DNA of 64,000 bases from Calothrix sp. NIES-4101 (GTDB lineage Bacteria; Cyanobacteriota; Cyanobacteriia; Cyanobacteriales; Nostocaceae). How positions within the stretch are numbered: position 1 is the stretch's first letter; every line of letters starts with the position of its first letter. Shown here one piece after another: positions 1 to 64,000 of the stretch. The translations under genes were made by a program, and so were the position numbers. The notes below the pieces were generated by a model that was not told where the DNA came from, searched no databases, and saw nothing but the letters and a program-made list of their open reading frames with translations. The stretch lies in assembly GCA_004296455.1 (NCBI GenBank), contig AP018280.1:2604001-2668000 (forward strand), in the 5' to 3' direction.

Positions 1-1448
1 GCTAGCTGCATAATTTTAATCATTTCCTCTGCAATCACACCATAGCTAATCGTTGATGGATGCACACCATCGAGGGAAAACAAACCACCTTGAGTTCGAC
101 CTTGAGCTTCAGAAAGTAGAAATTCTGACGTTAATCTCGGAGAAATAGCCGATAACACAGGTGGTAATTTATACTCACCTCCGACTTCATCCCACCAATC
201 GGGACGGGCATCTGGGTCTTCGATGTAGCGACGTGATGCGGAACGGTCAAGCAAGCCACAAAGTTCAAATAGATACCAATCTTTACCTTCCAGTCGCGCT
301 TGCCGTACCACTTCGGTAATGGCTTCATTATATTGATCGATCGCACTATCAATTGCCCTAGCTTCATTTTCAGTAATGCGTGGGTGCTTGTCGGGATTAA
401 AATCAGCGTCTTTAATCCAAGGTAAGGAATAGTAGGGGAAATAACGTGAGTGATTTCGGGCTTTTCCGCCGACTCCACGCGCTAATGGGGCAATTGTGAT
501 GTGGGGCACAGTAGAAAGAATTACATGACGAGCGCGAATTTTTTTGACTTCCGCCACTAATAAATCTAGTTCAGCTTTGAAGTGACTCGGTCGCCAAACA
601 GTATATTTATCATTGACGCTCATATCGTCATAACCTTCTTCGCTCCAGGATACATTAAATGTCAAAATTGAACCCAGAGCATTATTAGAGCCAACCATAA
701 CAATTAAGGTTTCAATACCTTCGCTATCTGCACCACCCTCTTCACCGAGTAATGTCGCTGCTTGTATTGGCGTGAGTGCATTTCCATTGCGATCGCGTGC
801 TGTATTTAAAACATAACAGGAAGCACGTTCGTTATGATTTTCGACCACTTTACGCATCCAATCATTTTTGGGTGGATTTTTGGCAATCACATCCAAGCAG
901 ATATCTGCATTCCGGGATAGTGTATTGCGAATATCCCAGCCATAAATTGCCAGATTATGGTTAATTTTGCCTTCCTGGGGAAATTTTGTGCCTTCGCCGC
1001 GTTCCCAATAATTTTCAACCCGATCTAAATATTGACGAATAAACAAGATGACGGGAATCGTATTCATCCAAGTGATTTTATCACCAAATTCCTTATACAA
1101 ATCATTCGCTAATTTTTCCAAATTAAGCGGTAAGCCAGCATGGGGACTATTGTAAACGGGATGACGTAGTTCTTTCCAGCCCATTTCTTTGGCAATGATG
1201 GCAGGATAGGACAAACTAGTATTATGGATAGCGCCACTTTGAAAACCATGTGTAAGTGAGTCTCCAATTGTCACCAAGCGGTGCGGTGGTTTTCCTTCCT
1301 TGGAGATATTTACCGTAATCCCCAGTGTCGGATCCATAATTGGTTTCCGCGCTTCAAAGCTGATTTGGACATCTGATGGTGTTTTGGGATCATGATATTT
1401 AGAGTTAGAAGAATTAGAAAAATTAGAAGAATTAGATGCACCCGACAT
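1..1448 (-). CDS. GDSL/SGNH-family hydrolase, C-terminus cut by window edge
   Basis: The reading frame is open from an ATG at 1448 to the left edge (about 482 codons), so the C-terminus lies outside the window. Block I is seen as IGDSLTHG with Ser64 as the likely nucleophile. A GSNNA segment resembles block III (Asn oxyanion residue). DGVHPS near nt 54-71 is block V, carrying the catalytic Asp and His. Together these identify an SGNH-fold esterase or lipase. The protein is longer than simple GDSL esterases and has no signal peptide. The first 16 residues are a Ser/Asn-rich low-complexity stretch encoded by short tandem repeats. The substrate cannot be told from sequence. The fold is a confident call; the exact start is less sure because the low-complexity N-terminus could be untranslated. 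Confidence 0.85.
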   Translation of the reverse strand, partial: MSGASNSSNFSNSSNSKYHDPKTPSDVQISFEARKPIMDPTLGITVNISKEGKPPHRLVTIGDSLTHGFQSGAIHNTSLSYPAIIAKEMGWKELRHPVYNSPHAGLPLNLEKLANDLYKEFGDKITWMNTIPVILFIRQYLDRVENYWERGEGTKFPQEGKINHNLAIYGWDIRNTLSRNADICLDVIAKNPPKNDWMRKVVENHNERASCYVLNTARDRNGNALTPIQAATLLGEEGGADSEGIETLIVMVGSNNALGSILTFNVSWSEEGYDDMSVNDKYTVWRPSHFKAELDLLVAEVKKIRARHVILSTVPHITIAPLARGVGGKARNHSRYFPYYSLPWIKDADFNPDKHPRITENEARAIDSAIDQYNEAITEVVRQARLEGKDWYLFELCGLLDRSASRRYIEDPDARPDWWDEVGGEYKLPPVLSAISPRLTSEFLLSEAQGRTQGGLFSLDGVHPSTISYGVIAEEMIKIMQL

Positions 1449-1943
1449 ATGTACCCCTTCATTTGCAAGTAGTCATTTACCCAATGATGTTTTATCTTAG
1501 ATAATCAACATCAATAAATAAGAGAATGTTCACCCATAAGGGTTAAAAATAGAGTCTATTTAGGTGATTGGGAGTGACCAGACAACAAAAATAGTCACGA
1601 ATTCATTAACATCCAAAAATTAATCTGCGAAACGATATTGATTTCAATATTGATAAAAAATCAAAGATTTTCTTATTTTCAAGAATGGACAATTAGCGTG
1701 GTATATCTTATCATGTATACGCCACCACCCATGTGATTTAAGTTACTTATGCAAAAGTTGGATTTATTGCCAAAGTGTAATTGAAGTCGCAAAATCATAT
1801 TCAGGCTTTTGGGTAGATAGTGTAAAAGACTACCTGTTTTTATAGTTGATAAATTATTGAACGTCAATTTTCTGGAAATCAGAAACCAGTAAAAACACAT
1901 CACCAGCATCAAAAAGTAAAAATAGCTCAATGGAGGTTTAACT
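1449..1943. other. Intergenic region between GDSL hydrolase and amidase
   Basis: The two flanking genes are divergent, so this AT-rich 495-bp stretch should hold both promoters, but I could not single out convincing -35/-10 pairs. A minus-strand open frame at 1679-1930 has no recognisable features and is not called. A GGAGG Shine-Dalgarno at 1932-1936 lies at the right end, 7 nt before the amidase start. Confidence 0.5.
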
Positions 1944-2885
1944 GTGCGATTTGGAATTGATATTGGTCACAACTGTCCCCCTGACACTGGTGCTCGTGGC
2001 ATCAAATTCGAGGATAATTTAACTTTAGATGTTGGTAGTAGAGTTATATCAAAATTAAAATCATTAGGGCATGAAGTAATTGACTGTAAACCAGTAAGGG
2101 CGAGTAATGTTAAAGATTCTCTATCACGCAGATGCGACTTAGCTAATAATACAAAAGTTGATTTGTTTGTCTCAATTCACTTTAACGCCTTTAATCAGCA
2201 AGCCAATGGGACAGAAATTTATGCTGTTGGCACAGAAGGAAGAAAAGCCGCGAAGCCTATATTAGATGAAATTATTAAATTAGGCTTTTTTAACCGGGGA
2301 ATAAAAAATGGTTCTCATTTATTTGTGCTGAGAAATACCAAGATGCCAGCGATTTTAATTGAAAGTTGCTTTATCGACTCGAGAAAAGATATGTCATTAT
2401 TTAATTCTGAGGCGATCGCTAATGCTATTGTCAAAGGATTAACTGGCGAATTACCAACCAGACCTGTTATTCCTATTCCTGATGAAGAAGATAATATTGA
2501 TACTACAGTTTTGAGATTACAGCGAGCCTTGAATCGCCTGAAAATCACTGATAAAGATAACAAGATTTTGCTCGAAGACAATACAATTGATGTGCAAACA
2601 AAACAAGCACTGGAAAGATTTCAGCGTATTGTTGGTGTGCAAGTAACTGGTATTATTGGGAATACTACTTGGGCTGCCATAAATCAAATTTTAGCCAAGC
2701 GAATTATTAGACCTAACCATGCCGGAGGACCAGTTATACGCTATATACAGTATCGTATTGGGGTCGAAATCGATGGAGTTTATGGAACACAAACAGAAGT
2801 AGCCGTGAAGAATTTCCAACGACAAAATGGTTTACTAGCTGATGGGATTATCGGACCAATTAGTTGGCAAAAGTTAATTGGTTAA
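1944..2885 (+). CDS. N-acetylmuramoyl-L-alanine amidase with two peptidoglycan-binding repeats
   Basis: A zinc amidase of the Amidase_3 (AmiC/CwlB) family, which cleaves the bond between N-acetylmuramic acid and L-alanine in peptidoglycan. Residues 1-170 form the catalytic domain: His9 in the opening GIDIGHN, Glu23, His79 in SIHFNA and Glu140 in ILIESCF match the zinc ligands and catalytic Glu of the family. Two PG_binding_1-type repeats follow, at about 180-250 and 255-313, each with the DGVYG/TGIIG...W pattern. The GTG start at 1944 is supported by GGAGG 7 nt upstream, and the frame begins directly at the first beta-strand. There is no signal peptide or membrane segment, unlike the AmiC enzymes that act at cyanobacterial septa. 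It may therefore be released by lysis or exported by an unknown route. The layout also resembles an endolysin, but no phage genes are nearby. Confidence 0.9.
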   Translation: MRFGIDIGHNCPPDTGARGIKFEDNLTLDVGSRVISKLKSLGHEVIDCKPVRASNVKDSLSRRCDLANNTKVDLFVSIHFNAFNQQANGTEIYAVGTEGRKAAKPILDEIIKLGFFNRGIKNGSHLFVLRNTKMPAILIESCFIDSRKDMSLFNSEAIANAIVKGLTGELPTRPVIPIPDEEDNIDTTVLRLQRALNRLKITDKDNKILLEDNTIDVQTKQALERFQRIVGVQVTGIIGNTTWAAINQILAKRIIRPNHAGGPVIRYIQYRIGVEIDGVYGTQTEVAVKNFQRQNGLLADGIIGPISWQKLIG

Positions 2886-3179
2886 GTTTGGGTTAATATA
2901 ACTAACCAAATTCATAACTTCGCTGTCAATAGTGAAAAATCGATAGTCACAAGTCAATAGTCAGAAGAAAAATCAAATGATCTTGGTAATGTGTTGTGAC
3001 AACTGCTTCAATTCTATAGTTGCTCAATATTTAGAATAATTTAGAATTCATAAGGTTAAGAGTTTTCTTAACCTAATTATTTTTTATAAAGTCATTGGCT
3101 GTAAACTTCAGTATTCGGCTACAATTAGCGACTGGTATTTCACTTTAATCTATTTGCAAAAGGCAAAGCGCATCAAATA

Positions 3180-4088
3180 ATGACAACTTCTTCAGCATCG
3201 ACTCCTAACACAATATCTACCCAATTTAATCCTTCTGAATGGGTACTTGACCATAATGGCAAGAGTGGATTATCTATTCGTATTCAAGGTGAATGCCTTT
3301 TTAAAGAAGAATCACCATTTCAAACAGTAGAAGTATTTGATACCTACGACAGAGGTAAAATGCTGACAATCGATCGCATGGTGATGTGTACTGAATCGGA
3401 TGAGGCAAATTATCATGAGATGATTGTTCACGTACCAATGTTTGCTAATTCTGGTATTAAAGATGTATTGGTAATTGGTGCAGGTGATGGTGGGACAATT
3501 CGAGAATTAATGCGTCATCCCAGCATCGAGCGGGTGACAATGGTAGAGATTGATGAAGTTGTCGTGCGTGCCTCAAAACAATTTTTACCAACTATTTCTT
3601 CAGCGTTAGAGCATCCCAAATTAAATTTACTCATCGACGATGGGATTAAATTTGTCAAAGAAGCTAAAGATAATTCCTATGACTTAGTAATTATTGATTC
3701 ATCTGACCCCGTAGGACCATCGGAAGGACTTTTCAGTAAATCCTTTTATGAAGATGTTTTTCGTTGTTTACGTCCGGGTGGTGCGGTGACAATTCAAAGC
3801 GAATCACCTCTATTTCATCCTGATGCCTTTGTGGATTTAAATAAATGCCTCAAAGAAGTTTTTGGTGTTACTTCAGTACATCCTTATTTAGTATTTATTC
3901 CCATGTATCCGACAGGAATGTGGAGTTTAACATATTGTTCTAAACAAGGAAATCATCCTGTCAATAATTTTGACCGAGAAAAAGCTGCACAATTTACTCA
4001 AGAGCATAATTTGCGGTATTACAACTCAGAGATTCATCAATCAGCATTTGCTTTACCGGGATATATTCAAAAGATGATTGAAAGTTGA
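3180..4088 (+). CDS. speE: Spermidine synthase (polyamine aminopropyltransferase)
   Basis: Transfers the aminopropyl group of decarboxylated S-adenosylmethionine to putrescine to give spermidine in the cytosol. The 302-residue protein has the family's N-terminal beta domain followed by a Rossmann-like methyltransferase fold. GAGDGG at 100-105 binds the nucleoside substrate and VEID at 122-125 is the acidic loop. DSSDPVGP at 173-180 supplies the catalytic Asp173 and Asp176. Length is normal for bacterial SpeE. It stands alone: amidase upstream, convergent membrane-protein gene downstream. A hairpin at 4112-4158 follows the stop and may act as terminator. Whether spermidine or a longer polyamine is the product cannot be decided here. 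Confidence 0.93.
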   Translation: MTTSSASTPNTISTQFNPSEWVLDHNGKSGLSIRIQGECLFKEESPFQTVEVFDTYDRGKMLTIDRMVMCTESDEANYHEMIVHVPMFANSGIKDVLVIGAGDGGTIRELMRHPSIERVTMVEIDEVVVRASKQFLPTISSALEHPKLNLLIDDGIKFVKEAKDNSYDLVIIDSSDPVGPSEGLFSKSFYEDVFRCLRPGGAVTIQSESPLFHPDAFVDLNKCLKEVFGVTSVHPYLVFIPMYPTGMWSLTYCSKQGNHPVNNFDREKAAQFTQEHNLRYYNSEIHQSAFALPGYIQKMIES

Positions 4089-4111
4089 TTTAAGTAATTC
4101 GAGCAAGCATT

Positions 4112-4158
4112 ATATCCTCGACTTTCTCAGCTGATTTTTTTGCAGAAGTCGGGGATAT
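4112..4158. repeat. Hairpin repeat between convergent speE and a membrane-protein gene
   Basis: An inverted repeat with arms ATATCCTCGACTT and AAGTCGGGGATAT (one G:T pair) around a loop of about 20 nt containing a T-run. It sits just after the speE stop, between convergent genes, and could serve as a bidirectional terminator. The same arm sequence recurs at 23772-23806, so it belongs to a dispersed hairpin family. Confidence 0.6.
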
Positions 4159-4192
4159 TAAATTAGGTATGGTATTAAATTTTAGATATAAA

Positions 4193-4480
4193 TTATGATT
4201 TATGTTCACCAAACAGTTCGATTAAGGCAACTGTACCCACAAAAAATGTATAAATACCATATTGAAAAGGCTTTTTGTTCTTTGAGGGAGCGTAAATAGC
4301 TGCTATCACAGCTTCAACAAAATGACCCAGAATCGCAATAATCCCTAACCACACGAATAAATTTAAACTGCTGGGAATTATAGTATGCATTTGAAATGCA
4401 TATAGTTTCCATGATTCTAATGCGATCGCACCCAACATGACAACTATAGATAGTATCTTGACAAAAGTGAATATCATCAT
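4193..4480 (-). CDS. Small membrane protein of unknown function
   Basis: Not recognised as a named family. From the ATG at 4480 the product has about 95 residues. It has a hydrophobic segment at the N-terminus (residues 4-22), a second around 40-65 and a third near the C-terminus (about 75-90), consistent with three membrane passes. The frame stays open upstream to a GTG at 4555 (120 residues), which would add a Tyr/Ile-rich extension; I prefer the ATG because the hydrophobic core begins there. It converges on speE with the hairpin 4112-4158 between them. The coherent transmembrane pattern argues that it is real, but no function is proposed. Confidence 0.55.
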   Translation of the reverse strand: MMIFTFVKILSIVVMLGAIALESWKLYAFQMHTIIPSSLNLFVWLGIIAILGHFVEAVIAAIYAPSKNKKPFQYGIYTFFVGTVALIELFGEHKS

Positions 4481-4567
4481 GAAAAACCACAGAGTTAAAA
4501 TTGTGTAAATGTAAATATATTTAATTGATTGAGATGTAATACCATCTGGATGCACAAAATTAATCTT

Positions 4568-4650
4568 ATATCAAGTCCGGCTAATCAGTTATTATTAATT
4601 TTTCTTTGCGTCCCCCTGTCTCCAAATCTCCACATCGGTTTTATAGTAAT
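4568..4650 (+). repeat. Degenerate copy of dispersed repeat family 1
   Basis: Starts ATATCAAGTCCGGCTAATCA, closely matching the left end of the better copy at 13784-13884, and continues with the same C/T-rich centre (GCGTCCCC..TCTCCAAATCTCC). The right-hand inverted end has decayed. It lies upstream of the GlcE-like gene. Confidence 0.5.
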
Positions 4651-4762
4651 TATTTAGGCGAAATTTAGGGGAATCTGATATTACCTCCCCCATCGAAATT
4701 AGATCATGAACTAGCATAAGCTTTATACTATTTAGACAGTCAAAATCAAGCGAAACAAAAGC

Positions 4763-6133
4763 ATGTCTGGCGAACAGATTCCACTGCGCGATACTCTACA
4801 GGAGTCGTTTAGCGCTTGCTCATCTTATTTTGCATCGGTAGTTGGCGAAGATGCAGTTTGTTTGTGGGAAGATATGGAAATCGCTCTGGGGGAGCGTATT
4901 CGTAATGCCTTCTCAACTTCTGTAAAGCCTCCTAGTTGTATTGTCTATCCTCAAAGTCAGGCTCAATTAGGTGAAGTTATTACTTTAGCGAATCAAAAGC
5001 AATTACGTGTTTTGATATGTGGTAGTGCCAGTAAGCTGGATTGGGGCGGTTCTGCCAGTGAAATTGATGTGGTGATTTGCACCGAAAAAATCAACCAACT
5101 CATCGAACATGCAGTTGGAGATTTGACTGTTACCGTCGAAGCCGGGATGAAGTTCGCAGACTTACAAAAAATCTTAGCGAGGACAAATCAATTTTTGGCG
5201 ATCGACCCCACATCCCCCGCAGAAGCCACAATTGGTGGTATCATTGCCACAGCAGATACTGGCTCCTTAAGACAGCGTTATGGAAGCGATCGCGATCAGT
5301 TGCTCGGTATTACATTTGTTCGTGCTGATGGAGAAATTGTCAAAGCTGGTGGTAGAGTCGTCAAAAATGTCGCTGGCTACGACTTGATGAAATTATTTAC
5401 GGGTTCCTATGGGACGTTGGGAGTCATCACCCAGGCAACATTCCGCTTATACCCAATGCAGGAAACTTCGGGAACTGTGGTGTTGACTGGTACAAGTGAG
5501 TTAATCCAGCAAGTAGCAGATATTTTACGTGGTTCTGCCCTCACACCAACCAAAGCTGATTTACTTTCTGCGCCACTAGTATCGCAGTTGGGTTTGGGTA
5601 CAGGACTTGGTTTAATGACATGTTTTGAAAGTATAGGCGAAAGTGTCAAGGAACAATCGCATCGGCTAGTAGAAGTTGGGGAAAAATTGGGATTATCTGC
5701 AACTATTTACTCTGCTGATGATGAAGTGAATCTTTGGGAAAGATTAAAACAACTCATACAATTTTCTGGTGAAACTTCAACTGGTGAGACTTCCAGAATT
5801 CTCTGTAAAGTAGGATTAATGCCAACTGTTGCCGCAGAATTATTGAATCAAGTTGAGATTGGGTTGATTCATATGAGTAGTGGTTTAGGGATGCTGCGAT
5901 TTGTTAATAATGTAGAAGTTGAGAGCGCAATTATCAACAAGCTTGAGAAACTAAGATTTTTTTGCCAAGAAAATAGTGGTTTTCTCACAATTTTAGCAGC
6001 ACCGACAATAGTCAAGCAAAAATTAGATGTTTGGGGTTATGCCGGAAATAGCTTGTCATTAATGCAACGGATTAAACAACAATTTGACCCGAATCATATT
6101 TTAAATCCCGGTCGATTTGTCGGGGGAATTTGA
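4763..6133 (+). CDS. FAD-binding oxidoreductase, GlcE-like (glycolate dehydrogenase subunit type)
   Basis: An FAD_binding_4 (PCMH/VAO-type) flavoprotein of 456 residues. The FAD domain covers roughly residues 60-240: PSCIVYPQSQAQLGEVI, the GSASKLDWGG loop, the DPTSPAEATIGGIIATADTG segment and VVKNVAGYDLMKLFTGSYGTLG are the typical nucleotide-binding parts of GlcD/GlcE proteins. The C-terminus ends in FDPNHILNPGRF, as in this family. In cyanobacteria such proteins act with GlcD and GlcF in glycolate oxidation during photorespiration; that role is inferred from the family. No glcD or glcF is next to it. A perfect 10-bp hairpin at 6135-6166 follows the stop. A related D-lactate or other 2-hydroxyacid dehydrogenase role is the main alternative. 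Confidence 0.82.
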   Translation: MSGEQIPLRDTLQESFSACSSYFASVVGEDAVCLWEDMEIALGERIRNAFSTSVKPPSCIVYPQSQAQLGEVITLANQKQLRVLICGSASKLDWGGSASEIDVVICTEKINQLIEHAVGDLTVTVEAGMKFADLQKILARTNQFLAIDPTSPAEATIGGIIATADTGSLRQRYGSDRDQLLGITFVRADGEIVKAGGRVVKNVAGYDLMKLFTGSYGTLGVITQATFRLYPMQETSGTVVLTGTSELIQQVADILRGSALTPTKADLLSAPLVSQLGLGTGLGLMTCFESIGESVKEQSHRLVEVGEKLGLSATIYSADDEVNLWERLKQLIQFSGETSTGETSRILCKVGLMPTVAAELLNQVEIGLIHMSSGLGMLRFVNNVEVESAIINKLEKLRFFCQENSGFLTILAAPTIVKQKLDVWGYAGNSLSLMQRIKQQFDPNHILNPGRFVGGI

Positions 6134-6134
6134 G

Positions 6135-6166
6135 TTATGGAAGTTCTGTCAGTTTCACTTCCATAA
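6135..6166. terminator. Hairpin after the GlcE-like gene
   Basis: Perfect 10-bp arms TTATGGAAGT and ACTTCCATAA around a 12-nt loop, starting next to the stop codon. There is no strong T-run, so it is a weak intrinsic terminator or an mRNA-stabilising hairpin between convergent genes. Confidence 0.5.
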
Positions 6167-6258
6167 TTATCATAAAACAGACGCGGGGAAGGTTAATGAT
6201 AACTAAGAAGTGGGATTTGATATTAGAAAATAGAACTATAATTGTGAATTTGCTTTTC

Positions 6259-7887
6259 CTAAATTAAACCTTGGGCTAAACGTTTCAAAGTAGAAGAAGC
6301 ATCCATTTTATCGAGGCGTACATCTAATATACAGAAACTTTCTGTATGTAAAGCAGCTTCTTGTAATGCTACTTCTAATTCTCTTTCAGTTTTCACCAAA
6401 AATCCTCGTCCCTTACCAAATACTTCTGGTAAACGGCTATAATCCCACGACAAAATATCATTAAATCTACCATCAATGATGTATCTTTCTGTTACGTAAC
6501 CGCCATTATTCAAAACAATAACAATGGGATTGCAGCCAAATCTCGCTGCTGCCGAAAGTTCCATTCCCGTCATTTGAAATGCTCCGTCTCCAACTAGAAC
6601 CAAAGGACGTAGTTCTGATTTTGCCATTTGGGCACCAATGGCTGCTGGAACGGCAAACCCTAAAGAGGCATAATAGGCTGGTGATATAAAAGCTGTATTT
6701 TGATGTACAGTCAAGTCTGCGGCTCCAAACAGCGCGTCCCCAACGTCGGAAATAACAATGGTATTTTCGCTGAGGAAGGTGTTCAAACTGGCAAATAATC
6801 TTTCTACAGAAATGGGTTTGTTGGGTTCTTCGACTTTGTAATCTGGTATGGGTTTACAGTTGGGGTAACAATGTAATTCGCGCCTGCCTAAGTCTGCTGT
6901 TGCTAATCCATCCATGAAGTCTGCAAACTGGACATCTTCGTACACATGGTAGCCGATTGATAGTTTTTCGCTAAAGGCATGAATACAGCGATCGCGTTCT
7001 AATCTGGCAGTATAAATACCGAGATTAATGTCTGTCATCATCACACCGAGCATAATAATACAGTCGCTGGATTCGACGTATTGTCGCACTTCTTGCTGTC
7101 CAATACCGCCTTGATAAATACCTAAATAAGCGGGTTCATCTTCGTCAATCACAGATTTTCCCAGAATTGTGGCGGCGAAGGGAATATTAGATTTACGGAT
7201 AACATCAAGTAGCACATTTTGCAAACGGAAGCGATGCAGCTCTTCACCCGCCAAAATCACGGGTTGACGAGCATTATTAATCAGGTTGATGGCTTCTGAT
7301 AGTGCAACTTTCAGGGTTTCGGGATCACTTTTTGGTTTGGAGATAATCCGGTGATGACTACGTTTTGCCGTTACCATCACCATGTCTCGCGGTATCTCAA
7401 TGTAGACTGGTCTTTTAAAGCGTAATGCTGCTGCTAATACGCGATCGATTTCTTCTAAGGCGGTTTCTGGGTTGTCTAAAACTGTGGAAGCAACAGTTAA
7501 TTGTTCAAATACTTTTTTTTGCGTATCGAAGTCACGAACTTTATGGTGAATTAACGGATGTCTAATGCGTTCCTCGATACCGGGTGCGCCGCTAATCACA
7601 ACTACGGGAGATAGTTCTGCGAATGCTTGTGCGGTAGTATTCGCAACTTTCAGACCTCCAACTCCGTAGGTAATACAAACTACACCCAACCCCCGTAAAC
7701 GTGCATAGGCATCGGCGGCAAAACCTGCACCTTGTTCATCGCATGTGTTAACTAGTTGAATGTCGCTGTTTTCAATTAAAGTCATAAATTTCAGCACGTA
7801 GTCGCCGGGGACACCAAAAATATGCTCAACTCCGTGCTGAGATAGCTGTTGAAGTAAGTATTCGCCAATGGTAATTTCAGTAGTCAT
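6259..7887 (-). CDS. Thiamine diphosphate-dependent 2-keto acid decarboxylase (pyruvate/indolepyruvate decarboxylase type)
   Basis: The 542-residue protein has the three-domain layout of the PDC/IPDC branch of ThDP enzymes: N-terminal Pyr domain, central domain and C-terminal PP domain. Glu51 in NTCDEQGAG is the cofactor-activating Glu. The His-His pair 114-115 in LIHHKVRDFDTQ is the hallmark of non-oxidative decarboxylases and is absent from acetolactate synthases. The PP motif is GDGAFQMTG followed by LNNGGY, with family-like text through YNDI/FNDIL..W. The likely reaction is decarboxylation of a 2-keto acid such as pyruvate or indole-3-pyruvate to the aldehyde; the substrate cannot be fixed from sequence. 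No alcohol dehydrogenase is adjacent. It is transcribed alone and converges on the GlcE-like gene. The ATG at 7887 fits the normal N-terminus. Confidence 0.87.
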   Translation of the reverse strand: MTTEITIGEYLLQQLSQHGVEHIFGVPGDYVLKFMTLIENSDIQLVNTCDEQGAGFAADAYARLRGLGVVCITYGVGGLKVANTTAQAFAELSPVVVISGAPGIEERIRHPLIHHKVRDFDTQKKVFEQLTVASTVLDNPETALEEIDRVLAAALRFKRPVYIEIPRDMVMVTAKRSHHRIISKPKSDPETLKVALSEAINLINNARQPVILAGEELHRFRLQNVLLDVIRKSNIPFAATILGKSVIDEDEPAYLGIYQGGIGQQEVRQYVESSDCIIMLGVMMTDINLGIYTARLERDRCIHAFSEKLSIGYHVYEDVQFADFMDGLATADLGRRELHCYPNCKPIPDYKVEEPNKPISVERLFASLNTFLSENTIVISDVGDALFGAADLTVHQNTAFISPAYYASLGFAVPAAIGAQMAKSELRPLVLVGDGAFQMTGMELSAAARFGCNPIVIVLNNGGYVTERYIIDGRFNDILSWDYSRLPEVFGKGRGFLVKTERELEVALQEAALHTESFCILDVRLDKMDASSTLKRLAQGLI

Positions 7888-8416
7888 ATATTTTGCTCAA
7901 ATTGGTAAAATGCATCTGGATTAATTTCGGGAAAATATTGCTTGTTTTTATAGTTGTTCAAAATCTAGCTAGCTCTAGTTCACTCAAGATTTCTAGAATT
8001 CAATTATTGATGTCACATATGCGATCGCTCATAAAGCTCATCAATTATTATTTAGTTACATAAAATCCAATAACTATTTCGTAATAGTTCTCCAATGCTT
8101 GCAAATAAACTTCATCCATGATGAAACCCGGAGTTTATAACTGTTCAAATGCGTCATTGCGACATCAGTTAGACGCAACAAGGATTCTCGGAGAGTAGTA
8201 ATCTCAAAGTTTTTGTGAAAACCTACAGTTCTCAAAGTAGACGAGGTTGATTTTTCCGAAGTTATTCTATTTTGAACGCTGTTAATTCAAAATGCCTATA
8301 TTCATATGATACTGAGGTTTTTTGCAAGTAACCTGAGTACAATTGTCAATATTTTTATACACTCTAATCTATCTTGACAAATTTGTGATTCCTGGCGATT
8401 TCATTGATAATGACTC

Positions 8417-8490
8417 CTATATAAGTCTGGGTAATCAATGATTATTAACTTTCCCCGCTTCTCTCTGTCTCGCCATCTCCACGTCAGTTA
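8417..8490 (+). repeat. Degenerate copy of dispersed repeat family 1
   Basis: Begins CTATATAAGTCTGGGTAATCA and has the CCCCGCTTCTCTCTGTCTC/CATCTCCACGTCAG centre shared with the copies at 13784 and 18428. The termini are mutated, and it lies directly before the family 2 copy. Confidence 0.45.
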
Positions 8491-8649
8491 TTTAAGCAAA
8501 TCTAATAAGCTGTGGCACATTTAATTTGTATATTAGACGCGGGCAAGATGCCCCAGAGTTTTCCGTGAAGAACATCTCCCGGAAACTCTTCTCCGCACTA
8601 CAATAACTTAATGTTTTTCATTTATACAATTTAGCTGCACATCAGCTTA
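8491..8649 (+). repeat. Dispersed repeat family 2, copy interrupted by a 41-bp hairpin
   Basis: Aligns with 58230-58351 through AAGCTG, AATTTGTATA, TAGACGCGGGCAAGATGCC, CGCACTACA and TAGCTGCAC.TCAGCTTA. The outer ends ATAAGCTG and CAGCTTAT are inverted repeats. Unlike the other copy, it carries 41 extra bases at about 8553-8593. The extra bases form a hairpin (AGAGTTTTCCG against CGGAAACTCT) and interrupt the GCGGGCA/TGCCCGC stem. Confidence 0.65.
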
Positions 8650-8736
8650 TCACCTCCATGGCAAATTGTTGAGATAGCTGGATATGAGATATTGAGATAT
8701 ATTTCAAGTTTAAATTTTATGGCTTAAACCCAAACC

Positions 8737-9207
8737 CTAAACCTGTGTTGTAGTGGTATTTAAATCTGCAAGTGTACTCGTTACTGAAAGGCTTTCCAGC
8801 GCAGACTTAGCAGCATCTAAATTATATTCATATGGACGTGGACGGGGGATATAATCATTTGGTTGTGGTGGACGATGACGCAGCACTGCATTCACAACGA
8901 CACAAGGAAGTGAACTAAAGTTAATTGCTCCGTGTAATACTCCAGGGGGAATTTTGACTACTGCCGGCTGAGTTTCACTTAAAGGAATATATTGATATTT
9001 TTTGTTTATCAATGTAACTAGGACAAATTCACCTTTAACTACTAATATTTGGTCTGTTTGTGATTTGTGAACAAATAAATCATCAATGGCACCTGCTGGA
9101 ACCTGTACTAGCATTGTTTCGTTGCTAGCTTGGGGAGTAAAAAATTGCGCCATTCCCCCTTTGATTGACTCTAAATAACGGATTTCAATTCCTCTAGCTT
9201 GACTCAT
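8737..9207 (-). CDS. RmlC-like cupin protein
   Basis: The 156-residue protein reads as a single-domain cupin. A central beta-rich stretch (about residues 30-115) has VHKSQTDQILVVKGEFVLVTL, resembling cupin motif 1, and VKIPPGVLHGAINFS, resembling motif 2 with its His. The closest resemblance is to dTDP-4-dehydrorhamnose 3,5-epimerase-like and WxcM-like sugar-epimerase cupins, but the RmlC active site cannot be confirmed. The C-terminal 40 residues are polar and probably disordered. It lies downstream of pgi on the same strand, separated by two hairpins and a 14-bp tandem repeat, so it probably has its own promoter. A sugar-nucleotide or small-molecule role is inference. Confidence 0.65.
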   Translation of the reverse strand: MSQARGIEIRYLESIKGGMAQFFTPQASNETMLVQVPAGAIDDLFVHKSQTDQILVVKGEFVLVTLINKKYQYIPLSETQPAVVKIPPGVLHGAINFSSLPCVVVNAVLRHRPPQPNDYIPRPRPYEYNLDAAKSALESLSVTSTLADLNTTTTQV

Positions 9208-9276
9208 ATAAATTCCCTGGTGATTGATTATTAGTTAGAAGTAGAAAATTAAATAGGTAACCAATATTATCTATTA

Positions 9277-9304
9277 ACGTTAATTTGATGACGTTAATTT
9301 GATG
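9277..9304. repeat. 14-bp tandem duplication upstream of the cupin gene
   Basis: Two perfect adjacent copies of ACGTTAATTTGATG, about 70 bp before the cupin start codon. It could be a duplicated regulator site or a simple slippage repeat. Confidence 0.7.
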
Positions 9305-9468
9305 AAAATAAACCCAACAGCATCCTGTCAGGAGAGAGATAATATTTTATTTTTTATTCGCCATAGCTTGTTTCCCCAGAGGGGTAGTCACGTTAATCTC
9401 AGAAACTAGGTTGCTTTGGTTTTAAGATTTACTTGATACATAGCCTCTAAATATCCAAAATGTAAAAG

Positions 9469-9518
9469 GCTGAACATCTGAATAACTAAAGAGCTATCTT
9501 TAATCTTAGATGTTCAGC
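9469..9518. terminator. Second hairpin downstream of pgi
   Basis: Perfect 11-bp arms GCTGAACATCT and AGATGTTCAGC. On the minus strand the 3' arm is followed by CTTTT, so it could back up the terminator at 9543-9569. Confidence 0.5.
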
Positions 9519-9542
9519 TATAAAAATTTGTTACAAACGCAA

Positions 9543-9569
9543 CAAAAAAACACTCTTTATGATAAAGAG
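9543..9569 (-). terminator. Intrinsic terminator of pgi
   Basis: On the minus strand CTCTTTA-TCA-TAAAGAG forms a 7-bp stem with a 3-nt loop, followed by TG and seven T residues, 12 nt after the pgi stop. This is a standard Rho-independent layout. Confidence 0.7.
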
Positions 9570-9580
9570 ACTACATTAAA

Positions 9581-11167
9581 TCAAGCGATCGCCACTGTAA
9601 GACTACTAGGTTCAGCTAAGTTGCCTTGCAGTGAGACACCACGATTGTTAGCGTGCATATGGCGCAAAATCATGTAAATTGATTCGATTTTGTCAATAGC
9701 ACCTGCTTTTTCGGCTACTTGGGCAATAGTGAGCGGGGTTTTCTCACTTTGCAGGATAGTCATGATTTTGGTTTGCAGTTCCAGAATTGTAGCGGCGGCT
9801 TTTTTACCAGCTTCAACTCCGGGTTGGTGGTAAGCGTTGATATTAATCAAGCTGGCGTATAAACCAACAGCGCGATCGTACAATGCAATTAATGCACCGA
9901 CGGTACGAGGGTTGACTTGGGGAATTGTCAGGGTGATTGAGTCACGGTGATTTTCGTAGAGTGCTTCGCGGGTTCCTTGGAGGAAGCCGGAAAGATAATC
10001 ACCGGAGGTAATACCTGGTTCAATTTCCGGAGATGTACCTTGTCTATCTTCTAAAACTTCGATTAGGGTGGCGAAGAAGTTGGGGACACCTTCGCGTAAT
10101 TGTTGCACGTATGCGTGTTGGTCGGTGGAACCTTTATTTCCGTAAACGGCAATACCTTGATACACTTTATTGCCATCTAGGTCTGTTTCTTTTCCTAAGG
10201 ATTCCATCACAAGTTGCTGTAAGTAGCGACTAAATAACAGCAAACTGTCTTTATAGGGAAGGACGACCATATCTTTTTCGCCCTTGCCATTTCCTGCGTA
10301 ATACCACGCAAGTGCCAACAATGCGGCAGGATTATTTTTAACATCAGCGACGCGAGTTGCGTCATCCATTTCCTTAGCGCCTGCCAACATCGCATTGATG
10401 TCAATACCTTGGAGGGCTGCGGGGACTAAGCCGACGGTGGATAATTCTGAAGTGCGTCCACCTACCCAGTCGTACATTGGGAAGCGCATCAGCCAGTTTT
10501 CGGCTATAGCTTGTTGGTCAAGTTTGCTACCTGGCATGGTGATAGCAACAGCATAATTGCTAAAGTCTAAATTTTGTCCAGCATAGGCTTTTTTGACTTC
10601 CAACATGCCATTACGGGGTTCGGGCGTACCCCCAGATTTGGAAATTACCAACACTAAAGTACTGGAAAGCTTGTTGCGAAGATGGGTCAAAATGCGATCG
10701 ATACCCGCCGGGTCGCTGTTATCGATAAAATGAATTGCCAGGGGTGGAAAGTCAGGAGCGAGTGCCTCAGCAACAAATTCTGGCCCCAGTGCAGAACCTC
10801 CAATACCAATAGAGATAATATCGGTAAATCGGGCAGCTTTGGGGGGATGAATTGCACCAGTGTGAATTTTTTCGGCAAAAACTTCGATTTGTTCAATCGA
10901 ACTCACAATTTCTTGAGTAACTTCGGGAGTAGGAGCTAAATCTGGGTTTCGCAACCAATAATGTCCCACCATGCGATTTTCATCAGGATTTGCGATCGCA
11001 CCTTGTTCCAACTTCACCATGTCGGCAAAAGCTTTCTCGAATTTAGGTTGTAAAGCCTCTACGAACGCATTGTCGAAGCGCATCCGACTCACATCGAGGT
11101 ACAACCCCAATCCTTCATGGAAATACAACCATTCCTGGTATCGCTGCCATAGTGTCGTAGCGTCCAT
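9581..11167 (-). CDS. pgi: Glucose-6-phosphate isomerase
   Basis: Interconverts glucose 6-phosphate and fructose 6-phosphate, linking glycolysis, the oxidative pentose phosphate pathway and glycogen metabolism. The protein has 528 residues, the usual length for cyanobacteria. Sugar-phosphate binding motifs are plain: [14 protein letters not shown] near 118-131, [13 protein letters not shown] and [11 protein letters not shown] in the middle, and the [10 protein letters not shown] segment further on. The ATG at 11167 starts at the family's normal N-terminus ([14 protein letters not shown]). It has its own terminator at 9543-9569. A toxin-antitoxin pair lies upstream on the same strand, about 100 bp away. 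Confidence 0.96.
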
Positions 11168-11270
11168 AGGGAAATCTCAATAAAGTTATTTTCAAGAACA
11201 AGTTTAAGATAAGGATTCGCCGATCCCTAACTCTCTTATACAGTTTTAAGTGTTATTCCATTTGCTCGCG

Positions 11271-11528
11271 CTAAACATCCGGCATTGGTATCACCCTCAA
11301 GAATTGTACAATTTCTCCCCGCAACTCAATCCCAATTAAATAATTATCTAGGGTAAATCGGTAAAATATCCCCTCTCCGTCGATTTGGCGGAGATGAGGT
11401 AAGTAGTGTAGTTGTCCTTTTTGGGGAAACTCCACAAATGCTAAATTATAAATTTGTGCGGATATGGTAGGTTGCAAGCTACTTAAATCGGCCAAAAATG
11501 ACCGTGCGTATCTCACCTCTATATTCAT
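11271..11528 (-). CDS. RelE/ParE-type toxin
   Basis: An 85-residue basic protein with the RelE/ParE superfamily pattern: MNIEVRYARSFLADLSSL at the N-terminus (beta1-alpha1), then QIDGEGIFYRFTLDNYLIGIELRGEIVQFLRVIP, the paired beta-strands carrying conserved Arg and Tyr residues. Members either cleave mRNA at the ribosome or inhibit gyrase, and which applies here cannot be read off. Its ATG overlaps the antitoxin stop by 4 nt (11525-11528), showing translational coupling in a two-gene operon. It lies between pgi and the ABC transporter operon. Confidence 0.78.
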   Translation of the reverse strand: MNIEVRYARSFLADLSSLQPTISAQIYNLAFVEFPQKGQLHYLPHLRQIDGEGIFYRFTLDNYLIGIELRGEIVQFLRVIPMPDV

Positions 11529-11746
11529 ATATCTTTATCCCTACTTTTTTCCCGACCTTCCAGAAACAGTATTGCTTCTTCATGGGTTAGCGTATCCCAC
11601 GGTTGCTGCGATCGCTTTGCTTCTTGAATAGCTTTGAGAACTTGATCATCGCAATGCAATCCATAAACTGTACTCCATGCTAATTGGAGTTCATCATCAG
11701 TCATTTGTTCAATTAATTGATGCAACTGAATCCGCAGCACATTCAT
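11525..11746 (-). CDS. Antitoxin partner of the RelE/ParE-type toxin
   Basis: A 73-residue acidic protein encoded directly before the toxin with a 4-nt overlap. The sequence has a helical N-terminal half (LRIQLHQLIEQMTDDELQLAW) and a C-terminal tail (TLTHEEAILFLEGREKSRDKDI) of the kind that wraps the toxin. I do not see a clear MazE, Phd or ribbon-helix-helix DNA-binding motif, so the family is uncertain and the call rests mainly on gene position and size. Confidence 0.68.
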   Translation of the reverse strand: MNVLRIQLHQLIEQMTDDELQLAWSTVYGLHCDDQVLKAIQEAKRSQQPWDTLTHEEAILFLEGREKSRDKDI

Positions 11747-12235
11747 ATGCCAAACCTTTGCCAGAATACAGTCCTAGTATTCCCAAAAAATCCCTGAGTG
11801 TAATGTAATTTCCGGCAAATAAGCAACTAAGTGGCAAAATAATGACTTTGAACAGCAAAACCATTAGTCGAGATGCTGGAGGTGCTCAATATTTCTTTAC
11901 CTTCCCTTTTTGTCACTACATGATTGTGACTACATATTTATGTTATGAATTTTGCGCTTTTCCTGTAATATGACGTGAGTTAAGACACACACTCAGCAAT
12001 GCCACGGAATTGCAACTTGCTCATGTCAAGATTTTTTGCAAAGTCCAGTAGTTTTTTGCTATACCTTTGTATTGATTTCTCAGTATTACAGTTTTATTCC
12101 AATTACCATTTGCATCTCCGTTTCTTAATCCTGTAGAGGCTATCTGAATCTGATGAAAATTTAAGATCAAAATTGGAAAATCCAGTACTATTTAATCGAA
12201 AACTCCCAACAAACCGCAAAATATACCCAATACCT
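11747..12235. other. Divergent intergenic region between antitoxin and binding-protein genes
   Basis: About 490 bp that should carry the promoters of the toxin-antitoxin pair and of the amino-acid binding protein. The frame of the binding protein is open back to a TTG at 12173, but the lipoprotein signal supports the ATG at 12236. No other gene or repeat seen. Confidence 0.5.
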
Positions 12236-13531
12236 ATGTTTCCAAAAGATTCCAAAAATCAACACAAACGCTTACCAAGCATTATCACAGCCACAACGAT
12301 AACGCTAGGATTAATGGTGTCTGCATGTAATAGCAATCCCAATCAAAATCCAACACAAAATCCAACACAAAATCAAAATGCGGGAAGCACTTCGGGCAAT
12401 ACTGTGAAAATCATTTCCAGTTTGCCCCTAACTGGTAGTTCCGTTGGACAAACCCAAACCATCGTCAACAGCATTAAGCAAGCACTTGACGAAACCAACT
12501 CCACTGTTTGCGATGGTAAACTAAAAATTGAATATGAATCTCTCGATGATGCAACTGCTGCAACTGGAAAATGGGATGCTGCCAAAGAAGCAGACAATGC
12601 AAATAGAGCCGTTTCTGATCCTAATGTTGTTGCCTATATCGGCACATTTAACTCTGGTGCTGCCAAAATTGCCATTCCAATTCTCAACCAAGCCAACCTT
12701 GTGATGGTGAGTCCAGCGAACACCGCAGTAGGTTTAACTAAGCCTGGTGGAGAACCAGGAGAACCAGAAAAGTATTACCCCACAGGTAAACGAAACTATA
12801 CTAGAGTCGTACCCGCAGATGACTTACAAGGCGCTGCTGGGGCAAATTGGGCGAAATCACTGGGTGTTAAAAAAGCTTACGTATTAGACGACCAAGAGAT
12901 TTACGGCAAAGGATTAGCAGAAGTATTTAAAGCTACTGCCAAAAAAATTGGGATTGAAGTTGTGGGCACAGAAGGAATTGACTCCAAAGCTAGTGACTAT
13001 AAAGCTTTGATGAATAAAATCAAATCTTTAAACCCTGACTTAATATATTTTGGTGGTATTACTCAGAACAATGCCGGGCAATTAATTAAAGATGCACGAA
13101 ACGTTGGTTTAAGTGCTGATAAAGTTAAATTTATGGGTCCAGATGGTATTTTTGAGCAAGCATTAGTTGATGCTGCGGGTAAAGATGCAGAAGGAGTCTT
13201 TGCAACATTTGGAGGTATTCCTCCTAAGCAATTGACAGGTGCTGGTAAAGCTTGGTACGACAGCTACAAGAAGAAATTTAACTCTGAACCCGAAGCTTAT
13301 GCAGCCTACGGTTACGAAGCCGCTAAAGTTGTCATTAATGGGATTGGTAAAGTTTGTAAAAGCGATCGCGAAGCTATTCGTGCGGCAGTTATGGGTACAA
13401 AAGATTACGATGGAATTCTCGGTAAATGGAGCTTTGATGCTAACGGTGACACAACTTTGACTTCCATGTCTGGTAACACTGTTAAAGGTGGTAAATGGGA
13501 GTTTGTGACTGTTTTGGATGCTAAGAAGTAA
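12236..13531 (+). CDS. Branched-chain/neutral amino-acid ABC transporter, substrate-binding lipoprotein
   Basis: A periplasmic binding protein of the LivJ/NatB type (type I fold) that captures amino acids for the permeases encoded downstream. From the ATG at 12236 it has 431 residues: a basic N-terminus, a hydrophobic segment ending in the lipobox LMVSAC, then an Asn/Gln/Pro-rich linker, so it should be a lipid-anchored protein. The mature part shows VKIISSLPLTGSSVGQ, the opening strand of the family, and later VAYIGTFNSGAAKIAIP and AYAAYGYEAAKVVI. A TTG at 12173 would put 21 residues before the signal and is unlikely. A hairpin plus T-run (13677-13735) follows, so this gene may be made in excess over the permeases, as is common for binding proteins. 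The substrate is not decided by sequence alone. Confidence 0.88.
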   Translation: MFPKDSKNQHKRLPSIITATTITLGLMVSACNSNPNQNPTQNPTQNQNAGSTSGNTVKIISSLPLTGSSVGQTQTIVNSIKQALDETNSTVCDGKLKIEYESLDDATAATGKWDAAKEADNANRAVSDPNVVAYIGTFNSGAAKIAIPILNQANLVMVSPANTAVGLTKPGGEPGEPEKYYPTGKRNYTRVVPADDLQGAAGANWAKSLGVKKAYVLDDQEIYGKGLAEVFKATAKKIGIEVVGTEGIDSKASDYKALMNKIKSLNPDLIYFGGITQNNAGQLIKDARNVGLSADKVKFMGPDGIFEQALVDAAGKDAEGVFATFGGIPPKQLTGAGKAWYDSYKKKFNSEPEAYAAYGYEAAKVVINGIGKVCKSDREAIRAAVMGTKDYDGILGKWSFDANGDTTLTSMSGNTVKGGKWEFVTVLDAKK

Positions 13532-13614
13532 GAACTAAATTCCTACTTGATCAGACTTCAGAAGTCAAAAATGAAAATTTAGGCTTGATAATTTACAAGA
13601 GGTAAGAGGTTATT

Positions 13615-13659
13615 TTTAATTTATAAGTGATTTCTTTATTAAGTTATTTATAAATTAAA
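13615..13659. repeat. AT-only perfect inverted repeat after the binding-protein gene
   Basis: Perfect 12-bp arms TTTAATTTATAA and TTATAAATTAAA around a 21-nt loop. As RNA the stem is weak, so a protein-binding site or cruciform is as likely as a terminator. It precedes the stronger hairpin at 13677-13735. Confidence 0.5.
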
Positions 13660-13676
13660 CTTCCCAAATTAGTAAC

Positions 13677-13735
13677 CAGGTTTCTCTGAGGATAAGTATG
13701 AAAATAGTCAAATCCAACAACAGAAACCTGTTTTT
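13677..13735 (+). terminator. Probable terminator/attenuator between binding-protein and permease genes
   Basis: Perfect 9-bp arms CAGGTTTCT and AGAAACCTG separated by about 36 nt, followed directly by TTTTT. It would end or reduce transcription after the binding-protein gene. Confidence 0.55.
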
Positions 13736-13783
13736 GACCCAGGAAAAATCACCTGTATTTCTAATATCATTCAAGTACAACTG

Positions 13784-13884
13784 ATATCATGTTTGGCTAA
13801 TCACTGACAATTAAAATTTCTCCGCGTCCCCGCATCTCTAAATCCTCGTGTCAGTCTTAATAAGTATTCAACCGGACATGATAT
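13784..13884 (+). repeat. Dispersed repeat family 1, most complete copy (miniature inverted-repeat-like)
   Basis: A 101-bp unit bounded by perfect inverted ends ATATCATGT and ACATGATAT, extending imperfectly to about 15 bp. The centre is C/T-rich (TTTCTCCGCGTCCCCGCATC). Related copies lie at 18428-18531 and, decayed, at 4568, 8417 and 35328. It has no coding capacity and sits between the binding-protein and permease genes. Confidence 0.7.
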
Positions 13885-13926
13885 GACAGTCTATTTATTA
13901 TCCATTGCCCCATTCTCCCTTCCAAA

Positions 13927-15048
13927 ATGATTAATACAATTGATAAGCAAACTAAGCAAGCATCTGCAAAAAAAATTGCTTGGCAAAAAATCATTCTCTA
14001 CATTGGTGTAATTTACTTAGTTTTACTCATTGGACCGATCGCAGGTTTTGATGTTCCCCGTATTCTGGGCGAAATTAAAGCCAATCCCACCCTCTTAATC
14101 CAACAATTATTAATTGGATTAGTTAATGGTGCAATCATCGCTATTATTGCCCTAGGCTACACAATGGTTTACGGGATTATTGAGTTAATTAATTTCGCCC
14201 ACGGCGATTTGTATATGCTCGGTGCTTTCGCATCACTGACTGTAATTGGTGCATTTGGGATTACTGATGGCGCATCATTGGCGATCGCCTTACCTGCTAT
14301 TATTATCGCTCTAATTATCAGTACTGGACTCTGTGCCGGTTTGAATATTCTCACGGAACGCTATGCATATCGTCCTTTACGCAATGCGCCGCGTTTGGCT
14401 CCATTAATTTCTGCGATCGGTGTTTCGTTTATTTTTCAAAATTTGGGTTTATTTTGGGGAGGACTCAAGTCTTTTATTCCTGTCATGGGGGTAAATGCTG
14501 CTGCACCTAAAAGTTTTCCTGATTTATTACCGCGAATTGATATTTTGGAATACTTCAATATTAAAAGCGCAATTCAATTTACAACTAAAGATTTAATTGT
14601 ATTGATATGTGCTGTAGTCCTCATGATTGGGTTGCACTTATTTGTCCAGTATACGCGCTGGGGTAAGGCAATGCGTGCCACCGCCCAAAACCGTGATGCC
14701 GCCAAAATGATGGGTATCAACGTCAATGGAATTATTGTATTGACGTTTTTCATTGGTGGTATGTTAGCAGGTTCCGCAGGTTTATTAGTGGGACTTTATA
14801 ATAATACGATTGTTTTTACAATGGGTTTTACGGCGGGTTTACGAGCTTTTACCGCCGCAGTTTTAGGGGGAATTGGTAATATTATTGGGGCGATGTTAGG
14901 AGGAGTTTTAATTGGAGTTCTTTCAGCTTTAAGTGACCAATATTTCTCTAGTCGCTGGACAAATGCTTGGGTATTTGCAGTCTTAGTCATTATTCTGGCA
15001 TTGCGTCCTGGTGGTTTACTTGGTGAAAATGTCCAGGAGAAGGTTTAG
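13927..15048 (+). CDS. Branched-chain/neutral amino-acid ABC transporter permease (LivH type)
   Basis: An inner-membrane permease of the LivH/NatD type, 373 residues. An N-terminal helix at about 20-40 is followed by the family core: LLIGLVNGAIIAIIALGYTMVYGIIELINFAHGDLYMLGAF opens the conserved domain, and WGKAMRATAQNRDAAKMMGINVNGII is the cytoplasmic EAA-like loop that docks the ATPase. Seven or eight further hydrophobic helices run to the C-terminus. It is the first of four genes packed on one strand (LivH, LivM, LivG, LivF types) with gaps of 1-110 bp, so a single transcript is likely. Confidence 0.92.
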   Translation: MINTIDKQTKQASAKKIAWQKIILYIGVIYLVLLIGPIAGFDVPRILGEIKANPTLLIQQLLIGLVNGAIIAIIALGYTMVYGIIELINFAHGDLYMLGAFASLTVIGAFGITDGASLAIALPAIIIALIISTGLCAGLNILTERYAYRPLRNAPRLAPLISAIGVSFIFQNLGLFWGGLKSFIPVMGVNAAAPKSFPDLLPRIDILEYFNIKSAIQFTTKDLIVLICAVVLMIGLHLFVQYTRWGKAMRATAQNRDAAKMMGINVNGIIVLTFFIGGMLAGSAGLLVGLYNNTIVFTMGFTAGLRAFTAAVLGGIGNIIGAMLGGVLIGVLSALSDQYFSSRWTNAWVFAVLVIILALRPGGLLGENVQEKV

Positions 15049-15139
15049 GTAATTCGTAACTTTATCTCAATCGCATTCAACATTACTCAATACTCAGCAA
15101 ACTCTACGAGCAGGCGAAGTGCCTACAGCACTAGAAAAT

Positions 15140-16705
15140 ATGAAAACGCAATTACTTAAAATTATCAAATCAGGTGGCGTTTTAGGCGCGATCGCAGCTT
15201 TTATTGTCCTTATCTTTGGTGGCTGGAGCGGTTCGGTAATCGGCTGGCTACTCGGTGCATATGTAGGATTTGCACACAACAAAGGCGATAACCTGCACAC
15301 AACTCGGAACCCGCAACAAGGGGCAATCGATGGCGCTCAAGCCGGCTTAGTTTTGGGGATTTGGCTGTTTGTTGCCAGTATCTTTGAAGGGCTGATTTTA
15401 AAACCAATTGCGGGACGACCAGTTGCAAATTTTACTGATGTTCTCGGATTTGGTATCTGTGCTTTGGTTGTGGCAACTGTCGCCGCAGCCTTAATGGGTA
15501 TTTTACAAGGATTACATCCATCCAGACGACAACGGGCAACACAGATAGCATTAGGGTTTGTTTTGATACTTTTCCCCTTCATCGACCAACTGGCACAAAC
15601 ACGGTGGATTTCCACCACGATTGAAATTCAGATATTTGTGATGCTGGCGTTGGGGTTGAATATTACCGTCGGTTTCGCTGGGCTACTGGATTTGGGTTAT
15701 GCCGCCTTCTTTGCTATTGGCGCTTACACTACAGGTTTATTATCATCGCCACAGCTGAATATTCACTGGAATTTTTGGTTAGTAATCTTTATTGCAGCTG
15801 GCATTGCCGGACTGGCGGGTATAGTTCTTGGCGCGCCCACATTACGTCTGCGTGGTGATTATTTAGCGATCGTAACTTTGGGTTTTGGTGAAATTGTCCC
15901 AGTGATTTTTCGGAATTTAACTAGTGTCCGTATTGATGAACCGATTTCTAAGCTGATTGCTGGTTTGATAGGTCGTCCAGAAATCGCTTTGTGTCTATTT
16001 GGCTGTGAATCTCCCGTTAATCTCACTGGGGGGGAACCGGGAATTAACCCCATTGACCGCCCTTTCTTACCAATTATCGGTACATTCACTAGTAGTAATT
16101 ATTATCCTTGGTATTACTTAATTTTACTTCTAGTTGTACTGGCATATTTTTTCATTGGTCGTTTGCGCTATTCCCGATTGGGTAGAGCCTGGACTGCAAT
16201 TCGCGAAGATGAACTAGCTGCTCGGGCGATGGGTATAAATCTTGTCAAAACTAAGCTCTTAGCATTTGCCATGGGTGCAACCTTTTCTGGGTTTGCAGGG
16301 GCTTTTTACGCGGCATACATTAGCGCTATATTTCCCAGTGTGTTTGATTTCTCTGTCTCAGTCATCATCCTCTGTATGGTGATTTTGGGAGGTTTGGGAA
16401 ATATGACCGGGGTGATTTTAGGGGGAATTATTATTATGGGTGCAGACCGTTTAGTTTTACCCCAATTAGCACGACTTTTAGAAGGAATCCGCAACACTTC
16501 TATTTTGCCGCTCATCGCCAATCCCCAATGGCAAGATTTTATTAGGATTAGTTTAGACCCCACCCAGATGCGGATGTTCTTGTTTGGGTTGACACTAGTA
16601 ATTATGATGCTTGTACGCCCAGAAGGTTTATTACCCGATCGCCAACATCAAGCCGAGTTACACAATGAAGAACTCGCGGGTGAAGATGTGCTTGCAAAAT
16701 CGTAA
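15140..16705 (+). CDS. Branched-chain/neutral amino-acid ABC transporter permease (LivM type)
   Basis: The second inner-membrane permease, LivM/NatC type, 521 residues from the ATG at 15140. The frame also allows a GTG at 15119, seven codons earlier. It carries an extra N-terminal membrane domain (residues about 10-140, four helices) before the usual LivM core, which starts around QIFVMLALGLNITVGFAGLLDLGYAAFFAIGAY. The coupling loop is GRAWTAIREDELAARAMGINLVKTKL. An insertion with two Cys residues (LCLFGCESP) lies in an external loop. It follows the LivH gene by about 90 bp. Confidence 0.92.
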   Translation: MKTQLLKIIKSGGVLGAIAAFIVLIFGGWSGSVIGWLLGAYVGFAHNKGDNLHTTRNPQQGAIDGAQAGLVLGIWLFVASIFEGLILKPIAGRPVANFTDVLGFGICALVVATVAAALMGILQGLHPSRRQRATQIALGFVLILFPFIDQLAQTRWISTTIEIQIFVMLALGLNITVGFAGLLDLGYAAFFAIGAYTTGLLSSPQLNIHWNFWLVIFIAAGIAGLAGIVLGAPTLRLRGDYLAIVTLGFGEIVPVIFRNLTSVRIDEPISKLIAGLIGRPEIALCLFGCESPVNLTGGEPGINPIDRPFLPIIGTFTSSNYYPWYYLILLLVVLAYFFIGRLRYSRLGRAWTAIREDELAARAMGINLVKTKLLAFAMGATFSGFAGAFYAAYISAIFPSVFDFSVSVIILCMVILGGLGNMTGVILGGIIIMGADRLVLPQLARLLEGIRNTSILPLIANPQWQDFIRISLDPTQMRMFLFGLTLVIMMLVRPEGLLPDRQHQAELHNEELAGEDVLAKS

Positions 16706-16809
16706 ACCTGTTGACATGGAAGCGGGATGTGGAACTCTCTACATCTTCCCTCTCCCGTGAACCCAGAATTTTTCAGAATAGTATTTGCCAAAAATCAGAA
16801 ATAAAGCCA

Positions 16810-17604
16810 ATGAATGTAAATGCCAGTAACAACATCCCCATACTCGAAGCGCAACAATTAACGATGCGTTTTGGTGGATTAACTGCGGTGAATCAAGTTG
16901 ATTTTATCCTCGAACGAGGTGCGATCGCTAGTCTCATCGGCCCTAATGGTGCGGGTAAAACCACCTTTTTTAATATGCTCACGGGGATTTATACCCCCAG
17001 TGCGGGTACATTGTGGCTGAATAACCGCGATATTACTGGAACGTCAGCCGATAAACTCGTCACATTGGGTGTAGCCCGAACCTTTCAAAATATCCGCCTG
17101 TTCAACAACATGTCGGTAATTGACAATGTCTTAGTGGGAATGCACAGCCGTTTAAAAGCCAACTTAGTCGGTGCTTTGTTACGTTCTCCTCAAGTTGTGC
17201 GTGAAGAATTGGAGGCGCGAGAGAAAGCCAAATACTGGTTAGAATATGCAGGCATCGCCAAATCCCGCTTCTTTGAAATGGCAAAAAACCTTTCCTACGG
17301 AGAACAGCGACGTTTAGAAATTGCCCGCGCCTTAGCTTGTGAACCGCAATTATTACTCCTAGACGAACCAACTGCGGGGATGAACCCAGCCGAAACTGCA
17401 AATTTAACCAAATTTATTCAACAGCTGCGCGACGAACTCAAACTCACAGTTTTGCTGATTGAACACGATATGAAACTCGTGATGGAAATAAGCGATCGCG
17501 TTACAGTCATGGCAAGTGGACGTAAAATCTCTGAAGGGAACCCTATACAGGTTCAAAATGACCCCATCGTTATTGAAGCATATCTCGGTAAAGATGATGA
17601 GTAA
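16810..17604 (+). CDS. Branched-chain/neutral amino-acid ABC transporter ATPase (LivG type)
   Basis: A cytoplasmic ATPase that powers uptake with the LivF-type subunit. Starting at the ATG at 16810 gives 264 residues, matching the family; the frame is open upstream to 16711, but that extension has no homology features. Motifs in order are Walker A GPNGAGKTT, Q-loop ARTFQNIRLF, signature LSYGEQRRLEIARAL, Walker B LLLLDEPTAGMNP and the switch LIEHDM. The long insertion between Q-loop and signature is typical of LivG. Confidence 0.93.
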   Translation: MNVNASNNIPILEAQQLTMRFGGLTAVNQVDFILERGAIASLIGPNGAGKTTFFNMLTGIYTPSAGTLWLNNRDITGTSADKLVTLGVARTFQNIRLFNNMSVIDNVLVGMHSRLKANLVGALLRSPQVVREELEAREKAKYWLEYAGIAKSRFFEMAKNLSYGEQRRLEIARALACEPQLLLLDEPTAGMNPAETANLTKFIQQLRDELKLTVLLIEHDMKLVMEISDRVTVMASGRKISEGNPIQVQNDPIVIEAYLGKDDE

Positions 17605-17689
17605 TGTTTAATAATTCAAAGTTAGGATTTCCAAGTTAAAAATTCAAATCTAGTAATTATTATTTACCCTTTTCCCCTTCCTCAAAATC

Positions 17690-18403
17690 ATGCTACAAGT
17701 AAAAGACATCCATACTTACTACGGTAATATCGAAGCTCTTAAAGGTATTTCTATCGAAATTAAAGAAGGTGAAATTTGCACTTTAATTGGTTGTAATGGA
17801 GCCGGAAAAACTACTTTATTACGCACAATTCAAGGGCTAATTCGTCCCCGGCAAGGTGATATTTACTTTGAAGGGAAATCAATTAAATCTGTGCCCCCAG
17901 AAAAAATAGTCAGTGATTTACACATTGCTCAAAGTCCAGAAGGAAGAATGATTTTCCCCCGAATGACAGTGTTGGAAAATCTGGAAATGGGTGCTTTTAG
18001 TCGCCGCAACAAAGAAGGTATTAAATCTGATTTAGAATATGTTTTAAATCTTTTCCCCCGCTTGCGCGAACGTATAGATCAAAAAGGCGGAACATTGAGC
18101 GGTGGGGAACAACAAATGTTAGCAATTGCACGGGCATTAATGTCACGTCCTCGGTTGTTATTACTTGACGAGCCAAGTATGGGACTAGCGCCAAATTTAG
18201 TCAAAGAAATTTTCAAATTAATTAAACAAATTAATCAAGAGAAACATACAACTATCTTGCTTGTTGAACAAAACGCCAAAAAAGCATTGGAAGTTGCAGA
18301 TAGATGTTATGTCTTAAGAACAGGAACAATTGAACTTGAAGGTTCCGCCCAAGAGCTACAATCTAACGAAGAAGTTCGTAAAGCTTATCTTGGTGAAGAA
18401 TGA
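17690..18403 (+). CDS. Branched-chain/neutral amino-acid ABC transporter ATPase (LivF type)
   Basis: The second ATPase of the importer, 237 residues, the usual LivF/NatE length. It has Walker A GCNGAGKTTLL, Q-loop IAQSPEGRMIFPRMTV, signature LSGGEQQMLAIARAL, Walker B LLLLDEPSMGLAP and switch LLVEQNA. It is the last gene of the transporter cluster, 85 bp after the LivG type gene. A family 1 repeat (18428-18531) follows its stop almost at once. Confidence 0.93.
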   Translation: MLQVKDIHTYYGNIEALKGISIEIKEGEICTLIGCNGAGKTTLLRTIQGLIRPRQGDIYFEGKSIKSVPPEKIVSDLHIAQSPEGRMIFPRMTVLENLEMGAFSRRNKEGIKSDLEYVLNLFPRLRERIDQKGGTLSGGEQQMLAIARALMSRPRLLLLDEPSMGLAPNLVKEIFKLIKQINQEKHTTILLVEQNAKKALEVADRCYVLRTGTIELEGSAQELQSNEEVRKAYLGEE

Positions 18404-18427
18404 GGTACAAAGGTGAAAATGCACCTC

Positions 18428-18531
18428 ACATCATGTTTAGCTAATCACTTACAATTACAATTTCTCCGCATCCCCGCGTCTCGAAGTCTCCGTGTCAATC
18501 TTAATAATAAGTATTCAACCGGACATCATAA
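18428..18531 (+). repeat. Dispersed repeat family 1, second copy
   Basis: About 104 bp, close to the 13784 copy over most of its length (CATGTTTAGCTAATCACT.ACAATTA.AATTTCTCCGC at the left, AAGTATTCAACCGGACAT at the right). It thus flanks the four-gene permease/ATPase block on the other side from the 13784 copy, in the same orientation. Confidence 0.7.
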
Positions 18532-18630
18532 TCACTCACAGACTCTTGAGCAAGTGAGAATTACAATGAATTCTGTAGCCGGAAATCTGTTTTCTATCAA
18601 AATTACTCAAATCAAAAACACTGCATTTAG

Positions 18631-19149
18631 CTATTGTGCTGGATTCTGAGCAGTATTTTGACTTGATTGTTGATAATCAAATCCCGACATGGGGTTAACA
18701 AGTGGTTTCGTGGGAGGTTGTACTGTGACAACTTGCTGTTTTTGCACACTAGTTGGCACACCTGTGAAGGATGTTACATTTTTATTCTCATCCAGAAACC
18801 ATTCTACCTGAGCAAGCATTGGACTTGATGGTGCTACTTTGAGTTCTTGAATTTGAGCATCTTTGCTAGATATCTGATTTTGTATCTGGATGATTTGATT
18901 TTCCAATTCCCAGGTTTTTTTAACAGATTGTCGCCATCCAAAAACTGATGCAACTCCCAAACCTAACCCAAAACTCAACAATGCTCCCACGGGAGGTGTG
19001 ACGACATCTTTGAGTTCACCATAAAAAACCTTCTCATTTTCAAACTGTACCTCGATTAATTTTGAACCCTGGGTAGCTAGGAGTAACCCAAAACAGGCTA
19101 ATAGCGAACCGGAGATAGCAACAGTCGGTAGTAATATTTTTTTGATCAT
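18631..19149 (-). CDS. Conserved-looking membrane protein with coiled coil, unknown function
   Basis: Not a recognised family. The 172-residue product has a transmembrane helix at about residues 8-26 and a second at about 52-70. A short heptad-like coiled coil (about 82-105, rich in Gln/Ile) and a Gln/Pro/Ser-rich tail follow. An N-in or hairpin topology with a cytoplasmic tail is plausible. A 12-bp perfect palindrome CTAACTAGTTAG at 19175-19186 lies about 26 bp before the start codon and may be an operator. It converges on the transporter operon. Confidence 0.6.
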   Translation of the reverse strand: MIKKILLPTVAISGSLLACFGLLLATQGSKLIEVQFENEKVFYGELKDVVTPPVGALLSFGLGLGVASVFGWRQSVKKTWELENQIIQIQNQISSKDAQIQELKVAPSSPMLAQVEWFLDENKNVTSFTGVPTSVQKQQVVTVQPPTKPLVNPMSGFDYQQSSQNTAQNPAQ

Positions 19150-19620
19150 GTGAAAGTCTACTGGTATTCAGTTTCTAACTAGTTAGTTTTTGCCAGAAAA
19201 GCACTTTATGGAAAGAAATATTTGCCGATGCAGTAGTCCTAAATTACTGAAACAGGGTAATCAATTGTGGAAGTAAACTTTACCTAACCCATACAAACTT
19301 AATAAGTAATTAAACCATGTTCTGTATAATTTTGATGAAGATATGGTTTTTTTTGTAAAATTTTTGCAGACAATATCTTAGTAGCTACGTAAAATTGCTG
19401 GATATAGTGAACTTAAAAATACGTATAAATAATCTTTCTACTGACGTAAAATCAATAGTTATTCAATGTATAGAAAGAAATTTCAACTAAAGTATGGAAG
19501 CGAAACGAAGTAATTAATATACCCCTAAGTAAATACTAGGGTGACATTGTGAAAATTCAACAAAAGCACACATAAATAACCGCAAAAATACCATGAAGCG
19601 ATCGCAACAATAGCATAATC
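19150..19620. other. AT-rich intergenic region upstream of the membrane-protein gene
   Basis: Holds the palindrome CTAACTAGTTAG at 19175-19186 and a short inverted repeat near 19520 (ACCCCTA...TAGGGT). No gene seen in about 470 bp. Confidence 0.5.
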
Positions 19621-20211
19621 TTATTTTTGGAGAATTCTGTAATAGACTCCCTCTACTCGGTTCATTAGCTGATAACCCACTAACTCACGTCGTAATGTGG
19701 CACTGTCGGGGTGATGTCGTTTGATAATTTCATTGACAGCACGCTCTGGATAATTAACACCAATATCAAACTTACTTACTAGCCATTTAAGAATCACAAA
19801 CCGCTTTTTTCGGCTAGCAGGGATTTCCTTAATTATTTGAGGTTCCTGGGAGTTTTGTAAATCTCCTTCAATATAAGTTTTGAGAACTTTGTTTTCCCAG
19901 GCTTCCGTATTTACATTCTCCACCAAAGAAGCTATTTTCTCAGGAGTAAAAATTTCCTTACTGATAGCTTGCAATGCATCATTATCTAATTGATATAAAT
20001 GAGCATTCCCGTCTGGGCGCATCCGCACTAAACTTAATTCTTTTAATCTCGATAGATGGTGTGATATTGTTGGCTCTTTTAATTGTAGAAGTGCTGCTAA
20101 TTCTTCAACGCTGCATTCTTGATTTGCCAAAATTCCGACGATTTTTAAGCGACTTTCATCTGCTAAAACTTTAAAAAAACGCAGCAAAATTTGAAATTTT
20201 TCATTTTTCAT
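19621..20211 (-). CDS. ArsR-family regulator with C-terminal DUF2087 domain
   Basis: A cytoplasmic transcription regulator of 196 residues. Residues 8-85 form an ArsR-type winged helix-turn-helix: FFKVLADESRLKIVGILANQECSVEELAALL, then the recognition helix EPTISHHLSRLKELSLVRMR. The C-terminal part (about 125-196: RKKRFVILKWLVSKF..YPERAVNEIIKRHHPDSATLRRELV) matches the DUF2087 domain found attached to such regulators. The metal-binding ELCVCDL motif of classical ArsR is missing, so it is not expected to sense arsenite through that site. Two perfect inverted repeats immediately upstream (20224-20247 and 20249-20267) suggest autoregulation. Confidence 0.88.
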   Translation of the reverse strand: MKNEKFQILLRFFKVLADESRLKIVGILANQECSVEELAALLQLKEPTISHHLSRLKELSLVRMRPDGNAHLYQLDNDALQAISKEIFTPEKIASLVENVNTEAWENKVLKTYIEGDLQNSQEPQIIKEIPASRKKRFVILKWLVSKFDIGVNYPERAVNEIIKRHHPDSATLRRELVGYQLMNRVEGVYYRILQK

Positions 20212-20223
20212 ACTTGGGTATTG

Positions 20224-20267
20224 CTAATTCGACAAAGATCGAATTAGAACTGCATCTAATTTGCAGT
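20224..20267. promoter_or_regulatory. Two inverted repeats, candidate operator of the ArsR-type regulator
   Basis: CTAATTCGA-(6 nt)-TCGAATTAG at 20224-20247 is perfect over 9 bp, and ACTGCA-(7 nt)-TGCAGT at 20249-20267 over 6 bp. The first begins 13 bp upstream of the regulator's start codon, a usual place for an autoregulatory site. Confidence 0.45.
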
Positions 20268-20593
20268 GCTGTCCTCCTTTTACACAGCATTATTTTTTGC
20301 TTTCTGGTATTTTTTAGGGATTAATTGTCTATTTTCTAGTCTTTTCCTAAGGTCAATTAAGTTCTTAAGTAGTTCTTTACATTTGAACATTAATAATGTT
20401 CAAATCAGCACTTGCTCAAACAAATTTGCAGTTTTACTAAACTCAAAAGATAAGTAATTCATAATTGAATCATTAATATTTTAAAAGTGACAGCATACTA
20501 GTGCAGATCGGCGGAAATAAACCAACCATTGCAAATAGACAAAAAGCTTGTTTTATGGGCTTTATTCCTTCTGCCTCTCCGCAGTCGCTACAA

Positions 20594-20608
20594 CGGGGGG
20601 AACCCCCG
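20594..20608. repeat. G/C hairpin in a cyanobacterial pyrimidine-rich repeat
   Basis: A perfect G-run/C-run hairpin with a 2-nt AA loop, embedded in repeated CTTCTGCC text. Confidence 0.5.
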
Positions 20609-20731
20609 CAACGCGCTGCTCTCTGCCTTCTTACTTCTGCCTTCACGTACTAGTGCTTGTCATTCAGCAAAATATCTATCTCGTGATTAAGCGTCTAACC
20701 TATTGAAATCATTAATGCAACTGATGCTGTT

Positions 20732-23700
20732 CTAATTAGAAATATGCTTCCGTCCAGACAAGTTGCTATTAGGCTGCTTTTTTGATTGCAAAGGACTAAT
20801 AATTGGGGGAGTTTTCGGTTGATTGGGCTGGAAAATGGCAGCTAGTGCTTGTTCTAGAGTTTCAGCCATGACAATGCGGTTTTGGTAGACGACGATGACT
20901 CGCACCAAAGTTGGAACACTATTTTGTTCGGCTTCTAAATATAAAGGTTCGACGTAAAGTAGGGATTGTTCAATGGGAATTACTAACAAATTACCCTGGA
21001 GAACCCGCGAACCTTCCCGATTCCAAAGGGTGATTTGTTGCGAAATCGCTGGGTCTTGATTTATTAGTGCTTCGATTTGCTCTTGTCCATAAACTAACTG
21101 CTGCTTGGGAAATTCGTACAGCAGTAATCTTCCGTACTCTTTACCATCAGAACGTGCAGCTAGCCAAGCAATTAAATTTGGTCGCTGTGTTGGGGTAAAG
21201 GGTAGCAGCAAGATAAATTCTGCGCTATTTGCGGTGGGTAATTCTGTAATTAAGTAATAGGGTTCGACTGGACGGGGTTTACTACCATAAATTTCCGTCG
21301 GTATCTCCCAGAGGTCTTCACGATTATAGAATACTTGCGGATCAGTCATGTGATAGGTTCGCAAGCGTTCGGTTTGGACGGTAAATAAATCTAAGGGATA
21401 GCGAATATGGCTGCGGAGACTGGGGGGAATCGCATCAAGGGGCTGGAAAAGATTAGGGAAGATTTTAGTTAGGGAAGTAATTATAGGGTCGTTGCCATCA
21501 GCAACATAGAACATTACACTACCATTGTAAGCATCAATAACAACTTTGACTGAATTACGGATGTAATTAAATTTATCGTTACCCGGTTCTGAGTAAGGAT
21601 AGCGATCGCTCGTAGTATAAGCATCTATAATCCAGTATAAATAACTATTCTCCCCACTCTGGGTAGTTCCACCGCCATCCGCAGCAACTAAGTAAGGGTC
21701 GCTATCATAACGTAAAAATGGTGCGATCGCTCTGACTCTATCTTTAATGTTGCGACGAAAGAGGACTTTAGTTTGGGGAGTAAAATTCCGCGTCAGTAAC
21801 ATTTGCCAATCTTTGAGATATTCAGCAAAAACTAACTTTCGCCATCCTGACCGAATTGAAACTCCTCCCCTACCATCATAAACGTTGTAAACATTATCTC
21901 CACCACTGGGATAGTCGAGTTCTTTGGTTTTTGTCCCCGTCATTACGTAGTTATTTGTGATTTCACCATAATAAATACGTGGTTGCCCGATGGGAATACT
22001 CGCCCGGATGGCTTCACTTGATAACTTCAAAGAACCTTGTTTACCAGCACCATTAACTCCAATATCCTGAACATAGTAATTCGGTAAACCTCCTACACCA
22101 ATACTATTAACCGGACTCAGTGTAAAACCGTAACCATGTGTGTAAATTAAGTGTCGGTTTAACCAGGTTTGTGCCTGTGCTGGTAGACCTGTAGAATCTA
22201 ACTCCCGGGCTGCAATAATTGTTTGCTGCTTCTGGCTGCCCCCATCTCTGACTAATGTGTAGCGATCAATATCTGCATCGGGGAATTTGTAATAAGGTCG
22301 AATTTGCTGCAATTGTCGGTTTGCATCCAGCAACGGGCGTACATCCCAAAGTCGAATATTCCGAATTGTTGAGTCATTATTGGCTAAGTCAGTAGCTGTC
22401 AGTGTTCCTTGTGGTGCAAAAGTTTCTGTTTCAATCTTGTCTAAGTTAAATGCTTGGCGAGTTAGAGCGATAGTACGTTTGATATAGGGGGTTTCCTGGG
22501 CTAGTTCGTTCGGTTGGACAAAAAAGCGCTGTACCAACGAAGGTAGGATTTCCCCGGATGCACCGGCAATTGTGAAATATGCAGCGAGAAAATAGATGAG
22601 ATGCCGAGGATAATGGAAAGAGGGAGATACAGAAAGGGGAAGACGTAAAGAAGAGCGAACTCTCCTTCCCTGTATTTCTTTGCGTTTGGCAATTTGATAC
22701 AAGTTTAAAGCTCGTAGCAACAGATAAAATGCGATCGCAACTGCTAACCAAGTTAGTGCGGTGTAAATTGGTAGCTGAACTTTGACGGATGTGAAGCTAG
22801 CACCATAATTCACCCCACGTTGAGAGAAAAGTAGCGAGTAACGCAACAACCAATATCGCCAGGCAATAGAAAGCATCAATAGACAACCTAAGCAGTCTAA
22901 ATGTAGTCGTTGCAATATTGAAAAACCGGGAAAGCTTCCTTCGCTAACGCTATTTGCTGAACGTAAGTAAATTAAAGCAGTTGCGGCAATACTGTATAAA
23001 AAAATGCCTAATAAAAAAGATTGTAGTAGTTCTAAAATCGGTAAGGAAAAGACGTAAAAGCTGATATCAAGATGAAATAATGGTTCATTTTGATTGAAGC
23101 TAATTCTATTAAAAAATTGTAAAAATTTATCCCAGTAAGTTGAAAAAATAAACGCCAGTAAGAAGCTGAAGAAAAATCCAGAAGCATACAAACTCAATTC
23201 ATGAAATAGCAAAATTGCCAGCATGAGGAGTAAACATAAGCCAACTGACACAATGGAAAAAGAAATTTCCTTTAACCCCAAAAACTCTCCAATTGATCGC
23301 AATTGCTGGAATAATTCTAGTTTCCTTGTCGGTAATTCTAGGTTTGGTTGCCAAAGTCTCAAAACTTCTTGGCTGTAATAAACCACTACTAAAGCTACAA
23401 TTCCACTGAGAATAATCACAATAGGAAGAAGAAACCTTAATCTGAGTCCTGAGGGAACATTGATAGTTGTCGATGGGGAATTAGGAATGGGGATGGAAAT
23501 TTTATTGATTCCTTTGCCCCTTTCGCCGTACTTCCAGCGTTTGGCAACAAGAAAGTTACATAGCAAAAAGCTGGCTGTACTGATAAATCCAGCTATCCAC
23601 AGCCATATCTTTGTACTTAAACGTAACCAAAAAACTTGCGAATATCCAACCTCAAGAAACCATAAGATTTCTACTGTGAGGCGCGAAACCAAGTCGAAAA

Positions 23701-23752
23701 TTAGCCACACACCTAACAGCAGTAATATCATTCGCAAGGTTCGCTTCATCAT
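20732..23752 (-). CDS. UPF0182 family large membrane protein
   Basis: The 1006-residue protein matches the UPF0182 family by its architecture. About seven transmembrane helices lie in the first 420 residues. A long hydrophilic domain follows, with the stretches TATDLANNDSTIRNIRLWDVRPLL, YTHGYGFTLSPVN and YIRNSVKVVIDAYNGSVMFYV. Its biochemical function is unknown. Topology suggests that the C-terminal 580 residues lie outside the plasma or thylakoid membrane. The gene begins MMKRTLRM, with a hairpin of the 4112 type (23772-23806) in its short 5' gap. hemA ends just upstream on the same strand, but that hairpin may separate the transcripts. Confidence 0.88.
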   Translation of the reverse strand: MMKRTLRMILLLLGVWLIFDLVSRLTVEILWFLEVGYSQVFWLRLSTKIWLWIAGFISTASFLLCNFLVAKRWKYGERGKGINKISIPIPNSPSTTINVPSGLRLRFLLPIVIILSGIVALVVVYYSQEVLRLWQPNLELPTRKLELFQQLRSIGEFLGLKEISFSIVSVGLCLLLMLAILLFHELSLYASGFFFSFLLAFIFSTYWDKFLQFFNRISFNQNEPLFHLDISFYVFSLPILELLQSFLLGIFLYSIAATALIYLRSANSVSEGSFPGFSILQRLHLDCLGCLLMLSIAWRYWLLRYSLLFSQRGVNYGASFTSVKVQLPIYTALTWLAVAIAFYLLLRALNLYQIAKRKEIQGRRVRSSLRLPLSVSPSFHYPRHLIYFLAAYFTIAGASGEILPSLVQRFFVQPNELAQETPYIKRTIALTRQAFNLDKIETETFAPQGTLTATDLANNDSTIRNIRLWDVRPLLDANRQLQQIRPYYKFPDADIDRYTLVRDGGSQKQQTIIAARELDSTGLPAQAQTWLNRHLIYTHGYGFTLSPVNSIGVGGLPNYYVQDIGVNGAGKQGSLKLSSEAIRASIPIGQPRIYYGEITNNYVMTGTKTKELDYPSGGDNVYNVYDGRGGVSIRSGWRKLVFAEYLKDWQMLLTRNFTPQTKVLFRRNIKDRVRAIAPFLRYDSDPYLVAADGGGTTQSGENSYLYWIIDAYTTSDRYPYSEPGNDKFNYIRNSVKVVIDAYNGSVMFYVADGNDPIITSLTKIFPNLFQPLDAIPPSLRSHIRYPLDLFTVQTERLRTYHMTDPQVFYNREDLWEIPTEIYGSKPRPVEPYYLITELPTANSAEFILLLPFTPTQRPNLIAWLAARSDGKEYGRLLLYEFPKQQLVYGQEQIEALINQDPAISQQITLWNREGSRVLQGNLLVIPIEQSLLYVEPLYLEAEQNSVPTLVRVIVVYQNRIVMAETLEQALAAIFQPNQPKTPPIISPLQSKKQPNSNLSGRKHISN

Positions 23753-23771
23753 ATTTGGAATTGTTGAGTTG

Positions 23772-23806
23772 ATATCCCCGACTTAATGTCAAAAAATCGG
23801 GGATAT
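23772..23806. repeat. Hairpin repeat between hemA and UPF0182 genes
   Basis: Perfect 10-bp arms ATATCCCCGA and TCGGGGATAT with a 15-nt loop. The arms match the hairpin at 4112-4158. It may end hemA transcription. Confidence 0.6.
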
Positions 23807-23844
23807 TAGTTTTTACAAATAATTTGAGATGGTAATATTAACCA

Positions 23845-25131
23845 TTAACTAAATATTTCCTCTACATCTAAATTAAACAACATTTGCAGTGCTTGCATAC
23901 ATTTACGCCTTGCTTCTACATCCTGTTGGGCGCGCAGTTGTACCATTGGATCATGTAAAATTTTGTTAACGATGCCTCTAGTTAAAGCTTCGATGACTTC
24001 TTGATGTTTGTCACCGAATTCTGAACCCAAACGTGATAATGCTTTTTCTAATTCTTGTTCGCGGATAGTTTCAATTTTATTTCGCAAACAGCTAATGGTA
24101 GTTACAGTTTCCAAACTTCGCCACCAAATATCAAAAGCTTCCACTTCTTCTTCCAAAAGTCCTTCCGCTTCCTGTGCCATTTTCCGGCGACTTTCTTGGT
24201 TTTGGGCGACTACAGCCTTTAAATCATCAACATTAAATGCTTGTACATGTTCAAGTTCATTGACATCAGTATGAACATTACGTGGCACAGAAATGTCGAA
24301 CAACATCAGACGACGGCTGGGTTCAATAACCATTTCTAATTTGGCGCGATCGAGAATTGGTTCTGTTGCCGAAGTGCTAGTAAATATCATGTCGCATTCG
24401 GAAACTACCGACATCATTTCTGTGAGAACATGCGTCCTAATTGGATATTCCGAGAACTGCTTGGCAAGCTCTTGGGCGCGTCCCAGGGAACGGTTAACTA
24501 TACAAATTTTTGTGGCACCTTTAGAGACCAAATGTTGTACAAGTAACCGTGACATTTTGCCTGCACCGAGAATACCGATCGCACAAGCGCGTATATCTTC
24601 GACTTTCATGTGCGCCAGTTCTACCGCCGCCGAACTGATGGAAACAGCACCTGTACCAATGCTAGTTTCTGTACGTACACGTTTTCCGGCTGTAAGTGCT
24701 TGTTTAAATAATCGATTTAAAATTGTTTTAATACCGTTGAATTGTTGTCCTAGTTTGTGGGTATTTTTGACTTGAGCTAGGATTTGACCTTCACCCAGGA
24801 CTAGACTATCTAAACCGCCAGCAACGCGCATCAGGTGCATAACAGCGTCTTGGTGGAGCAGCATAAATAAATGCGATCGCAACAAGTTCACGGGCAGTTT
24901 ACTATGCTCAGAGAGAAATTGTGTCACTTCACGAATTCCCAGTTCGGTTTCGTGGGCAACAATATAAATTTCCAAGCGGTTACAAGTGCTGAGAATGGCA
25001 ACTTCTTCAATGTGAGGATAACTGAGAAGTTGGGCGATCGCACCCTCGACTTGGGCTTCAGGGATACTTAATTTCTCCCGGACTTCAACTGTCGCGGTTT
25101 TATGACTTAAACCTACTACTGCTATATTCAT
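23845..25131 (-). CDS. hemA: Glutamyl-tRNA reductase
   Basis: Reduces glutamyl-tRNA(Glu) to glutamate-1-semialdehyde with NADPH, the first committed step of haem, chlorophyll and bilin synthesis. The protein has 428 residues. The catalytic domain opens with VVGLSHKTA and has STCNRLEIY with the thioester-forming Cys50. GQILAQVK is the conserved segment after LGEGQ. The NADPH domain has [16 protein letters not shown] near 184-199. The C-terminal dimerisation helix ends in [11 protein letters not shown]. The Fbp/SBPase gene lies upstream on the same strand with a 177-bp gap that holds a perfect hairpin, so co-transcription is uncertain. Confidence 0.96.
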
Positions 25132-25219
25132 CTGCTAAATGGTAATTCCTAACAGTGTTTTGTAATTGGGAATTGGGAATTTGGCATTGGTGATGGGGGA
25201 ACAGGGCATTGGGTAGTGA

Positions 25220-25246
25220 ACATAAGTAACTACGAATTACTTATGT
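25220..25246. repeat. Perfect 10-bp inverted repeat between fbp/sbp and hemA
   Basis: ACATAAGTAA and TTACTTATGT around a 7-nt loop, downstream of the phosphatase gene and upstream of hemA. The neighbouring bases are heptamer-like TTGGGAA/TTGGCAT repeats. It may be a terminator, or a regulator site for hemA. Confidence 0.5.
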
Positions 25247-25308
25247 CCCTTGCTGTTGCCCTCAGGGCTGTATTTCCTTACCCTTTGCCCCAATCCCTAG
25301 TTATCACA

Positions 25309-26346
25309 TTAATGCAGTTGGATAATTTTCGATTCTTCTGACATATGAATCGTATCCACAAAGCGGGCTGTTTTCGATTGGCTCGAAATTACCAAACTTT
25401 GAGTTCTCGCCCCTCCGTGGAAGAAACGAACACCTTGCATTAAATTACCGGAGGTGATGCCACAAGCGGCAAATAACACGTTTTCACCCGATGCTAATTC
25501 ATTCGCGTTATAAACTTTATCGGGGTCATTGATGCCCATTGAGCTTAAACGATCAAGGTTAGCTTGCTTGCTCTCACCAATCAAACCAGTTTTGACCACT
25601 TCTGGATCGTAAATTAGCTGCCCTTGGAAATGTCCTCCTAAAGCACGCATCGCCGCAGCCGAAATTACGCCTTCAGGAGCCGCACCAATACCCATCAAGC
25701 AGTGAATATTAGTACCAGCAAAGCCACAGGATACGGCAGCACCTACGTCACCATCAGAAATTAACTGAACTCTAGCTCCTGCTTGGCGAATTTCCTTGAT
25801 TAAATCATTGTGGCGATCGCGTTTCATGACGACGACAACCAATTCATCAATTGAACGGTTGAGACACTCAGATAAAATCTTTAAGTTTTCGGTAGCAGAC
25901 TTGTTAATGTCAACTTTGCCTTTTGCAGCCGGAGGAGCAGCCAATTTCTTCATGTAGAAATCTGGTGCGGCAAACAAACCACCTTTTTCAGAAATTGCCA
26001 ATACAGCCATTGAACCAGGTTGACCGTATGCTACCAGGTTTGTACCTTCGCAGGGGTCAACAGCAATGTCAATTTCGACTAATTCATCGGGGTTACAAAA
26101 ATCTTTGGCATCTGGACGAGAACAGATACCCACCTCTTCACCAATGTAAAGCATGGGGGCATCGTCCCGTTCTCCTTCACCAATCACAATGCGTCCGCGC
26201 ATGTAAATTTTATTCATACGTTCGCGCATCGCTTCCACTGCAACTTCGTCCGCAGTATTCTTTTCACCCTTACCCATCCAACGAGCAGAAGCGATCGCTG
26301 CTTGCTCTACTACCTCAATAATTTCTAACCCAAGAGTATTTTCCAC
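25309..26346 (-). CDS. glpX: Class II fructose-1,6-bisphosphatase / sedoheptulose-1,7-bisphosphatase
   Basis: The cyanobacterial bifunctional F-I enzyme, which dephosphorylates fructose-1,6- and sedoheptulose-1,7-bisphosphate in the Calvin cycle. The sequence shows the GlpX hallmarks: [37 protein letters not shown] and the metal site [20 protein letters not shown]. The frame reaches a TTG at 26388, but the GTG at 26346 gives 345 residues, the usual length, beginning [17 protein letters not shown]. It also has a GAGAGG Shine-Dalgarno 9 nt upstream, so the GTG is chosen. In other cyanobacteria the enzyme is regulated by redox state and AMP; nothing in the DNA shows that here. Confidence 0.94.
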
Positions 26347-26958
26347 GGAGTCTGCCCTCTCAATTGCTTGATTTTGCGTCGTTTCCAACAGCCATTTCAG
26401 TTTTCAAGTCTACCAAAGGGCGGATACATCAATAAACTAATCTTTACGATGTGCGATACAAAGCTTTACTGAATTCTCGGTTGTTGGCTGTCTAGGAAGG
26501 GTCTCATCTTGATTATTGCAATTAATTGCTCTTCTATGTTGGCAGCGAAAACTACTGATAATAGTTCTAATTATCTGGTAGTTTCCGCTACAGCTATCTA
26601 CTCGCACTCAATAATTTTGGTGATACTAATCAAGCGATCGCTGAATTTTTGATATTTATCGTCAGTTTTCCAAATATAATCAAAAGTGTTTTATCTATAG
26701 CTGACTAAATCTTAATTTTGTCAAGCATATCGGAAATTTTTCTTACTCACTTTACTGCGTATATTCAAGCTTCGATATCGGTGTTTGTATCATCGACTGG
26801 CCTACCTGAATCAATGCCATCATTACATTCATTAGTATCATTACCAATTTTGAATTGTATAGATCAAATTTTGGGAAAAAGCCTGTTTGAATTAGAAAAA
26901 AGATTAGCCACATTAACATAAAATTAACTGTATCAATCCGTCGCCAACTCTTTCGACA
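26347..26958. other. Intergenic region between fbp/sbp and grxC
   Basis: A divergent gap of about 610 bp that should carry both promoters. A 67-codon open frame at 26718-26921 (+, TTG start) reads as a plausible small protein ending DQILGKSLFELEKRLATLT, but it has no Shine-Dalgarno and no family I know, so it is left uncalled. One HIP1 site near 26634. Confidence 0.45.
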
Positions 26959-27267
26959 ATGATCAATTTTATGAATTCGCTTCTAGGTCGCCATCCCGAT
27001 CGCATCAAAGCAAATATCGAAATTTATACTTGGCAGACTTGTCCTTACTGCATCCGTGCCAAAATGTTGCTTTGGTGGAAAGGCGCAAATTTTACTGAAT
27101 ACAAAATTGATGGTGATGAAACAGCCCGCACCCAAATGTCAGAACGTGCTAACAATTCCCGCACAGTTCCACAAATATTTATTAATAACCAACATATCGG
27201 CGGTTGCGATGACTTATATGAACTCGACACCAAAGGGCAACTTGATTTGTTGTTGATTGGAGAATAA
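26959..27267 (+). CDS. grxC: Glutaredoxin 3 (dithiol, CPYC)
   Basis: A 102-residue thioredoxin-fold protein that reduces disulfides and mixed glutathione disulfides with glutathione. The active site CPYC is at 28-31, the cis-Pro loop is in RTVPQIFI, and the glutathione-binding GGCDDLYEL follows. The N-terminus is about 15 residues longer than the minimal GrxC (MINFMNSLLGRHPDRIKA), as is usual for cyanobacterial members. It is distinct from the monothiol CGFS protein encoded at 30452. tadA lies 140 bp downstream in the same direction. Confidence 0.93.
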   Translation: MINFMNSLLGRHPDRIKANIEIYTWQTCPYCIRAKMLLWWKGANFTEYKIDGDETARTQMSERANNSRTVPQIFINNQHIGGCDDLYELDTKGQLDLLLIGE

Positions 27268-27407
27268 GGGATTGGATATTTAGGAGCCAGAGTATAAAAT
27301 TTTGATAAAATCTTGTCACGATTACTTAACTTTTGTGGCTCAATTTGCCAGGCTAAATCACCTGTGTCTATTGCCTAATAACAATTTACTCCATCTGTGC
27401 TCTCAAG

Positions 27408-27893
27408 ATGTCACTTAAATATTCAGAATATCTGATACATAGACAATGGATGAGTCACGCTTTACAATTGGCTAAATCCGCAGGTAATGCGGGTGATATT
27501 CCTGTAGGTGCTGTTATTGTTAATTCCAATTGGGATTTGATAGCAGAAGGAGAAAACCGCAAAGAACGCGACTGTGACCCTACGGCACATGCGGAGATTG
27601 TAGCCCTGAGAGCGGCGGCAAAACAATCACAAAGTTGGCGCTTGCAGGGATGTACTCTCTACGTGACTCTAGAACCCTGTCCGATGTGTGCAGGGGCGAT
27701 AGTACAAGCTCGTGTTGGACTTCTCGTCTATGGAGTAGATGATGCCAAAACCGGCGCGGTGCGAACAGTTGCGAATATTCCTGATAGTGCTGCTTCCAAC
27801 CATAAATTACGTGTCATTGGAGGCATTCTAGAATCCAGTTGCCGCCAGCAGTTACAAGAGTGGTTTGCGAATCGGCGACATAGTACAACCTAA
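27408..27893 (+). CDS. tadA: tRNA-specific adenosine deaminase
   Basis: Converts adenosine-34 to inosine in the anticodon of tRNA-Arg(ACG). The zinc-dependent deaminase motifs are complete: His61 and catalytic Glu63 in HAEIVAL, and Cys91 and Cys94 in EPCPMCAGAI. The 161-residue length is normal. The flanking genes grxC and a plsC-like gene run in the same direction with gaps of 110-140 bp. A guanine deaminase or related member is less likely because the TadA-like NRKERDCDPTAHAE context is conserved. Confidence 0.93.
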   Translation: MSLKYSEYLIHRQWMSHALQLAKSAGNAGDIPVGAVIVNSNWDLIAEGENRKERDCDPTAHAEIVALRAAAKQSQSWRLQGCTLYVTLEPCPMCAGAIVQARVGLLVYGVDDAKTGAVRTVANIPDSAASNHKLRVIGGILESSCRQQLQEWFANRRHSTT

Positions 27894-28006
27894 AGGACAG
27901 AGGTAAAACTGTCCAGTTGGTGTAACAAAAGTTAGGGAAGAAAATCTACGGTGTATCTAATCAAAGTTTTCATCACATCTTAACCCAACAATTAGCAGCC
28001 GCCGTT

Positions 28007-28792
28007 ATGATTCAATTTCACTTTTCTTCAGACAGGTGCCATTTTCCAACTATCAACAATGAACTTGCCGAAAGTGCTGCTAATCCGTTAGTTGCGGCCA
28101 ATTTCACTTCACGAATTTCTCCTTGGCTAAGTTCTTTGGCATATTTGTTGGGTCGTCATGTGATTTTGCCTTTGTTCTTTGGAAGAATTACGATCGCCGG
28201 ACAGGAGAACATTCCCAAAAATTGTCCTGTAATTCTTGCACCCACCCATCGTTCGCGTTGGGATGCCATGTTAGTTCCCTATGCAGCAGGACGTTGTGTC
28301 ACCGGGCGAGACCTCCGATTTATGGTGACAGTCACAGAATGCAATGGTCTGCAAGGATGGTTTATTCGCCGTTTGGGTGGGTTTCCTGTGAATCCTAAAC
28401 GTCCATCGATCACTACCCTTCGCCATGCCGTAGACTTACTCGTGAAAGGTGAAATGCTAGTTATTTTTCCTGAAGGCGGAATTCGCAAAGGTAAACTTCA
28501 CTCCCTCAAACCGGGAATTTCCCGTTTGGCTTTAAAGGCGGAAATGACTCATTCTGGCTTAGGAGCGCATATTCTCCCCATGAGCATTGATTACAGCCAG
28601 ACTAACCCCAGTTGGGGGACAAATGTACATATTCAAATCGGTAAACCAATTGCGGTTGCTGATTATGCTGGTGATTGTCTCAAAAAAGATGCAAATCGTC
28701 TGATGCTTGATTTAACCAAGTCAATGCATCAATTAAGCGATCGCCAATCCCAAGTTTGCGATCGTAGTTTTAGCGAAATTGTTAATAGCTAA
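28007..28792 (+). CDS. 1-acyl-sn-glycerol-3-phosphate acyltransferase family protein
   Basis: A PlsC-type acyltransferase of 261 residues that should add an acyl chain to lysophosphatidate at the membrane in glycerolipid synthesis. The catalytic H-x4-D motif is THRSRWDA (His81, Asp86), and the FPEGGIRKG motif is at about 154-162. GGFPVNP is the glycerol-phosphate binding stretch. A hydrophobic segment around 40-60 could lie in the membrane. Cyanobacteria carry several such genes, so the precise substrate is open. Confidence 0.87.
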   Translation: MIQFHFSSDRCHFPTINNELAESAANPLVAANFTSRISPWLSSLAYLLGRHVILPLFFGRITIAGQENIPKNCPVILAPTHRSRWDAMLVPYAAGRCVTGRDLRFMVTVTECNGLQGWFIRRLGGFPVNPKRPSITTLRHAVDLLVKGEMLVIFPEGGIRKGKLHSLKPGISRLALKAEMTHSGLGAHILPMSIDYSQTNPSWGTNVHIQIGKPIAVADYAGDCLKKDANRLMLDLTKSMHQLSDRQSQVCDRSFSEIVNS

Positions 28793-29266
28793 TAGCTAAT
28801 AGTTAATTTTTTGCTGTATGTGTTTTCTATGAAAAACTCATAATCTCAAATTCTCAATTTTAATTCTCAACTTTAATTCTCAACCATTTAACATTCCCAC
28901 ACTTAAAATTGAGCCATAATCAACTACCCTCAGCATTCAAGGTTCTCTAGCGAGAAAATTAAGTCATGGCGACAACATGTCAGATGTCTTCGCACTTCAG
29001 CACCTGGGTTTCATTGCTAAGATTACCCACAGAAACACTTGACATTTGCCGAAAAATTGCTGTCATCTAGACTCATAAAAAGTGAAAAATGTCAACTCAA
29101 AATCAAAAAAGACTCCGGGAACTCGATTAAATCAATTCTCAGTCTAAGGAAGCAAGAACTGAGTATGTAGCTTTGTTTTGTCAAATGCCCAAACAGAGTT
29201 AAGATACCCGAAGTTTTCATTTTGTTTTATTCACTTTATATTGAGTTGTCGCACCATAAAAACCGC
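28793..29266. other. Intergenic region with short tandem repeats
   Basis: Starts with TAATAGC heptamers running on from the acyltransferase stop, then three imperfect copies of AATTCTCAACTTT at about 28849-28884. The rest up to the next gene shows nothing I can name. The frame of the following gene extends back to 29222, but that part is not coding in my view. Confidence 0.55.
28849..28884. repeat. Short tandem repeat (13-mer, three copies)
   Basis: Units of the type AATTCTCAATTTT / AATTCTCAACTTT follow one another head to tail, typical of short tandemly repeated repetitive sequences in heterocystous cyanobacteria. Confidence 0.6.
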
Positions 29267-29860
29267 ATGAAATTTGCTGCAACTGTTCCTTTAATTCGCT
29301 TGGCTTCCTTATCCCTGATAGCAGCTCTTAGCGTTCTATCACCTACCCATGCTCAAGTACCAACACTAACACCAAACTCAAACCAAGCTCAACCAATAGA
29401 CCCCAACGACCCGAACAACCTTCGTCCGGTAACTCAAAACAGCAGCGTCTTAAGCATCGATGGCGGCAAGCGACTGATGAGTGAAGCAGAAAGCGCAGTT
29501 TCTTCCCAAAATTTTGACACCGCAGTTAAGAAACTTCAAGAAGCAAGAGTTGTTTTTAACCAGCTATCAAACTTTTACCAAGAACTCACTTCCAGCTTCT
29601 CTGGAATTGACAACCGCGTAGCTGATAAACAGCGTCGCAAAGCACTCGAAACAGCGCAATTACGAGACGAAGCAACCTATCGACTCGCAGTAGTCCATCG
29701 TTCTCAAAATAAACCCGAATTAGCAGTTCCATTACTCGTGCAAATTGTCAAAAGCCAAAATCCCACAAGAGACTTGGGTAAAAAAGCTTATCAACAACTT
29801 GTGGAACTGGGATTTGTTGATTCTCCTACGTCCAGTGGTGGTAATGCTTCCAAAAAGTAA
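29267..29860 (+). CDS. Secreted helical protein of unknown function
   Basis: Not a recognised family. From the ATG at 29267 the product has 197 residues with a clear signal peptide (MKFAATVPLIRLASLSLIAALSVLSPTHAQ, cleavage likely after THA), so it is periplasmic or thylakoid-lumenal. A Pro/Asn-rich linker follows. A mostly helical domain then runs from about 75 to 185, with TPR-like spacing of Ala and Leu (AESAVSSQNFDTAVKKLQEA, RLAVVHRSQNKPELAVPLL). A tetratricopeptide-like scaffold role is inference. A hairpin at 29879-29904 follows its stop. The upstream frame to 29222 would precede the signal peptide and is rejected. Confidence 0.65.
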   Translation: MKFAATVPLIRLASLSLIAALSVLSPTHAQVPTLTPNSNQAQPIDPNDPNNLRPVTQNSSVLSIDGGKRLMSEAESAVSSQNFDTAVKKLQEARVVFNQLSNFYQELTSSFSGIDNRVADKQRRKALETAQLRDEATYRLAVVHRSQNKPELAVPLLVQIVKSQNPTRDLGKKAYQQLVELGFVDSPTSSGGNASKK

Positions 29861-29878
29861 ACGAATCCAGTTTTCCTG

Positions 29879-29904
29879 TAGAGGCTTTATTCGTAATGCC
29901 TCTA
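29879..29904 (+). terminator. Hairpin after the secreted-protein gene
   Basis: Perfect 7-bp arms TAGAGGC and GCCTCTA with a 12-nt loop, followed by TAGTTTCT. A weak intrinsic terminator. Confidence 0.5.
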
Positions 29905-30093
29905 TAGTTTCTGAACCTTGTCTGGTTTTTCCTTCATCTCAATTGAGAAGCTCGTAAAATCAAGAAATTTAGTGTTCGCGAGTGCATAAGTTCGAGATTT
30001 TGTCTAAAAATTTCCAAAACCATCTCCCATAATGGCAGAAGCAAGCACTCAGTTTTTGTTAAAAATAGATAATGATGTTTTTAAGGGATTGCG

Positions 30094-30339
30094 ATGATTA
30101 GTCCGCAGCAAGTCGAGGCAATGATACAAGCAGAATTGCCAGATGCCCAAATCAACGTGCAAAGTCCAGATGGCGAGCATTTTGAAGTCACTGTCGTGTC
30201 ATCGCAGTTTGCTGGCAAAGGACTAGTACAACAGCATCAGTTGGTTTATGGTGCCGTCCAAAAAGCCATGTCCAGTGAAGCAATCCATGCTTTAGCACTG
30301 AAAACATATACCCCTGAAGCTTGGCAAAGTAGTCAATAG
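30094..30339 (+). CDS. BolA/IbaG-family protein
   Basis: An 81-residue BolA-fold protein. The invariant parts are visible: a helix [19 protein letters not shown], the strand [24 protein letters not shown] carrying the conserved His, and a final helix reaching [13 protein letters not shown]. BolA proteins pair with CGFS monothiol glutaredoxins to bind or transfer an iron-sulfur cluster. The next gene, 110 bp downstream on the same strand, is exactly such a glutaredoxin, which strongly supports the pairing. It is shorter than E. coli BolA and closer to the IbaG/BolA2 type. Confidence 0.9.
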
Positions 30340-30451
30340 TTCGTGTTGATTGGTTATTTGTTAATGGGTCAAGTGAATGTGTTTTATATACTTAAGCTCA
30401 TACCCAGTAATCCATCCCTAATGCTCAATATCTAATAACAAGAGAAAGAAG

Positions 30452-30775
30452 ATGACACCAGAAACTAAACAGCGTATTGACGATTTAGTCACCCAAAACA
30501 AAATCATGATTTTCATGAAGGGTAATAAATTAATGCCTCAGTGCGGCTTTTCTAACAATGTGGTGCAAATAATGAATGCCTTGGGTGTTCCTTTTGAAAC
30601 ATTGGATGTTTTAGCTGACTCTGATATTCGTCAAGGCATCAAAGAGTATTCCAATTGGCCAACTATTCCCCAAGTGTATGTGAACGGTCAATTTGTTGGT
30701 GGCTCCGACATTTTGATTGAACTCTACCAATCCGGCGAATTACAACAAATGGTCGAAGTCGCCTTAGCTTCATAG
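30452..30775 (+). CDS. grxD: Monothiol glutaredoxin, Grx4/GrxD family (CGFS)
   Basis: A 107-residue protein with the CGFS active site at 31-34, preceded by IMIFMKGNKLMPQ, and with the WPTIPQVYVNGQFVGGSDI glutathione-binding segment. This class carries a [2Fe-2S] cluster between two monomers and glutathione and hands it to client proteins, often together with BolA. It lies downstream of the bolA-like gene and is followed by a strong terminator (30791-30837), so the two form a likely operon. The family and function are established elsewhere; the pairing here is inferred from context. Confidence 0.93.
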   Translation: MTPETKQRIDDLVTQNKIMIFMKGNKLMPQCGFSNNVVQIMNALGVPFETLDVLADSDIRQGIKEYSNWPTIPQVYVNGQFVGGSDILIELYQSGELQQMVEVALAS

Positions 30776-30790
30776 CTCTTTTCAGCTAAA

Positions 30791-30837
30791 AAACCAGCCG
30801 TTTTAATTAACCAACAACACGGCTGGCTTGATTTTTA
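30791..30837 (+). terminator. Intrinsic terminator of the bolA-grxD operon
   Basis: Arms CCAGCCG (30794-30800) and CGGCTGG (30820-30826) are followed by CTTGATTTTT, 15 nt after the grxD stop. Confidence 0.7.
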
Positions 30838-30944
30838 TCGCTCTAATTTCATCTTTCCAAAAATTCATACATCTGCAACTGGCCACTCAAGCAGATTGTA
30901 TGCTAATATAGTCTGCGTCAATTAGAGTTCGGTTGTTCTATGGA

Positions 30945-31199
30945 TTAGTAATATCCATGCTCCGGTTCTGGTTCTGGTTGTGTCATGGCAAAGTTAGAGA
31001 CATCGTATAAATAGCGTGTTGCTTCCTCCTCTAAACGATGAATCAGATACGGCTCAATGGCATTGCTGTTTCGCAGCGCGGCTAGATAGCCATCCAAATA
31101 CATCCGCATATCATCCGTGCGATAACCGCGATTCCATAGCTCGACGAAGGCATCGGTGAGTCTTTGGTAATAGCGAATGGTTTGTGTGTCTTGGAGCAT
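30945..31199 (-). CDS. Small conserved cyanobacterial protein (DUF6761-like)
   Basis: From the ATG at 31199 the product has 84 residues, MLQDTQTIRYYQRLTDAFVELW at the start, followed by MRMYLDGYLAALR and IEPYLIHRLEEEATRYLYD. I recognise this as a short helical protein widespread in cyanobacteria and recall it as DUF6761; the function is unknown. The frame is open to a start at 31277, but those 26 residues do not fit the family. The C-terminus ends in a Pro/Glu repeat (PEPEPEHGYY). It converges on the bolA-grxD operon. Confidence 0.75.
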   Translation of the reverse strand: MLQDTQTIRYYQRLTDAFVELWNRGYRTDDMRMYLDGYLAALRNSNAIEPYLIHRLEEEATRYLYDVSNFAMTQPEPEPEHGYY

Positions 31200-31817
31200 A
31201 ACTGCTGTAGAAATTTGTTTGGAATGAGAATTGTAAAATATCTGAGCTAAAAAGTGAAGTATTACTTCTAGTCTCACATCAATTCAAAGCCGAATATCTC
31301 CCTTATCAAAATACATAAAAGCAGTTGCTTAGTTCCATCCTATGCCAGAACTGGTAAAGTCGGATGGTTAAACTTGTAATTTTTATATATTATGCATGGA
31401 AACTTATTCAATAAACCATTTGTTTGTAAAATAATCGTGACTTTTTGACATCCTCGGCAAGTGTAGTTATTTTGGGTAAAAGTCTACAAGAGACACGACG
31501 AAAGCAATTGACTCGAAGTTCAACCTGTTTAGGTGAGTATTACTGTTGACTTCATTATTGTAACAAAAATAAATATATTGCAGAGTGCAAAACATTACCA
31601 ACCTTTATTCCCAAGGCAAGACTAAGCGACAGAAAAATATAATTAAATTTTAACAATTGACTCACTTAGCTTTGACAACAGAGTTGATTGGTGAAATTAC
31701 GAGTGTAAATTTCAAATAGTAACAAACATATTGCAGATGAAGTAGCAACGGTTACAAAACAAAGTTGCTAGGCTTTGATACTTTGTAAATTCATAGATGC
31801 TAAGGGGTCTTGCAGTT
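31200..31817. other. Divergent intergenic region upstream of the response regulator
   Basis: About 620 bp between the small conserved gene and the OmpR-type gene. It should hold both promoters and a long 5' leader. I see AT-rich DNA, no reading frame and no clear structured RNA. An AAGGGG Shine-Dalgarno is at 31802-31807. Confidence 0.45.
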
Positions 31818-32585
31818 GTGGGTTCGGTTTGTATTGAAATCGTTGAGGGAAATCCCCATCTCAGGTCTTTGTTAGGTTGGCACTTGCAACAGTTGAACTA
31901 TCGAGTACATCAAGCTGCGAGTATTTATCAAGCCAGGGAAGTTTTTTTAAGCAATCAACCAACGCTAGTTATTCTTGATGCTGATTTACCAGAGGGTGAT
32001 GGCATGGAGTTTTGTCGTTGGTTGCATCGACAGCAACAGCCATTGATTTTGATGTTATCAGCGCGGAATGGAGAAGCCGACGTTGTGGCTGGACTCAGGG
32101 CTGGTGCGGATGATTATCTGAGTAAACCTTTTGGGATGCAGGAATTTTTAGCTAGGGTTGAAGCGCTAATTCGTCGCAACCGTACTCCTGTGGCTCCAGC
32201 TTACTTGGACTATGGTACGTTGCAAATTGATTTAGTGCAACGTCGGGTTCGTTTCCAAGGAGAATTTATTGATCTAACTCCTCAAGAATTTAGCTTACTG
32301 TACGTATTAGCCCAAGCTGGTGGCACAGCCCTGAGTCGTTCGGAATTGTTGCGTCGTGCTTGGCCCGATGCGATCGATAACCCACGGACAATAGACACCC
32401 ATGTATTGTCATTGCGGAAAAAAGTTGAACTCGATCCACGTCAACCAAGTTTGATTCAAACTATTCGTAATGTGGGGTATAGGTTCAATATGGAAATACT
32501 GAATGTGAATCTACCCCAGCCACAAACAAAGTTAACCAAGGAGAGATTTAGCAATCAGCGATCGCCTTTGAGTACCTCGGTGTAG
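31818..32585 (+). CDS. OmpR-family response regulator with atypical receiver domain
   Basis: A DNA-binding response regulator of 255 residues from the GTG at 31818, which has AAGGGG 10 nt upstream. The ATG at 31797 (262 residues) lacks a Shine-Dalgarno. The receiver domain has the phospho-acceptor Asp in VILDADLP, Ser in MLSAR and Lys in LSKPF. The acidic pocket that normally reads E/D-D-D, however, reads VEGN, so one metal-binding acid is Gly. The winged helix of the Trans_Reg_C type (DYGTLQIDLVQRRVRF to IRNVGYRF) is complete, and a 30-residue polar tail follows. No histidine kinase is adjacent. NblR-type regulators of cyanobacteria are also reported to work without normal phosphorylation, but I do not assign that name here. 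Confidence 0.85.
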   Translation: MGSVCIEIVEGNPHLRSLLGWHLQQLNYRVHQAASIYQAREVFLSNQPTLVILDADLPEGDGMEFCRWLHRQQQPLILMLSARNGEADVVAGLRAGADDYLSKPFGMQEFLARVEALIRRNRTPVAPAYLDYGTLQIDLVQRRVRFQGEFIDLTPQEFSLLYVLAQAGGTALSRSELLRRAWPDAIDNPRTIDTHVLSLRKKVELDPRQPSLIQTIRNVGYRFNMEILNVNLPQPQTKLTKERFSNQRSPLSTSV

Positions 32586-32797
32586 GTGGAGCAAGATAAA
32601 TAAATTACTGGTGCGACTGAAAAATGCGATCGCTCCATAGTCAATTAAGTCAATCACATCACAGATTCAAAATTTAAATCTATATTCTCTGAGATTATGA
32701 GTCATAGTCACTTGTGGGATGAAGCTAAAATCAAAAAACACATACAATAGCAAAGAAAACACATTTATCGACATCGATTTGCTACCAGGTGCAATTT

Positions 32798-35215
32798 ATG
32801 ACTTTAGCAATTTCGACTACATCTAAGCCTTTAAGTGACGAAGAACTCCGGAAAATTAATGCTTATTGGCGTGCTGCCAATTATTTATCTGTTGGACAAA
32901 TATATCTTCTCGATAATCCCCTGCTTCGGGAACCTCTAAAACTTGAACATGTAAAACCCAGACTACTTGGACATTGGGGAACTACACCCGGTTTAAACTT
33001 TATTTACGTTCACCTAAATCGCATCATCAAAAAATACGACCAAAGCACTATTTATATTGCTGGGCCTGGTCATGGTGGTCCCGGTTTAGTTGCAAATACT
33101 TACTTAGAGGGCACCTATAGCGAGTATTACCCTAATATCTCCCAAGATACCCAAGGAATGCAGCTGTTATTCAAGCAGTTTTCTTTCCCTGGTGGTATCC
33201 CTAGTCACGTTGCTCCGGAAACTCCAGGTTCAATACATGAAGGGGGAGAACTTGGTTACGCTCTTTCCCATGCTTACGGTGCCGCATTCGATAACCCCGA
33301 CTTACTTGTGGCTTGTGTTGTTGGTGATGGTGAGGCAGAAACTGGCGCTTTAGCAGCTAGCTGGCACTCAAATAAGTTCCTAAATCCTGTACATGATGGT
33401 GCAGTATTACCAATTCTGCATTTAAATGGGTATAAAATCGCGAACCCGACTGTACTAGCAAGACTTTCTGATGAAGAATTGGAAAGTTTATTTATCGGTT
33501 ATGGTTACAAACCTTACTTTGTCGAAGGTTCAGACCCTGCAACTATGCACCAACTCATGGCTGCTACTTTGGATACCGTCACTGAAGAAATTCGGGGAAT
33601 CCAAAGGGAAGCACGAGTACATGGCTTCAGCGAACGTCCCCGATACCCAATGATTATTCTGAGAAGCCCCAAAGGATGGACGGGGCCGAAGGAAGTTGAT
33701 GGTAAAAAAACTGAAGATTATTGGCGCAGTCACCAAGTTCCATTTGGGGAAATCGCTAGCAAACCGGAACATCTCCAGCTGTTAGAACAGTGGATGAAGA
33801 GTTATCAACCAGAAGAACTCTTCGATAGTCACGGTAAATTATTGCCCGAATTGGCAGAACTTGCACCCCAGGGACAGCGACGGATGGGCGATAATCCCCA
33901 TGCTAATGGTGGTGTGTTGCTGCGGGAATTGAGAATGCCGGAATTTGCACAATATGGGGTCGATGTCGCAAAACCTGGTTCGGTTGTCGCTGAGGCGACC
34001 AAGGTGACTGGTAAATTCCTCAGGGATGTGATGAAGCTGAACTTAGAAAGTAAGAATTTTCGCATCTTTGGACCTGATGAAACAGCATCGAATCGATTGG
34101 ATGCAGTATTTGAAGTTACAGATAAAACCTGGGATAGCAAGCTATTACCGGAAGATGATCATCTTTCCGCAGATGGTCGAGTCATGGAAATTCTCAGTGA
34201 ACACACCTGTCAAGGCTGGTTAGAAGGATATTTATTAACAGGTCGTCATGGGTTTTTCTCTTGTTACGAAGCATTTATCCACATTATCGACTCGATGTTT
34301 AACCAACATGCGAAGTGGTTAAAAACAACTTTGGATATTCCCTGGAGACGACAAATAGGTTCGTTAAATTATTTACTGACCTCTCATGTTTGGCGACAAG
34401 ACCATAACGGATTTTCTCACCAAGACCCTGGTTTTATCGACCATGTAATGAATAAGAAATCCGAGATAGTTCGCGTATATTTACCACCTGATGCGAATAC
34501 TTTGTTATCAGTGACAGACCATTGCTTGCGAAGTCGTCATTACGTGAATGTCATAGTTGCCGGCAAACAGCCAGCATTGCAGTATCTCGACATGGATGCA
34601 GCAATTAAGCACTGTAGCAAAGGTTTAGGGATTTGGGAATGGGCAAGTAACGATATAGGTGGTGAACCCGATGTGGTGATGGCATGTGCGGGGGATGTAC
34701 CGACATTAGAAACTTTAGCAGCTGTAGATATATTGCGATCGCATGTTCCTAGTTTAAAAGTGCGGGTTGTGAATATCGTTGATTTGATGAAACTGCAACC
34801 ACCGACGGAACATCCACATGGTTTGTCAGATCAAGATTTTGATTCCATTTTTACCACTAACAAACCCATTATTTTTGCCTATCACGGTTATCCTTGGCTA
34901 ATTCATCGTCTTACCTACCGCCGTACAAATCATAAAAATTTACATGTTCGTGGCTATAAGGAAGAGGGAACGACGACAACGCCTTTTGATATGGTGGTAT
35001 TGAATGATTTAGATCGATTCCATTTAGCAATGGATGTAATTGACAGAGTGCCGAAGTTGGGTTATCCGGCTGCTTATATTAAGCAAATGTGTCAGGACAA
35101 GCTTATTGAACACAAGCGATATATTACCCAATACGGTGAAGATATGCCGGAGATTCGCGATTGGAAATGGGAAGATATCGGTGCGAATACAAAGGTAGGA
35201 CATGAAGGTAGTTAG
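32798..35215 (+). CDS. xfp: Phosphoketolase (xylulose-5-phosphate/fructose-6-phosphate)
   Basis: A ThDP enzyme that splits xylulose 5-phosphate or fructose 6-phosphate with phosphate into acetyl phosphate plus glyceraldehyde 3-phosphate or erythrose 4-phosphate, bypassing glycolysis. The 805-residue length and motifs fit: [38 protein letters not shown] and [22 protein letters not shown]. The ThDP signature is [19 protein letters not shown], and the central [11 protein letters not shown] and C-terminal [15 protein letters not shown] follow. I use the ATG at 32798, which has AGG 8 nt upstream; a GTG at 32789 in the same frame is possible. No acetate kinase or phosphotransacetylase is adjacent. 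Confidence 0.95.
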
Positions 35216-35327
35216 GTTTTAACTCAAATGTCTCTCTAATGTAGAAAATGTAGGTTGGGTGAAGGTGCATAATATATACTTGAAGCGAAATCAAGAGTAT
35301 GTTTAGCGCTGAATCCCAACATTAATA

Positions 35328-35379
35328 TCATGTCCGGTTGAATACTCATCATTCAGAGTGACGCAGAGATTTAGAGGCG
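35328..35379 (-). repeat. Half copy of dispersed repeat family 1 abutting a gene remnant
   Basis: ATATCATGTCCGGTTGAATAC followed by GACGCAGAGATTTAGAGGCGG is the reverse complement of the right half of the 13784-13884 copy. It stops where similarity to Uma2 proteins begins. Confidence 0.6.
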
Positions 35380-35589
35380 GTGGGACAGGGAACCCGGTTG
35401 GGGTTAAATATTGATTGGTTGCGCTGGTGGGATGAAGCAGGTAATTTACTGTTGTGGAGTTCTGAACAATTTGAACTGGAAGAACAACGTGCAGAAGCGG
35501 CAGTTGCTGAACTTGAAAGCGAACGTCAGAAAAAAGAGCGATTTGCTGCTAAATTACGTGAATTAGGTGTGAATCCAGATTCAATTTAA
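35380..35589 (+). pseudogene. Uma2-family endonuclease remnant (C-terminal end only)
   Basis: The 69 codons encode GTRLGLNIDWLRWWDEAGNLLLWSSEQFELEEQ followed by a charged coiled coil, AEAAVAELESERQKKERFAAKLRELGVNPDSI. This is the usual C-terminal tail of cyanobacterial Uma2 (DUF820) proteins. The roughly 150-residue PD-(D/E)XK nuclease domain that should come first is missing, and upstream DNA is instead a half copy of repeat family 1. The remaining GTG-started frame has no Shine-Dalgarno, so it is read as debris of a deletion or rearrangement. It may still be expressed as a short coiled-coil peptide. The dienelactone hydrolase gene starts 9 bp after its stop. Confidence 0.65.
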
Positions 35590-35597
35590 TTAAAGAC

Positions 35598-36386
35598 ATG
35601 ACAAATATGGAAATTACAACAAGCTACGTCAAAATCCCTAATCACGACTTAGAAATTGACGCTTATTTAGCGCAGCCAGTGAGTACAGAAGGGTTGGGAG
35701 CGGTTATTGTTTTTCAAGAAATTTTTGGGATCAATAGTAATATTCGCGAAATAACTGAATTAATTGCACAGCAGGGTTATATCGCCATTGCCCCGGCGAT
35801 GTACCAACGTATTGCTCCGGGCTTTACGCGCGATTTTAGCCCTGAGGATGCAGGATATAGCCCAGAAGCATATAAACTGGGTTTGGAATATTATCAACAG
35901 GTAAAATACTCAGAAATAATCAGCGATATTCAAGCCGCGATCGCATACTTGAAAACTTTGCCTAATATTAATGATAAGGCAATTGGCGCTATTGGTTTCT
36001 GTTTTGGTGGTCATGTTGCTTATATTGCTGCCACTTTACCTGATATTAAAGCAACTGCTTCGTTTTACGGTGGTGGGATTACTGCTCCTAGTTATGGTGA
36101 GGAAATTCCCACAATTAATCGGACTGCGGAAATTCAAGGGACTATTTACACATTTTTTGGGACAAGAGATGCGCTGATTTCGACGGCAGAAAATGAGAAA
36201 ATTGAAGCCGAATTGCAAAAACATCACATCAATCATCGTGTATTTAGATATGATGCTGGACATGGTTTTTTTGCGATGTTCTTCAAGGATAAATATCCAT
36301 TCTTGGAGCAGAACCCTAGTTACAACCCAGAAGCGGCGACAGATGCTTGGCAACATGTTTTGGAATTATTTAAAAATCATTTGTAA
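35598..36386 (+). CDS. Dienelactone hydrolase family protein
   Basis: An alpha/beta hydrolase of 262 residues. The nucleophile elbow is GFCFGGH with a Cys, as in carboxymethylenebutenolidase. The acid is likely Asp in FFGTRDALIS and the His is in YDAGHGFF. VIVFQEIFGINSNIREIT carries the conserved Glu and oxyanion part. Cyanobacterial members are not tied to aromatic degradation, so the true ester or lactone substrate is unknown. The ATG at 35598 lies 9 bp after the Uma2 remnant. A second in-frame ATG, four codons later (35607), could also be used. Confidence 0.88.
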   Translation: MTNMEITTSYVKIPNHDLEIDAYLAQPVSTEGLGAVIVFQEIFGINSNIREITELIAQQGYIAIAPAMYQRIAPGFTRDFSPEDAGYSPEAYKLGLEYYQQVKYSEIISDIQAAIAYLKTLPNINDKAIGAIGFCFGGHVAYIAATLPDIKATASFYGGGITAPSYGEEIPTINRTAEIQGTIYTFFGTRDALISTAENEKIEAELQKHHINHRVFRYDAGHGFFAMFFKDKYPFLEQNPSYNPEAATDAWQHVLELFKNHL

Positions 36387-36478
36387 TCCCTAAATGGGAG
36401 CAACAAAGCGATTCCTAATTGCTTTTAATCAAGTCAAAATTAAATTTTACCCAGTCCAGAAAATAACTATTTCTATTA

Positions 36479-37264
36479 ATGAAAATTGCCTCTTGGAATG
36501 TTAACTCGGTGCGATCGCGTTTAGAACATGTTACAAATTGGTTACAAGAAAATCCTGTGGATGTTCTTTGTTTACAGGAAACTAAAGTTGTTGATGCTGA
36601 TTTTCCTCGCGGTGATTTGGAAGCACTCGGTTATCACACGTATATCTATGGGCAAAAGTCCTATAATGGGGTGGCTTTGCTCAGTCAAAAACCACTCACA
36701 CAAGTGACTACAGGTTTCGCCAGCATCTTACCCGACATCAAACCCGAATGGGATGAACAAAAGCGGATAATTACGGGTGTTATTGATGGTGTCAGAATCC
36801 TAAATCTCTATGTACCCAATGGTTCTGAGGTAGATAGCGAGAAATATAAATATAAACTCGGTTGGTTGAATTGGCTGCAAAAATATCTGCAAACTCTACT
36901 GCAAACAACACCAGATATTTGTATGTGTGGTGATTTTAATATTGCCTTAGAAGATAAAGATATCCATGAAAACGTCAGCAGTATCAAAAATCATATTATG
37001 TCTTCCGATGCCGAACGTCAGGCACTCAATCAATTACTGGCACTAGGCTTTGCCGATGCCTTCCGCAAATTTACTGAGGAAGGAGGACACTATAGTTGGT
37101 GGGATTATCGGACAATGGCATTTTCCCGCAATCGCGGCTGGCGCATTGATCATCACTATTTAACACCAGAATTATACAAAAAAGCTGTCAGTTGTGCGAT
37201 CGATCTAGAACCAAGAAAATTAGTGAAACCCAGTGACCATGCACCAGTAATTGTAGAATTTTAG
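36479..37264 (+). CDS. xth: Exodeoxyribonuclease III
   Basis: A Mg-dependent AP endonuclease and 3'-5' exonuclease for base-excision repair, 261 residues. The EEP-fold motifs are present: [26 protein letters not shown] with the metal Glu, [21 protein letters not shown] with catalytic Asp and Asn, RIDHHYLTP, and the terminal SDHAPVI with Asp-His. It starts MKIASWNVN with no extension and is followed 32 bp later by proA. Confidence 0.94.
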
Positions 37265-37296
37265 GATATATATTTAACGATGATATAGATTTTGTT

Positions 37297-38610
37297 ATGA
37301 CTGCTCCTCAAGCTACTTTATCTTCTTTACTAGCGATCGCTCAACAAACTCGTGCTGCTGCGTTGCGGTTAGCGGTGCTGACGACTGAGGAACGCAATCG
37401 AGCGATTGATGCTATTGCTCAAGCTTTGGAATCTGCTCAGGATGATATTTTACGGGCAAATATTGCTGATTGTGAAGCGACGGTGGCTGATGGAATTGCC
37501 AAACCACTTTATAAGCGTTTGCAGTTGGATGAACATAAGTTGCGGGATGCGATTAATGGGGTGCGGGATGTTGGTAAACTTGCTGATGTTGTTGGTGCGG
37601 TGCAGATTCATCGCGAAATTGATACAGGCTTGATTTTAAAGCGGGTAACTTGTCCTTTGGGGGTTTTGGGGGTGATTTTTGAAGCACGTCCCGAAGCTGC
37701 AATTCAAATCGCTTCCCTGGCGATTAAGTCGGGGAATGGTGTGATTCTCAAATGCGGGAAGGAGGCTGTAGGTTCCTGTGAAGCGATTTTGCAAGCGATT
37801 AAACAAGGGCTTTCAGGAACTGCTGTAAACCCTGATGCCGTGCAGTTACTAACCACTCGTGAAGAGACATTGGAGTTATTGAAGTTAGATAAATATGTCG
37901 ATTTAATTATTCCTCGTGGTTCTAATTCCTTTGTCCGATTTGTGCAGGAAAATACTCGTATTCCCGTACTGGGACATGCTGACGGGGTTTGTCATCTATA
38001 TATTGATGATGCCGCCGACATTGATAAAGCAATTCGGATTGCGGTTGATTCTAAAACTCAATATCCGGCTGCATGTAACGCAGTGGAAACAATGTTAGTT
38101 CATGCTGAGATTGCTGAAACATTTTTACCGCAAATTGCCAAAGCATTCCAAACAGTAAATGTCGAATTACGGGGATGCGATCGCACTTGTGAAATTTTAC
38201 CAGATATTCACCAAGCAGTAGATACTGACTGGGAGACTGAATACAGCGATTTGATTTTGGCTGTGAAAATTGTCGATAGTTTGGAAGATGCGATTACACA
38301 TATCAACAGCCACGGTTCCAAACATACGGATGCAATTATTACTGAAAATAGTGAACACGCCACCACATTTATGTCATTGGTAAATGCTGCTGGTGTCTAT
38401 CACAATTGTTCGACTCGTTTTGCTGATGGGTTTCGCTACGGTTTTGGTGCTGAAGTCGGTATTAGTACGCAGCAGATGCCGCCACGGGGACCCGTTGGTT
38501 TGGAAGGTTTAGTCACCTATAAATACCAAATGACAGGTAATGATCATATTGTTGCCGATTATACTGGAGCGAAGGCAAAATCATTTACTCATCGCGATTT
38601 GCCTCTTTAG
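37297..38610 (+). CDS. proA: Glutamate-5-semialdehyde dehydrogenase (gamma-glutamyl phosphate reductase)
   Basis: Reduces gamma-glutamyl phosphate to glutamate-5-semialdehyde in proline synthesis, with NADPH. The 437-residue ALDH-fold protein has the catalytic Cys in [15 protein letters not shown] and the family stretches [28 protein letters not shown] and [14 protein letters not shown]. It ends with [23 protein letters not shown] and [10 protein letters not shown]. It follows xth by 32 bp on the same strand and converges on menF, whose stop lies 28 bp away. No proB is in the window. Confidence 0.95.
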
Positions 38611-38638
38611 GGGACGTAATTAATCATCGTCAATCAAC

Positions 38639-40066
38639 TTAAACCAAAGCCTTGAGTAATGCTTGCAATTTTAGTTGAATCTCCGCCAACTCTTTATCAG
38701 GATCGGAACCTGCTACAATACCAGCACCAGCATATAACCGGGCTTTATCACCATCAATTAATGCTGAACGGATGCCCACAATAAACTCACAGTTTCCCGC
38801 AGCATCTACCCATCCTAAAGGAGCAGCATACAAACCCCTTTCAAAACTTTCATATTGGCGAATCTCACTACAAGCAATATCGCGATCGCAACCTGCAACC
38901 GCAGGTGTAGGATGGAGTTGGGCTACAATTTGTAGGGGATGTACGCTACTGGGGACAATCGCTCCAATTGGTGTCCATAAATGTTGAATATTTGATAACT
39001 GTCGTAATCTAGGCGTTAATACCTGCGGCAATAAACCCAATTTTGATAATTGTTGGGTAATAAAATCAATCACTAATGAATGTTCGTGTCTTTCTTTGTC
39101 ACTGTTTAATAAACGGTTCGCATTTGCTGTATCTTCTTGAGGAGTTTTTCCCCGTGGCGCGCTTCCTGCCAAAGCATCGGTGATTAATTGCTGTTTGTGG
39201 ATACTAATTAATCGTTCTGGACTTGCCCCAATAAAGCTTTGCCCTTTACCATTACTAATCGAAAAGATACAACAATTGGGATGAATTTGGCGGAGATTAT
39301 GCAGGGATTTCAATAAATTAAATGCAGTGGCAGAACGAACATCAAGAACATCAGCCAAAACAATTTTACTAAAACGTCTGCGTTTAATTGCTTGTAGTGC
39401 CGATTTTACAGAGCTTTTAAACTTTTCTGGGTTTGCTATCAACTCTTGACTAAATTTGAGTGGCGAATTTTGAGAACTAGACGTAGTCCCAGGCGAATAA
39501 TATGCTAAGGATTGAATAATTTCGATTTTTGTCCATAAATTTTGGAGGATGACATTAATATTGGTATTTTCATTAATCACCAAATTGGCAACTAAACGAC
39601 AATGTTTATTTTTGACTGCGACTTGCCAACAGGGTAAAAAAACAGTACTCGCAGCAAAAGGATAATCTTGGTGTAAATTATCTTCAAAAAAACTAAAACC
39701 GCAATAAAAATGCGGTTGTGAAAAATCTGCTTTATTCCAACCAAAATCAACAATATTACTTAAACAATCTTTAATAAAATTTTCTGCTTGATTAAATCTA
39801 TCTCTACCAGAAATTTCTAATTTAGCAATTGCATCAATCGCGACAATTGACTCATTATTTGCTTGATTTTCCCAATAGAAACTTACTTGATTTCGTTGAG
39901 CTAATTTTGCAAGTAAAACTAAAGGATCAACTAACTGAATCTCAAGGGAAATACTTGCGATTTTTGTACAACTATTAAGGACGCACTTTTCCCGAACAGC
40001 TAAAAGAAATTGGTATATTTCCTTATTATATATACGAAAATCAGGGAGACATTGAGAAACTGTCAT
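38639..40066 (-). CDS. menF: Isochorismate synthase
   Basis: Converts chorismate to isochorismate, the entry to phylloquinone (vitamin K1) synthesis for photosystem I. The 475-residue protein has a variable N-terminal half and a C-terminal chorismate-binding domain: KSALQAIKRRRFSKIVLADVLDV, FIGASPERLISI, DALAGSAPRGKTP, DKERHEHSLV and LHPTPAVAG. The end is GLYAAPLGWVDAAGNCEFIVGIRSA. Anthranilate synthase and salicylate synthase belong to the same fold, but the men context supports MenF. It is divergent from menA-menC-menE across a 450-bp gap. Confidence 0.93.
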   Translation of the reverse strand: MTVSQCLPDFRIYNKEIYQFLLAVREKCVLNSCTKIASISLEIQLVDPLVLLAKLAQRNQVSFYWENQANNESIVAIDAIAKLEISGRDRFNQAENFIKDCLSNIVDFGWNKADFSQPHFYCGFSFFEDNLHQDYPFAASTVFLPCWQVAVKNKHCRLVANLVINENTNINVILQNLWTKIEIIQSLAYYSPGTTSSSQNSPLKFSQELIANPEKFKSSVKSALQAIKRRRFSKIVLADVLDVRSATAFNLLKSLHNLRQIHPNCCIFSISNGKGQSFIGASPERLISIHKQQLITDALAGSAPRGKTPQEDTANANRLLNSDKERHEHSLVIDFITQQLSKLGLLPQVLTPRLRQLSNIQHLWTPIGAIVPSSVHPLQIVAQLHPTPAVAGCDRDIACSEIRQYESFERGLYAAPLGWVDAAGNCEFIVGIRSALIDGDKARLYAGAGIVAGSDPDKELAEIQLKLQALLKALV

Positions 40067-40519
40067 GGATTTAAAAAATAGTAAACTTTTTTGAAGTTAT
40101 CTTCCTAAAGAGTCATAAATTGTGGTCGTATTTCTACAGGTAGCACAAATTGTCGCCTTATAGCTAGCGTTCCCACGACTTTCCTTGACGATTTCAGAAA
40201 GCCCAGGCTGACTGGACTTGAGAATTGCCTCGCTTACCCAGTCGGTTGGATAAAAGCCGTAATGTCGTTGCTGAAGTCAATAGATGAACGTAAATCTTAA
40301 CGAAAACGTAATGCTAGCAGAAAATGACATCAAAACACTTGAGAAAAAGCGAAAAAAGGTCACAAAAATGTGTTACAAATCGTAAATTTATGGCAAAACG
40401 ACAATTCAAACTATCATCCAAACTATAAAATCTTTAGCATATTCTTGGATGTAGATTGGGAATAATTTTAAGTATAATTTTAGCCAGAAGAATCAGAGAC
40501 AAATAAGCGATCGCAACCG
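40067..40519. other. Divergent intergenic region of the men cluster
   Basis: Should hold the promoters of menF (left) and menA-menC-menE (right). It contains scattered short inverted repeats in 40160-40260 (GGCTGACTGG, CCCAGTCGG) but no structured RNA that I can name. A HIP1-like GCGATCGC lies near 40507, just before menA. Confidence 0.5.
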
Positions 40520-41419
40520 ATGACTACAAAGCTAATTTCACAACCTGACAAAAAGCTATGGATGGCAGCTGTCAAACCGCCGATGTACAGTGTTGCTATT
40601 ATGCCCATTTGGGTCGGAACAATGGTAGCTTATGCCAATACAAAAAATCTCAATAGCATAGTTTTTTCCACTTTTATAGCTGCCGCAATTTTAATCTTGG
40701 CTTGGGAAAATATAAGTAATGATGTGTTCGACTCCGAAACAGGAATAGATGAAAATAAACATCATTCATTAGTAAATTTAACTGGGAATAAACTATTGGT
40801 TTTCTGGTTAGGAAATCTGTGTTTAGGATTAGGATTGTTGGGAATACTGGCGATTAGTTGGTGGCAACAAGATATAACTGTAATCGGACTAATTTCTCTA
40901 TGTTGTGTCTTGGGTTACATTTATCAAGGGCCACCATTTCGTTTAGGATATAAAGGCTTAGGTGAAATTCTCTGCTTCTTTGCATTTGGTCCTTTAGCTT
41001 GTAGTGCAGCTTACTATAGTCAAACTCAAACTTGGTCAATTTCTAACCTCGTAGCCTCAATTGTTGTTGGGGTTGCTACCACTTTGATTCTATTTTGTTC
41101 CCATTTTCATCAAGTAAAAGATGACTTAGCAGCAGGTAAACTTTCCCCCATCGTTAGGCTGGGAACTGCAAGAGGTTCACAAATTTTGATATGGAGTACT
41201 GCAAGTATTTATGTAATTACCAGTTTCTTTGTGATTTTAGGATATTTTCCTATATGGACATTATTAAGTTGGGTAAGCTTACCATTCGCAATTAAATTGT
41301 GCCGTCACGTACAGGAAAATCATCACCAACCCGACAAAGTGAGCAATTGCAAATTTATTGCTGTCGCTGTTCATTTTTGGTGTTGTTTATTATTTGGATT
41401 GGGATTTGCGTTTAGTTAA
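40520..41419 (+). CDS. menA: 1,4-dihydroxy-2-naphthoate phytyl/prenyltransferase
   Basis: A UbiA-superfamily membrane enzyme that attaches the phytyl chain to 1,4-dihydroxy-2-naphthoate in phylloquinone synthesis. The 299 residues form about eight transmembrane helices. The first Asp-rich motif is NDVFDSETGIDENKHHS and the second is SHFHQVKDDLAAGKLSP, both binding prenyl diphosphate through magnesium. GYIYQGPPFRLGYKGLGE is the MenA-specific loop. Its stop overlaps the menC start by one base (TAATG), indicating translational coupling. Confidence 0.94.
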   Translation: MTTKLISQPDKKLWMAAVKPPMYSVAIMPIWVGTMVAYANTKNLNSIVFSTFIAAAILILAWENISNDVFDSETGIDENKHHSLVNLTGNKLLVFWLGNLCLGLGLLGILAISWWQQDITVIGLISLCCVLGYIYQGPPFRLGYKGLGEILCFFAFGPLACSAAYYSQTQTWSISNLVASIVVGVATTLILFCSHFHQVKDDLAAGKLSPIVRLGTARGSQILIWSTASIYVITSFFVILGYFPIWTLLSWVSLPFAIKLCRHVQENHHQPDKVSNCKFIAVAVHFWCCLLFGLGFAFS

Positions 41420-42384
41420 TGCAATACCAATTTAATTACCGTCCCTACAAAAGGCGATTTATTCGTCCTCTACACACAAATCACGGGATTTGGGAAATTC
41501 GTGAGGGCATTATTATTCACCTTAAAAGTGTAAAAGGTAAGATTGGTACTGGTGAAATAGCTCCTATTTCTTGGTTTGGTTCCGAAAGTATGGAACAAGC
41601 TCTGAATTTTTGTCAGCAGTTGCCATCAGAAATTAATCAAGAAGTAATTTTGTCTATTCCTGATACATTACCGGCTTGTCAATTTGGATTTGAATCTGCA
41701 CTAGAAATGGTAAATGGGAAACAGGAAAATTCTGCTTCTTCCTCTTTCCCTCTACTACAATTTAGTGCTTTATTACCTGCGGGAAGAGAAGCATTAACAG
41801 CTTGGAAACCTCTTTGGGAACAGGGATATCGTACTTTCAAATGGAAAATCTCAGTTTATCCAATCGCTGAAGAAATCACAATTTTGGAATCCCTAGTAAA
41901 AGCTTTACCAACAGGTGCAAAATTACGTTTAGATGCAAATGGAGGCTTGAATTATCAGGAAGCAAATTTGTGGTTATTTACCTGTGATAATTTGCAAGCA
42001 ACAAATGTAAATCACGATTTTTTTGAGATTGAATTTATTGAACAACTGCTCCCAGTCAGTGAATTTGACAAAATGCTAGAACTTGGTGATTGTTACAGTA
42101 CCAAAATTGCCCTTGATGAATCAGTTGCCACATTTCCGCAATTAGAAACCTGCTATCAAAATGGTTGGCGTGATGTTTTTGTGATTAAGCCGGGAATTAT
42201 TGGTTCACCATTTCGCTTACGTAAATTTTGCCAAAAATATCAAATCGACGCTGTCTTTTCCTCAGTATTTGAAACTGATATTGGTAGAAATGCTGCACTC
42301 CAACTCGCTCATGAATTATCACTATCTCAAAGAGCAGTTGGTTTTGGTGTTAATCATTGGTTTCAGAAAGAAGCACTGAGTTAG
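41419..42384 (+). CDS. menC: o-Succinylbenzoate synthase
   Basis: Dehydrates SHCHC to o-succinylbenzoate in the phylloquinone pathway. It is an enolase-superfamily protein of 321 residues. The catalytic Lys is in FKWKIS, the metal ligands are in LRLDANGG, IEFIEQLLP and IALDES, and the second Lys is in VFVIKPG. The start ATG shares its first base with the last base of the menA stop. A run of 14-bp tandem repeats (42386-42440) separates it from menE. Confidence 0.92.
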   Translation: MQYQFNYRPYKRRFIRPLHTNHGIWEIREGIIIHLKSVKGKIGTGEIAPISWFGSESMEQALNFCQQLPSEINQEVILSIPDTLPACQFGFESALEMVNGKQENSASSSFPLLQFSALLPAGREALTAWKPLWEQGYRTFKWKISVYPIAEEITILESLVKALPTGAKLRLDANGGLNYQEANLWLFTCDNLQATNVNHDFFEIEFIEQLLPVSEFDKMLELGDCYSTKIALDESVATFPQLETCYQNGWRDVFVIKPGIIGSPFRLRKFCQKYQIDAVFSSVFETDIGRNAALQLAHELSLSQRAVGFGVNHWFQKEALS

Positions 42385-42385
42385 A

Positions 42386-42440
42386 GAATTTTAAGTTGGA
42401 ATTTTAAGTTACGAATATTAAATTACGAATTTTAAATTGC
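42386..42440. repeat. Four imperfect 14-bp tandem repeats between menC and menE
   Basis: Units GAATTTTAAGTTG(AC), GAATATTAAATTAC and GAATTTTAAATTGC run head to tail and fill most of the 91-bp intergenic gap, ending about 35 bp before the menE start. Confidence 0.7.
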
Positions 42441-42475
42441 AGATTATTCAAATATAAACTTTCTCAGAGGATGTG

Positions 42476-43987
42476 ATGAATCGCGAATTATTTAAATATT
42501 TTGACAATCTTGCTGATGATTGGCTTTTTGGCTCTGAAAAATATCAATTTCAGCAGCTAATTGAAAATTATTATCTAGAAATAAATAAAGTAAATAAAGC
42601 CGATAGTATCAAAGAACTAAATATAATTATATGCGATCGCAATCCTGTTCACTTCCTGGCTGCTTTTCTGGCTGCTTGTATCGCCAATTCCCAAGTCTTC
42701 CTCTGTAACCCTGACTGGGGAGAAAATGAATGGCACTATGTTTTGGATTTAGTCGCACCAGATATTATTTTGGGACAAGGGGCAAAGTATCATTTAGAGC
42801 ATGGCTTAGAGTATTGCTTAGAGAGAAGGAGACAGGAAGATAGGAAGATATGCAAAAATTCTGAGTCTGTCACCCATCAACACCCATTTATCATGATTCC
42901 CACTGGTGGTTCTTCGGGAGAAATTAAGTTTGCCATTCATACTTGGGAAACATTGATGGCATCAGTGCGAGGTTTCACAGAATATTTTCAAATCAAAGAA
43001 GTGAATTCTGTATGTGTTTTACCTTTATATCATGTTAGTGGTTTAATGCAGTTTATGCGAGCTTTTATTACGGGCGGTAAGTTGGTAATTTTACCTTTTA
43101 AAGATTTGGAGTCAGGGGAAATATCAAACATACCAAATATAAACTATGCAGATTTTTTTATATCTTTGGTTCCGACTCAATTACAAAGATTATTAGATAA
43201 TTCAAGTTTTAGAGAATATGAAAATCATGAAAATACATACACAAATAAATACTTGTCAGAATTTAAAACAGTTCTTTTAGGTGGTGCAGCAACATGGGAC
43301 GAACTATTACAAAAAGCTAAATTCCATCAAATTAAATTAGCACCAACCTACGGAATGACAGAAACAGCCTCGCAAGTTGTGACATTGAAACCAGATAATT
43401 TCCTCAATGGTAAACTTGGATGTGGTCAAGTTTTACCACATGCAGAGGTGATAATTTGTGATGAAGAAGATAATATATTGCCTGCTAATCATGTTGGCAA
43501 AATCAGAATTAAATCAGCTTCTCTAGCACTGGGTTATTATTCAAAAATAAATCAAAATATTAACAATAATCTCAATAATAATTTTTCAACAGAATATTTT
43601 TTAATAGATGATGTCGGTTATTTTGACCAAGATGGGTATTTATATATAATTGGTCGTAACAGCGAAAAAATTATTAGTGGTGGAGAAAATATTTATCCAA
43701 AAGAAATTGAAGCCGCAATTCGAGCTACTAATATGGTGACTGATATTTGTGTAATTGGCTTACAAGATAAATACTGGGGTGAAGTTGTCACAGCTATTTA
43801 TGTTCCGAAATATGCGAATACTTCTATTTTTGCGATTCAAACTATTCTTAAATACAAAATCAGTAAATTTAAAATTCCTAAACATTGGATTCCAGTGACA
43901 GAATTACCTCGCAATCATCAAGGTAAAGTTAATCGTCAAAAGTTGTATGAAATAGCGAATAGGTGGATATGTGAAAGTGTATCCTAA
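42476..43987 (+). CDS. menE: o-Succinylbenzoate-CoA ligase
   Basis: Activates o-succinylbenzoate with ATP and CoA for MenB. It is an ANL-superfamily enzyme of 503 residues. The P-loop is MIPTGGSSGEIKF, the A5 motif is PTYGMTETASQ, and the hinge region is DDVGYFDQDGYLYIIGRNSEKIISGGENIYPKEIE. The catalytic Lys is in NHQGKVNRQKL. The ATG at 42476 is chosen because AGAGG lies 5 nt upstream; a GTG one codon earlier would leave only 2 nt. It is the last gene of the menA-menC-menE run. menD and menB are not in the window. Confidence 0.92.
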   Translation: MNRELFKYFDNLADDWLFGSEKYQFQQLIENYYLEINKVNKADSIKELNIIICDRNPVHFLAAFLAACIANSQVFLCNPDWGENEWHYVLDLVAPDIILGQGAKYHLEHGLEYCLERRRQEDRKICKNSESVTHQHPFIMIPTGGSSGEIKFAIHTWETLMASVRGFTEYFQIKEVNSVCVLPLYHVSGLMQFMRAFITGGKLVILPFKDLESGEISNIPNINYADFFISLVPTQLQRLLDNSSFREYENHENTYTNKYLSEFKTVLLGGAATWDELLQKAKFHQIKLAPTYGMTETASQVVTLKPDNFLNGKLGCGQVLPHAEVIICDEEDNILPANHVGKIRIKSASLALGYYSKINQNINNNLNNNFSTEYFLIDDVGYFDQDGYLYIIGRNSEKIISGGENIYPKEIEAAIRATNMVTDICVIGLQDKYWGEVVTAIYVPKYANTSIFAIQTILKYKISKFKIPKHWIPVTELPRNHQGKVNRQKLYEIANRWICESVS

Positions 43988-44018
43988 AATCTGCTTGTTA
44001 GGTTTTTCGCATAGTGTG

Positions 44019-44084
44019 AGAAATCGTGTTTCTGGTTTGGTTTTAGAGATTTGAGATTTTGCATAGGAGAGAAACCCGATTTCT
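44019..44084. terminator. Long inverted repeat between convergent menE and the orthocaspase gene
   Basis: Arms AGAAATCGTGTTTCT (44019-44033) and AGAAACCCGATTTCT (44070-44084) pair over 15 bp with one mismatch and a loop of about 36 nt. It lies 31 nt after the menE stop and about 40 nt after the end of the orthocaspase gene. It may terminate both, and it also sits close behind the candidate variable repeat. Confidence 0.55.
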
Positions 44085-44125
44085 GAGATACAGGGTAGAG
44101 GGCAAAAGAGCAAGAGTATAAAGGG

Positions 44126-46381
44126 CTAAGAAGTCCTGGGGAGAACACACACAACCCGAAACCCAAAATTGAAATACCTATTGCCGCGAAAGAGCCTACC
44201 GCGAAACGCAGAACGGCAACCCCCCGGAGCGTAGTTCCAGCAACCGCCACGCAGCATCTTGATCTGATTATCATTATTGTTGCCGTCTAGCCAGGCATTA
44301 CCATTTGTTGGTGCTGAATTATAGTTTTCGTGCCAATCATCTTCACACCATTCCCAGACATTACCATGCATATCGTATAAGCCAAAAGCATTGGGTGGGA
44401 ATGTTCCTACATCAGTAGTTTTTTGGCGACATTCACCTTTGGGAGCAGAGCCATAAGTATAATTGCCATCGTAATTGGCTAATTCAGTTGTAATTGTCTC
44501 ACCAAAGTGGAACGGGGTAGTAGTTTCAGCACGACAGGCATATTCCCATTCGGCTTCGCTGGGCAAACGATAGTTCCGCTTAGGATTCTGTTTTTGGCAA
44601 TGTTGAGATAATCGGGCACAAAACTCACTTGCTTCGTCCCAAGATATAGTCTCAATTGGTAAATTACCACCTTTGAAGTTAGCAGGGTCAGAATTTAAAT
44701 CAATCTTTACCTTGGAGAAAGTAGCTACTGCTGCCCATTGTTTTTGAGTGATGGGATATCTCCCCATAAAAAAGGGCTGGATAGTGACTTTGTGTTGGGG
44801 ACTTTCGTTGTCCCTTCGTTCTGCTTCATTGTTTGGTGAACCCATCATGAATGTACCACCGGGTATTGCTACTATTTCAATTGTTACCCCGTTGCCCAAG
44901 TCTTCAGTAAAATATTCAGCTTTTGCTTGGTGACGGCTAATTTTAGGAATAGATTTTTTGCCAAAGCCTAAAAATCCTTGAGAACGCTCTTCAAAACCAG
45001 TTAAGGTTGCATACTGAAACTCAAATTGTTGAGTGTGAATAACTGAGGAAGATTGTTTGCGTAATTCTTCTTGTTTTAATCTTTCAGCTTCTTGTTCTTT
45101 CTTGCGTAATTCTTCTTGTCTTAATCTTTCAGCTTCTTGTTTTTTCTTGCGTAATTCTTCTTGTCTTAATCTTTCAGCTTCTCTTTCCTGTTCTTGCTGT
45201 ACTAACAATGCTTCCAGATATTGCTTCTCTAATTCTTCCTGCCTTAATTTCTCTGCTTCTTCTCGTTGCTTTTGTATTTGTTCGTATTCTGCTTGTTTGG
45301 GAGCGATTATTCTCTCTTCAATTTCTTGTAAATCTTCATCACGAAGTTTCAAAATATTCTGCAAGCGCTTCAATCGATTAACATTTTTGGCGCTGAGGGG
45401 ATATTCATACTGGACAACCTGTGATAAAGCTTGTTCGTAACGCTGTAATTTTTCCTGGCGCTGTCGATATGGTTCTAAAACCTCATTTTCAATTGCTGCT
45501 GCTTCCTCAACTGACAATCCCCAATTACTTCTTTGTTCATCTAAAATAATGCGACCAAGAATTGAAATTTCGCCATTATCCTCAAGGGCAATTCTTTCCA
45601 CTTCCTTACGATATTTTAATTTGGGGTCATTTTTAGGTGACTTTGCCAGCAAAATTTTATGCCCTTCCTCCACGGGATAAAATTTCGGAGTCATTGCTGG
45701 TGATGCTTCTTGAACCTTGGCGCTAGCATACTCATGTAACTCATCTACCGATATCCATCCATCCCCATCTTTATCCGCCGCACCTTTTTCTATCCCTTCA
45801 ACAATGTAGCGAGTGTAAACCGAAAGTTCCGAACCTTCCTGCTCAAAGGAATATTGTGTTGATGTGGAGGAGGTGAGAATTGCCCTACCTTTACCACCAA
45901 GTTGCTGCTGAATATCCACAGAACCATCATCTTTCACAGTCATCCCTTGCGCGATTGCACCACTAAAGCAACAATCTAAAATAATTACTTGACGTTGCGA
46001 TCGGCTGTCATTAATATTTCCGTGGAGAAAATTGGCTTCAATGCTGGAAGATTTGACTAATCCGCTTTTTTCTTTACGGGTTGCACTGGTTGATAAATAA
46101 AATCTACCAGAATCAAAGTCTTTGATACCATGCCCGGAAAAGTAAAATAGCAATAGGTCATCTTTTTGACGACCTGCAAATAACTTTTCGATCGCTTCCC
46201 GCATTACTTGGGGTTGGGGATTTTTTAGCACTGTGATGTTGTCAGCAAAACCACCCATTTCTAGGTTTGCCAAGACTCGCTCCATGGCATCAACATCATT
46301 AACTGCCGCAGGTAATGGATTTAGTCCCGGTTCATATTCGCTGACTCCGATTAATAGTGCTATTTTCTTCCCCATTGACAA
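44126..46381 (-). CDS. Orthocaspase with coiled-coil repeats and C-terminal FGE-sulfatase (CLec-fold) domain
   Basis: A 751-residue multidomain protein. Residues 1-245 form a peptidase C14 (caspase/metacaspase) domain with His84 in FYFSGHG and Cys138 in ILDCCFSG, the catalytic pair. An EF-hand-like loop, DKDGDGWISVDE (203-214), follows with all calcium positions filled. Residues 260-450 are charged and helical, ending in three 15-residue repeats (QEAERLRQEELRKK type). Residues about 500-751 are an FGE-sulfatase/SUMF1-type domain (AIPGGTFMMGSP, RLPSEAEWEYACR, DMHGNVWEWCED). The last 32 or so residues have the RGG.W...CRSA.R...GFR frame used for hypervariable binding surfaces (see the repeat entry at 44147-44242). 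Orthocaspases cleave after basic residues and are linked to stress or cell-death responses. The target and regulation here are unknown. Confidence 0.9.
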   Translation of the reverse strand: MSMGKKIALLIGVSEYEPGLNPLPAAVNDVDAMERVLANLEMGGFADNITVLKNPQPQVMREAIEKLFAGRQKDDLLLFYFSGHGIKDFDSGRFYLSTSATRKEKSGLVKSSSIEANFLHGNINDSRSQRQVIILDCCFSGAIAQGMTVKDDGSVDIQQQLGGKGRAILTSSTSTQYSFEQEGSELSVYTRYIVEGIEKGAADKDGDGWISVDELHEYASAKVQEASPAMTPKFYPVEEGHKILLAKSPKNDPKLKYRKEVERIALEDNGEISILGRIILDEQRSNWGLSVEEAAAIENEVLEPYRQRQEKLQRYEQALSQVVQYEYPLSAKNVNRLKRLQNILKLRDEDLQEIEERIIAPKQAEYEQIQKQREEAEKLRQEELEKQYLEALLVQQEQEREAERLRQEELRKKKQEAERLRQEELRKKEQEAERLKQEELRKQSSSVIHTQQFEFQYATLTGFEERSQGFLGFGKKSIPKISRHQAKAEYFTEDLGNGVTIEIVAIPGGTFMMGSPNNEAERRDNESPQHKVTIQPFFMGRYPITQKQWAAVATFSKVKIDLNSDPANFKGGNLPIETISWDEASEFCARLSQHCQKQNPKRNYRLPSEAEWEYACRAETTTPFHFGETITTELANYDGNYTYGSAPKGECRQKTTDVGTFPPNAFGLYDMHGNVWEWCEDDWHENYNSAPTNGNAWLDGNNNDNQIKMLRGGCWNYAPGGCRSAFRGRLFRGNRYFNFGFRVVCVLPRTS
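44147..44242 (-). repeat. Candidate variable repeat (VR) of a diversity-generating retroelement target
   Basis: Codons 714-745 of the orthocaspase-FGE gene. Within an invariant frame (W, P, CRSA, R, R, GNR, GFRVVC) the variable positions are N, Y, A, G, G, F, G, L, F, Y, F, N and F. Nearly all of these codons end in C or T, as expected if AAY codons of a template were changed only at A. The position, at the very C-terminus of a CLec-fold domain, matches known DGR targets in cyanobacteria. I saw no template repeat or reverse transcriptase in the window, so the assignment is inference. Confidence 0.5.
45060..45194. repeat. 45-bp tandem repeats inside the orthocaspase gene
   Basis: Near-identical units begin at 45060, 45105 and 45150 (GTAATTCTTCTTG...). 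They encode three 15-residue coiled-coil repeats rich in Glu, Arg, Lys and Gln. Confidence 0.8.
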
Positions 46382-46450
46382 CTTGTACTATGATTCTCAA
46401 TATACATAGGATACAGGAGAGTTAAAAATTTTTCCGGCATATTTCAGTAG

Positions 46451-46482
46451 ATAAGCTGATGTGCCGCTAAATTATATTTTGC
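46451..46482 (-). repeat. Fragment of dispersed repeat family 2
   Basis: GATAAGCTGATGTG.CGCTAAATT matches the reverse complement of the right end of the family 2 copy at 8491-8649. It lies about 70 bp upstream of the orthocaspase start. Confidence 0.45.
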
Positions 46483-46531
46483 GTGGGGGAAGAACCCGAC
46501 TTCCTGGGTTAGTCACTATTTATGACTGAAT

Positions 46532-47701
46532 TTATGACTGAACTGATGCCGCTAGTTGAAAAATTTCCGATGCCGCGCGATCGCATACTCCTACTTCTCC
46601 CATATTTTCCCGCATTTCTCGATAATTTGCCTGCATTTGCTGTTTGCGTTCTGGGTTCAAGAGCAATTCCATTGCTGCTTGGGTGAGATTTTCGGGCGTT
46701 GCTTGTTCTTGGATAAATTCTGAGACAATCTCTTTCATCACCATCAAATTTACGGGAGAGGCAAAGGGAAAAGTCACTTTCAGGATTTTTGTTGCTACCC
46801 AGTAGGTGAAAGGGTGAAGACGATACAAAACAACTTGCGGGACTTGCAATAGTCCTAGCTCTAAATTGACTGTGCCGCATTTCGTAATTGCTAAATCGGC
46901 AGCAGCAAGCACTTCTTTTTGCTGTCCAGAAATAATAGTAGCCTGCAATCCATATTCCTGTAGCGATTGTTCAATTTTGTCTCGGTAAAATTCCAGAGAA
47001 AGGGGAATCCAAAAATGTATTTGTGGTAGTTTCTCTTGCAGCAATTTCGCTGTTTGAAACATCACAGGCATGAGATATTTTAATTCTTGCGGGCGGGAAG
47101 CGGGTAATAAAGCCACATTAATTGTGTTATCAGTCATTCCTAAATTTTCCCGTGCAACTTCTCGACTGGGAAATTCCTGCATTCTATCCAGTAGTGGATG
47201 TCCAACCCAAGTTACATTTGCTTGCTTCTCTGCAAAAAAACGAGCTTCCGCCGGAAAAATCGCTAAAAGTTTATTGCTAACATCAATAATTTTTTGGGTA
47301 TCGCCAGTTGTCAAAGATGATACCCAAACTTGAGGGGCAATATAATATACAATTGGAATCTGAGGAGAATGACGACGCAGATAATTGGCGATCGTTAAAT
47401 TGGGTCCCATGTAATCTATTAGTACCACTATATCGGGTGGGTTTTGTTGAAGATACTTAATTGCTCGTCGCTGGATTTGCAAAGTTGGTAAAATATAGGG
47501 CAACGCTTCCAGCAAACCAAAGGACGAAATTCTCGTGGTATTCCCCAATAAACTTGCGCCAGCAGCAGCCATCTTATCGCCACCTAGCGCCACAATCTCT
47601 AATTCTTGCCCTACAGTTGCGGCTTGATGCTGAAGTGCAGCAATCAAAAGCGAACCCTGTAAATCGCCCGATACCTCGCCAGTACTAATAAATATCCGCA
47701 T
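46532..47701 (-). CDS. lpxB: Lipid-A-disaccharide synthase
   Basis: A GT19 glycosyltransferase that joins UDP-2,3-diacylglucosamine and lipid X to form lipid A disaccharide at the inner membrane. The 389-residue protein has the opening FISTGEVSGDLQGSLLIAAL, then DIVVLIDYMGPNLTIANYL, the PQVWVSSL segment and the donor region AADLAITKCGTVNLELGLLQVPQVVLYR. It is the last of the envelope genes running bamA, lpxC, fabZ, lpxA, lpxB on this strand, after a gap of about 370 bp from lpxA. Its start ATG at 47701 matches the family N-terminus (MRIFISTGEVSGD). Confidence 0.94.
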   Translation of the reverse strand: MRIFISTGEVSGDLQGSLLIAALQHQAATVGQELEIVALGGDKMAAAGASLLGNTTRISSFGLLEALPYILPTLQIQRRAIKYLQQNPPDIVVLIDYMGPNLTIANYLRRHSPQIPIVYYIAPQVWVSSLTTGDTQKIIDVSNKLLAIFPAEARFFAEKQANVTWVGHPLLDRMQEFPSREVARENLGMTDNTINVALLPASRPQELKYLMPVMFQTAKLLQEKLPQIHFWIPLSLEFYRDKIEQSLQEYGLQATIISGQQKEVLAAADLAITKCGTVNLELGLLQVPQVVLYRLHPFTYWVATKILKVTFPFASPVNLMVMKEIVSEFIQEQATPENLTQAAMELLLNPERKQQMQANYREMRENMGEVGVCDRAASEIFQLAASVQS

Positions 47702-48069
47702 TATTGAATTATTGAATTTTTAGATTTCAGTTGATACTGCTTCTCAAAAATATGACGACACATCAATCTCCGTGTCTCCGTATCTCTAATATCGTGTCAT
47801 TGGTACTATTAAAAATAGTTATTAACCTACCCTTCCACCACATATTCAGTGAATGGGAAGCCTGTTTTGTGTAGATATTTTATTTTTTAGGTTGTATTAA
47901 GTATTTAGATTGATAGATTTTAGATTCTAGATTTAGGAATTTTTGCTAATGGGTAATTAATAGTTAATAGCTAATATTTGGAAACACAAGCAAATAACTC
48001 AAAATTAAACCACTTGCCAACAAAGTGGCAGTAGCTTCAAAATCCAAAATCCAAAATCCAAAATCGAAC
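47702..48069. other. Intergenic region between lpxA and lpxB
   Basis: Contains a weak family 1-like stretch at about 47750-47800 (CTCCGTGTCTCCGTATCTCTAA), TTAATAG-type repeats near 47955, and four heptamers at 48039-48065. No gene seen. The gap is long for a supposed operon, so lpxB may have its own promoter. Confidence 0.5.
48039..48065. repeat. Heptamer short tandem repeat (AAAATCC)
   Basis: Nearly four head-to-tail copies of AAAATCC end just 4 bp after the lpxA stop. This is a short tandemly repeated repetitive sequence typical of heterocystous cyanobacteria. Confidence 0.8.
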
Positions 48070-48888
48070 TTAATCATCATTCCCACTAACAGCTTTACCC
48101 TTACCAGGAATCAAACCACGTCGTCCTGGCATTTGTGAGAGTAACAGAAAACGACGTAAATGCAATAAATGCTCAGTATCACCAAGCAACTCTATTTGAT
48201 CTAAAGCATCCTTAAACATCAAGTTGGAACGATAAAGAATGCGGAAGGCTTTTTTCAAATTTTGCAACTCATCCATGGGGAAACCAGCACGTTTGAGTCC
48301 AATTAAATTCAGAGTTCTCACTCGTGAAGGATTTCCTTCCACCGTCATATATGGAGGTACATCGCGATCGATCCTTGCCATTCCTCCCACCATTGCGTGC
48401 CTGCCAATATGTACAAATTGATGCACACCCAAAACTCCACTGAGCCTTGCACGCGCCTCAATGTATATATGACCTGCTAACGCCACGGAATTAGAAATGA
48501 TTACAGAGTCTTCAATGATGCAATTGTGACCTACGTGTACATAAGCCATTAACAAATTACCATTACCGACGATTGTGGCTTCACCGGCTCCAGTGGCACG
48601 ATTTATCGTCACATACTCGCGAATTAAATTGTTGTCGCCAATCTTAACCCAACTAGGTTCGCCAGCGTATTTAAGGTCTTGCGGTTCCGTGCCAATGACA
48701 GCGCCGGGATAAATCTGATTTCGTGCCCCAATTTCAGTTAAACCGTCTAGTACTACATGGGCACCAATGACAGTTTCGGGACCTACTTTCACATGCCCTC
48801 CAATCACAGCATAGGCACCAACTTGTACTGTAGGGTGGAGTTCCGCATCAGGATGAATTACAGCAGTAGGATGAATAAGCGTCTTCAA
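48070..48888 (-). CDS. lpxA: UDP-N-acetylglucosamine O-acyltransferase
   Basis: Transfers a 3-hydroxyacyl chain from acyl carrier protein to UDP-GlcNAc, the first step of lipid A synthesis. The 272-residue protein starts with left-handed beta-helix hexapeptides (IHPTAVIHPDAELHPTVQVGAYAVIG) and has the catalytic His in LMAYVHVGHNCIIEDSVIISN. It ends in a helical domain (FPMDELQNLKKAFRILYRS). fabZ lies about 220 bp upstream on the same strand. Confidence 0.95.
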   Translation of the reverse strand: MKTLIHPTAVIHPDAELHPTVQVGAYAVIGGHVKVGPETVIGAHVVLDGLTEIGARNQIYPGAVIGTEPQDLKYAGEPSWVKIGDNNLIREYVTINRATGAGEATIVGNGNLLMAYVHVGHNCIIEDSVIISNSVALAGHIYIEARARLSGVLGVHQFVHIGRHAMVGGMARIDRDVPPYMTVEGNPSRVRTLNLIGLKRAGFPMDELQNLKKAFRILYRSNLMFKDALDQIELLGDTEHLLHLRRFLLLSQMPGRRGLIPGKGKAVSGNDD

Positions 48889-49107
48889 GAGTCCATCTCC
48901 AGAACAGTAAGCGGGCTGAATATTTCAGTAATCCGTAGCCAATGTGTCGGTTAAGCAACACAGCGTGTGAGGGCGTAAAGAGTTGAGATTTTTGAGAAAT
49001 TCTACAGATTTTACAATATAAGTTGTAGTTAACTGGTTTTACTGGTATCCATTTCTGGATTTAATCAGGGCACGACTGTAACGTACCCTCACCATTGAAT
49101 AAAAACA

Positions 49108-49617
49108 TCAGGTTACTAGTGAAAACATCAGTTCGCCTTCACAAGCAAGTTGACCGTCAACCTCGGCAATAGCTCGCATCTTACCGAAACGACGCTGTTT
49201 TACCCACAACAGTTCCACCGTCATTACCAGCTGATCACCTGGTACAACCTGACGACGAAAACGCACTTTATCGATACCAGCAAACAGGAACAGCCCTCCC
49301 TCCAATTCATGTACTTGTGTCATCACGACACCTCCAACCTGTGCCATCGCTTCCACAATGAGCACTCCTGGCATAATTGGTTTTCCGGGGAAATGTCCTT
49401 GAAAATGCGGTTCATTAAAAGTAACATTTTTTACGCCGACTGCACTTTTCCCAGGGACAAAATCAATAATTTTATCCACCAGGGCAAAAGGATAACGGTG
49501 TGGTAAAAGTTTTTGAATTTCTTCGATATTGAAAGTTTTTTTGTTTTCGGTCACTTGAGTAGAGGCATTCTCTGATAAGGCTTCAGTTGTTTTCGGTTCT
49601 GTAACTGTTGACGACAT
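49108..49617 (-). CDS. fabZ: 3-hydroxyacyl-[acyl-carrier-protein] dehydratase
   Basis: Dehydrates 3-hydroxyacyl-ACP in fatty-acid elongation and, by pulling on the same pool, balances lipid A synthesis. This hot-dog fold protein has the catalytic His in [14 protein letters not shown] and the Glu in [16 protein letters not shown]. The 169 residues include an N-terminal extension of about 27 Thr/Glu-rich residues not needed for the fold; the true start could be further in. It sits between lpxC and lpxA, an arrangement shared by many bacteria. Confidence 0.95.
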
Positions 49618-49714
49618 AGAGTAATCTTGAGATTTTGGATGTTGGAATTTCAGGATTTTGGATTTTTGATGATTCGTTGATGGTTAGTTGTGGGCTATTT
49701 TGCCTAATTAACCA

Positions 49715-50569
49715 CTAAACAACGACCAAATCCAAAATTTTCTGTGCCAGTTGGATATGTAAATTATGACTGGCTTTGTACGCTAAGAAGTGAGCAAGGG
49801 GAAAATTCCCTAATAAACTCAAATCTCCTACTAAATCCAAGATTTTATGACGGACTGGCTCATTTGCAAATCTCAATGGTGGATTTAGCCACCCATCTTG
49901 TCCGCAAACAAGTGCGTTATCCAAGCTTCCACCCTTGATTAACCCTGATTTTTGCAAGTATTCGATTTGGTGCAACAGTCCAAAAGTTCGGGCAGGAGCA
50001 ATTTCGGTCATGAAACTACTATCAATTCTGTCCGATTTCGGTCGTATTGCCCAACTGTACCATTGATTGGCGATCGCAGGTAAGTCAAAATCAATACCAT
50101 AGCTAAAGCGAGTTTCGCCGCCGGGCATTGCGCAGACAAAGGCATCTTCATGTTTTACCCAAATTGGTTCCCGAATCTCCAGAACCTTTGTGTCATCGGC
50201 TACTGCCTGTCGAACTAAGCCTACTTCAGCAATACTTTCAGCCCATATTTTTGCCGAACCGTCGAGTAGCGGGACTTCTGCGCCGTCGATTTCAATCCTG
50301 GCATTGTCTACACCCATAGCGGCTAAACTAGCTAAAAGATGTTCGACTGTGCGAATGTGAATCTCCTCTGTACCCAGCTGAGTCGAAAGTACAGTATGAC
50401 TTACAGATGCGACTTGTGCCGGGATAATTGGTGCTTCTGGTAAATCTACCCGCACAAAATAGCGCCCACTTTGAGGTGGTGCTGGGAGGATGCGAACCTT
50501 GGTAGTATTACCGCTATGAAGTCCGACTCCTGTATGGACAATTTCTGCGGCTAAAGTATGTTGTGGCAT
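49715..50569 (-). CDS. lpxC: UDP-3-O-acyl-N-acetylglucosamine deacetylase
   Basis: A zinc enzyme for the committed step of lipid A synthesis. The ATG at 50569 gives 284 residues starting [24 protein letters not shown] at 50617 in the same frame would add 16 residues and nearly touch bamA, and is unlikely. Zinc and catalytic residues are visible: the His in [15 protein letters not shown], the [10 protein letters not shown] segment, and [18 protein letters not shown] with His and Asp followed by [13 protein letters not shown]. It lies between bamA and fabZ. Confidence 0.94.
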
Positions 50570-50631
50570 TTTGGGCAATGGGAAGGTAAAAGGTTTAGGG
50601 GAAAAGAGCCGGGGCAATCACGAATTGCCCT

Positions 50632-53106
50632 TTAGAATCTTTCACCGATACCAAAGTTAATGCGGCTATCTCCCTCATCGTTGATACCGTAATCGATACG
50701 GATGGGTCCGAGAGGTGATTGGACGCGCACACCTAAACCATAACCGTAGCCAGTACCATTTTTATTCAGCACTTCGGCTGGTCTTGTTGTTGTACCCAAG
50801 TCGGTACCTAAGTCAAAGAAGAGCGCGCCGCTAACTATGGAGAAAACCGGGAAGCGATACTCTACCGAAGCTTGGACGTAGCTGCGACCACTACTTAAAG
50901 CGCCCTCTTCGTAACCACGCACGGAGTTACTACCGCCTAAAGAAAAGGCTTCATAGGGAGGTAAATCTCCTAAAATTGTTCCGGCTTGGACGTTAAATGC
51001 TAAGGCTTGTGCTCCTTTCCCTTTAGTGAAATTGGTAAACCTTACAGGGATATAGTAGCTATAGCTACCACGTAAACGGGTGAGGAAAATATTTCCCAGC
51101 CCGACGGGTACTGATTGGTCTACACCAAAACGTAGCAAAGAACCACTTGTTGGTTGTAAAGGATTGTTACGCCGATCGCGTGATGCTCCTAGCTGCACAA
51201 GTAGTAAGTCGTCACGCCCTTCCCCGGAAGCACTTAGGTCTACTTCTGTATTCGGGTCTTGATTTATCCGTCCGACTTTGCGGATGTCTCCGTCGGAGTC
51301 AAGGGTAGCAACTCGTTGGTATTGTAAGCCGGCGGAGGCGATCCATTCGGAAGCTTTGAAGGGGTTTTTCGATAGCGGACGGGTGAAGGTGACACCGCCA
51401 CCTGTACGGGTTACACGTGGGCGATCGCCGTCTTCGTTGGGTTTGTTGAAGTCGAAAGTTTCGATATTATCGTCTTTGCCATCAAAAATTAAGGAAATTG
51501 ACTGACGGCGGAAAGCGTTGACTGTGTAGGATGTTCGGTAAGGGTCGCCTGCAATCCAGGGGTCGGTAAAGCGCACGTCAAATAGTAATTCCCGTTGACC
51601 GACTTGTAATTCTGCCCCTAGTTTCTGGTTTCTACCACCGAGGTTTTGCTGTTGATAGCTAATGGTACCGAAAAGTCCACTCGCCGAACTAATACCTGCA
51701 CCTGCGGCAATGGAACCACTGTTACGTTCGACAACATTGACGACAACATCAACTTTGCTGGGGTCAGTGCCTGGGTCTAGGGAAACGTTCACGTCTTCAA
51801 ATAAGCCTAAGCCTGCTACCCTTTGCAAGTCTCTTTGGACGGTATTACGGTTAAATACGCTGCCTGACTTGAGTTCCAGTTCGCGGGTGACAATGTAGTT
51901 TTGCGTTCTCCCCCGAATTGGTTGCCCTTTTTCGTCAGTGTCCTCGCCTTCCTTACTCCGGAAGCGCACACGCACATTTTCCACCACCCCTTCAGCTACT
52001 TGTAGGGTGACAACACCATTTTCGGAAACTTTCGGTGCGCCAATGACGTTGGCTAAGACGAAGCCTTGGTCTTGATAGCGTTTGCTTAATTTTTTGATAT
52101 TTTCTTGCAATTCACGCAGGTTAAGAATTCTGCCATATTGTTCTTTAAATACTTCATCTACCACAGTCGATGGTAATACTGACTTAACATCAGTACCAGG
52201 ATTCGCTTCGATTTCAACCTTGCTCAATACTGGGTTTGGCTGCACAACAAAACTAACGCGCACCCCCAATGGTGTATCTTCTGGCACGGCTTGCACATTC
52301 GAGAAGAAACCCGTAGCGAAGATGGCATTAATATCTTCTTGAAGTTGCGATCGCGTTGTTGTCCGTCCAGCTTGGGTGCGAATTACTCGATATGCTTCCT
52401 GTTCCAGTTCTGGGGCTAGCTGTCCGCTTTGAGGTGTGATTACCACTTCGGCAACGAGAACGCGAGGTTCTGCGGCTTCGGGGGTGGTAGTGGGTTGATT
52501 ATTTTCGGGGCTGAGTTCAGGCGTTGGAGAGGGCTGCTCGTTTGCAGGTGCGTCTATAGTTGGTGGTAAGGGTGCGGGTTGCGGTTGAACTGGTTGGTTC
52601 TGTCCTCCATTGGGGAGAGGTGTTGTCTGTAGTGGAGTTGGTGCTTGTTGCTGCCTGATAGCAGGATTTTCTGGAACCTGATTATCGAATTGTGGGGTCG
52701 ATGTTGGGCTTTCTGGGGATGCGTTGGGATTTTGCGGCAGTACCGGAGTCGGCGCATCGGTTGGGGAAGCAGGAAATGTGCTAGGTGCAGTTGTCCCAGG
52801 TGAATTGGGCTGTTGATTTTGGGCTGTTTTTAAGACTGTGTTCGCTTTTGCCGATGCGGGTACTGTTTTTAATGATGCTGCCGGAAAAACGGCAACAACT
52901 TCATGTTCTGGGTTGTTATTTGCATTTGTATTTGCCTCTTTAACTTCAACTTCTGTCGCAACTTCTGTTGTTTCCTGGGAATTTTGCAGCGATTTTGGCG
53001 AAGTTTGGGCATTGGCACTCAGGGTGCCTAAAGGGGCAGCTATTGCCACCACTGTTGCCAAAACGGGAGATAAGCGCATTTTTTTTAAGTTCCTCTTCAC
53101 GTCCAC
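50632..53106 (-). CDS. bamA: Outer-membrane protein assembly factor BamA (Omp85)
   Basis: The outer-membrane insertase for beta-barrel proteins, related to chloroplast Toc75. The 824-residue precursor starts with a signal peptide (to about residue 34, ending ANAQ). A Pro/Gln/Asn-rich linker of unusual length runs from about 95 to 215. POTRA domains span about 220-480 (VLVAEVVITPQSGQL marks the first; three are expected in cyanobacteria). The C-terminal barrel has the VRGYEEGAL loop-6 motif and ends INFGIGERF, with the terminal aromatic that marks outer-membrane proteins. It heads the block bamA-lpxC-fabZ-lpxA-lpxB, joining barrel assembly with lipid A synthesis. purC lies upstream. Confidence 0.95.
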   Translation of the reverse strand: MDVKRNLKKMRLSPVLATVVAIAAPLGTLSANAQTSPKSLQNSQETTEVATEVEVKEANTNANNNPEHEVVAVFPAASLKTVPASAKANTVLKTAQNQQPNSPGTTAPSTFPASPTDAPTPVLPQNPNASPESPTSTPQFDNQVPENPAIRQQQAPTPLQTTPLPNGGQNQPVQPQPAPLPPTIDAPANEQPSPTPELSPENNQPTTTPEAAEPRVLVAEVVITPQSGQLAPELEQEAYRVIRTQAGRTTTRSQLQEDINAIFATGFFSNVQAVPEDTPLGVRVSFVVQPNPVLSKVEIEANPGTDVKSVLPSTVVDEVFKEQYGRILNLRELQENIKKLSKRYQDQGFVLANVIGAPKVSENGVVTLQVAEGVVENVRVRFRSKEGEDTDEKGQPIRGRTQNYIVTRELELKSGSVFNRNTVQRDLQRVAGLGLFEDVNVSLDPGTDPSKVDVVVNVVERNSGSIAAGAGISSASGLFGTISYQQQNLGGRNQKLGAELQVGQRELLFDVRFTDPWIAGDPYRTSYTVNAFRRQSISLIFDGKDDNIETFDFNKPNEDGDRPRVTRTGGGVTFTRPLSKNPFKASEWIASAGLQYQRVATLDSDGDIRKVGRINQDPNTEVDLSASGEGRDDLLLVQLGASRDRRNNPLQPTSGSLLRFGVDQSVPVGLGNIFLTRLRGSYSYYIPVRFTNFTKGKGAQALAFNVQAGTILGDLPPYEAFSLGGSNSVRGYEEGALSSGRSYVQASVEYRFPVFSIVSGALFFDLGTDLGTTTRPAEVLNKNGTGYGYGLGVRVQSPLGPIRIDYGINDEGDSRINFGIGERF

Positions 53107-53333
53107 ACACCATCACAAACTAGTCATAGTCGGTCATTGGGGATTTGGCATTAGGCATTGGTCATTCTTAATGTTCATTTAGTTAGAAGTCAATAGTCAA
53201 CTTTAACTAACTACAAAGCAGAAAATCACCAAAAGCTAGGTCAAATCACGAATGACTTATTAGCATAAACCTTCAAACGGATTCTTGCCTTCTTTTGAAT
53301 TTCAGGACAAATGACAGACAGTAATAAAACTGA

Positions 53334-54074
53334 TTAATTGTTACTCTCTACTGCTTTGAGTACGCGATTTAAAACCTCCTGGTAAGCATTTTCTACATTT
53401 CCCATATCCCGACGGAAGCGGTCTTTATCCAGTACCCGTCGTTCCGGGTCATTGACTGCGGATGTATCCCACAAGCGGCAGGTGTCGGGACTAATTTCGT
53501 CTGCCAACAAAATCTGCTGTTGTGAGTCCAAACCAAACTCTAGTTTAAAGTCCACTAGGGTGATGTCGCATCGCTTAAAAAAGTTAATTAAAAATTGATT
53601 GATTTGCAATGCTAGATGGGTAATTTCATCCACTTGTTCCGGTGTTGCTAATTCCAGTAATAGTAAGCGATCGCGTGTTAAAAGCGGATCACCTAACTGA
53701 TCATTCTTATAATAAAACTCCACTAACGGTTGCTTGAGTAATGTCCCCAATGGCAAGCCAGTTTGCTGACATAAGCTTCCGGCTGCAATGTTTCGCACTA
53801 CAACCTCTGTGGGCACAATTTTAACCGCCTTCACACGCATTTGGTTTGGTGTCGGACTATCTATGTAGTGTGTTTTTACTCCTAATGCTTCTAATTCTTG
53901 AAACAGCTTGCTGGAAATGATACAGTTTATGTTTCCCTTGCCAACTATACTTCCACGCTTCTGGGCATTAAAGGCAGTCGCGTCGTCTTTGAAATCGGCT
54001 AGCAAGATTTCTGGGTCTTCCGTAGAGTAGATTACTTTAGCTTTGCCTTCGTATAATCTGGAATAAACTGACAT
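53334..54074 (-). CDS. purC: Phosphoribosylaminoimidazole-succinocarboxamide synthase
   Basis: Joins CAIR and aspartate with ATP to SAICAR in purine synthesis. The ATG at 54074 gives 246 residues, starting MSVYSRLYEGKAKVIYST, the usual N-terminus; a TTG at 54104 would add ten residues and is rejected. Motifs are DFKDDATAFNAQKRG, VKIVPTEVVVRNIAAGSLCQ, LVDFKLEFG, and LADEISPDTCRLWD with the metal-binding Asp and Glu. It lies upstream of bamA on the same strand with a 227-bp gap containing TTGGCAT-type repeats. Confidence 0.95.
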   Translation of the reverse strand: MSVYSRLYEGKAKVIYSTEDPEILLADFKDDATAFNAQKRGSIVGKGNINCIISSKLFQELEALGVKTHYIDSPTPNQMRVKAVKIVPTEVVVRNIAAGSLCQQTGLPLGTLLKQPLVEFYYKNDQLGDPLLTRDRLLLLELATPEQVDEITHLALQINQFLINFFKRCDITLVDFKLEFGLDSQQQILLADEISPDTCRLWDTSAVNDPERRVLDKDRFRRDMGNVENAYQEVLNRVLKAVESNN

Positions 54075-54831
54075 GATGAGAAATTTTTTTTGGGCGAGGG
54101 GCAAGTTTGATGCTTTTAGGCTTAACCATTTTATCTTTAGTTACGTTCTTATTCGCGATCATTAACCCAATGAACTTCCGGAAGGGGAAAATAAGTTCCA
54201 AACATTTATCTCTCAAGTCACGCAAAATAATGCTTTTTTAACAAAATTCATCCCAGCATACTGCCACAAGTATCAGCAATGTTTATCCCGAAAACTAGTG
54301 TTTTTAATTACATTTGCACCACAAGTTTTCACCAATGTGATACAGGCGATCGCCTGTTGCCAGTAGATGGACTATATTCTTTCTTTGCTCTACTCCAGAA
54401 AGTACCGACAAAGAATCAGCAAATATTACTCAATTTTGTAAGTATTTGCGTAATCGCGAAAATCACTCTAGGAAAGGTTAAATATTGTTGGAATTAAGGC
54501 AATTTTCAGGAATAGAATCCCATAAAACAGGCGTTTCTAAATGTGTAAGGGATAATACTCTGTCAATTTTGTTGTTTGCTATTTAACTAGTATTATACAG
54601 ATTAGTCCGAAAATGCTGGGAGTGTTTCCTATGGTGGGGTTAGAATTTATCTACTTCACCAAGTTACAATCTGGTGTATTTACAATATGGGTAAAGTTAG
54701 ATCAGAGTTTTATCAAAATAGACCTGGGATGGGATTTCAGCAAAAGTATTTCAATATATCAAAATTTCTGGTTCTAAATTGTCAAATTCATAGAGTTTTT
54801 ATGCAATTTTTTTCAGTGGAGAGAGCAAAAA
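54075..54831. other. Divergent intergenic region upstream of purC
   Basis: About 760 bp between purC and a small conserved gene. AT-rich with several open frames (for example 54279-54497, +) that have no protein-like features. A GGAGAG Shine-Dalgarno sits at 54818-54823. No named structure seen. Confidence 0.5.
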
Positions 54832-55092
54832 GTGGACAAAGATGAATTTCTCTATCCTCGTGGTCGTTACTACGGTCAAGTGAAACCAGAAAATCTGGTA
54901 TTTAACGCTAATCTACAAGAATTTGCCCAACGCATCAGTATTATTTGTAGTTTAGAGACATCTGGGAAAATTTCCCCCGAAGAAGCCTATGAACAAGTGA
55001 AAGTGCTGTGGAAACAATTAAAACGTACTAAGAAGGAATTGAAAATAGGTGAGAATCCTTTTGGAGACGATGGAGGTGTTAATCAAGGGTAA
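54832..55092 (+). CDS. Small conserved cyanobacterial protein (DUF7219-like)
   Basis: An 86-residue protein beginning with GTG at 54832, 8 nt after GGAGAG. The sequence DEFLYPRGRYYGQVKPENLVFNANLQEFAQRI and SGKISPEEAYEQVKVLWKQLKRTKKEL is a short helical pattern that I recognise as widespread in cyanobacteria and recall as DUF7219. The function is unknown. The last 14 residues are Gly/Asp-rich. The gene converges on the cyclase gene, with stops 25 bp apart. Confidence 0.75.
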   Translation: MDKDEFLYPRGRYYGQVKPENLVFNANLQEFAQRISIICSLETSGKISPEEAYEQVKVLWKQLKRTKKELKIGENPFGDDGGVNQG

Positions 55093-55117
55093 AAATTTTC
55101 AATTAATACCCCATACA

Positions 55118-57742
55118 CTACTTAATACTCATAGTCCATACCCCATCCCAAGAATCTGGAGGTGGCTGTATCAGGTAATTGTGGGCGCGTTCGAGGTGAA
55201 TATTCAACGCTTGATCGTTGGGTCTGATTCTTTTGGCAGCTTCAAAGCAGAGAATTGCGCCTGAGAAATTGTGTGATGCCAATGCAGAGCGTCCGCTATG
55301 GTAATGTGAGAGAAATTCTTGGGTATCTGCGTCTAGTGGCGTATTGCGATCGCCGATTAATTCATATATATTTACGGCTTGGTGTTTGCCTTTCACACGA
55401 ATTTTATCGAGTTGGCGTACCCAAATGCGATCGCGGCAAAGTTGGTAAGTAAATTCGCTTAAGACAATATCGCAGCCATATTCTTTGGTGACAGACTCCA
55501 AACGCGAACTTAAATTTACGCCATCGCCAATTACGGTATAGTCCATGCGTTTGTGGGAACCAATATTACCTGAAACCACTTCCCCAGAACTCAAACCAAT
55601 CCCGATATGAATTTGGGGTTGTTCTTCAACAATCCGTCTTTGATTAAATTCATCCAGGCGTTGCCGCATGTCTAAGGCTGATTGTACTGCCTTCCAAGCA
55701 TGATTTTCCGTAAGCGGTAATGGCGCGCCAAATACCGCCATTAAAGCATCACCAATAAATTTATCTAAGGTGCCTTCATGGTTGAAGACAGCTTCGACCA
55801 TCGTTTCAAAATATTGGTTGAGTAGGGATACCACCTCAGCAGCACCGAGATTTTCTGTCAAGGTGGTGTAGCCTCTGATATCCGAAAATAATATTGTTAC
55901 TTCCTTCCGTTCTCCTACCATCAAAGCATCTTCCCCCAAAGCCATCACCTGTTCAGCGACGTGGGGAGTCAAATATCGATACATGGTGGTTTTCATCCGT
56001 TTTTCGCGGCTAATATCTTCCAGCACCACCAATCCACCACGAACCCCACCTTCAGGGTTTGTCAGAGGGTTAACAGTCAAATTTATGCTACGTTCGATTT
56101 GCTGAACTTGTTCTTCCTCCACTAATTGTGTGGCAGGTGTAAGCAGTTGATTCCAAGGGATAAACTTGTTATTTTGATGGCGATCGCGAACTACTAAAAT
56201 CGGGTGTGGTATTTTTGTCCCATTATCTTGACTACGATTTTCCAGGTTAGCCTCGTGCAGATTAACTTCGTCAATTTGTAAATCTGTTTCTAGTAAGTAA
56301 CAAATTCCTACCATCAGGGTTTGTTCGGGTACATAATGTCGAGCTCCGGTTTTTAAACTATCCTCTAATCGGAGTTGTAAATTTTCGATTGGTATTATTT
56401 CCCACACCAAGCGACCAATTAAATTTTGTTCCCACAATGTCTTATTTTGCTTTTCATCTGGTTCACCAAGAGGACATCTTAATAACTCTAAGGCGGCATC
56501 ATTGATGGTGACAATTCTCCCTCCCATATCAGTTGAAATCACCGCATCAGAAAGACTTTGTAAAATATCTTTTTGATACTGCTTTTCTAACAAAACATTT
56601 TCAAACAAACGAGCATTTTCGAGTGCAATTCCCGCTTGAATATTAAAGGCTCGCATGAACTCTTCATCTGATGCGGTAAAGCTACCCTGCTGTTTATTAA
56701 TTAACTGTGTCACACCAATTAATTCATTGGCTGAATTAAATACAGGTAAACACAAAATATTACGTGTTAAATATCCAGTTTTTTTATCAGTATTAGGGTC
56801 AAAACGCGGGTCTTTGTAAGCATCAGGAATATTTAACGCTTCACCTGTTGATGCGACATAACCCACAATTCCCCGATTTGAAGGAATACGAATTTCCATC
56901 TCATTATCTTCATCAACAGCAGCTATTTTTGTCCATAATTCTCCCATCTCTTTACGGTGCAAAAATAGGGTACTCCGGTCAGCTTGCATTAAGATTCGGG
57001 CTTGTTCCATGACTATCTGCAAAGTCGCCTCTAAATCTAAACTTTGACCCAGGGTTTGAGTGGCTCTTAATAATGCTGTTACTCCTCTTTGATTACGTGC
57101 AGCTACGTAAAAAGATTGGCAACTTTCTAAAATAATTCCGATTGATGCAGCAAAGTCTCGAAATCGTCTTTCATCTTCTTGGTCAAAGGGATTATCTCCT
57201 GTTTTATTGGCTAATTGAACAACCGCAACAGTCTGGTTTTTACTACTCAAAACAGGCATACACAAAATATTCTTCATTTTGTAGCCCATTTGTTTTTCTA
57301 GTTCTGGACTAAATAGGGGATGAATGCTTGTGTCGGGAATATTCAAGCATTTGCCTGTACTTGCCACATGTCCTGGTATTCCAACATTAATTGGGGTACG
57401 AATTTCTAAAGGTTTATGGATATTTTCTTGGAGAATTTTTGACCATAATTGACCTTTATCATGGTCAACTAAAAAAATTGTCGTGTGTTCAGCTTGGAGA
57501 ATTTGACCGATTTTGAGAGTAATTGCCTCCAAAACCTTTTCTAACATTGTTTCTAGGGCTTCATTATTGATTAATTCAATTGCCCTCAAAAATTGTTGAA
57601 ATTCGGCGGTAATAAAATCAAGTAAACAAACAAACTCTGTCACCGAAAGGTCTTTCACACGCCGCAACAGTGCGTGAGTGCGATTCACCTGAGTCATTTC
57701 TGTTAACGTAGCTAAGACGCTACCAGGACTGGGAAGGGTCAT
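55118..57742 (-). CDS. Class III adenylate cyclase with two GAF domains, PAS and TPR-like tail (CyaB type)
   Basis: A multidomain signalling enzyme of 874 residues. GAF-A spans about 65-215 and GAF-B about 235-385; both have the NKxxF..DE motif (ANKTGDNPFDQEDE and INKQQGSFTASDEE) typical of GAF domains that bind cyclic nucleotides. A PAS-like segment lies at about 390-520. The class III catalytic domain covers about 605-790 and has LFSDIRGYTTL with a metal Asp, LDKFIGDALMAVFG with the second Asp and the adenine-selecting Lys, and MDYTVIGDGVNLSSRLE. Thr there stands where class IIIa enzymes have Asp. A TPR-like helix pair ends the protein. This layout matches Anabaena CyaB1/CyaB2, whose GAF-B domains bind cAMP, so feedback activation by cAMP is expected. 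Confidence 0.9.
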   Translation of the reverse strand: MTLPSPGSVLATLTEMTQVNRTHALLRRVKDLSVTEFVCLLDFITAEFQQFLRAIELINNEALETMLEKVLEAITLKIGQILQAEHTTIFLVDHDKGQLWSKILQENIHKPLEIRTPINVGIPGHVASTGKCLNIPDTSIHPLFSPELEKQMGYKMKNILCMPVLSSKNQTVAVVQLANKTGDNPFDQEDERRFRDFAASIGIILESCQSFYVAARNQRGVTALLRATQTLGQSLDLEATLQIVMEQARILMQADRSTLFLHRKEMGELWTKIAAVDEDNEMEIRIPSNRGIVGYVASTGEALNIPDAYKDPRFDPNTDKKTGYLTRNILCLPVFNSANELIGVTQLINKQQGSFTASDEEFMRAFNIQAGIALENARLFENVLLEKQYQKDILQSLSDAVISTDMGGRIVTINDAALELLRCPLGEPDEKQNKTLWEQNLIGRLVWEIIPIENLQLRLEDSLKTGARHYVPEQTLMVGICYLLETDLQIDEVNLHEANLENRSQDNGTKIPHPILVVRDRHQNNKFIPWNQLLTPATQLVEEEQVQQIERSINLTVNPLTNPEGGVRGGLVVLEDISREKRMKTTMYRYLTPHVAEQVMALGEDALMVGERKEVTILFSDIRGYTTLTENLGAAEVVSLLNQYFETMVEAVFNHEGTLDKFIGDALMAVFGAPLPLTENHAWKAVQSALDMRQRLDEFNQRRIVEEQPQIHIGIGLSSGEVVSGNIGSHKRMDYTVIGDGVNLSSRLESVTKEYGCDIVLSEFTYQLCRDRIWVRQLDKIRVKGKHQAVNIYELIGDRNTPLDADTQEFLSHYHSGRSALASHNFSGAILCFEAAKRIRPNDQALNIHLERAHNYLIQPPPDSWDGVWTMSIK

Positions 57743-58528
57743 GGGGATTGTTGATTTGAGGTTTTGATTGAGACTATGTAGTACAAAATTATTATTTTAA
57801 GGGTAAAATTTCAGTCATTGAATTTAAGTTTTTGAGTTTAAGTTTTTGAATTGAGTTCATTGAATTATTATTTTCAAATTGATTCAGGTATCAAGTTCAA
57901 AACAAGTAGGATGAGTGGCGGGTTAGTGTGGTTTGTCTGTAAGGCTAACGCCTTGCTTGCCTGGTCTTTCGACCTGCACTACAAGTATCAAATGTTCAAT
58001 TTATTTGTGCACGACTCCTTGGCAAAACTAAACTATAATTCTTTAACTACTTTGGCTGAGGTTTTTTAAATTCCATAGTTTAATACTTTAAAAAGTATTA
58101 ACAATCACTATCTAATATAAATTAATACTTAAGTATTCAGTATTAATTTTATTTAAAGATAAGTTTATGTGTCGTGAGGTTGCATTTTGCGATTCTTTTG
58201 CTAACTACACAGAAAGCAATACGGTTCGGTTAAGCAAAAATGGCTATTAAGCTGCTACGTACCTAATTTGTATACTAGACGCGGGCAAGATGCCCGCACT
58301 ACAGTTATTCTATATTTTTGGCTTTCTACAATCTAGCTGCACTTCAGCTTAGCTTTTAGCTATTGGCTTTTAGAATCAGACACAGGAAGAATCAATATTA
58401 AATTGGTATCCTGGGCAAATACCCATAAAAACCTTAACTAAAACATAAATATACGTAAACACAGATGAATTACTTCCACCTGTGTTGAAATTTTTGATTA
58501 GTGGTGATTTTAGGCAAAACTTGTCTAA
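57743..58528. other. Repeat-rich intergenic region between the cyclase and sqdX genes
   Basis: Near the cyclase start there are tandem TTTAAGTTTTTGA units (57821-57850). A common cyanobacterial repeat with an AAGGC-TAAC-GCCTT hairpin lies near 57941-57955. A family 2 repeat copy is at 58230-58351. The open frame at 57851-58069 overlaps the hairpin repeat and is not called. Confidence 0.55.
58230..58351 (+). repeat. Dispersed repeat family 2, uninterrupted copy
   Basis: Contains an intact GCGGGCA-AGA-TGCCCGC hairpin at 58281-58297 and the ends TTAAGCTG and TTCAGCTTAG. It is the empty-site counterpart of the interrupted copy at 8491-8649. Confidence 0.65.
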
Positions 58529-59665
58529 CTATGCCGCCACTTTGCGCGATTGAGAATATACTACCCTCTGGTAGTAATTTTGTAGTTGACGGGTTGCGGC
58601 TCCCCAGCCCCAACGTTCCGCTTCAGTCCGGGCATTCTTGCGAATATTTTCACGTTCTTGTTTTTCTTCGAGGAGACGAATAGTTGCTGTTATAGCTCCA
58701 GTATCATCAGTTTTTGGGTCAAATAAATAACCATTTACCCCATCAGTGACAATATCGGGAATACCCCCGGAATTTGCAGCCACTACTGGACATCCTGCCG
58801 CCATTGCTTCTAACAAAACTAATCCTAGGGTTTCGGTACGTGATGGAAAAATAAACGCATCGGCACTGGCAAATGCCGCAGCTAATTCCACACCTCGCAA
58901 ATAACCGACAAAATGGGTATTGGTATCGGCAAAGTGTACTTCCAAAGCTTGACGGTGGGGACCATCACCAACCAATGCCAAGCGGGCATCGGGAATCGCT
59001 GCTAAAATTGGCTTGATTCGTTCAATTTCTTTCTCTGCCGACAACCGCCCTACGTATAACAATAGTGGGCTATCGGGAGAATTTTGGGACAAGTGCGATC
59101 GCATCTCTTGGCTTTTTCTAATCGGGTGAAATGTTTCCGTATCGACTCCCTTTTGCCACAAATCCACCCTTTCGATACCATGGGAACTCAATTCTTCACA
59201 CATAGCAGTCGAAGTGCACAAATTTAATGCTGCTTGATTATGTCCCAGCTTTAATAACTCCCACAACAAACCCTCCAATGCCCCTAAACCGTAGTGCTGT
59301 AAATATTGCGGTAAGTGGGTGTGATAGGAGGCAACCAGGGGAATATCGTTGGTTTTAGCATGAAATATCCCAGACAAACCTAAAACCGCAGGGTTGACCA
59401 CATGGATAATATCGGGTCGAAATTCATCCACAGCCTCACCAATGGAAGGACGTGGTAGTGCCATTTTCAACTCAGGGTATAGAGGCAGGGGAAAAGCTGA
59501 AACTCCATGTATTTTTCCCCCTTTGTACTCAGTCATTCCACCTTCAGGACAAACAACCAATACTTGATCCCCATGACGTTGCAAATAATCAACAGTGTGA
59601 CTTAAGCGTGTCACAATTCCATCGACCTTAGGCAGAAAGGTTTCCGTGAACAGGGCAATTCTCAT
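58529..59665 (-). CDS. sqdX: Sulfoquinovosyltransferase (sulfolipid synthase)
   Basis: A GT4 glycosyltransferase that moves sulfoquinovose from UDP-sulfoquinovose to diacylglycerol, making the thylakoid lipid SQDG. The 378-residue protein begins MRIALFTETFLPKVDGIVTRL. It has SYHTHLPQYL in the acceptor region, YVGRLSAEKEIERIKP, ALVGDGPHR and the donor E-x7-E motif in FPSRTETLGLVLLEAMAAG. It is the last of three genes after sqdB and a DUF4291 gene, all on the same strand. Confidence 0.93.
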   Translation of the reverse strand: MRIALFTETFLPKVDGIVTRLSHTVDYLQRHGDQVLVVCPEGGMTEYKGGKIHGVSAFPLPLYPELKMALPRPSIGEAVDEFRPDIIHVVNPAVLGLSGIFHAKTNDIPLVASYHTHLPQYLQHYGLGALEGLLWELLKLGHNQAALNLCTSTAMCEELSSHGIERVDLWQKGVDTETFHPIRKSQEMRSHLSQNSPDSPLLLYVGRLSAEKEIERIKPILAAIPDARLALVGDGPHRQALEVHFADTNTHFVGYLRGVELAAAFASADAFIFPSRTETLGLVLLEAMAAGCPVVAANSGGIPDIVTDGVNGYLFDPKTDDTGAITATIRLLEEKQERENIRKNARTEAERWGWGAATRQLQNYYQRVVYSQSRKVAA

Positions 59666-59783
59666 AAATTAGTTATTAGTCATTGGTTATTTGTCAAGAG
59701 TTTTTTGCATTACTTGAGAAAATTTTCCAGAAAAACAAAAATTTCTCAAGATTGCAATTTATCCTCTTCTGTTGAGGATACCG

Positions 59784-60437
59784 CTATTCGGTTGCTGTAT
59801 AGCTTTGAGATAATTCTAATTTTTCCCTCAATGTAGAATCCAAGACTGGGTAAATCTTCTCAATAGGTACAACTAAATTTTCACAATTCAATGCCATATT
59901 TTGACGTTGTTGGCTGACAAACTCGGAAATATCCTCGATTTTCACAATCCAATCGCGTGCATAATTAGCTAAAAATTCGCCACGTAAGCCTAATTGAATT
60001 GCACGTCTTGCTAATTTTGTACCTGATGGGTGGTGGTCTGGATCCCATTGGAGCCTAACATGGGAACTTTTTAAAGCTTTTTGCCATTCCTCAGAGGAGG
60101 AATAATATTTAGGTACATATTGGGAATGAATCGCAGCTTCTAAAATTTCATCAAAAGCCTTGCGTTTCACCCAAATCGCCAAAGTTACTTCTTGTCCCTC
60201 CTTAGTACCCCAAGCCGAACGGTACATCATCCACAAAAAATTTGTTTTTATCCAACTCATCCTATCTAATTTAAACTCTCCGCCAAAATAGCCATGAGTT
60301 GCGGCAAAATGACCGATTGCCGGACAATAAGCTTGATAAACAACAACAGAATGATCATCATACTGAGCAACAATATGACGACCAACCTGAGGTAACTGGT
60401 TAATTTGAGTTAAATAATCTGTTGTAATCAGCTTCAT
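59784..60437 (-). CDS. DUF4291 family protein between sqdB and sqdX
   Basis: The core VYQAYCPAIGHFAATHGYFGG and RMSWIKTNFLWMMYRSAWG is the DUF4291 signature, followed by LAIWVKRKAFDEILEAA and VRLQWDPDHHPSG. Function is unknown. I place the start at the ATG at 60437 (217 residues), where family similarity begins. An ATG at 60494 in frame (236 residues) would begin 20 bp after the sqdB stop and adds a stretch that looks like intergenic DNA. The gene lies within the sulfolipid pair on the same strand, with gaps of about 80 and 118 bp, so it is probably co-transcribed. Whether it works with sulfolipid synthesis is open. Confidence 0.8.
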   Translation of the reverse strand: MKLITTDYLTQINQLPQVGRHIVAQYDDHSVVVYQAYCPAIGHFAATHGYFGGEFKLDRMSWIKTNFLWMMYRSAWGTKEGQEVTLAIWVKRKAFDEILEAAIHSQYVPKYYSSSEEWQKALKSSHVRLQWDPDHHPSGTKLARRAIQLGLRGEFLANYARDWIVKIEDISEFVSQQRQNMALNCENLVVPIEKIYPVLDSTLREKLELSQSYTATE

Positions 60438-60514
60438 TTTGTCGGGTTCAGGGCTAGGGAAATAGGACAAAAAGTCATCTTGACAAATGTCCATGCCCTA
60501 TACCCTTTGCTCAA

Positions 60515-61678
<1,164 letters not shown>

Positions 61679-61685
61679 TTACTCG

Positions 61686-61705
61686 CTGATAGCTAAATCT
61701 ATCAG
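61686..61705. promoter_or_regulatory. Inverted repeat in the sqdB leader
   Basis: Perfect 7-bp arms CTGATAG and CTATCAG with a 6-nt loop, 13 bp before the sqdB ATG. It could be an operator or a translational control hairpin. Confidence 0.4.
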
Positions 61706-62297
61706 GTTTGTGTCCCCTCTAAACCACTCTTATGCGAGATTGTAAATAACTTTAGCGATTAATTGGTTAGTAATTCGCCTAGCCTCCAGAATAATTACGA
61801 AAAGCTGATACAGCCACTCGAGATAACAAAAACACCTGTTACGTTTTTCTGAATATTGCCTTTATATTTTTTTTATTCACCTTCAAAGCTTTGCTAATTA
61901 ATGATTTACGGCGATTTAGCTATGTATAAACATTTTTAAGTAATTACGCTTAATGTACTTCGAGTGTGAGTCATATAAGTTACTCATTTCTCTGTCACAT
62001 TCTTACCAAGAATATTTAACCTATTCTTTACTCAAATTTAAATTCATCGAAGCCTTGTTCACTGTGTGATGAGTTCAAATTATCTAAATAATTTGCATAT
62101 TATTTCAGGATGTGACTTTGTGGGGTAGGGCAAGAAGCTGCTTTTTCCTTGTCAAGTAAACTCCTTGGGTGTATTGCGAGCATGGGATATCTCAATCAAT
62201 AGTCTGCTATTGTATGCAACACCTTGCTCAAGCACTAAAACTATTTACGAGTCTGTAAACATATGTTAAGAAATTGCCGTCAAAACGTTTTGCTGTC

Positions 62298-62326
62298 TTG
62301 ACAAGAGTCACATTAATCGATAAGTT
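62298..62326 (+). promoter_or_regulatory. Candidate sigma-70-type promoter of the RHH-ycf46 operon
   Basis: TTGACA (62298-62303), 17-nt spacer, then TAAGTT (62321-62326), 37 bp upstream of the ATG at 62363. The -35 is perfect and the -10 is weak. Confidence 0.4.
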
Positions 62327-62362
62327 AAGATACATACCCGGGTAAGACCGTTAAAGAGTAAT

Positions 62363-62710
62363 ATGCAAGCTAAGCAAAAGGTAACTTTGTACTTGTCGCC
62401 AGAGCTGCATCGGAAATTAAAAATCCGTTCGGCAGTCGATTCTGAACCGATGTCCGAACTAGCCGAGCGAGCGCTGGTTTTCTACCTAACAAATTCTGAG
62501 TTAGTTGACGAAATAGAATCAAACTATGGCAAAACCCATAGAGTTTACTCCTGTCCAAATTGTGAGAGTTCGTTAGTTTTGAAGGATTCCGAATTGGTTG
62601 CTTTAAGTAAACAACCCGGTGTCATTAACCAAGAACGTATCTCTATTAACGACGAATTAGATGAGGACGGGGCAAATCCCAAGGGAGAGGAAGAGTTAGT
62701 TCCCTGTTGA
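62363..62710 (+). CDS. Ribbon-helix-helix-like protein with a CxxC knuckle
   Basis: A 115-residue protein. Residues 4-47 (KQKVTLYLSPELHRKLKIRSAVDSEPMSELAERALVFYL) have the ribbon-helix-helix pattern of small DNA-binding proteins. Residues about 58-75 contain CPNCESSLVLKD, half of a zinc ribbon; the only other Cys is the C-terminal residue (VPC). The rest of the tail is acidic. It lies 120 bp upstream of the ycf46-type gene on the same strand and is probably co-transcribed with it. In Synechocystis the ycf46 homologue slr0374 also follows a small gene (slr0373) in a stress-responsive operon, and this gene may be its counterpart; that is inference. Confidence 0.7.
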   Translation: MQAKQKVTLYLSPELHRKLKIRSAVDSEPMSELAERALVFYLTNSELVDEIESNYGKTHRVYSCPNCESSLVLKDSELVALSKQPGVINQERISINDELDEDGANPKGEEELVPC

Positions 62711-62830
62711 TAAAATATTTCAAGAGAACTAAATAACCCCGTATTGCTTTTAATTTGATTTTATTTTTAATTAACTGGAAGCGGTATCTCTAAGGTCTCT
62801 AATCAAGGTAGGTATCAAGAAGGTCGAAGT

Positions 62831-64000
62831 TATGAAAGAAGAGCTCAACATTCTCATTCAGGCTCAATACCCCCTAATCTATCTTGTGACCTCAGAGGAA
62901 GAGCGGGCGGAACAAGCTATATTCACAATCGCTCAATCCTCGAAGCCGCAACGACGGGTATATGTTTGGACAGTGACTCACGGCATTGTTGAGTACGGTC
63001 AGCCCAGGAATGTAACCCAACACAATACTGTTTCACCGGAAGCAGCGATCGAGTGGATCATTAGGCAGAAAGAGCCTGGTATATTTATTCTTAAAGATTT
63101 ACATCCATTTATAGATGCACCAGCGACAACTAGGTCTTTGCGAGATGCGATCGCTTCTTTCAAAGGTACTAATAAAAATATCATCTTGATGTCGCCGATG
63201 CAGCAAGTTCCTATCGAATTGGAGAAGGAAGTAGTTGTACTAGACTTCCAACTTCCCGATATGAGCGAATTAAATAAAGTTTTAACATTCCATGTTGACC
63301 AAAATCGCGGTCGCAGATTGACAGCAGAAGCAAGGGAAAAACTTTTAAGAGCAGCTTTAGGTTTAACTAAAGACGAAGCTGAAAAAGTCTACCGAAAGGC
63401 ACAGGTAACAACGGGGCGTTTGACGGAAGATGAAGTAAACATAGTCTTGTCTGAGAAAAAACAGTTAATTCGGCGCAATGGGATTCTCGAATATATTGAA
63501 GAAGATGAGACCATTGAAGCCGTAGGTGGATTAGAAGAACTGAAGAAGTGGTTAACGCAACGCTCCAATGCTTTTTCGGAAAGAGCTAGGGAGTATGGAC
63601 TACCCCAACCGAAAGGTATGCTGATTTTGGGTGTTCCAGGTTGTGGTAAATCTCTGATTGCCAAAACTACTTCCCGTCTATGGGGTCTGCCACTGTTACG
63701 CTTAGACATGGGGCGAGTTTATGATGGTTCGATGGTAGGGCGATCGGAAGCCAATTTACGGAACGCCTTAAAAACTGCCGAATCCATTTCTCCAGCAATT
63801 CTCTTTATCGATGAGTTGGATAAATCCTTTGCCGGAAGCGGTGGCTCTGGTGATTCCGATGGCGGTACATCTAGCCGGATTTTTGGCTCGTTCCTAACCT
63901 GGATGCAAGAGAAAAAGTCTCCCGTATTCGTCATGGCAACTGCAAACCGTGTGGAAAGGCTGCCTGGAGAGTTTTTACGAAAAGGCAGATTTGACGAAAT
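62831..64000 (+). CDS. ycf46: AAA family ATPase, Ycf46 type, C-terminus cut by window edge
   Basis: The reading frame starts with ATG at 62831 and runs through 390 codons to the right edge. The N-terminal 250 residues are the Ycf46-specific region (MKEELNILIQAQYPLIYLVTSEEERA, with a degenerate ATPase-like layout). The AAA+ module follows, with Walker A GVPGCGKS at about 267-274, Walker B ILFIDELDK near 323-331 and sensor-1 VFVMATANRV. It ends in the window at the arginine-finger region (LRKGRFDE). In Synechocystis the homologue is implicated in photosynthesis and inorganic carbon use. Substrate and partners are unknown. The RHH gene upstream is a likely operon partner. Confidence 0.92.

Follow-up and report, generated by a model that had tools for sequence, protein, structure and literature searches.

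The window analysed here, a stretch of 64,000 nucleotides from contig AP018280.1 of Calothrix sp. NIES-4101, holds a gene that joins a predicted protease of the orthocaspase type to a CLec/FGE domain, and it raises the question of whether the last codons of this gene were rewritten by a retroelement of the DGR type and whether they are still being rewritten. The first-pass annotation had proposed that the gene is a remote target of a DGR located elsewhere in the genome. As seen below, it is likely to be an orphaned target of a cyanobacterial DGR, now probably one frozen variant.

Regarding the protein, its caspase-fold domain scores above the Pfam cut-off, by which it is counted among the orthocaspases with the protease as a prediction, and possesses the SGHG and DCCFSG motifs, which we take to be the His/Cys dyad of the caspase domain. 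The solved relatives of its CLec/FGE end by sequence are PvdO, formylglycine-generating enzymes and the Treponema denticola variable protein 2y3c, and the named relatives of the protein belong mostly to filamentous and colonial cyanobacteria. The gene is flanked by what are presumably menaquinone-pathway-like genes on one side and an lpxB-like gene on the other, within a genome of 7.59 Mb in six contigs, rated 100% complete. The first-pass annotation had also pointed to FGE-sulfatase targets fused to signalling or protease domains in cyanobacteria, and the orthocaspase architecture is in print for cyanobacterial targets in the accessible part of PMC7517822. The coordinates of the features are collected in Table 1.

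Table 1. Features of the window gene and its 3' flank, template-RNA fossils of the same genome (G000) and cassettes of relatives; coordinates without a prefix are window positions.
Feature	Location	Strand	Details
Orthocaspase + CLec/FGE gene	44126..46381	-	open frame of 751 aa from TTG, 749 from first ATG at 46375
Peptidase_C14 (caspase) domain	45701..46369	-	residues 5-227; Pfam 79.9 bits, cut-off 21.4
FGE-sulfatase/CLec domain	44150..44878	-	residues 502-744; Pfam 189.3 bits, cut-off 23.3
DGR-type variable repeat (VR)	44150..44251	-	34 codons RGG...GFRVV; frame length as in the template repeats (TRs) of 22 relatives
Start of pyrimidine tract after the stop	44092..44125	-	first 34 nt identical to those of the G098 target; G011 homology stops at 44092
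Dispersed ~67-bp repeat of two 15-bp palindromes	44018..44085		palindromes 44019-44033 and 44070-44084; sits where other targets often have the GC hairpin
Template-RNA fossil	G000:C1:7227936-7228098 (L102)		128.6 bits; no recognisable TR upstream
Template-RNA fossil	G000:C1:1410610-1410769		begins at 3' end of paralogous orthocaspase-FGE gene C1:1410760-1412619 (L088:6760-8619)
Target-TR-RNA cassettes without intervening avd/RT	L103 (G011), L104 (G002:C37), L105 (G008), L229 (G092), L232 (G104), L224 (G036), L228 (G136), L236 (G032)

The 3' end of the CLec/FGE domain carries a VR framework resembling that of DGR templates. The reverse transcriptase (RT) used as query was taken from the DGR-bearing plasmid of Fischerella NIES-4106, which is named in the available portion of PMC7517822, and it retrieved the loci of 30 relatives (31 loci in total, L057-L087). 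A script working with a peptide pattern extracted asparagine-rich TRs from 27 of these loci, along with the ends of target genes, and the 22 TRs that share the frame length of the window VR entered the comparison. Against their consensus, the window VR agrees at 10 TR adenines and differs at 20, with 58 agreements and 14 differences at the other positions; the Fisher test of this contrast is partly circular and weakened as evidence, because TR adenines are by construction where the variable codons lie, and synonymous choices were therefore tested against the TRs as well. When the amino acids were fixed and the codons drawn from the gene's own usage in 20000 runs, the 22 third-base matches found between the VR and the TR consensus were reached by no simulation (0/20000; mean 10.2), and the best third-base match to any single TR was 23, compared to a simulated 13.7 (P 0.0002). 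Judged by sequence, the VR nucleotides match the TRs of relatives far more than the amino acids require. Even so, a cognate TR, mismatched at adenines only, was not found among the TRs of these relatives, the best single one agreeing at 61/75 non-A positions, compared to 75-77/77 in most cognate VR-TR pairs.

The intervening codons, listed by the first-pass annotation at 44147..44242 and present there, had been noted as almost all ending in C or T. The count itself is true, covering 11/11 AAY columns, but it departs only moderately from chance when the amino acids are fixed (P = 0.028) and is weaker than it appears, because Asn, Tyr and Phe codons can end only in C or T; the rate of C/T-ending codons is 0.47 body-wide and 0.58 in FGE residues 495-712. 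The bare count was thus rejected as strong evidence.

Ordinary divergence is expected at codon position 3 first, and the orthologue in genome G011, 74% and 73% identical to the window gene in its two segments, departs from this pattern. Within the VR, codon positions 1 and 2 agree at 32/54 places, compared to 387/428 over the remainder of the FGE domain (p 3.7e-8), and codon position 3 agrees at 16/27 and 129/214, respectively (p 1). The divergence of the VR between orthologues is then confined to the first two codon positions, as in DGR targets, and clearly so for G011. This codon-position effect is found at p < 0.05 in six of the eight genes compared (G011, G013, L129, L130, L135 and L131) and not in the remaining two, G098 (0.17) and L132 (0.11), L141 being left out as it has no usable frame. 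In addition, the VRs of the window gene and of G011 have different length frames, CRSA being separated from GFR by 14 and 17 residues, as if two template types had been copied. The view that the gene ends in a DGR-type VR is borne out by the third-base identity to TRs together with this signature. An ordinary FGE/CLec loop under diversifying selection, never touched by a DGR, would suit the modest C/T-ending count, as well as the CLec/FGE fold, in which the variable columns form a ligand-facing loop; it is nonetheless highly improbable given the third-base identity, the collapse of positions 1 and 2 without position 3 and the target-specific pyrimidine tract described below.

As for the machinery, the RVT_1 profile gave 12 matches in the own genome, and all those with inspected motifs are of the QG..SP (group II intron) type, the four without motif inspection being one score twin of an inspected element and three fragments. 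The cyanobacterial DGR RT query gave ten weak matches, nine of them on RVT_1 elements (23-30% identity) and one of 23 residues with an E of 0.89, so neither search found a DGR-type RT in the six-contig assembly. Avd had no match in this genome at E <= 1; elsewhere, it is absent from G011 and G013, present in the same-genus G002 and represented by one doubtful match in the same-genus G001 (E 0.09). Among the matches listed, two DGR RTs are found in G002 (75% and 66% identity) and none in G001. When the VR was searched by BLAST against the own genome, it returned itself, short pieces in two paralogues and stray short pieces, with no fetched piece reaching a template, and the ungapped placement of the VR on the fetched loci gave at most 52/100 bases outside the gene itself. 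Together with the template-RNA model presented below, these searches found no template for the window VR. The genome search proposed by the first-pass annotation, for a DGR RT and a template matching the VR except at A, thus found neither, and the claim of a live DGR fails because of this absence, the very outcome that the annotation had set against itself; a live DGR in the assembly was rejected, with RT, Avd and template all not found, and the claim of a historical DGR target survives.

Among the RT genes of this genome, L001-L005 are five of the group II intron type with 620-aa frames and identical RVT_1 scores, which points to introns having spread in the genome.

The 3' flank of the gene adds another type of evidence. 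DGR target genes have a pyrimidine tract of ~50 nt right after the stop, and in many cases a GC-rich hairpin and A/T-rich DNA come next. Taken as a best 45-nt segment with at least 80% C/T, the tract is seen in 19/21 DGR-locus targets, 22/25 other relatives and 3/7 VR genes of the own genome, and no TR flank (0/27) is above 53% C/T, so that the tract is common to DGR-locus targets and absent from TR flanks. As a background, 6/88 ORF ends pass the same cut, in a null set that itself includes target genes, which make up five of those six. The window gene's own tract reaches 0.76, under the 0.8 cut, because only its start remains. A 24-base tract pattern, with up to three mismatches, occurs at two places in the 7.59 Mb, both directly after the stops of VR genes. 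A literature search, which included the accessible parts of PMC7517822 and PMC3240598 and had most subscription papers out of its reach, found no prior description of this tract.

The GC hairpin is common after targets, not universal: a perfect one, by the script rule, follows 13/21 DGR-locus targets, 10/25 other relatives, 0/7 own-genome genes and 2/88 background ends, and where it is trailed by T-runs it may be a terminator. The first-pass annotation had pointed to a 15-bp inverted repeat past the stop of the window gene, roughly at the place where some DGR targets have a hairpin. The repeat does exist (44070-44084), but it is one arm of the dispersed ~67-bp repeat, and as a DGR-specific hairpin it was rejected, since the motif, at up to one mismatch, is found at 32 genome places, compared to 1 for a reversed-pattern control. 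This dispersed element is presumably REPIN-like. Its palindromes lie ~51 bp apart, and further pairs occur at G000:C1:85136, 320870, 1660166, 3007931 and 7136822.

Besides the tract of the targets, the templates carry a mark of their own, a conserved, covarying RNA domain of ~160 nt downstream of cyanobacterial DGR TRs (3' flanks of L057-L086). In an alignment of 26 template 3' flanks, from which L064 was left out for its insertion, the structure comprises 42 pairs with 96.9% of cells paired, and all five measures lie above all 500 shuffles; the slid controls, which pair 29-47%, weigh more here than the shuffles, because sequences that are related may score above shuffled ones. No family for this domain emerged when three template loci were scanned with Rfam, which gave only one CRISPR-repeat match below the gathering score. 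The covariance model built from the domain finds two places in the own genome, both listed in Table 1 as fossils.

The second of these fossils belongs to a paralogue of the window gene, an orthocaspase-FGE protein of 619 aa encoded after a Pepco adaptor gene (Pfam), whose VR runs straight into the 3' domain of the template RNA. This VR differs from the TR of the same-genus G002:C37 at 19/29 adenines and 5/73 other positions. The locus of NIES-4106 has the order target, target, Avd-position gene, RT and TR, and therefore a recombination between VR and TR would delete the accessory gene and the RT, leaving a VR-RNA fusion of this kind; the fusion in the paralogue is likely the scar of such an event, with avd and RT deleted. 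Of the 26 RNA sites examined, those of G061, G111 and G108 show similar fusions.

The same two parts were surveyed in 149 genomes. A near full-length RT of the DGR clade (at least 308/352 residues) is found in 32 of them and a strong template-RNA hit (at least 100 bits) in 49, the filters of the RNA scan being strict, so that weak hits are lost. Both parts occur in 30 genomes, six RNA-positive genomes have RT fragments only, and 13/49 have neither DGR RT nor fragment among the matches listed, although two of these 13 (G062 and G073) keep a short C-terminal remnant of the RT and several are drafts. Scoring of VRs against TRs at 26 chosen RNA sites gave ten scorable pairs, with 8 to 15 adenine mismatches and 0, 0, 0, 0, 0, 0, 1, 2, 2 and 6 non-A mismatches. 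Three of these pairs are in genomes with a full-length RT (G032, G044 and G002) and seven in genomes without a full-length DGR RT (G011, G092, G104, G036, G136, G008 and G034), four of which have RT fragments, are many-contig drafts, or both. The non-A matches and mismatches are 76/1 for G011, 76/0 for G092, 75/2 for G104, 77/0 for G136, 75/2 for G036 and 75/6 for G008, G036 and G136 being incomplete drafts. Six genomes were searched by the RVT_1 profile; the assembly of G011 gave no match at E <= 0.01, and in the remaining five the inspected motifs (10/16 loci) are all QG..SP.

In the cassettes listed in Table 1, the target is followed by the TR and template RNA ~310-540 bp on, from VR start to TR start, with no avd or RT between them and with VR-TR mismatches almost only at adenines. 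Where the genome has no full-length DGR RT, such cassettes may reflect recent RT loss, missing plasmids, incomplete drafts or supply in trans. A more speculative idea, rather doubtful at present, is that cyanobacteria harbour non-autonomous "satellite" DGR cassettes, made of a VR gene, the tract and an intact TR/RNA without avd or RT, which would be serviced by an RT in trans or transiently resident and would decay through VR x TR recombination into RNA-fused frozen sensors, as in C1:1410760, orphaning remote targets like the window gene.

These cassettes bear on the window gene itself, as adenine-only mismatches in several relatives without an RT make a supply in trans, or an overlooked RT, conceivable in the group, and plasmid-borne cyanobacterial DGRs do exist. 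An RT and a template on an unassembled plasmid, or acting in trans, might then still rewrite its segment. This is improbable, as the assembly is rated complete in its six contigs and lacks a detected DGR RT or Avd, no template was found for the window VR, the 3' element is interrupted and the framework of the VR has diverged from all the TRs compared.

In the preferred reading, that of an orphaned target, mutagenic retrohoming from an AAY-rich TR would have rewritten the last ~34 codons of the sensor in an ancestor, as suggested by the nucleotide homology to TRs and the codon-position signature. The RT, Avd and cognate template would have been lost afterwards; they were not found in the assembly, from which a plasmid could be absent, and the GC block that often comes after the tract has been replaced by the dispersed repeat. 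The avd and RT genes may have been deleted through recombination between VR and TR, the VR-RNA fusion of the paralogue being the expected scar. Because the DGR parts were not found and the 3' GC block was replaced, the binding surface is now most likely one frozen variant, presumably immutable at present, and the segment that the first-pass annotation had considered a tunable ligand-binding end, for which no DGR RT, Avd or template was found, now looks frozen. From the architecture of the protein, the protease would be gated or directed by what the CLec end binds.

It is also possible, albeit unlikely, that the rewriting and freezing of the segment took place elsewhere and that the gene arrived already retired by horizontal transfer. 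Its best orthologue is in another genus (G011), with other neighbours, and in the same-genus G001 and G002 only the FGE part is covered among the matches listed. Moreover, TRs from other genera (L076 and L074) are a better fit to the VR than is the TR family of the RNA-fused own paralogue. However, such a history differs from that of a target orphaned in its own lineage only in the place and time of the DGR, and the odds of the two overlap.

If the gene is an orphaned target, it illustrates the final stage of such a target, a protease sensor that was formerly tunable and outlived its mutator. The pyrimidine tract after the stop, which is specific to targets, and the covarying template-RNA domain, which outlasts the RT, are handles for the recognition of such orphans; with them, it becomes possible to count how often the DGRs of filamentous cyanobacteria are lost, supplied in trans or retired. 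In addition, the VR-RNA fusion suggests a simple recombination route for the self-deletion of DGRs.

Variable proteins of cyanobacterial DGRs with an orthocaspase N-terminus and a CLec C-terminus, including remote targets, are described in the accessible part of PMC7517822, as is the remnant target all3226 of Nostoc PCC 7120, and a 2025 study reported variation specific to adenines within a Nostoc culture (PMC12691664, available in part). The window gene resembles the targets presented in the seen portion of PMC7517822 in its domains, in the position of the VR at the very 3' end of the CLec domain and in lying away from any RT. Unlike the genomes treated there, where DGRs are still present, the assembly of its genome has no detected DGR RT or Avd, and its 3' element is interrupted by the dispersed repeat. 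It is also similar to published CLec/FGE sensors tied to proteases and adaptor domains, for which the consulted part of the literature considers diversification in trans; in contrast to those adaptor-linked sensors, it has no adjoining adaptor gene, whereas its paralogue C1:1410760 lies after the Pepco gene. As in the target of the Bordetella phage BPP-1 DGR with its downstream hairpin/cruciform, described in the accessible part of PMC3240598, the target includes a cis element immediately beyond the VR. Unlike in BPP-1, as far as that part of PMC3240598 describes it, the cyanobacterial targets have the ~50-nt pyrimidine tract first and the GC hairpin, if any, 50-65 nt past the stop, the window gene having lost the hairpin part. 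Orthocaspase-CLec targets and a remnant target are thus already known from the accessible part of PMC7517822, and the window gene adds to them a case of the retired state.
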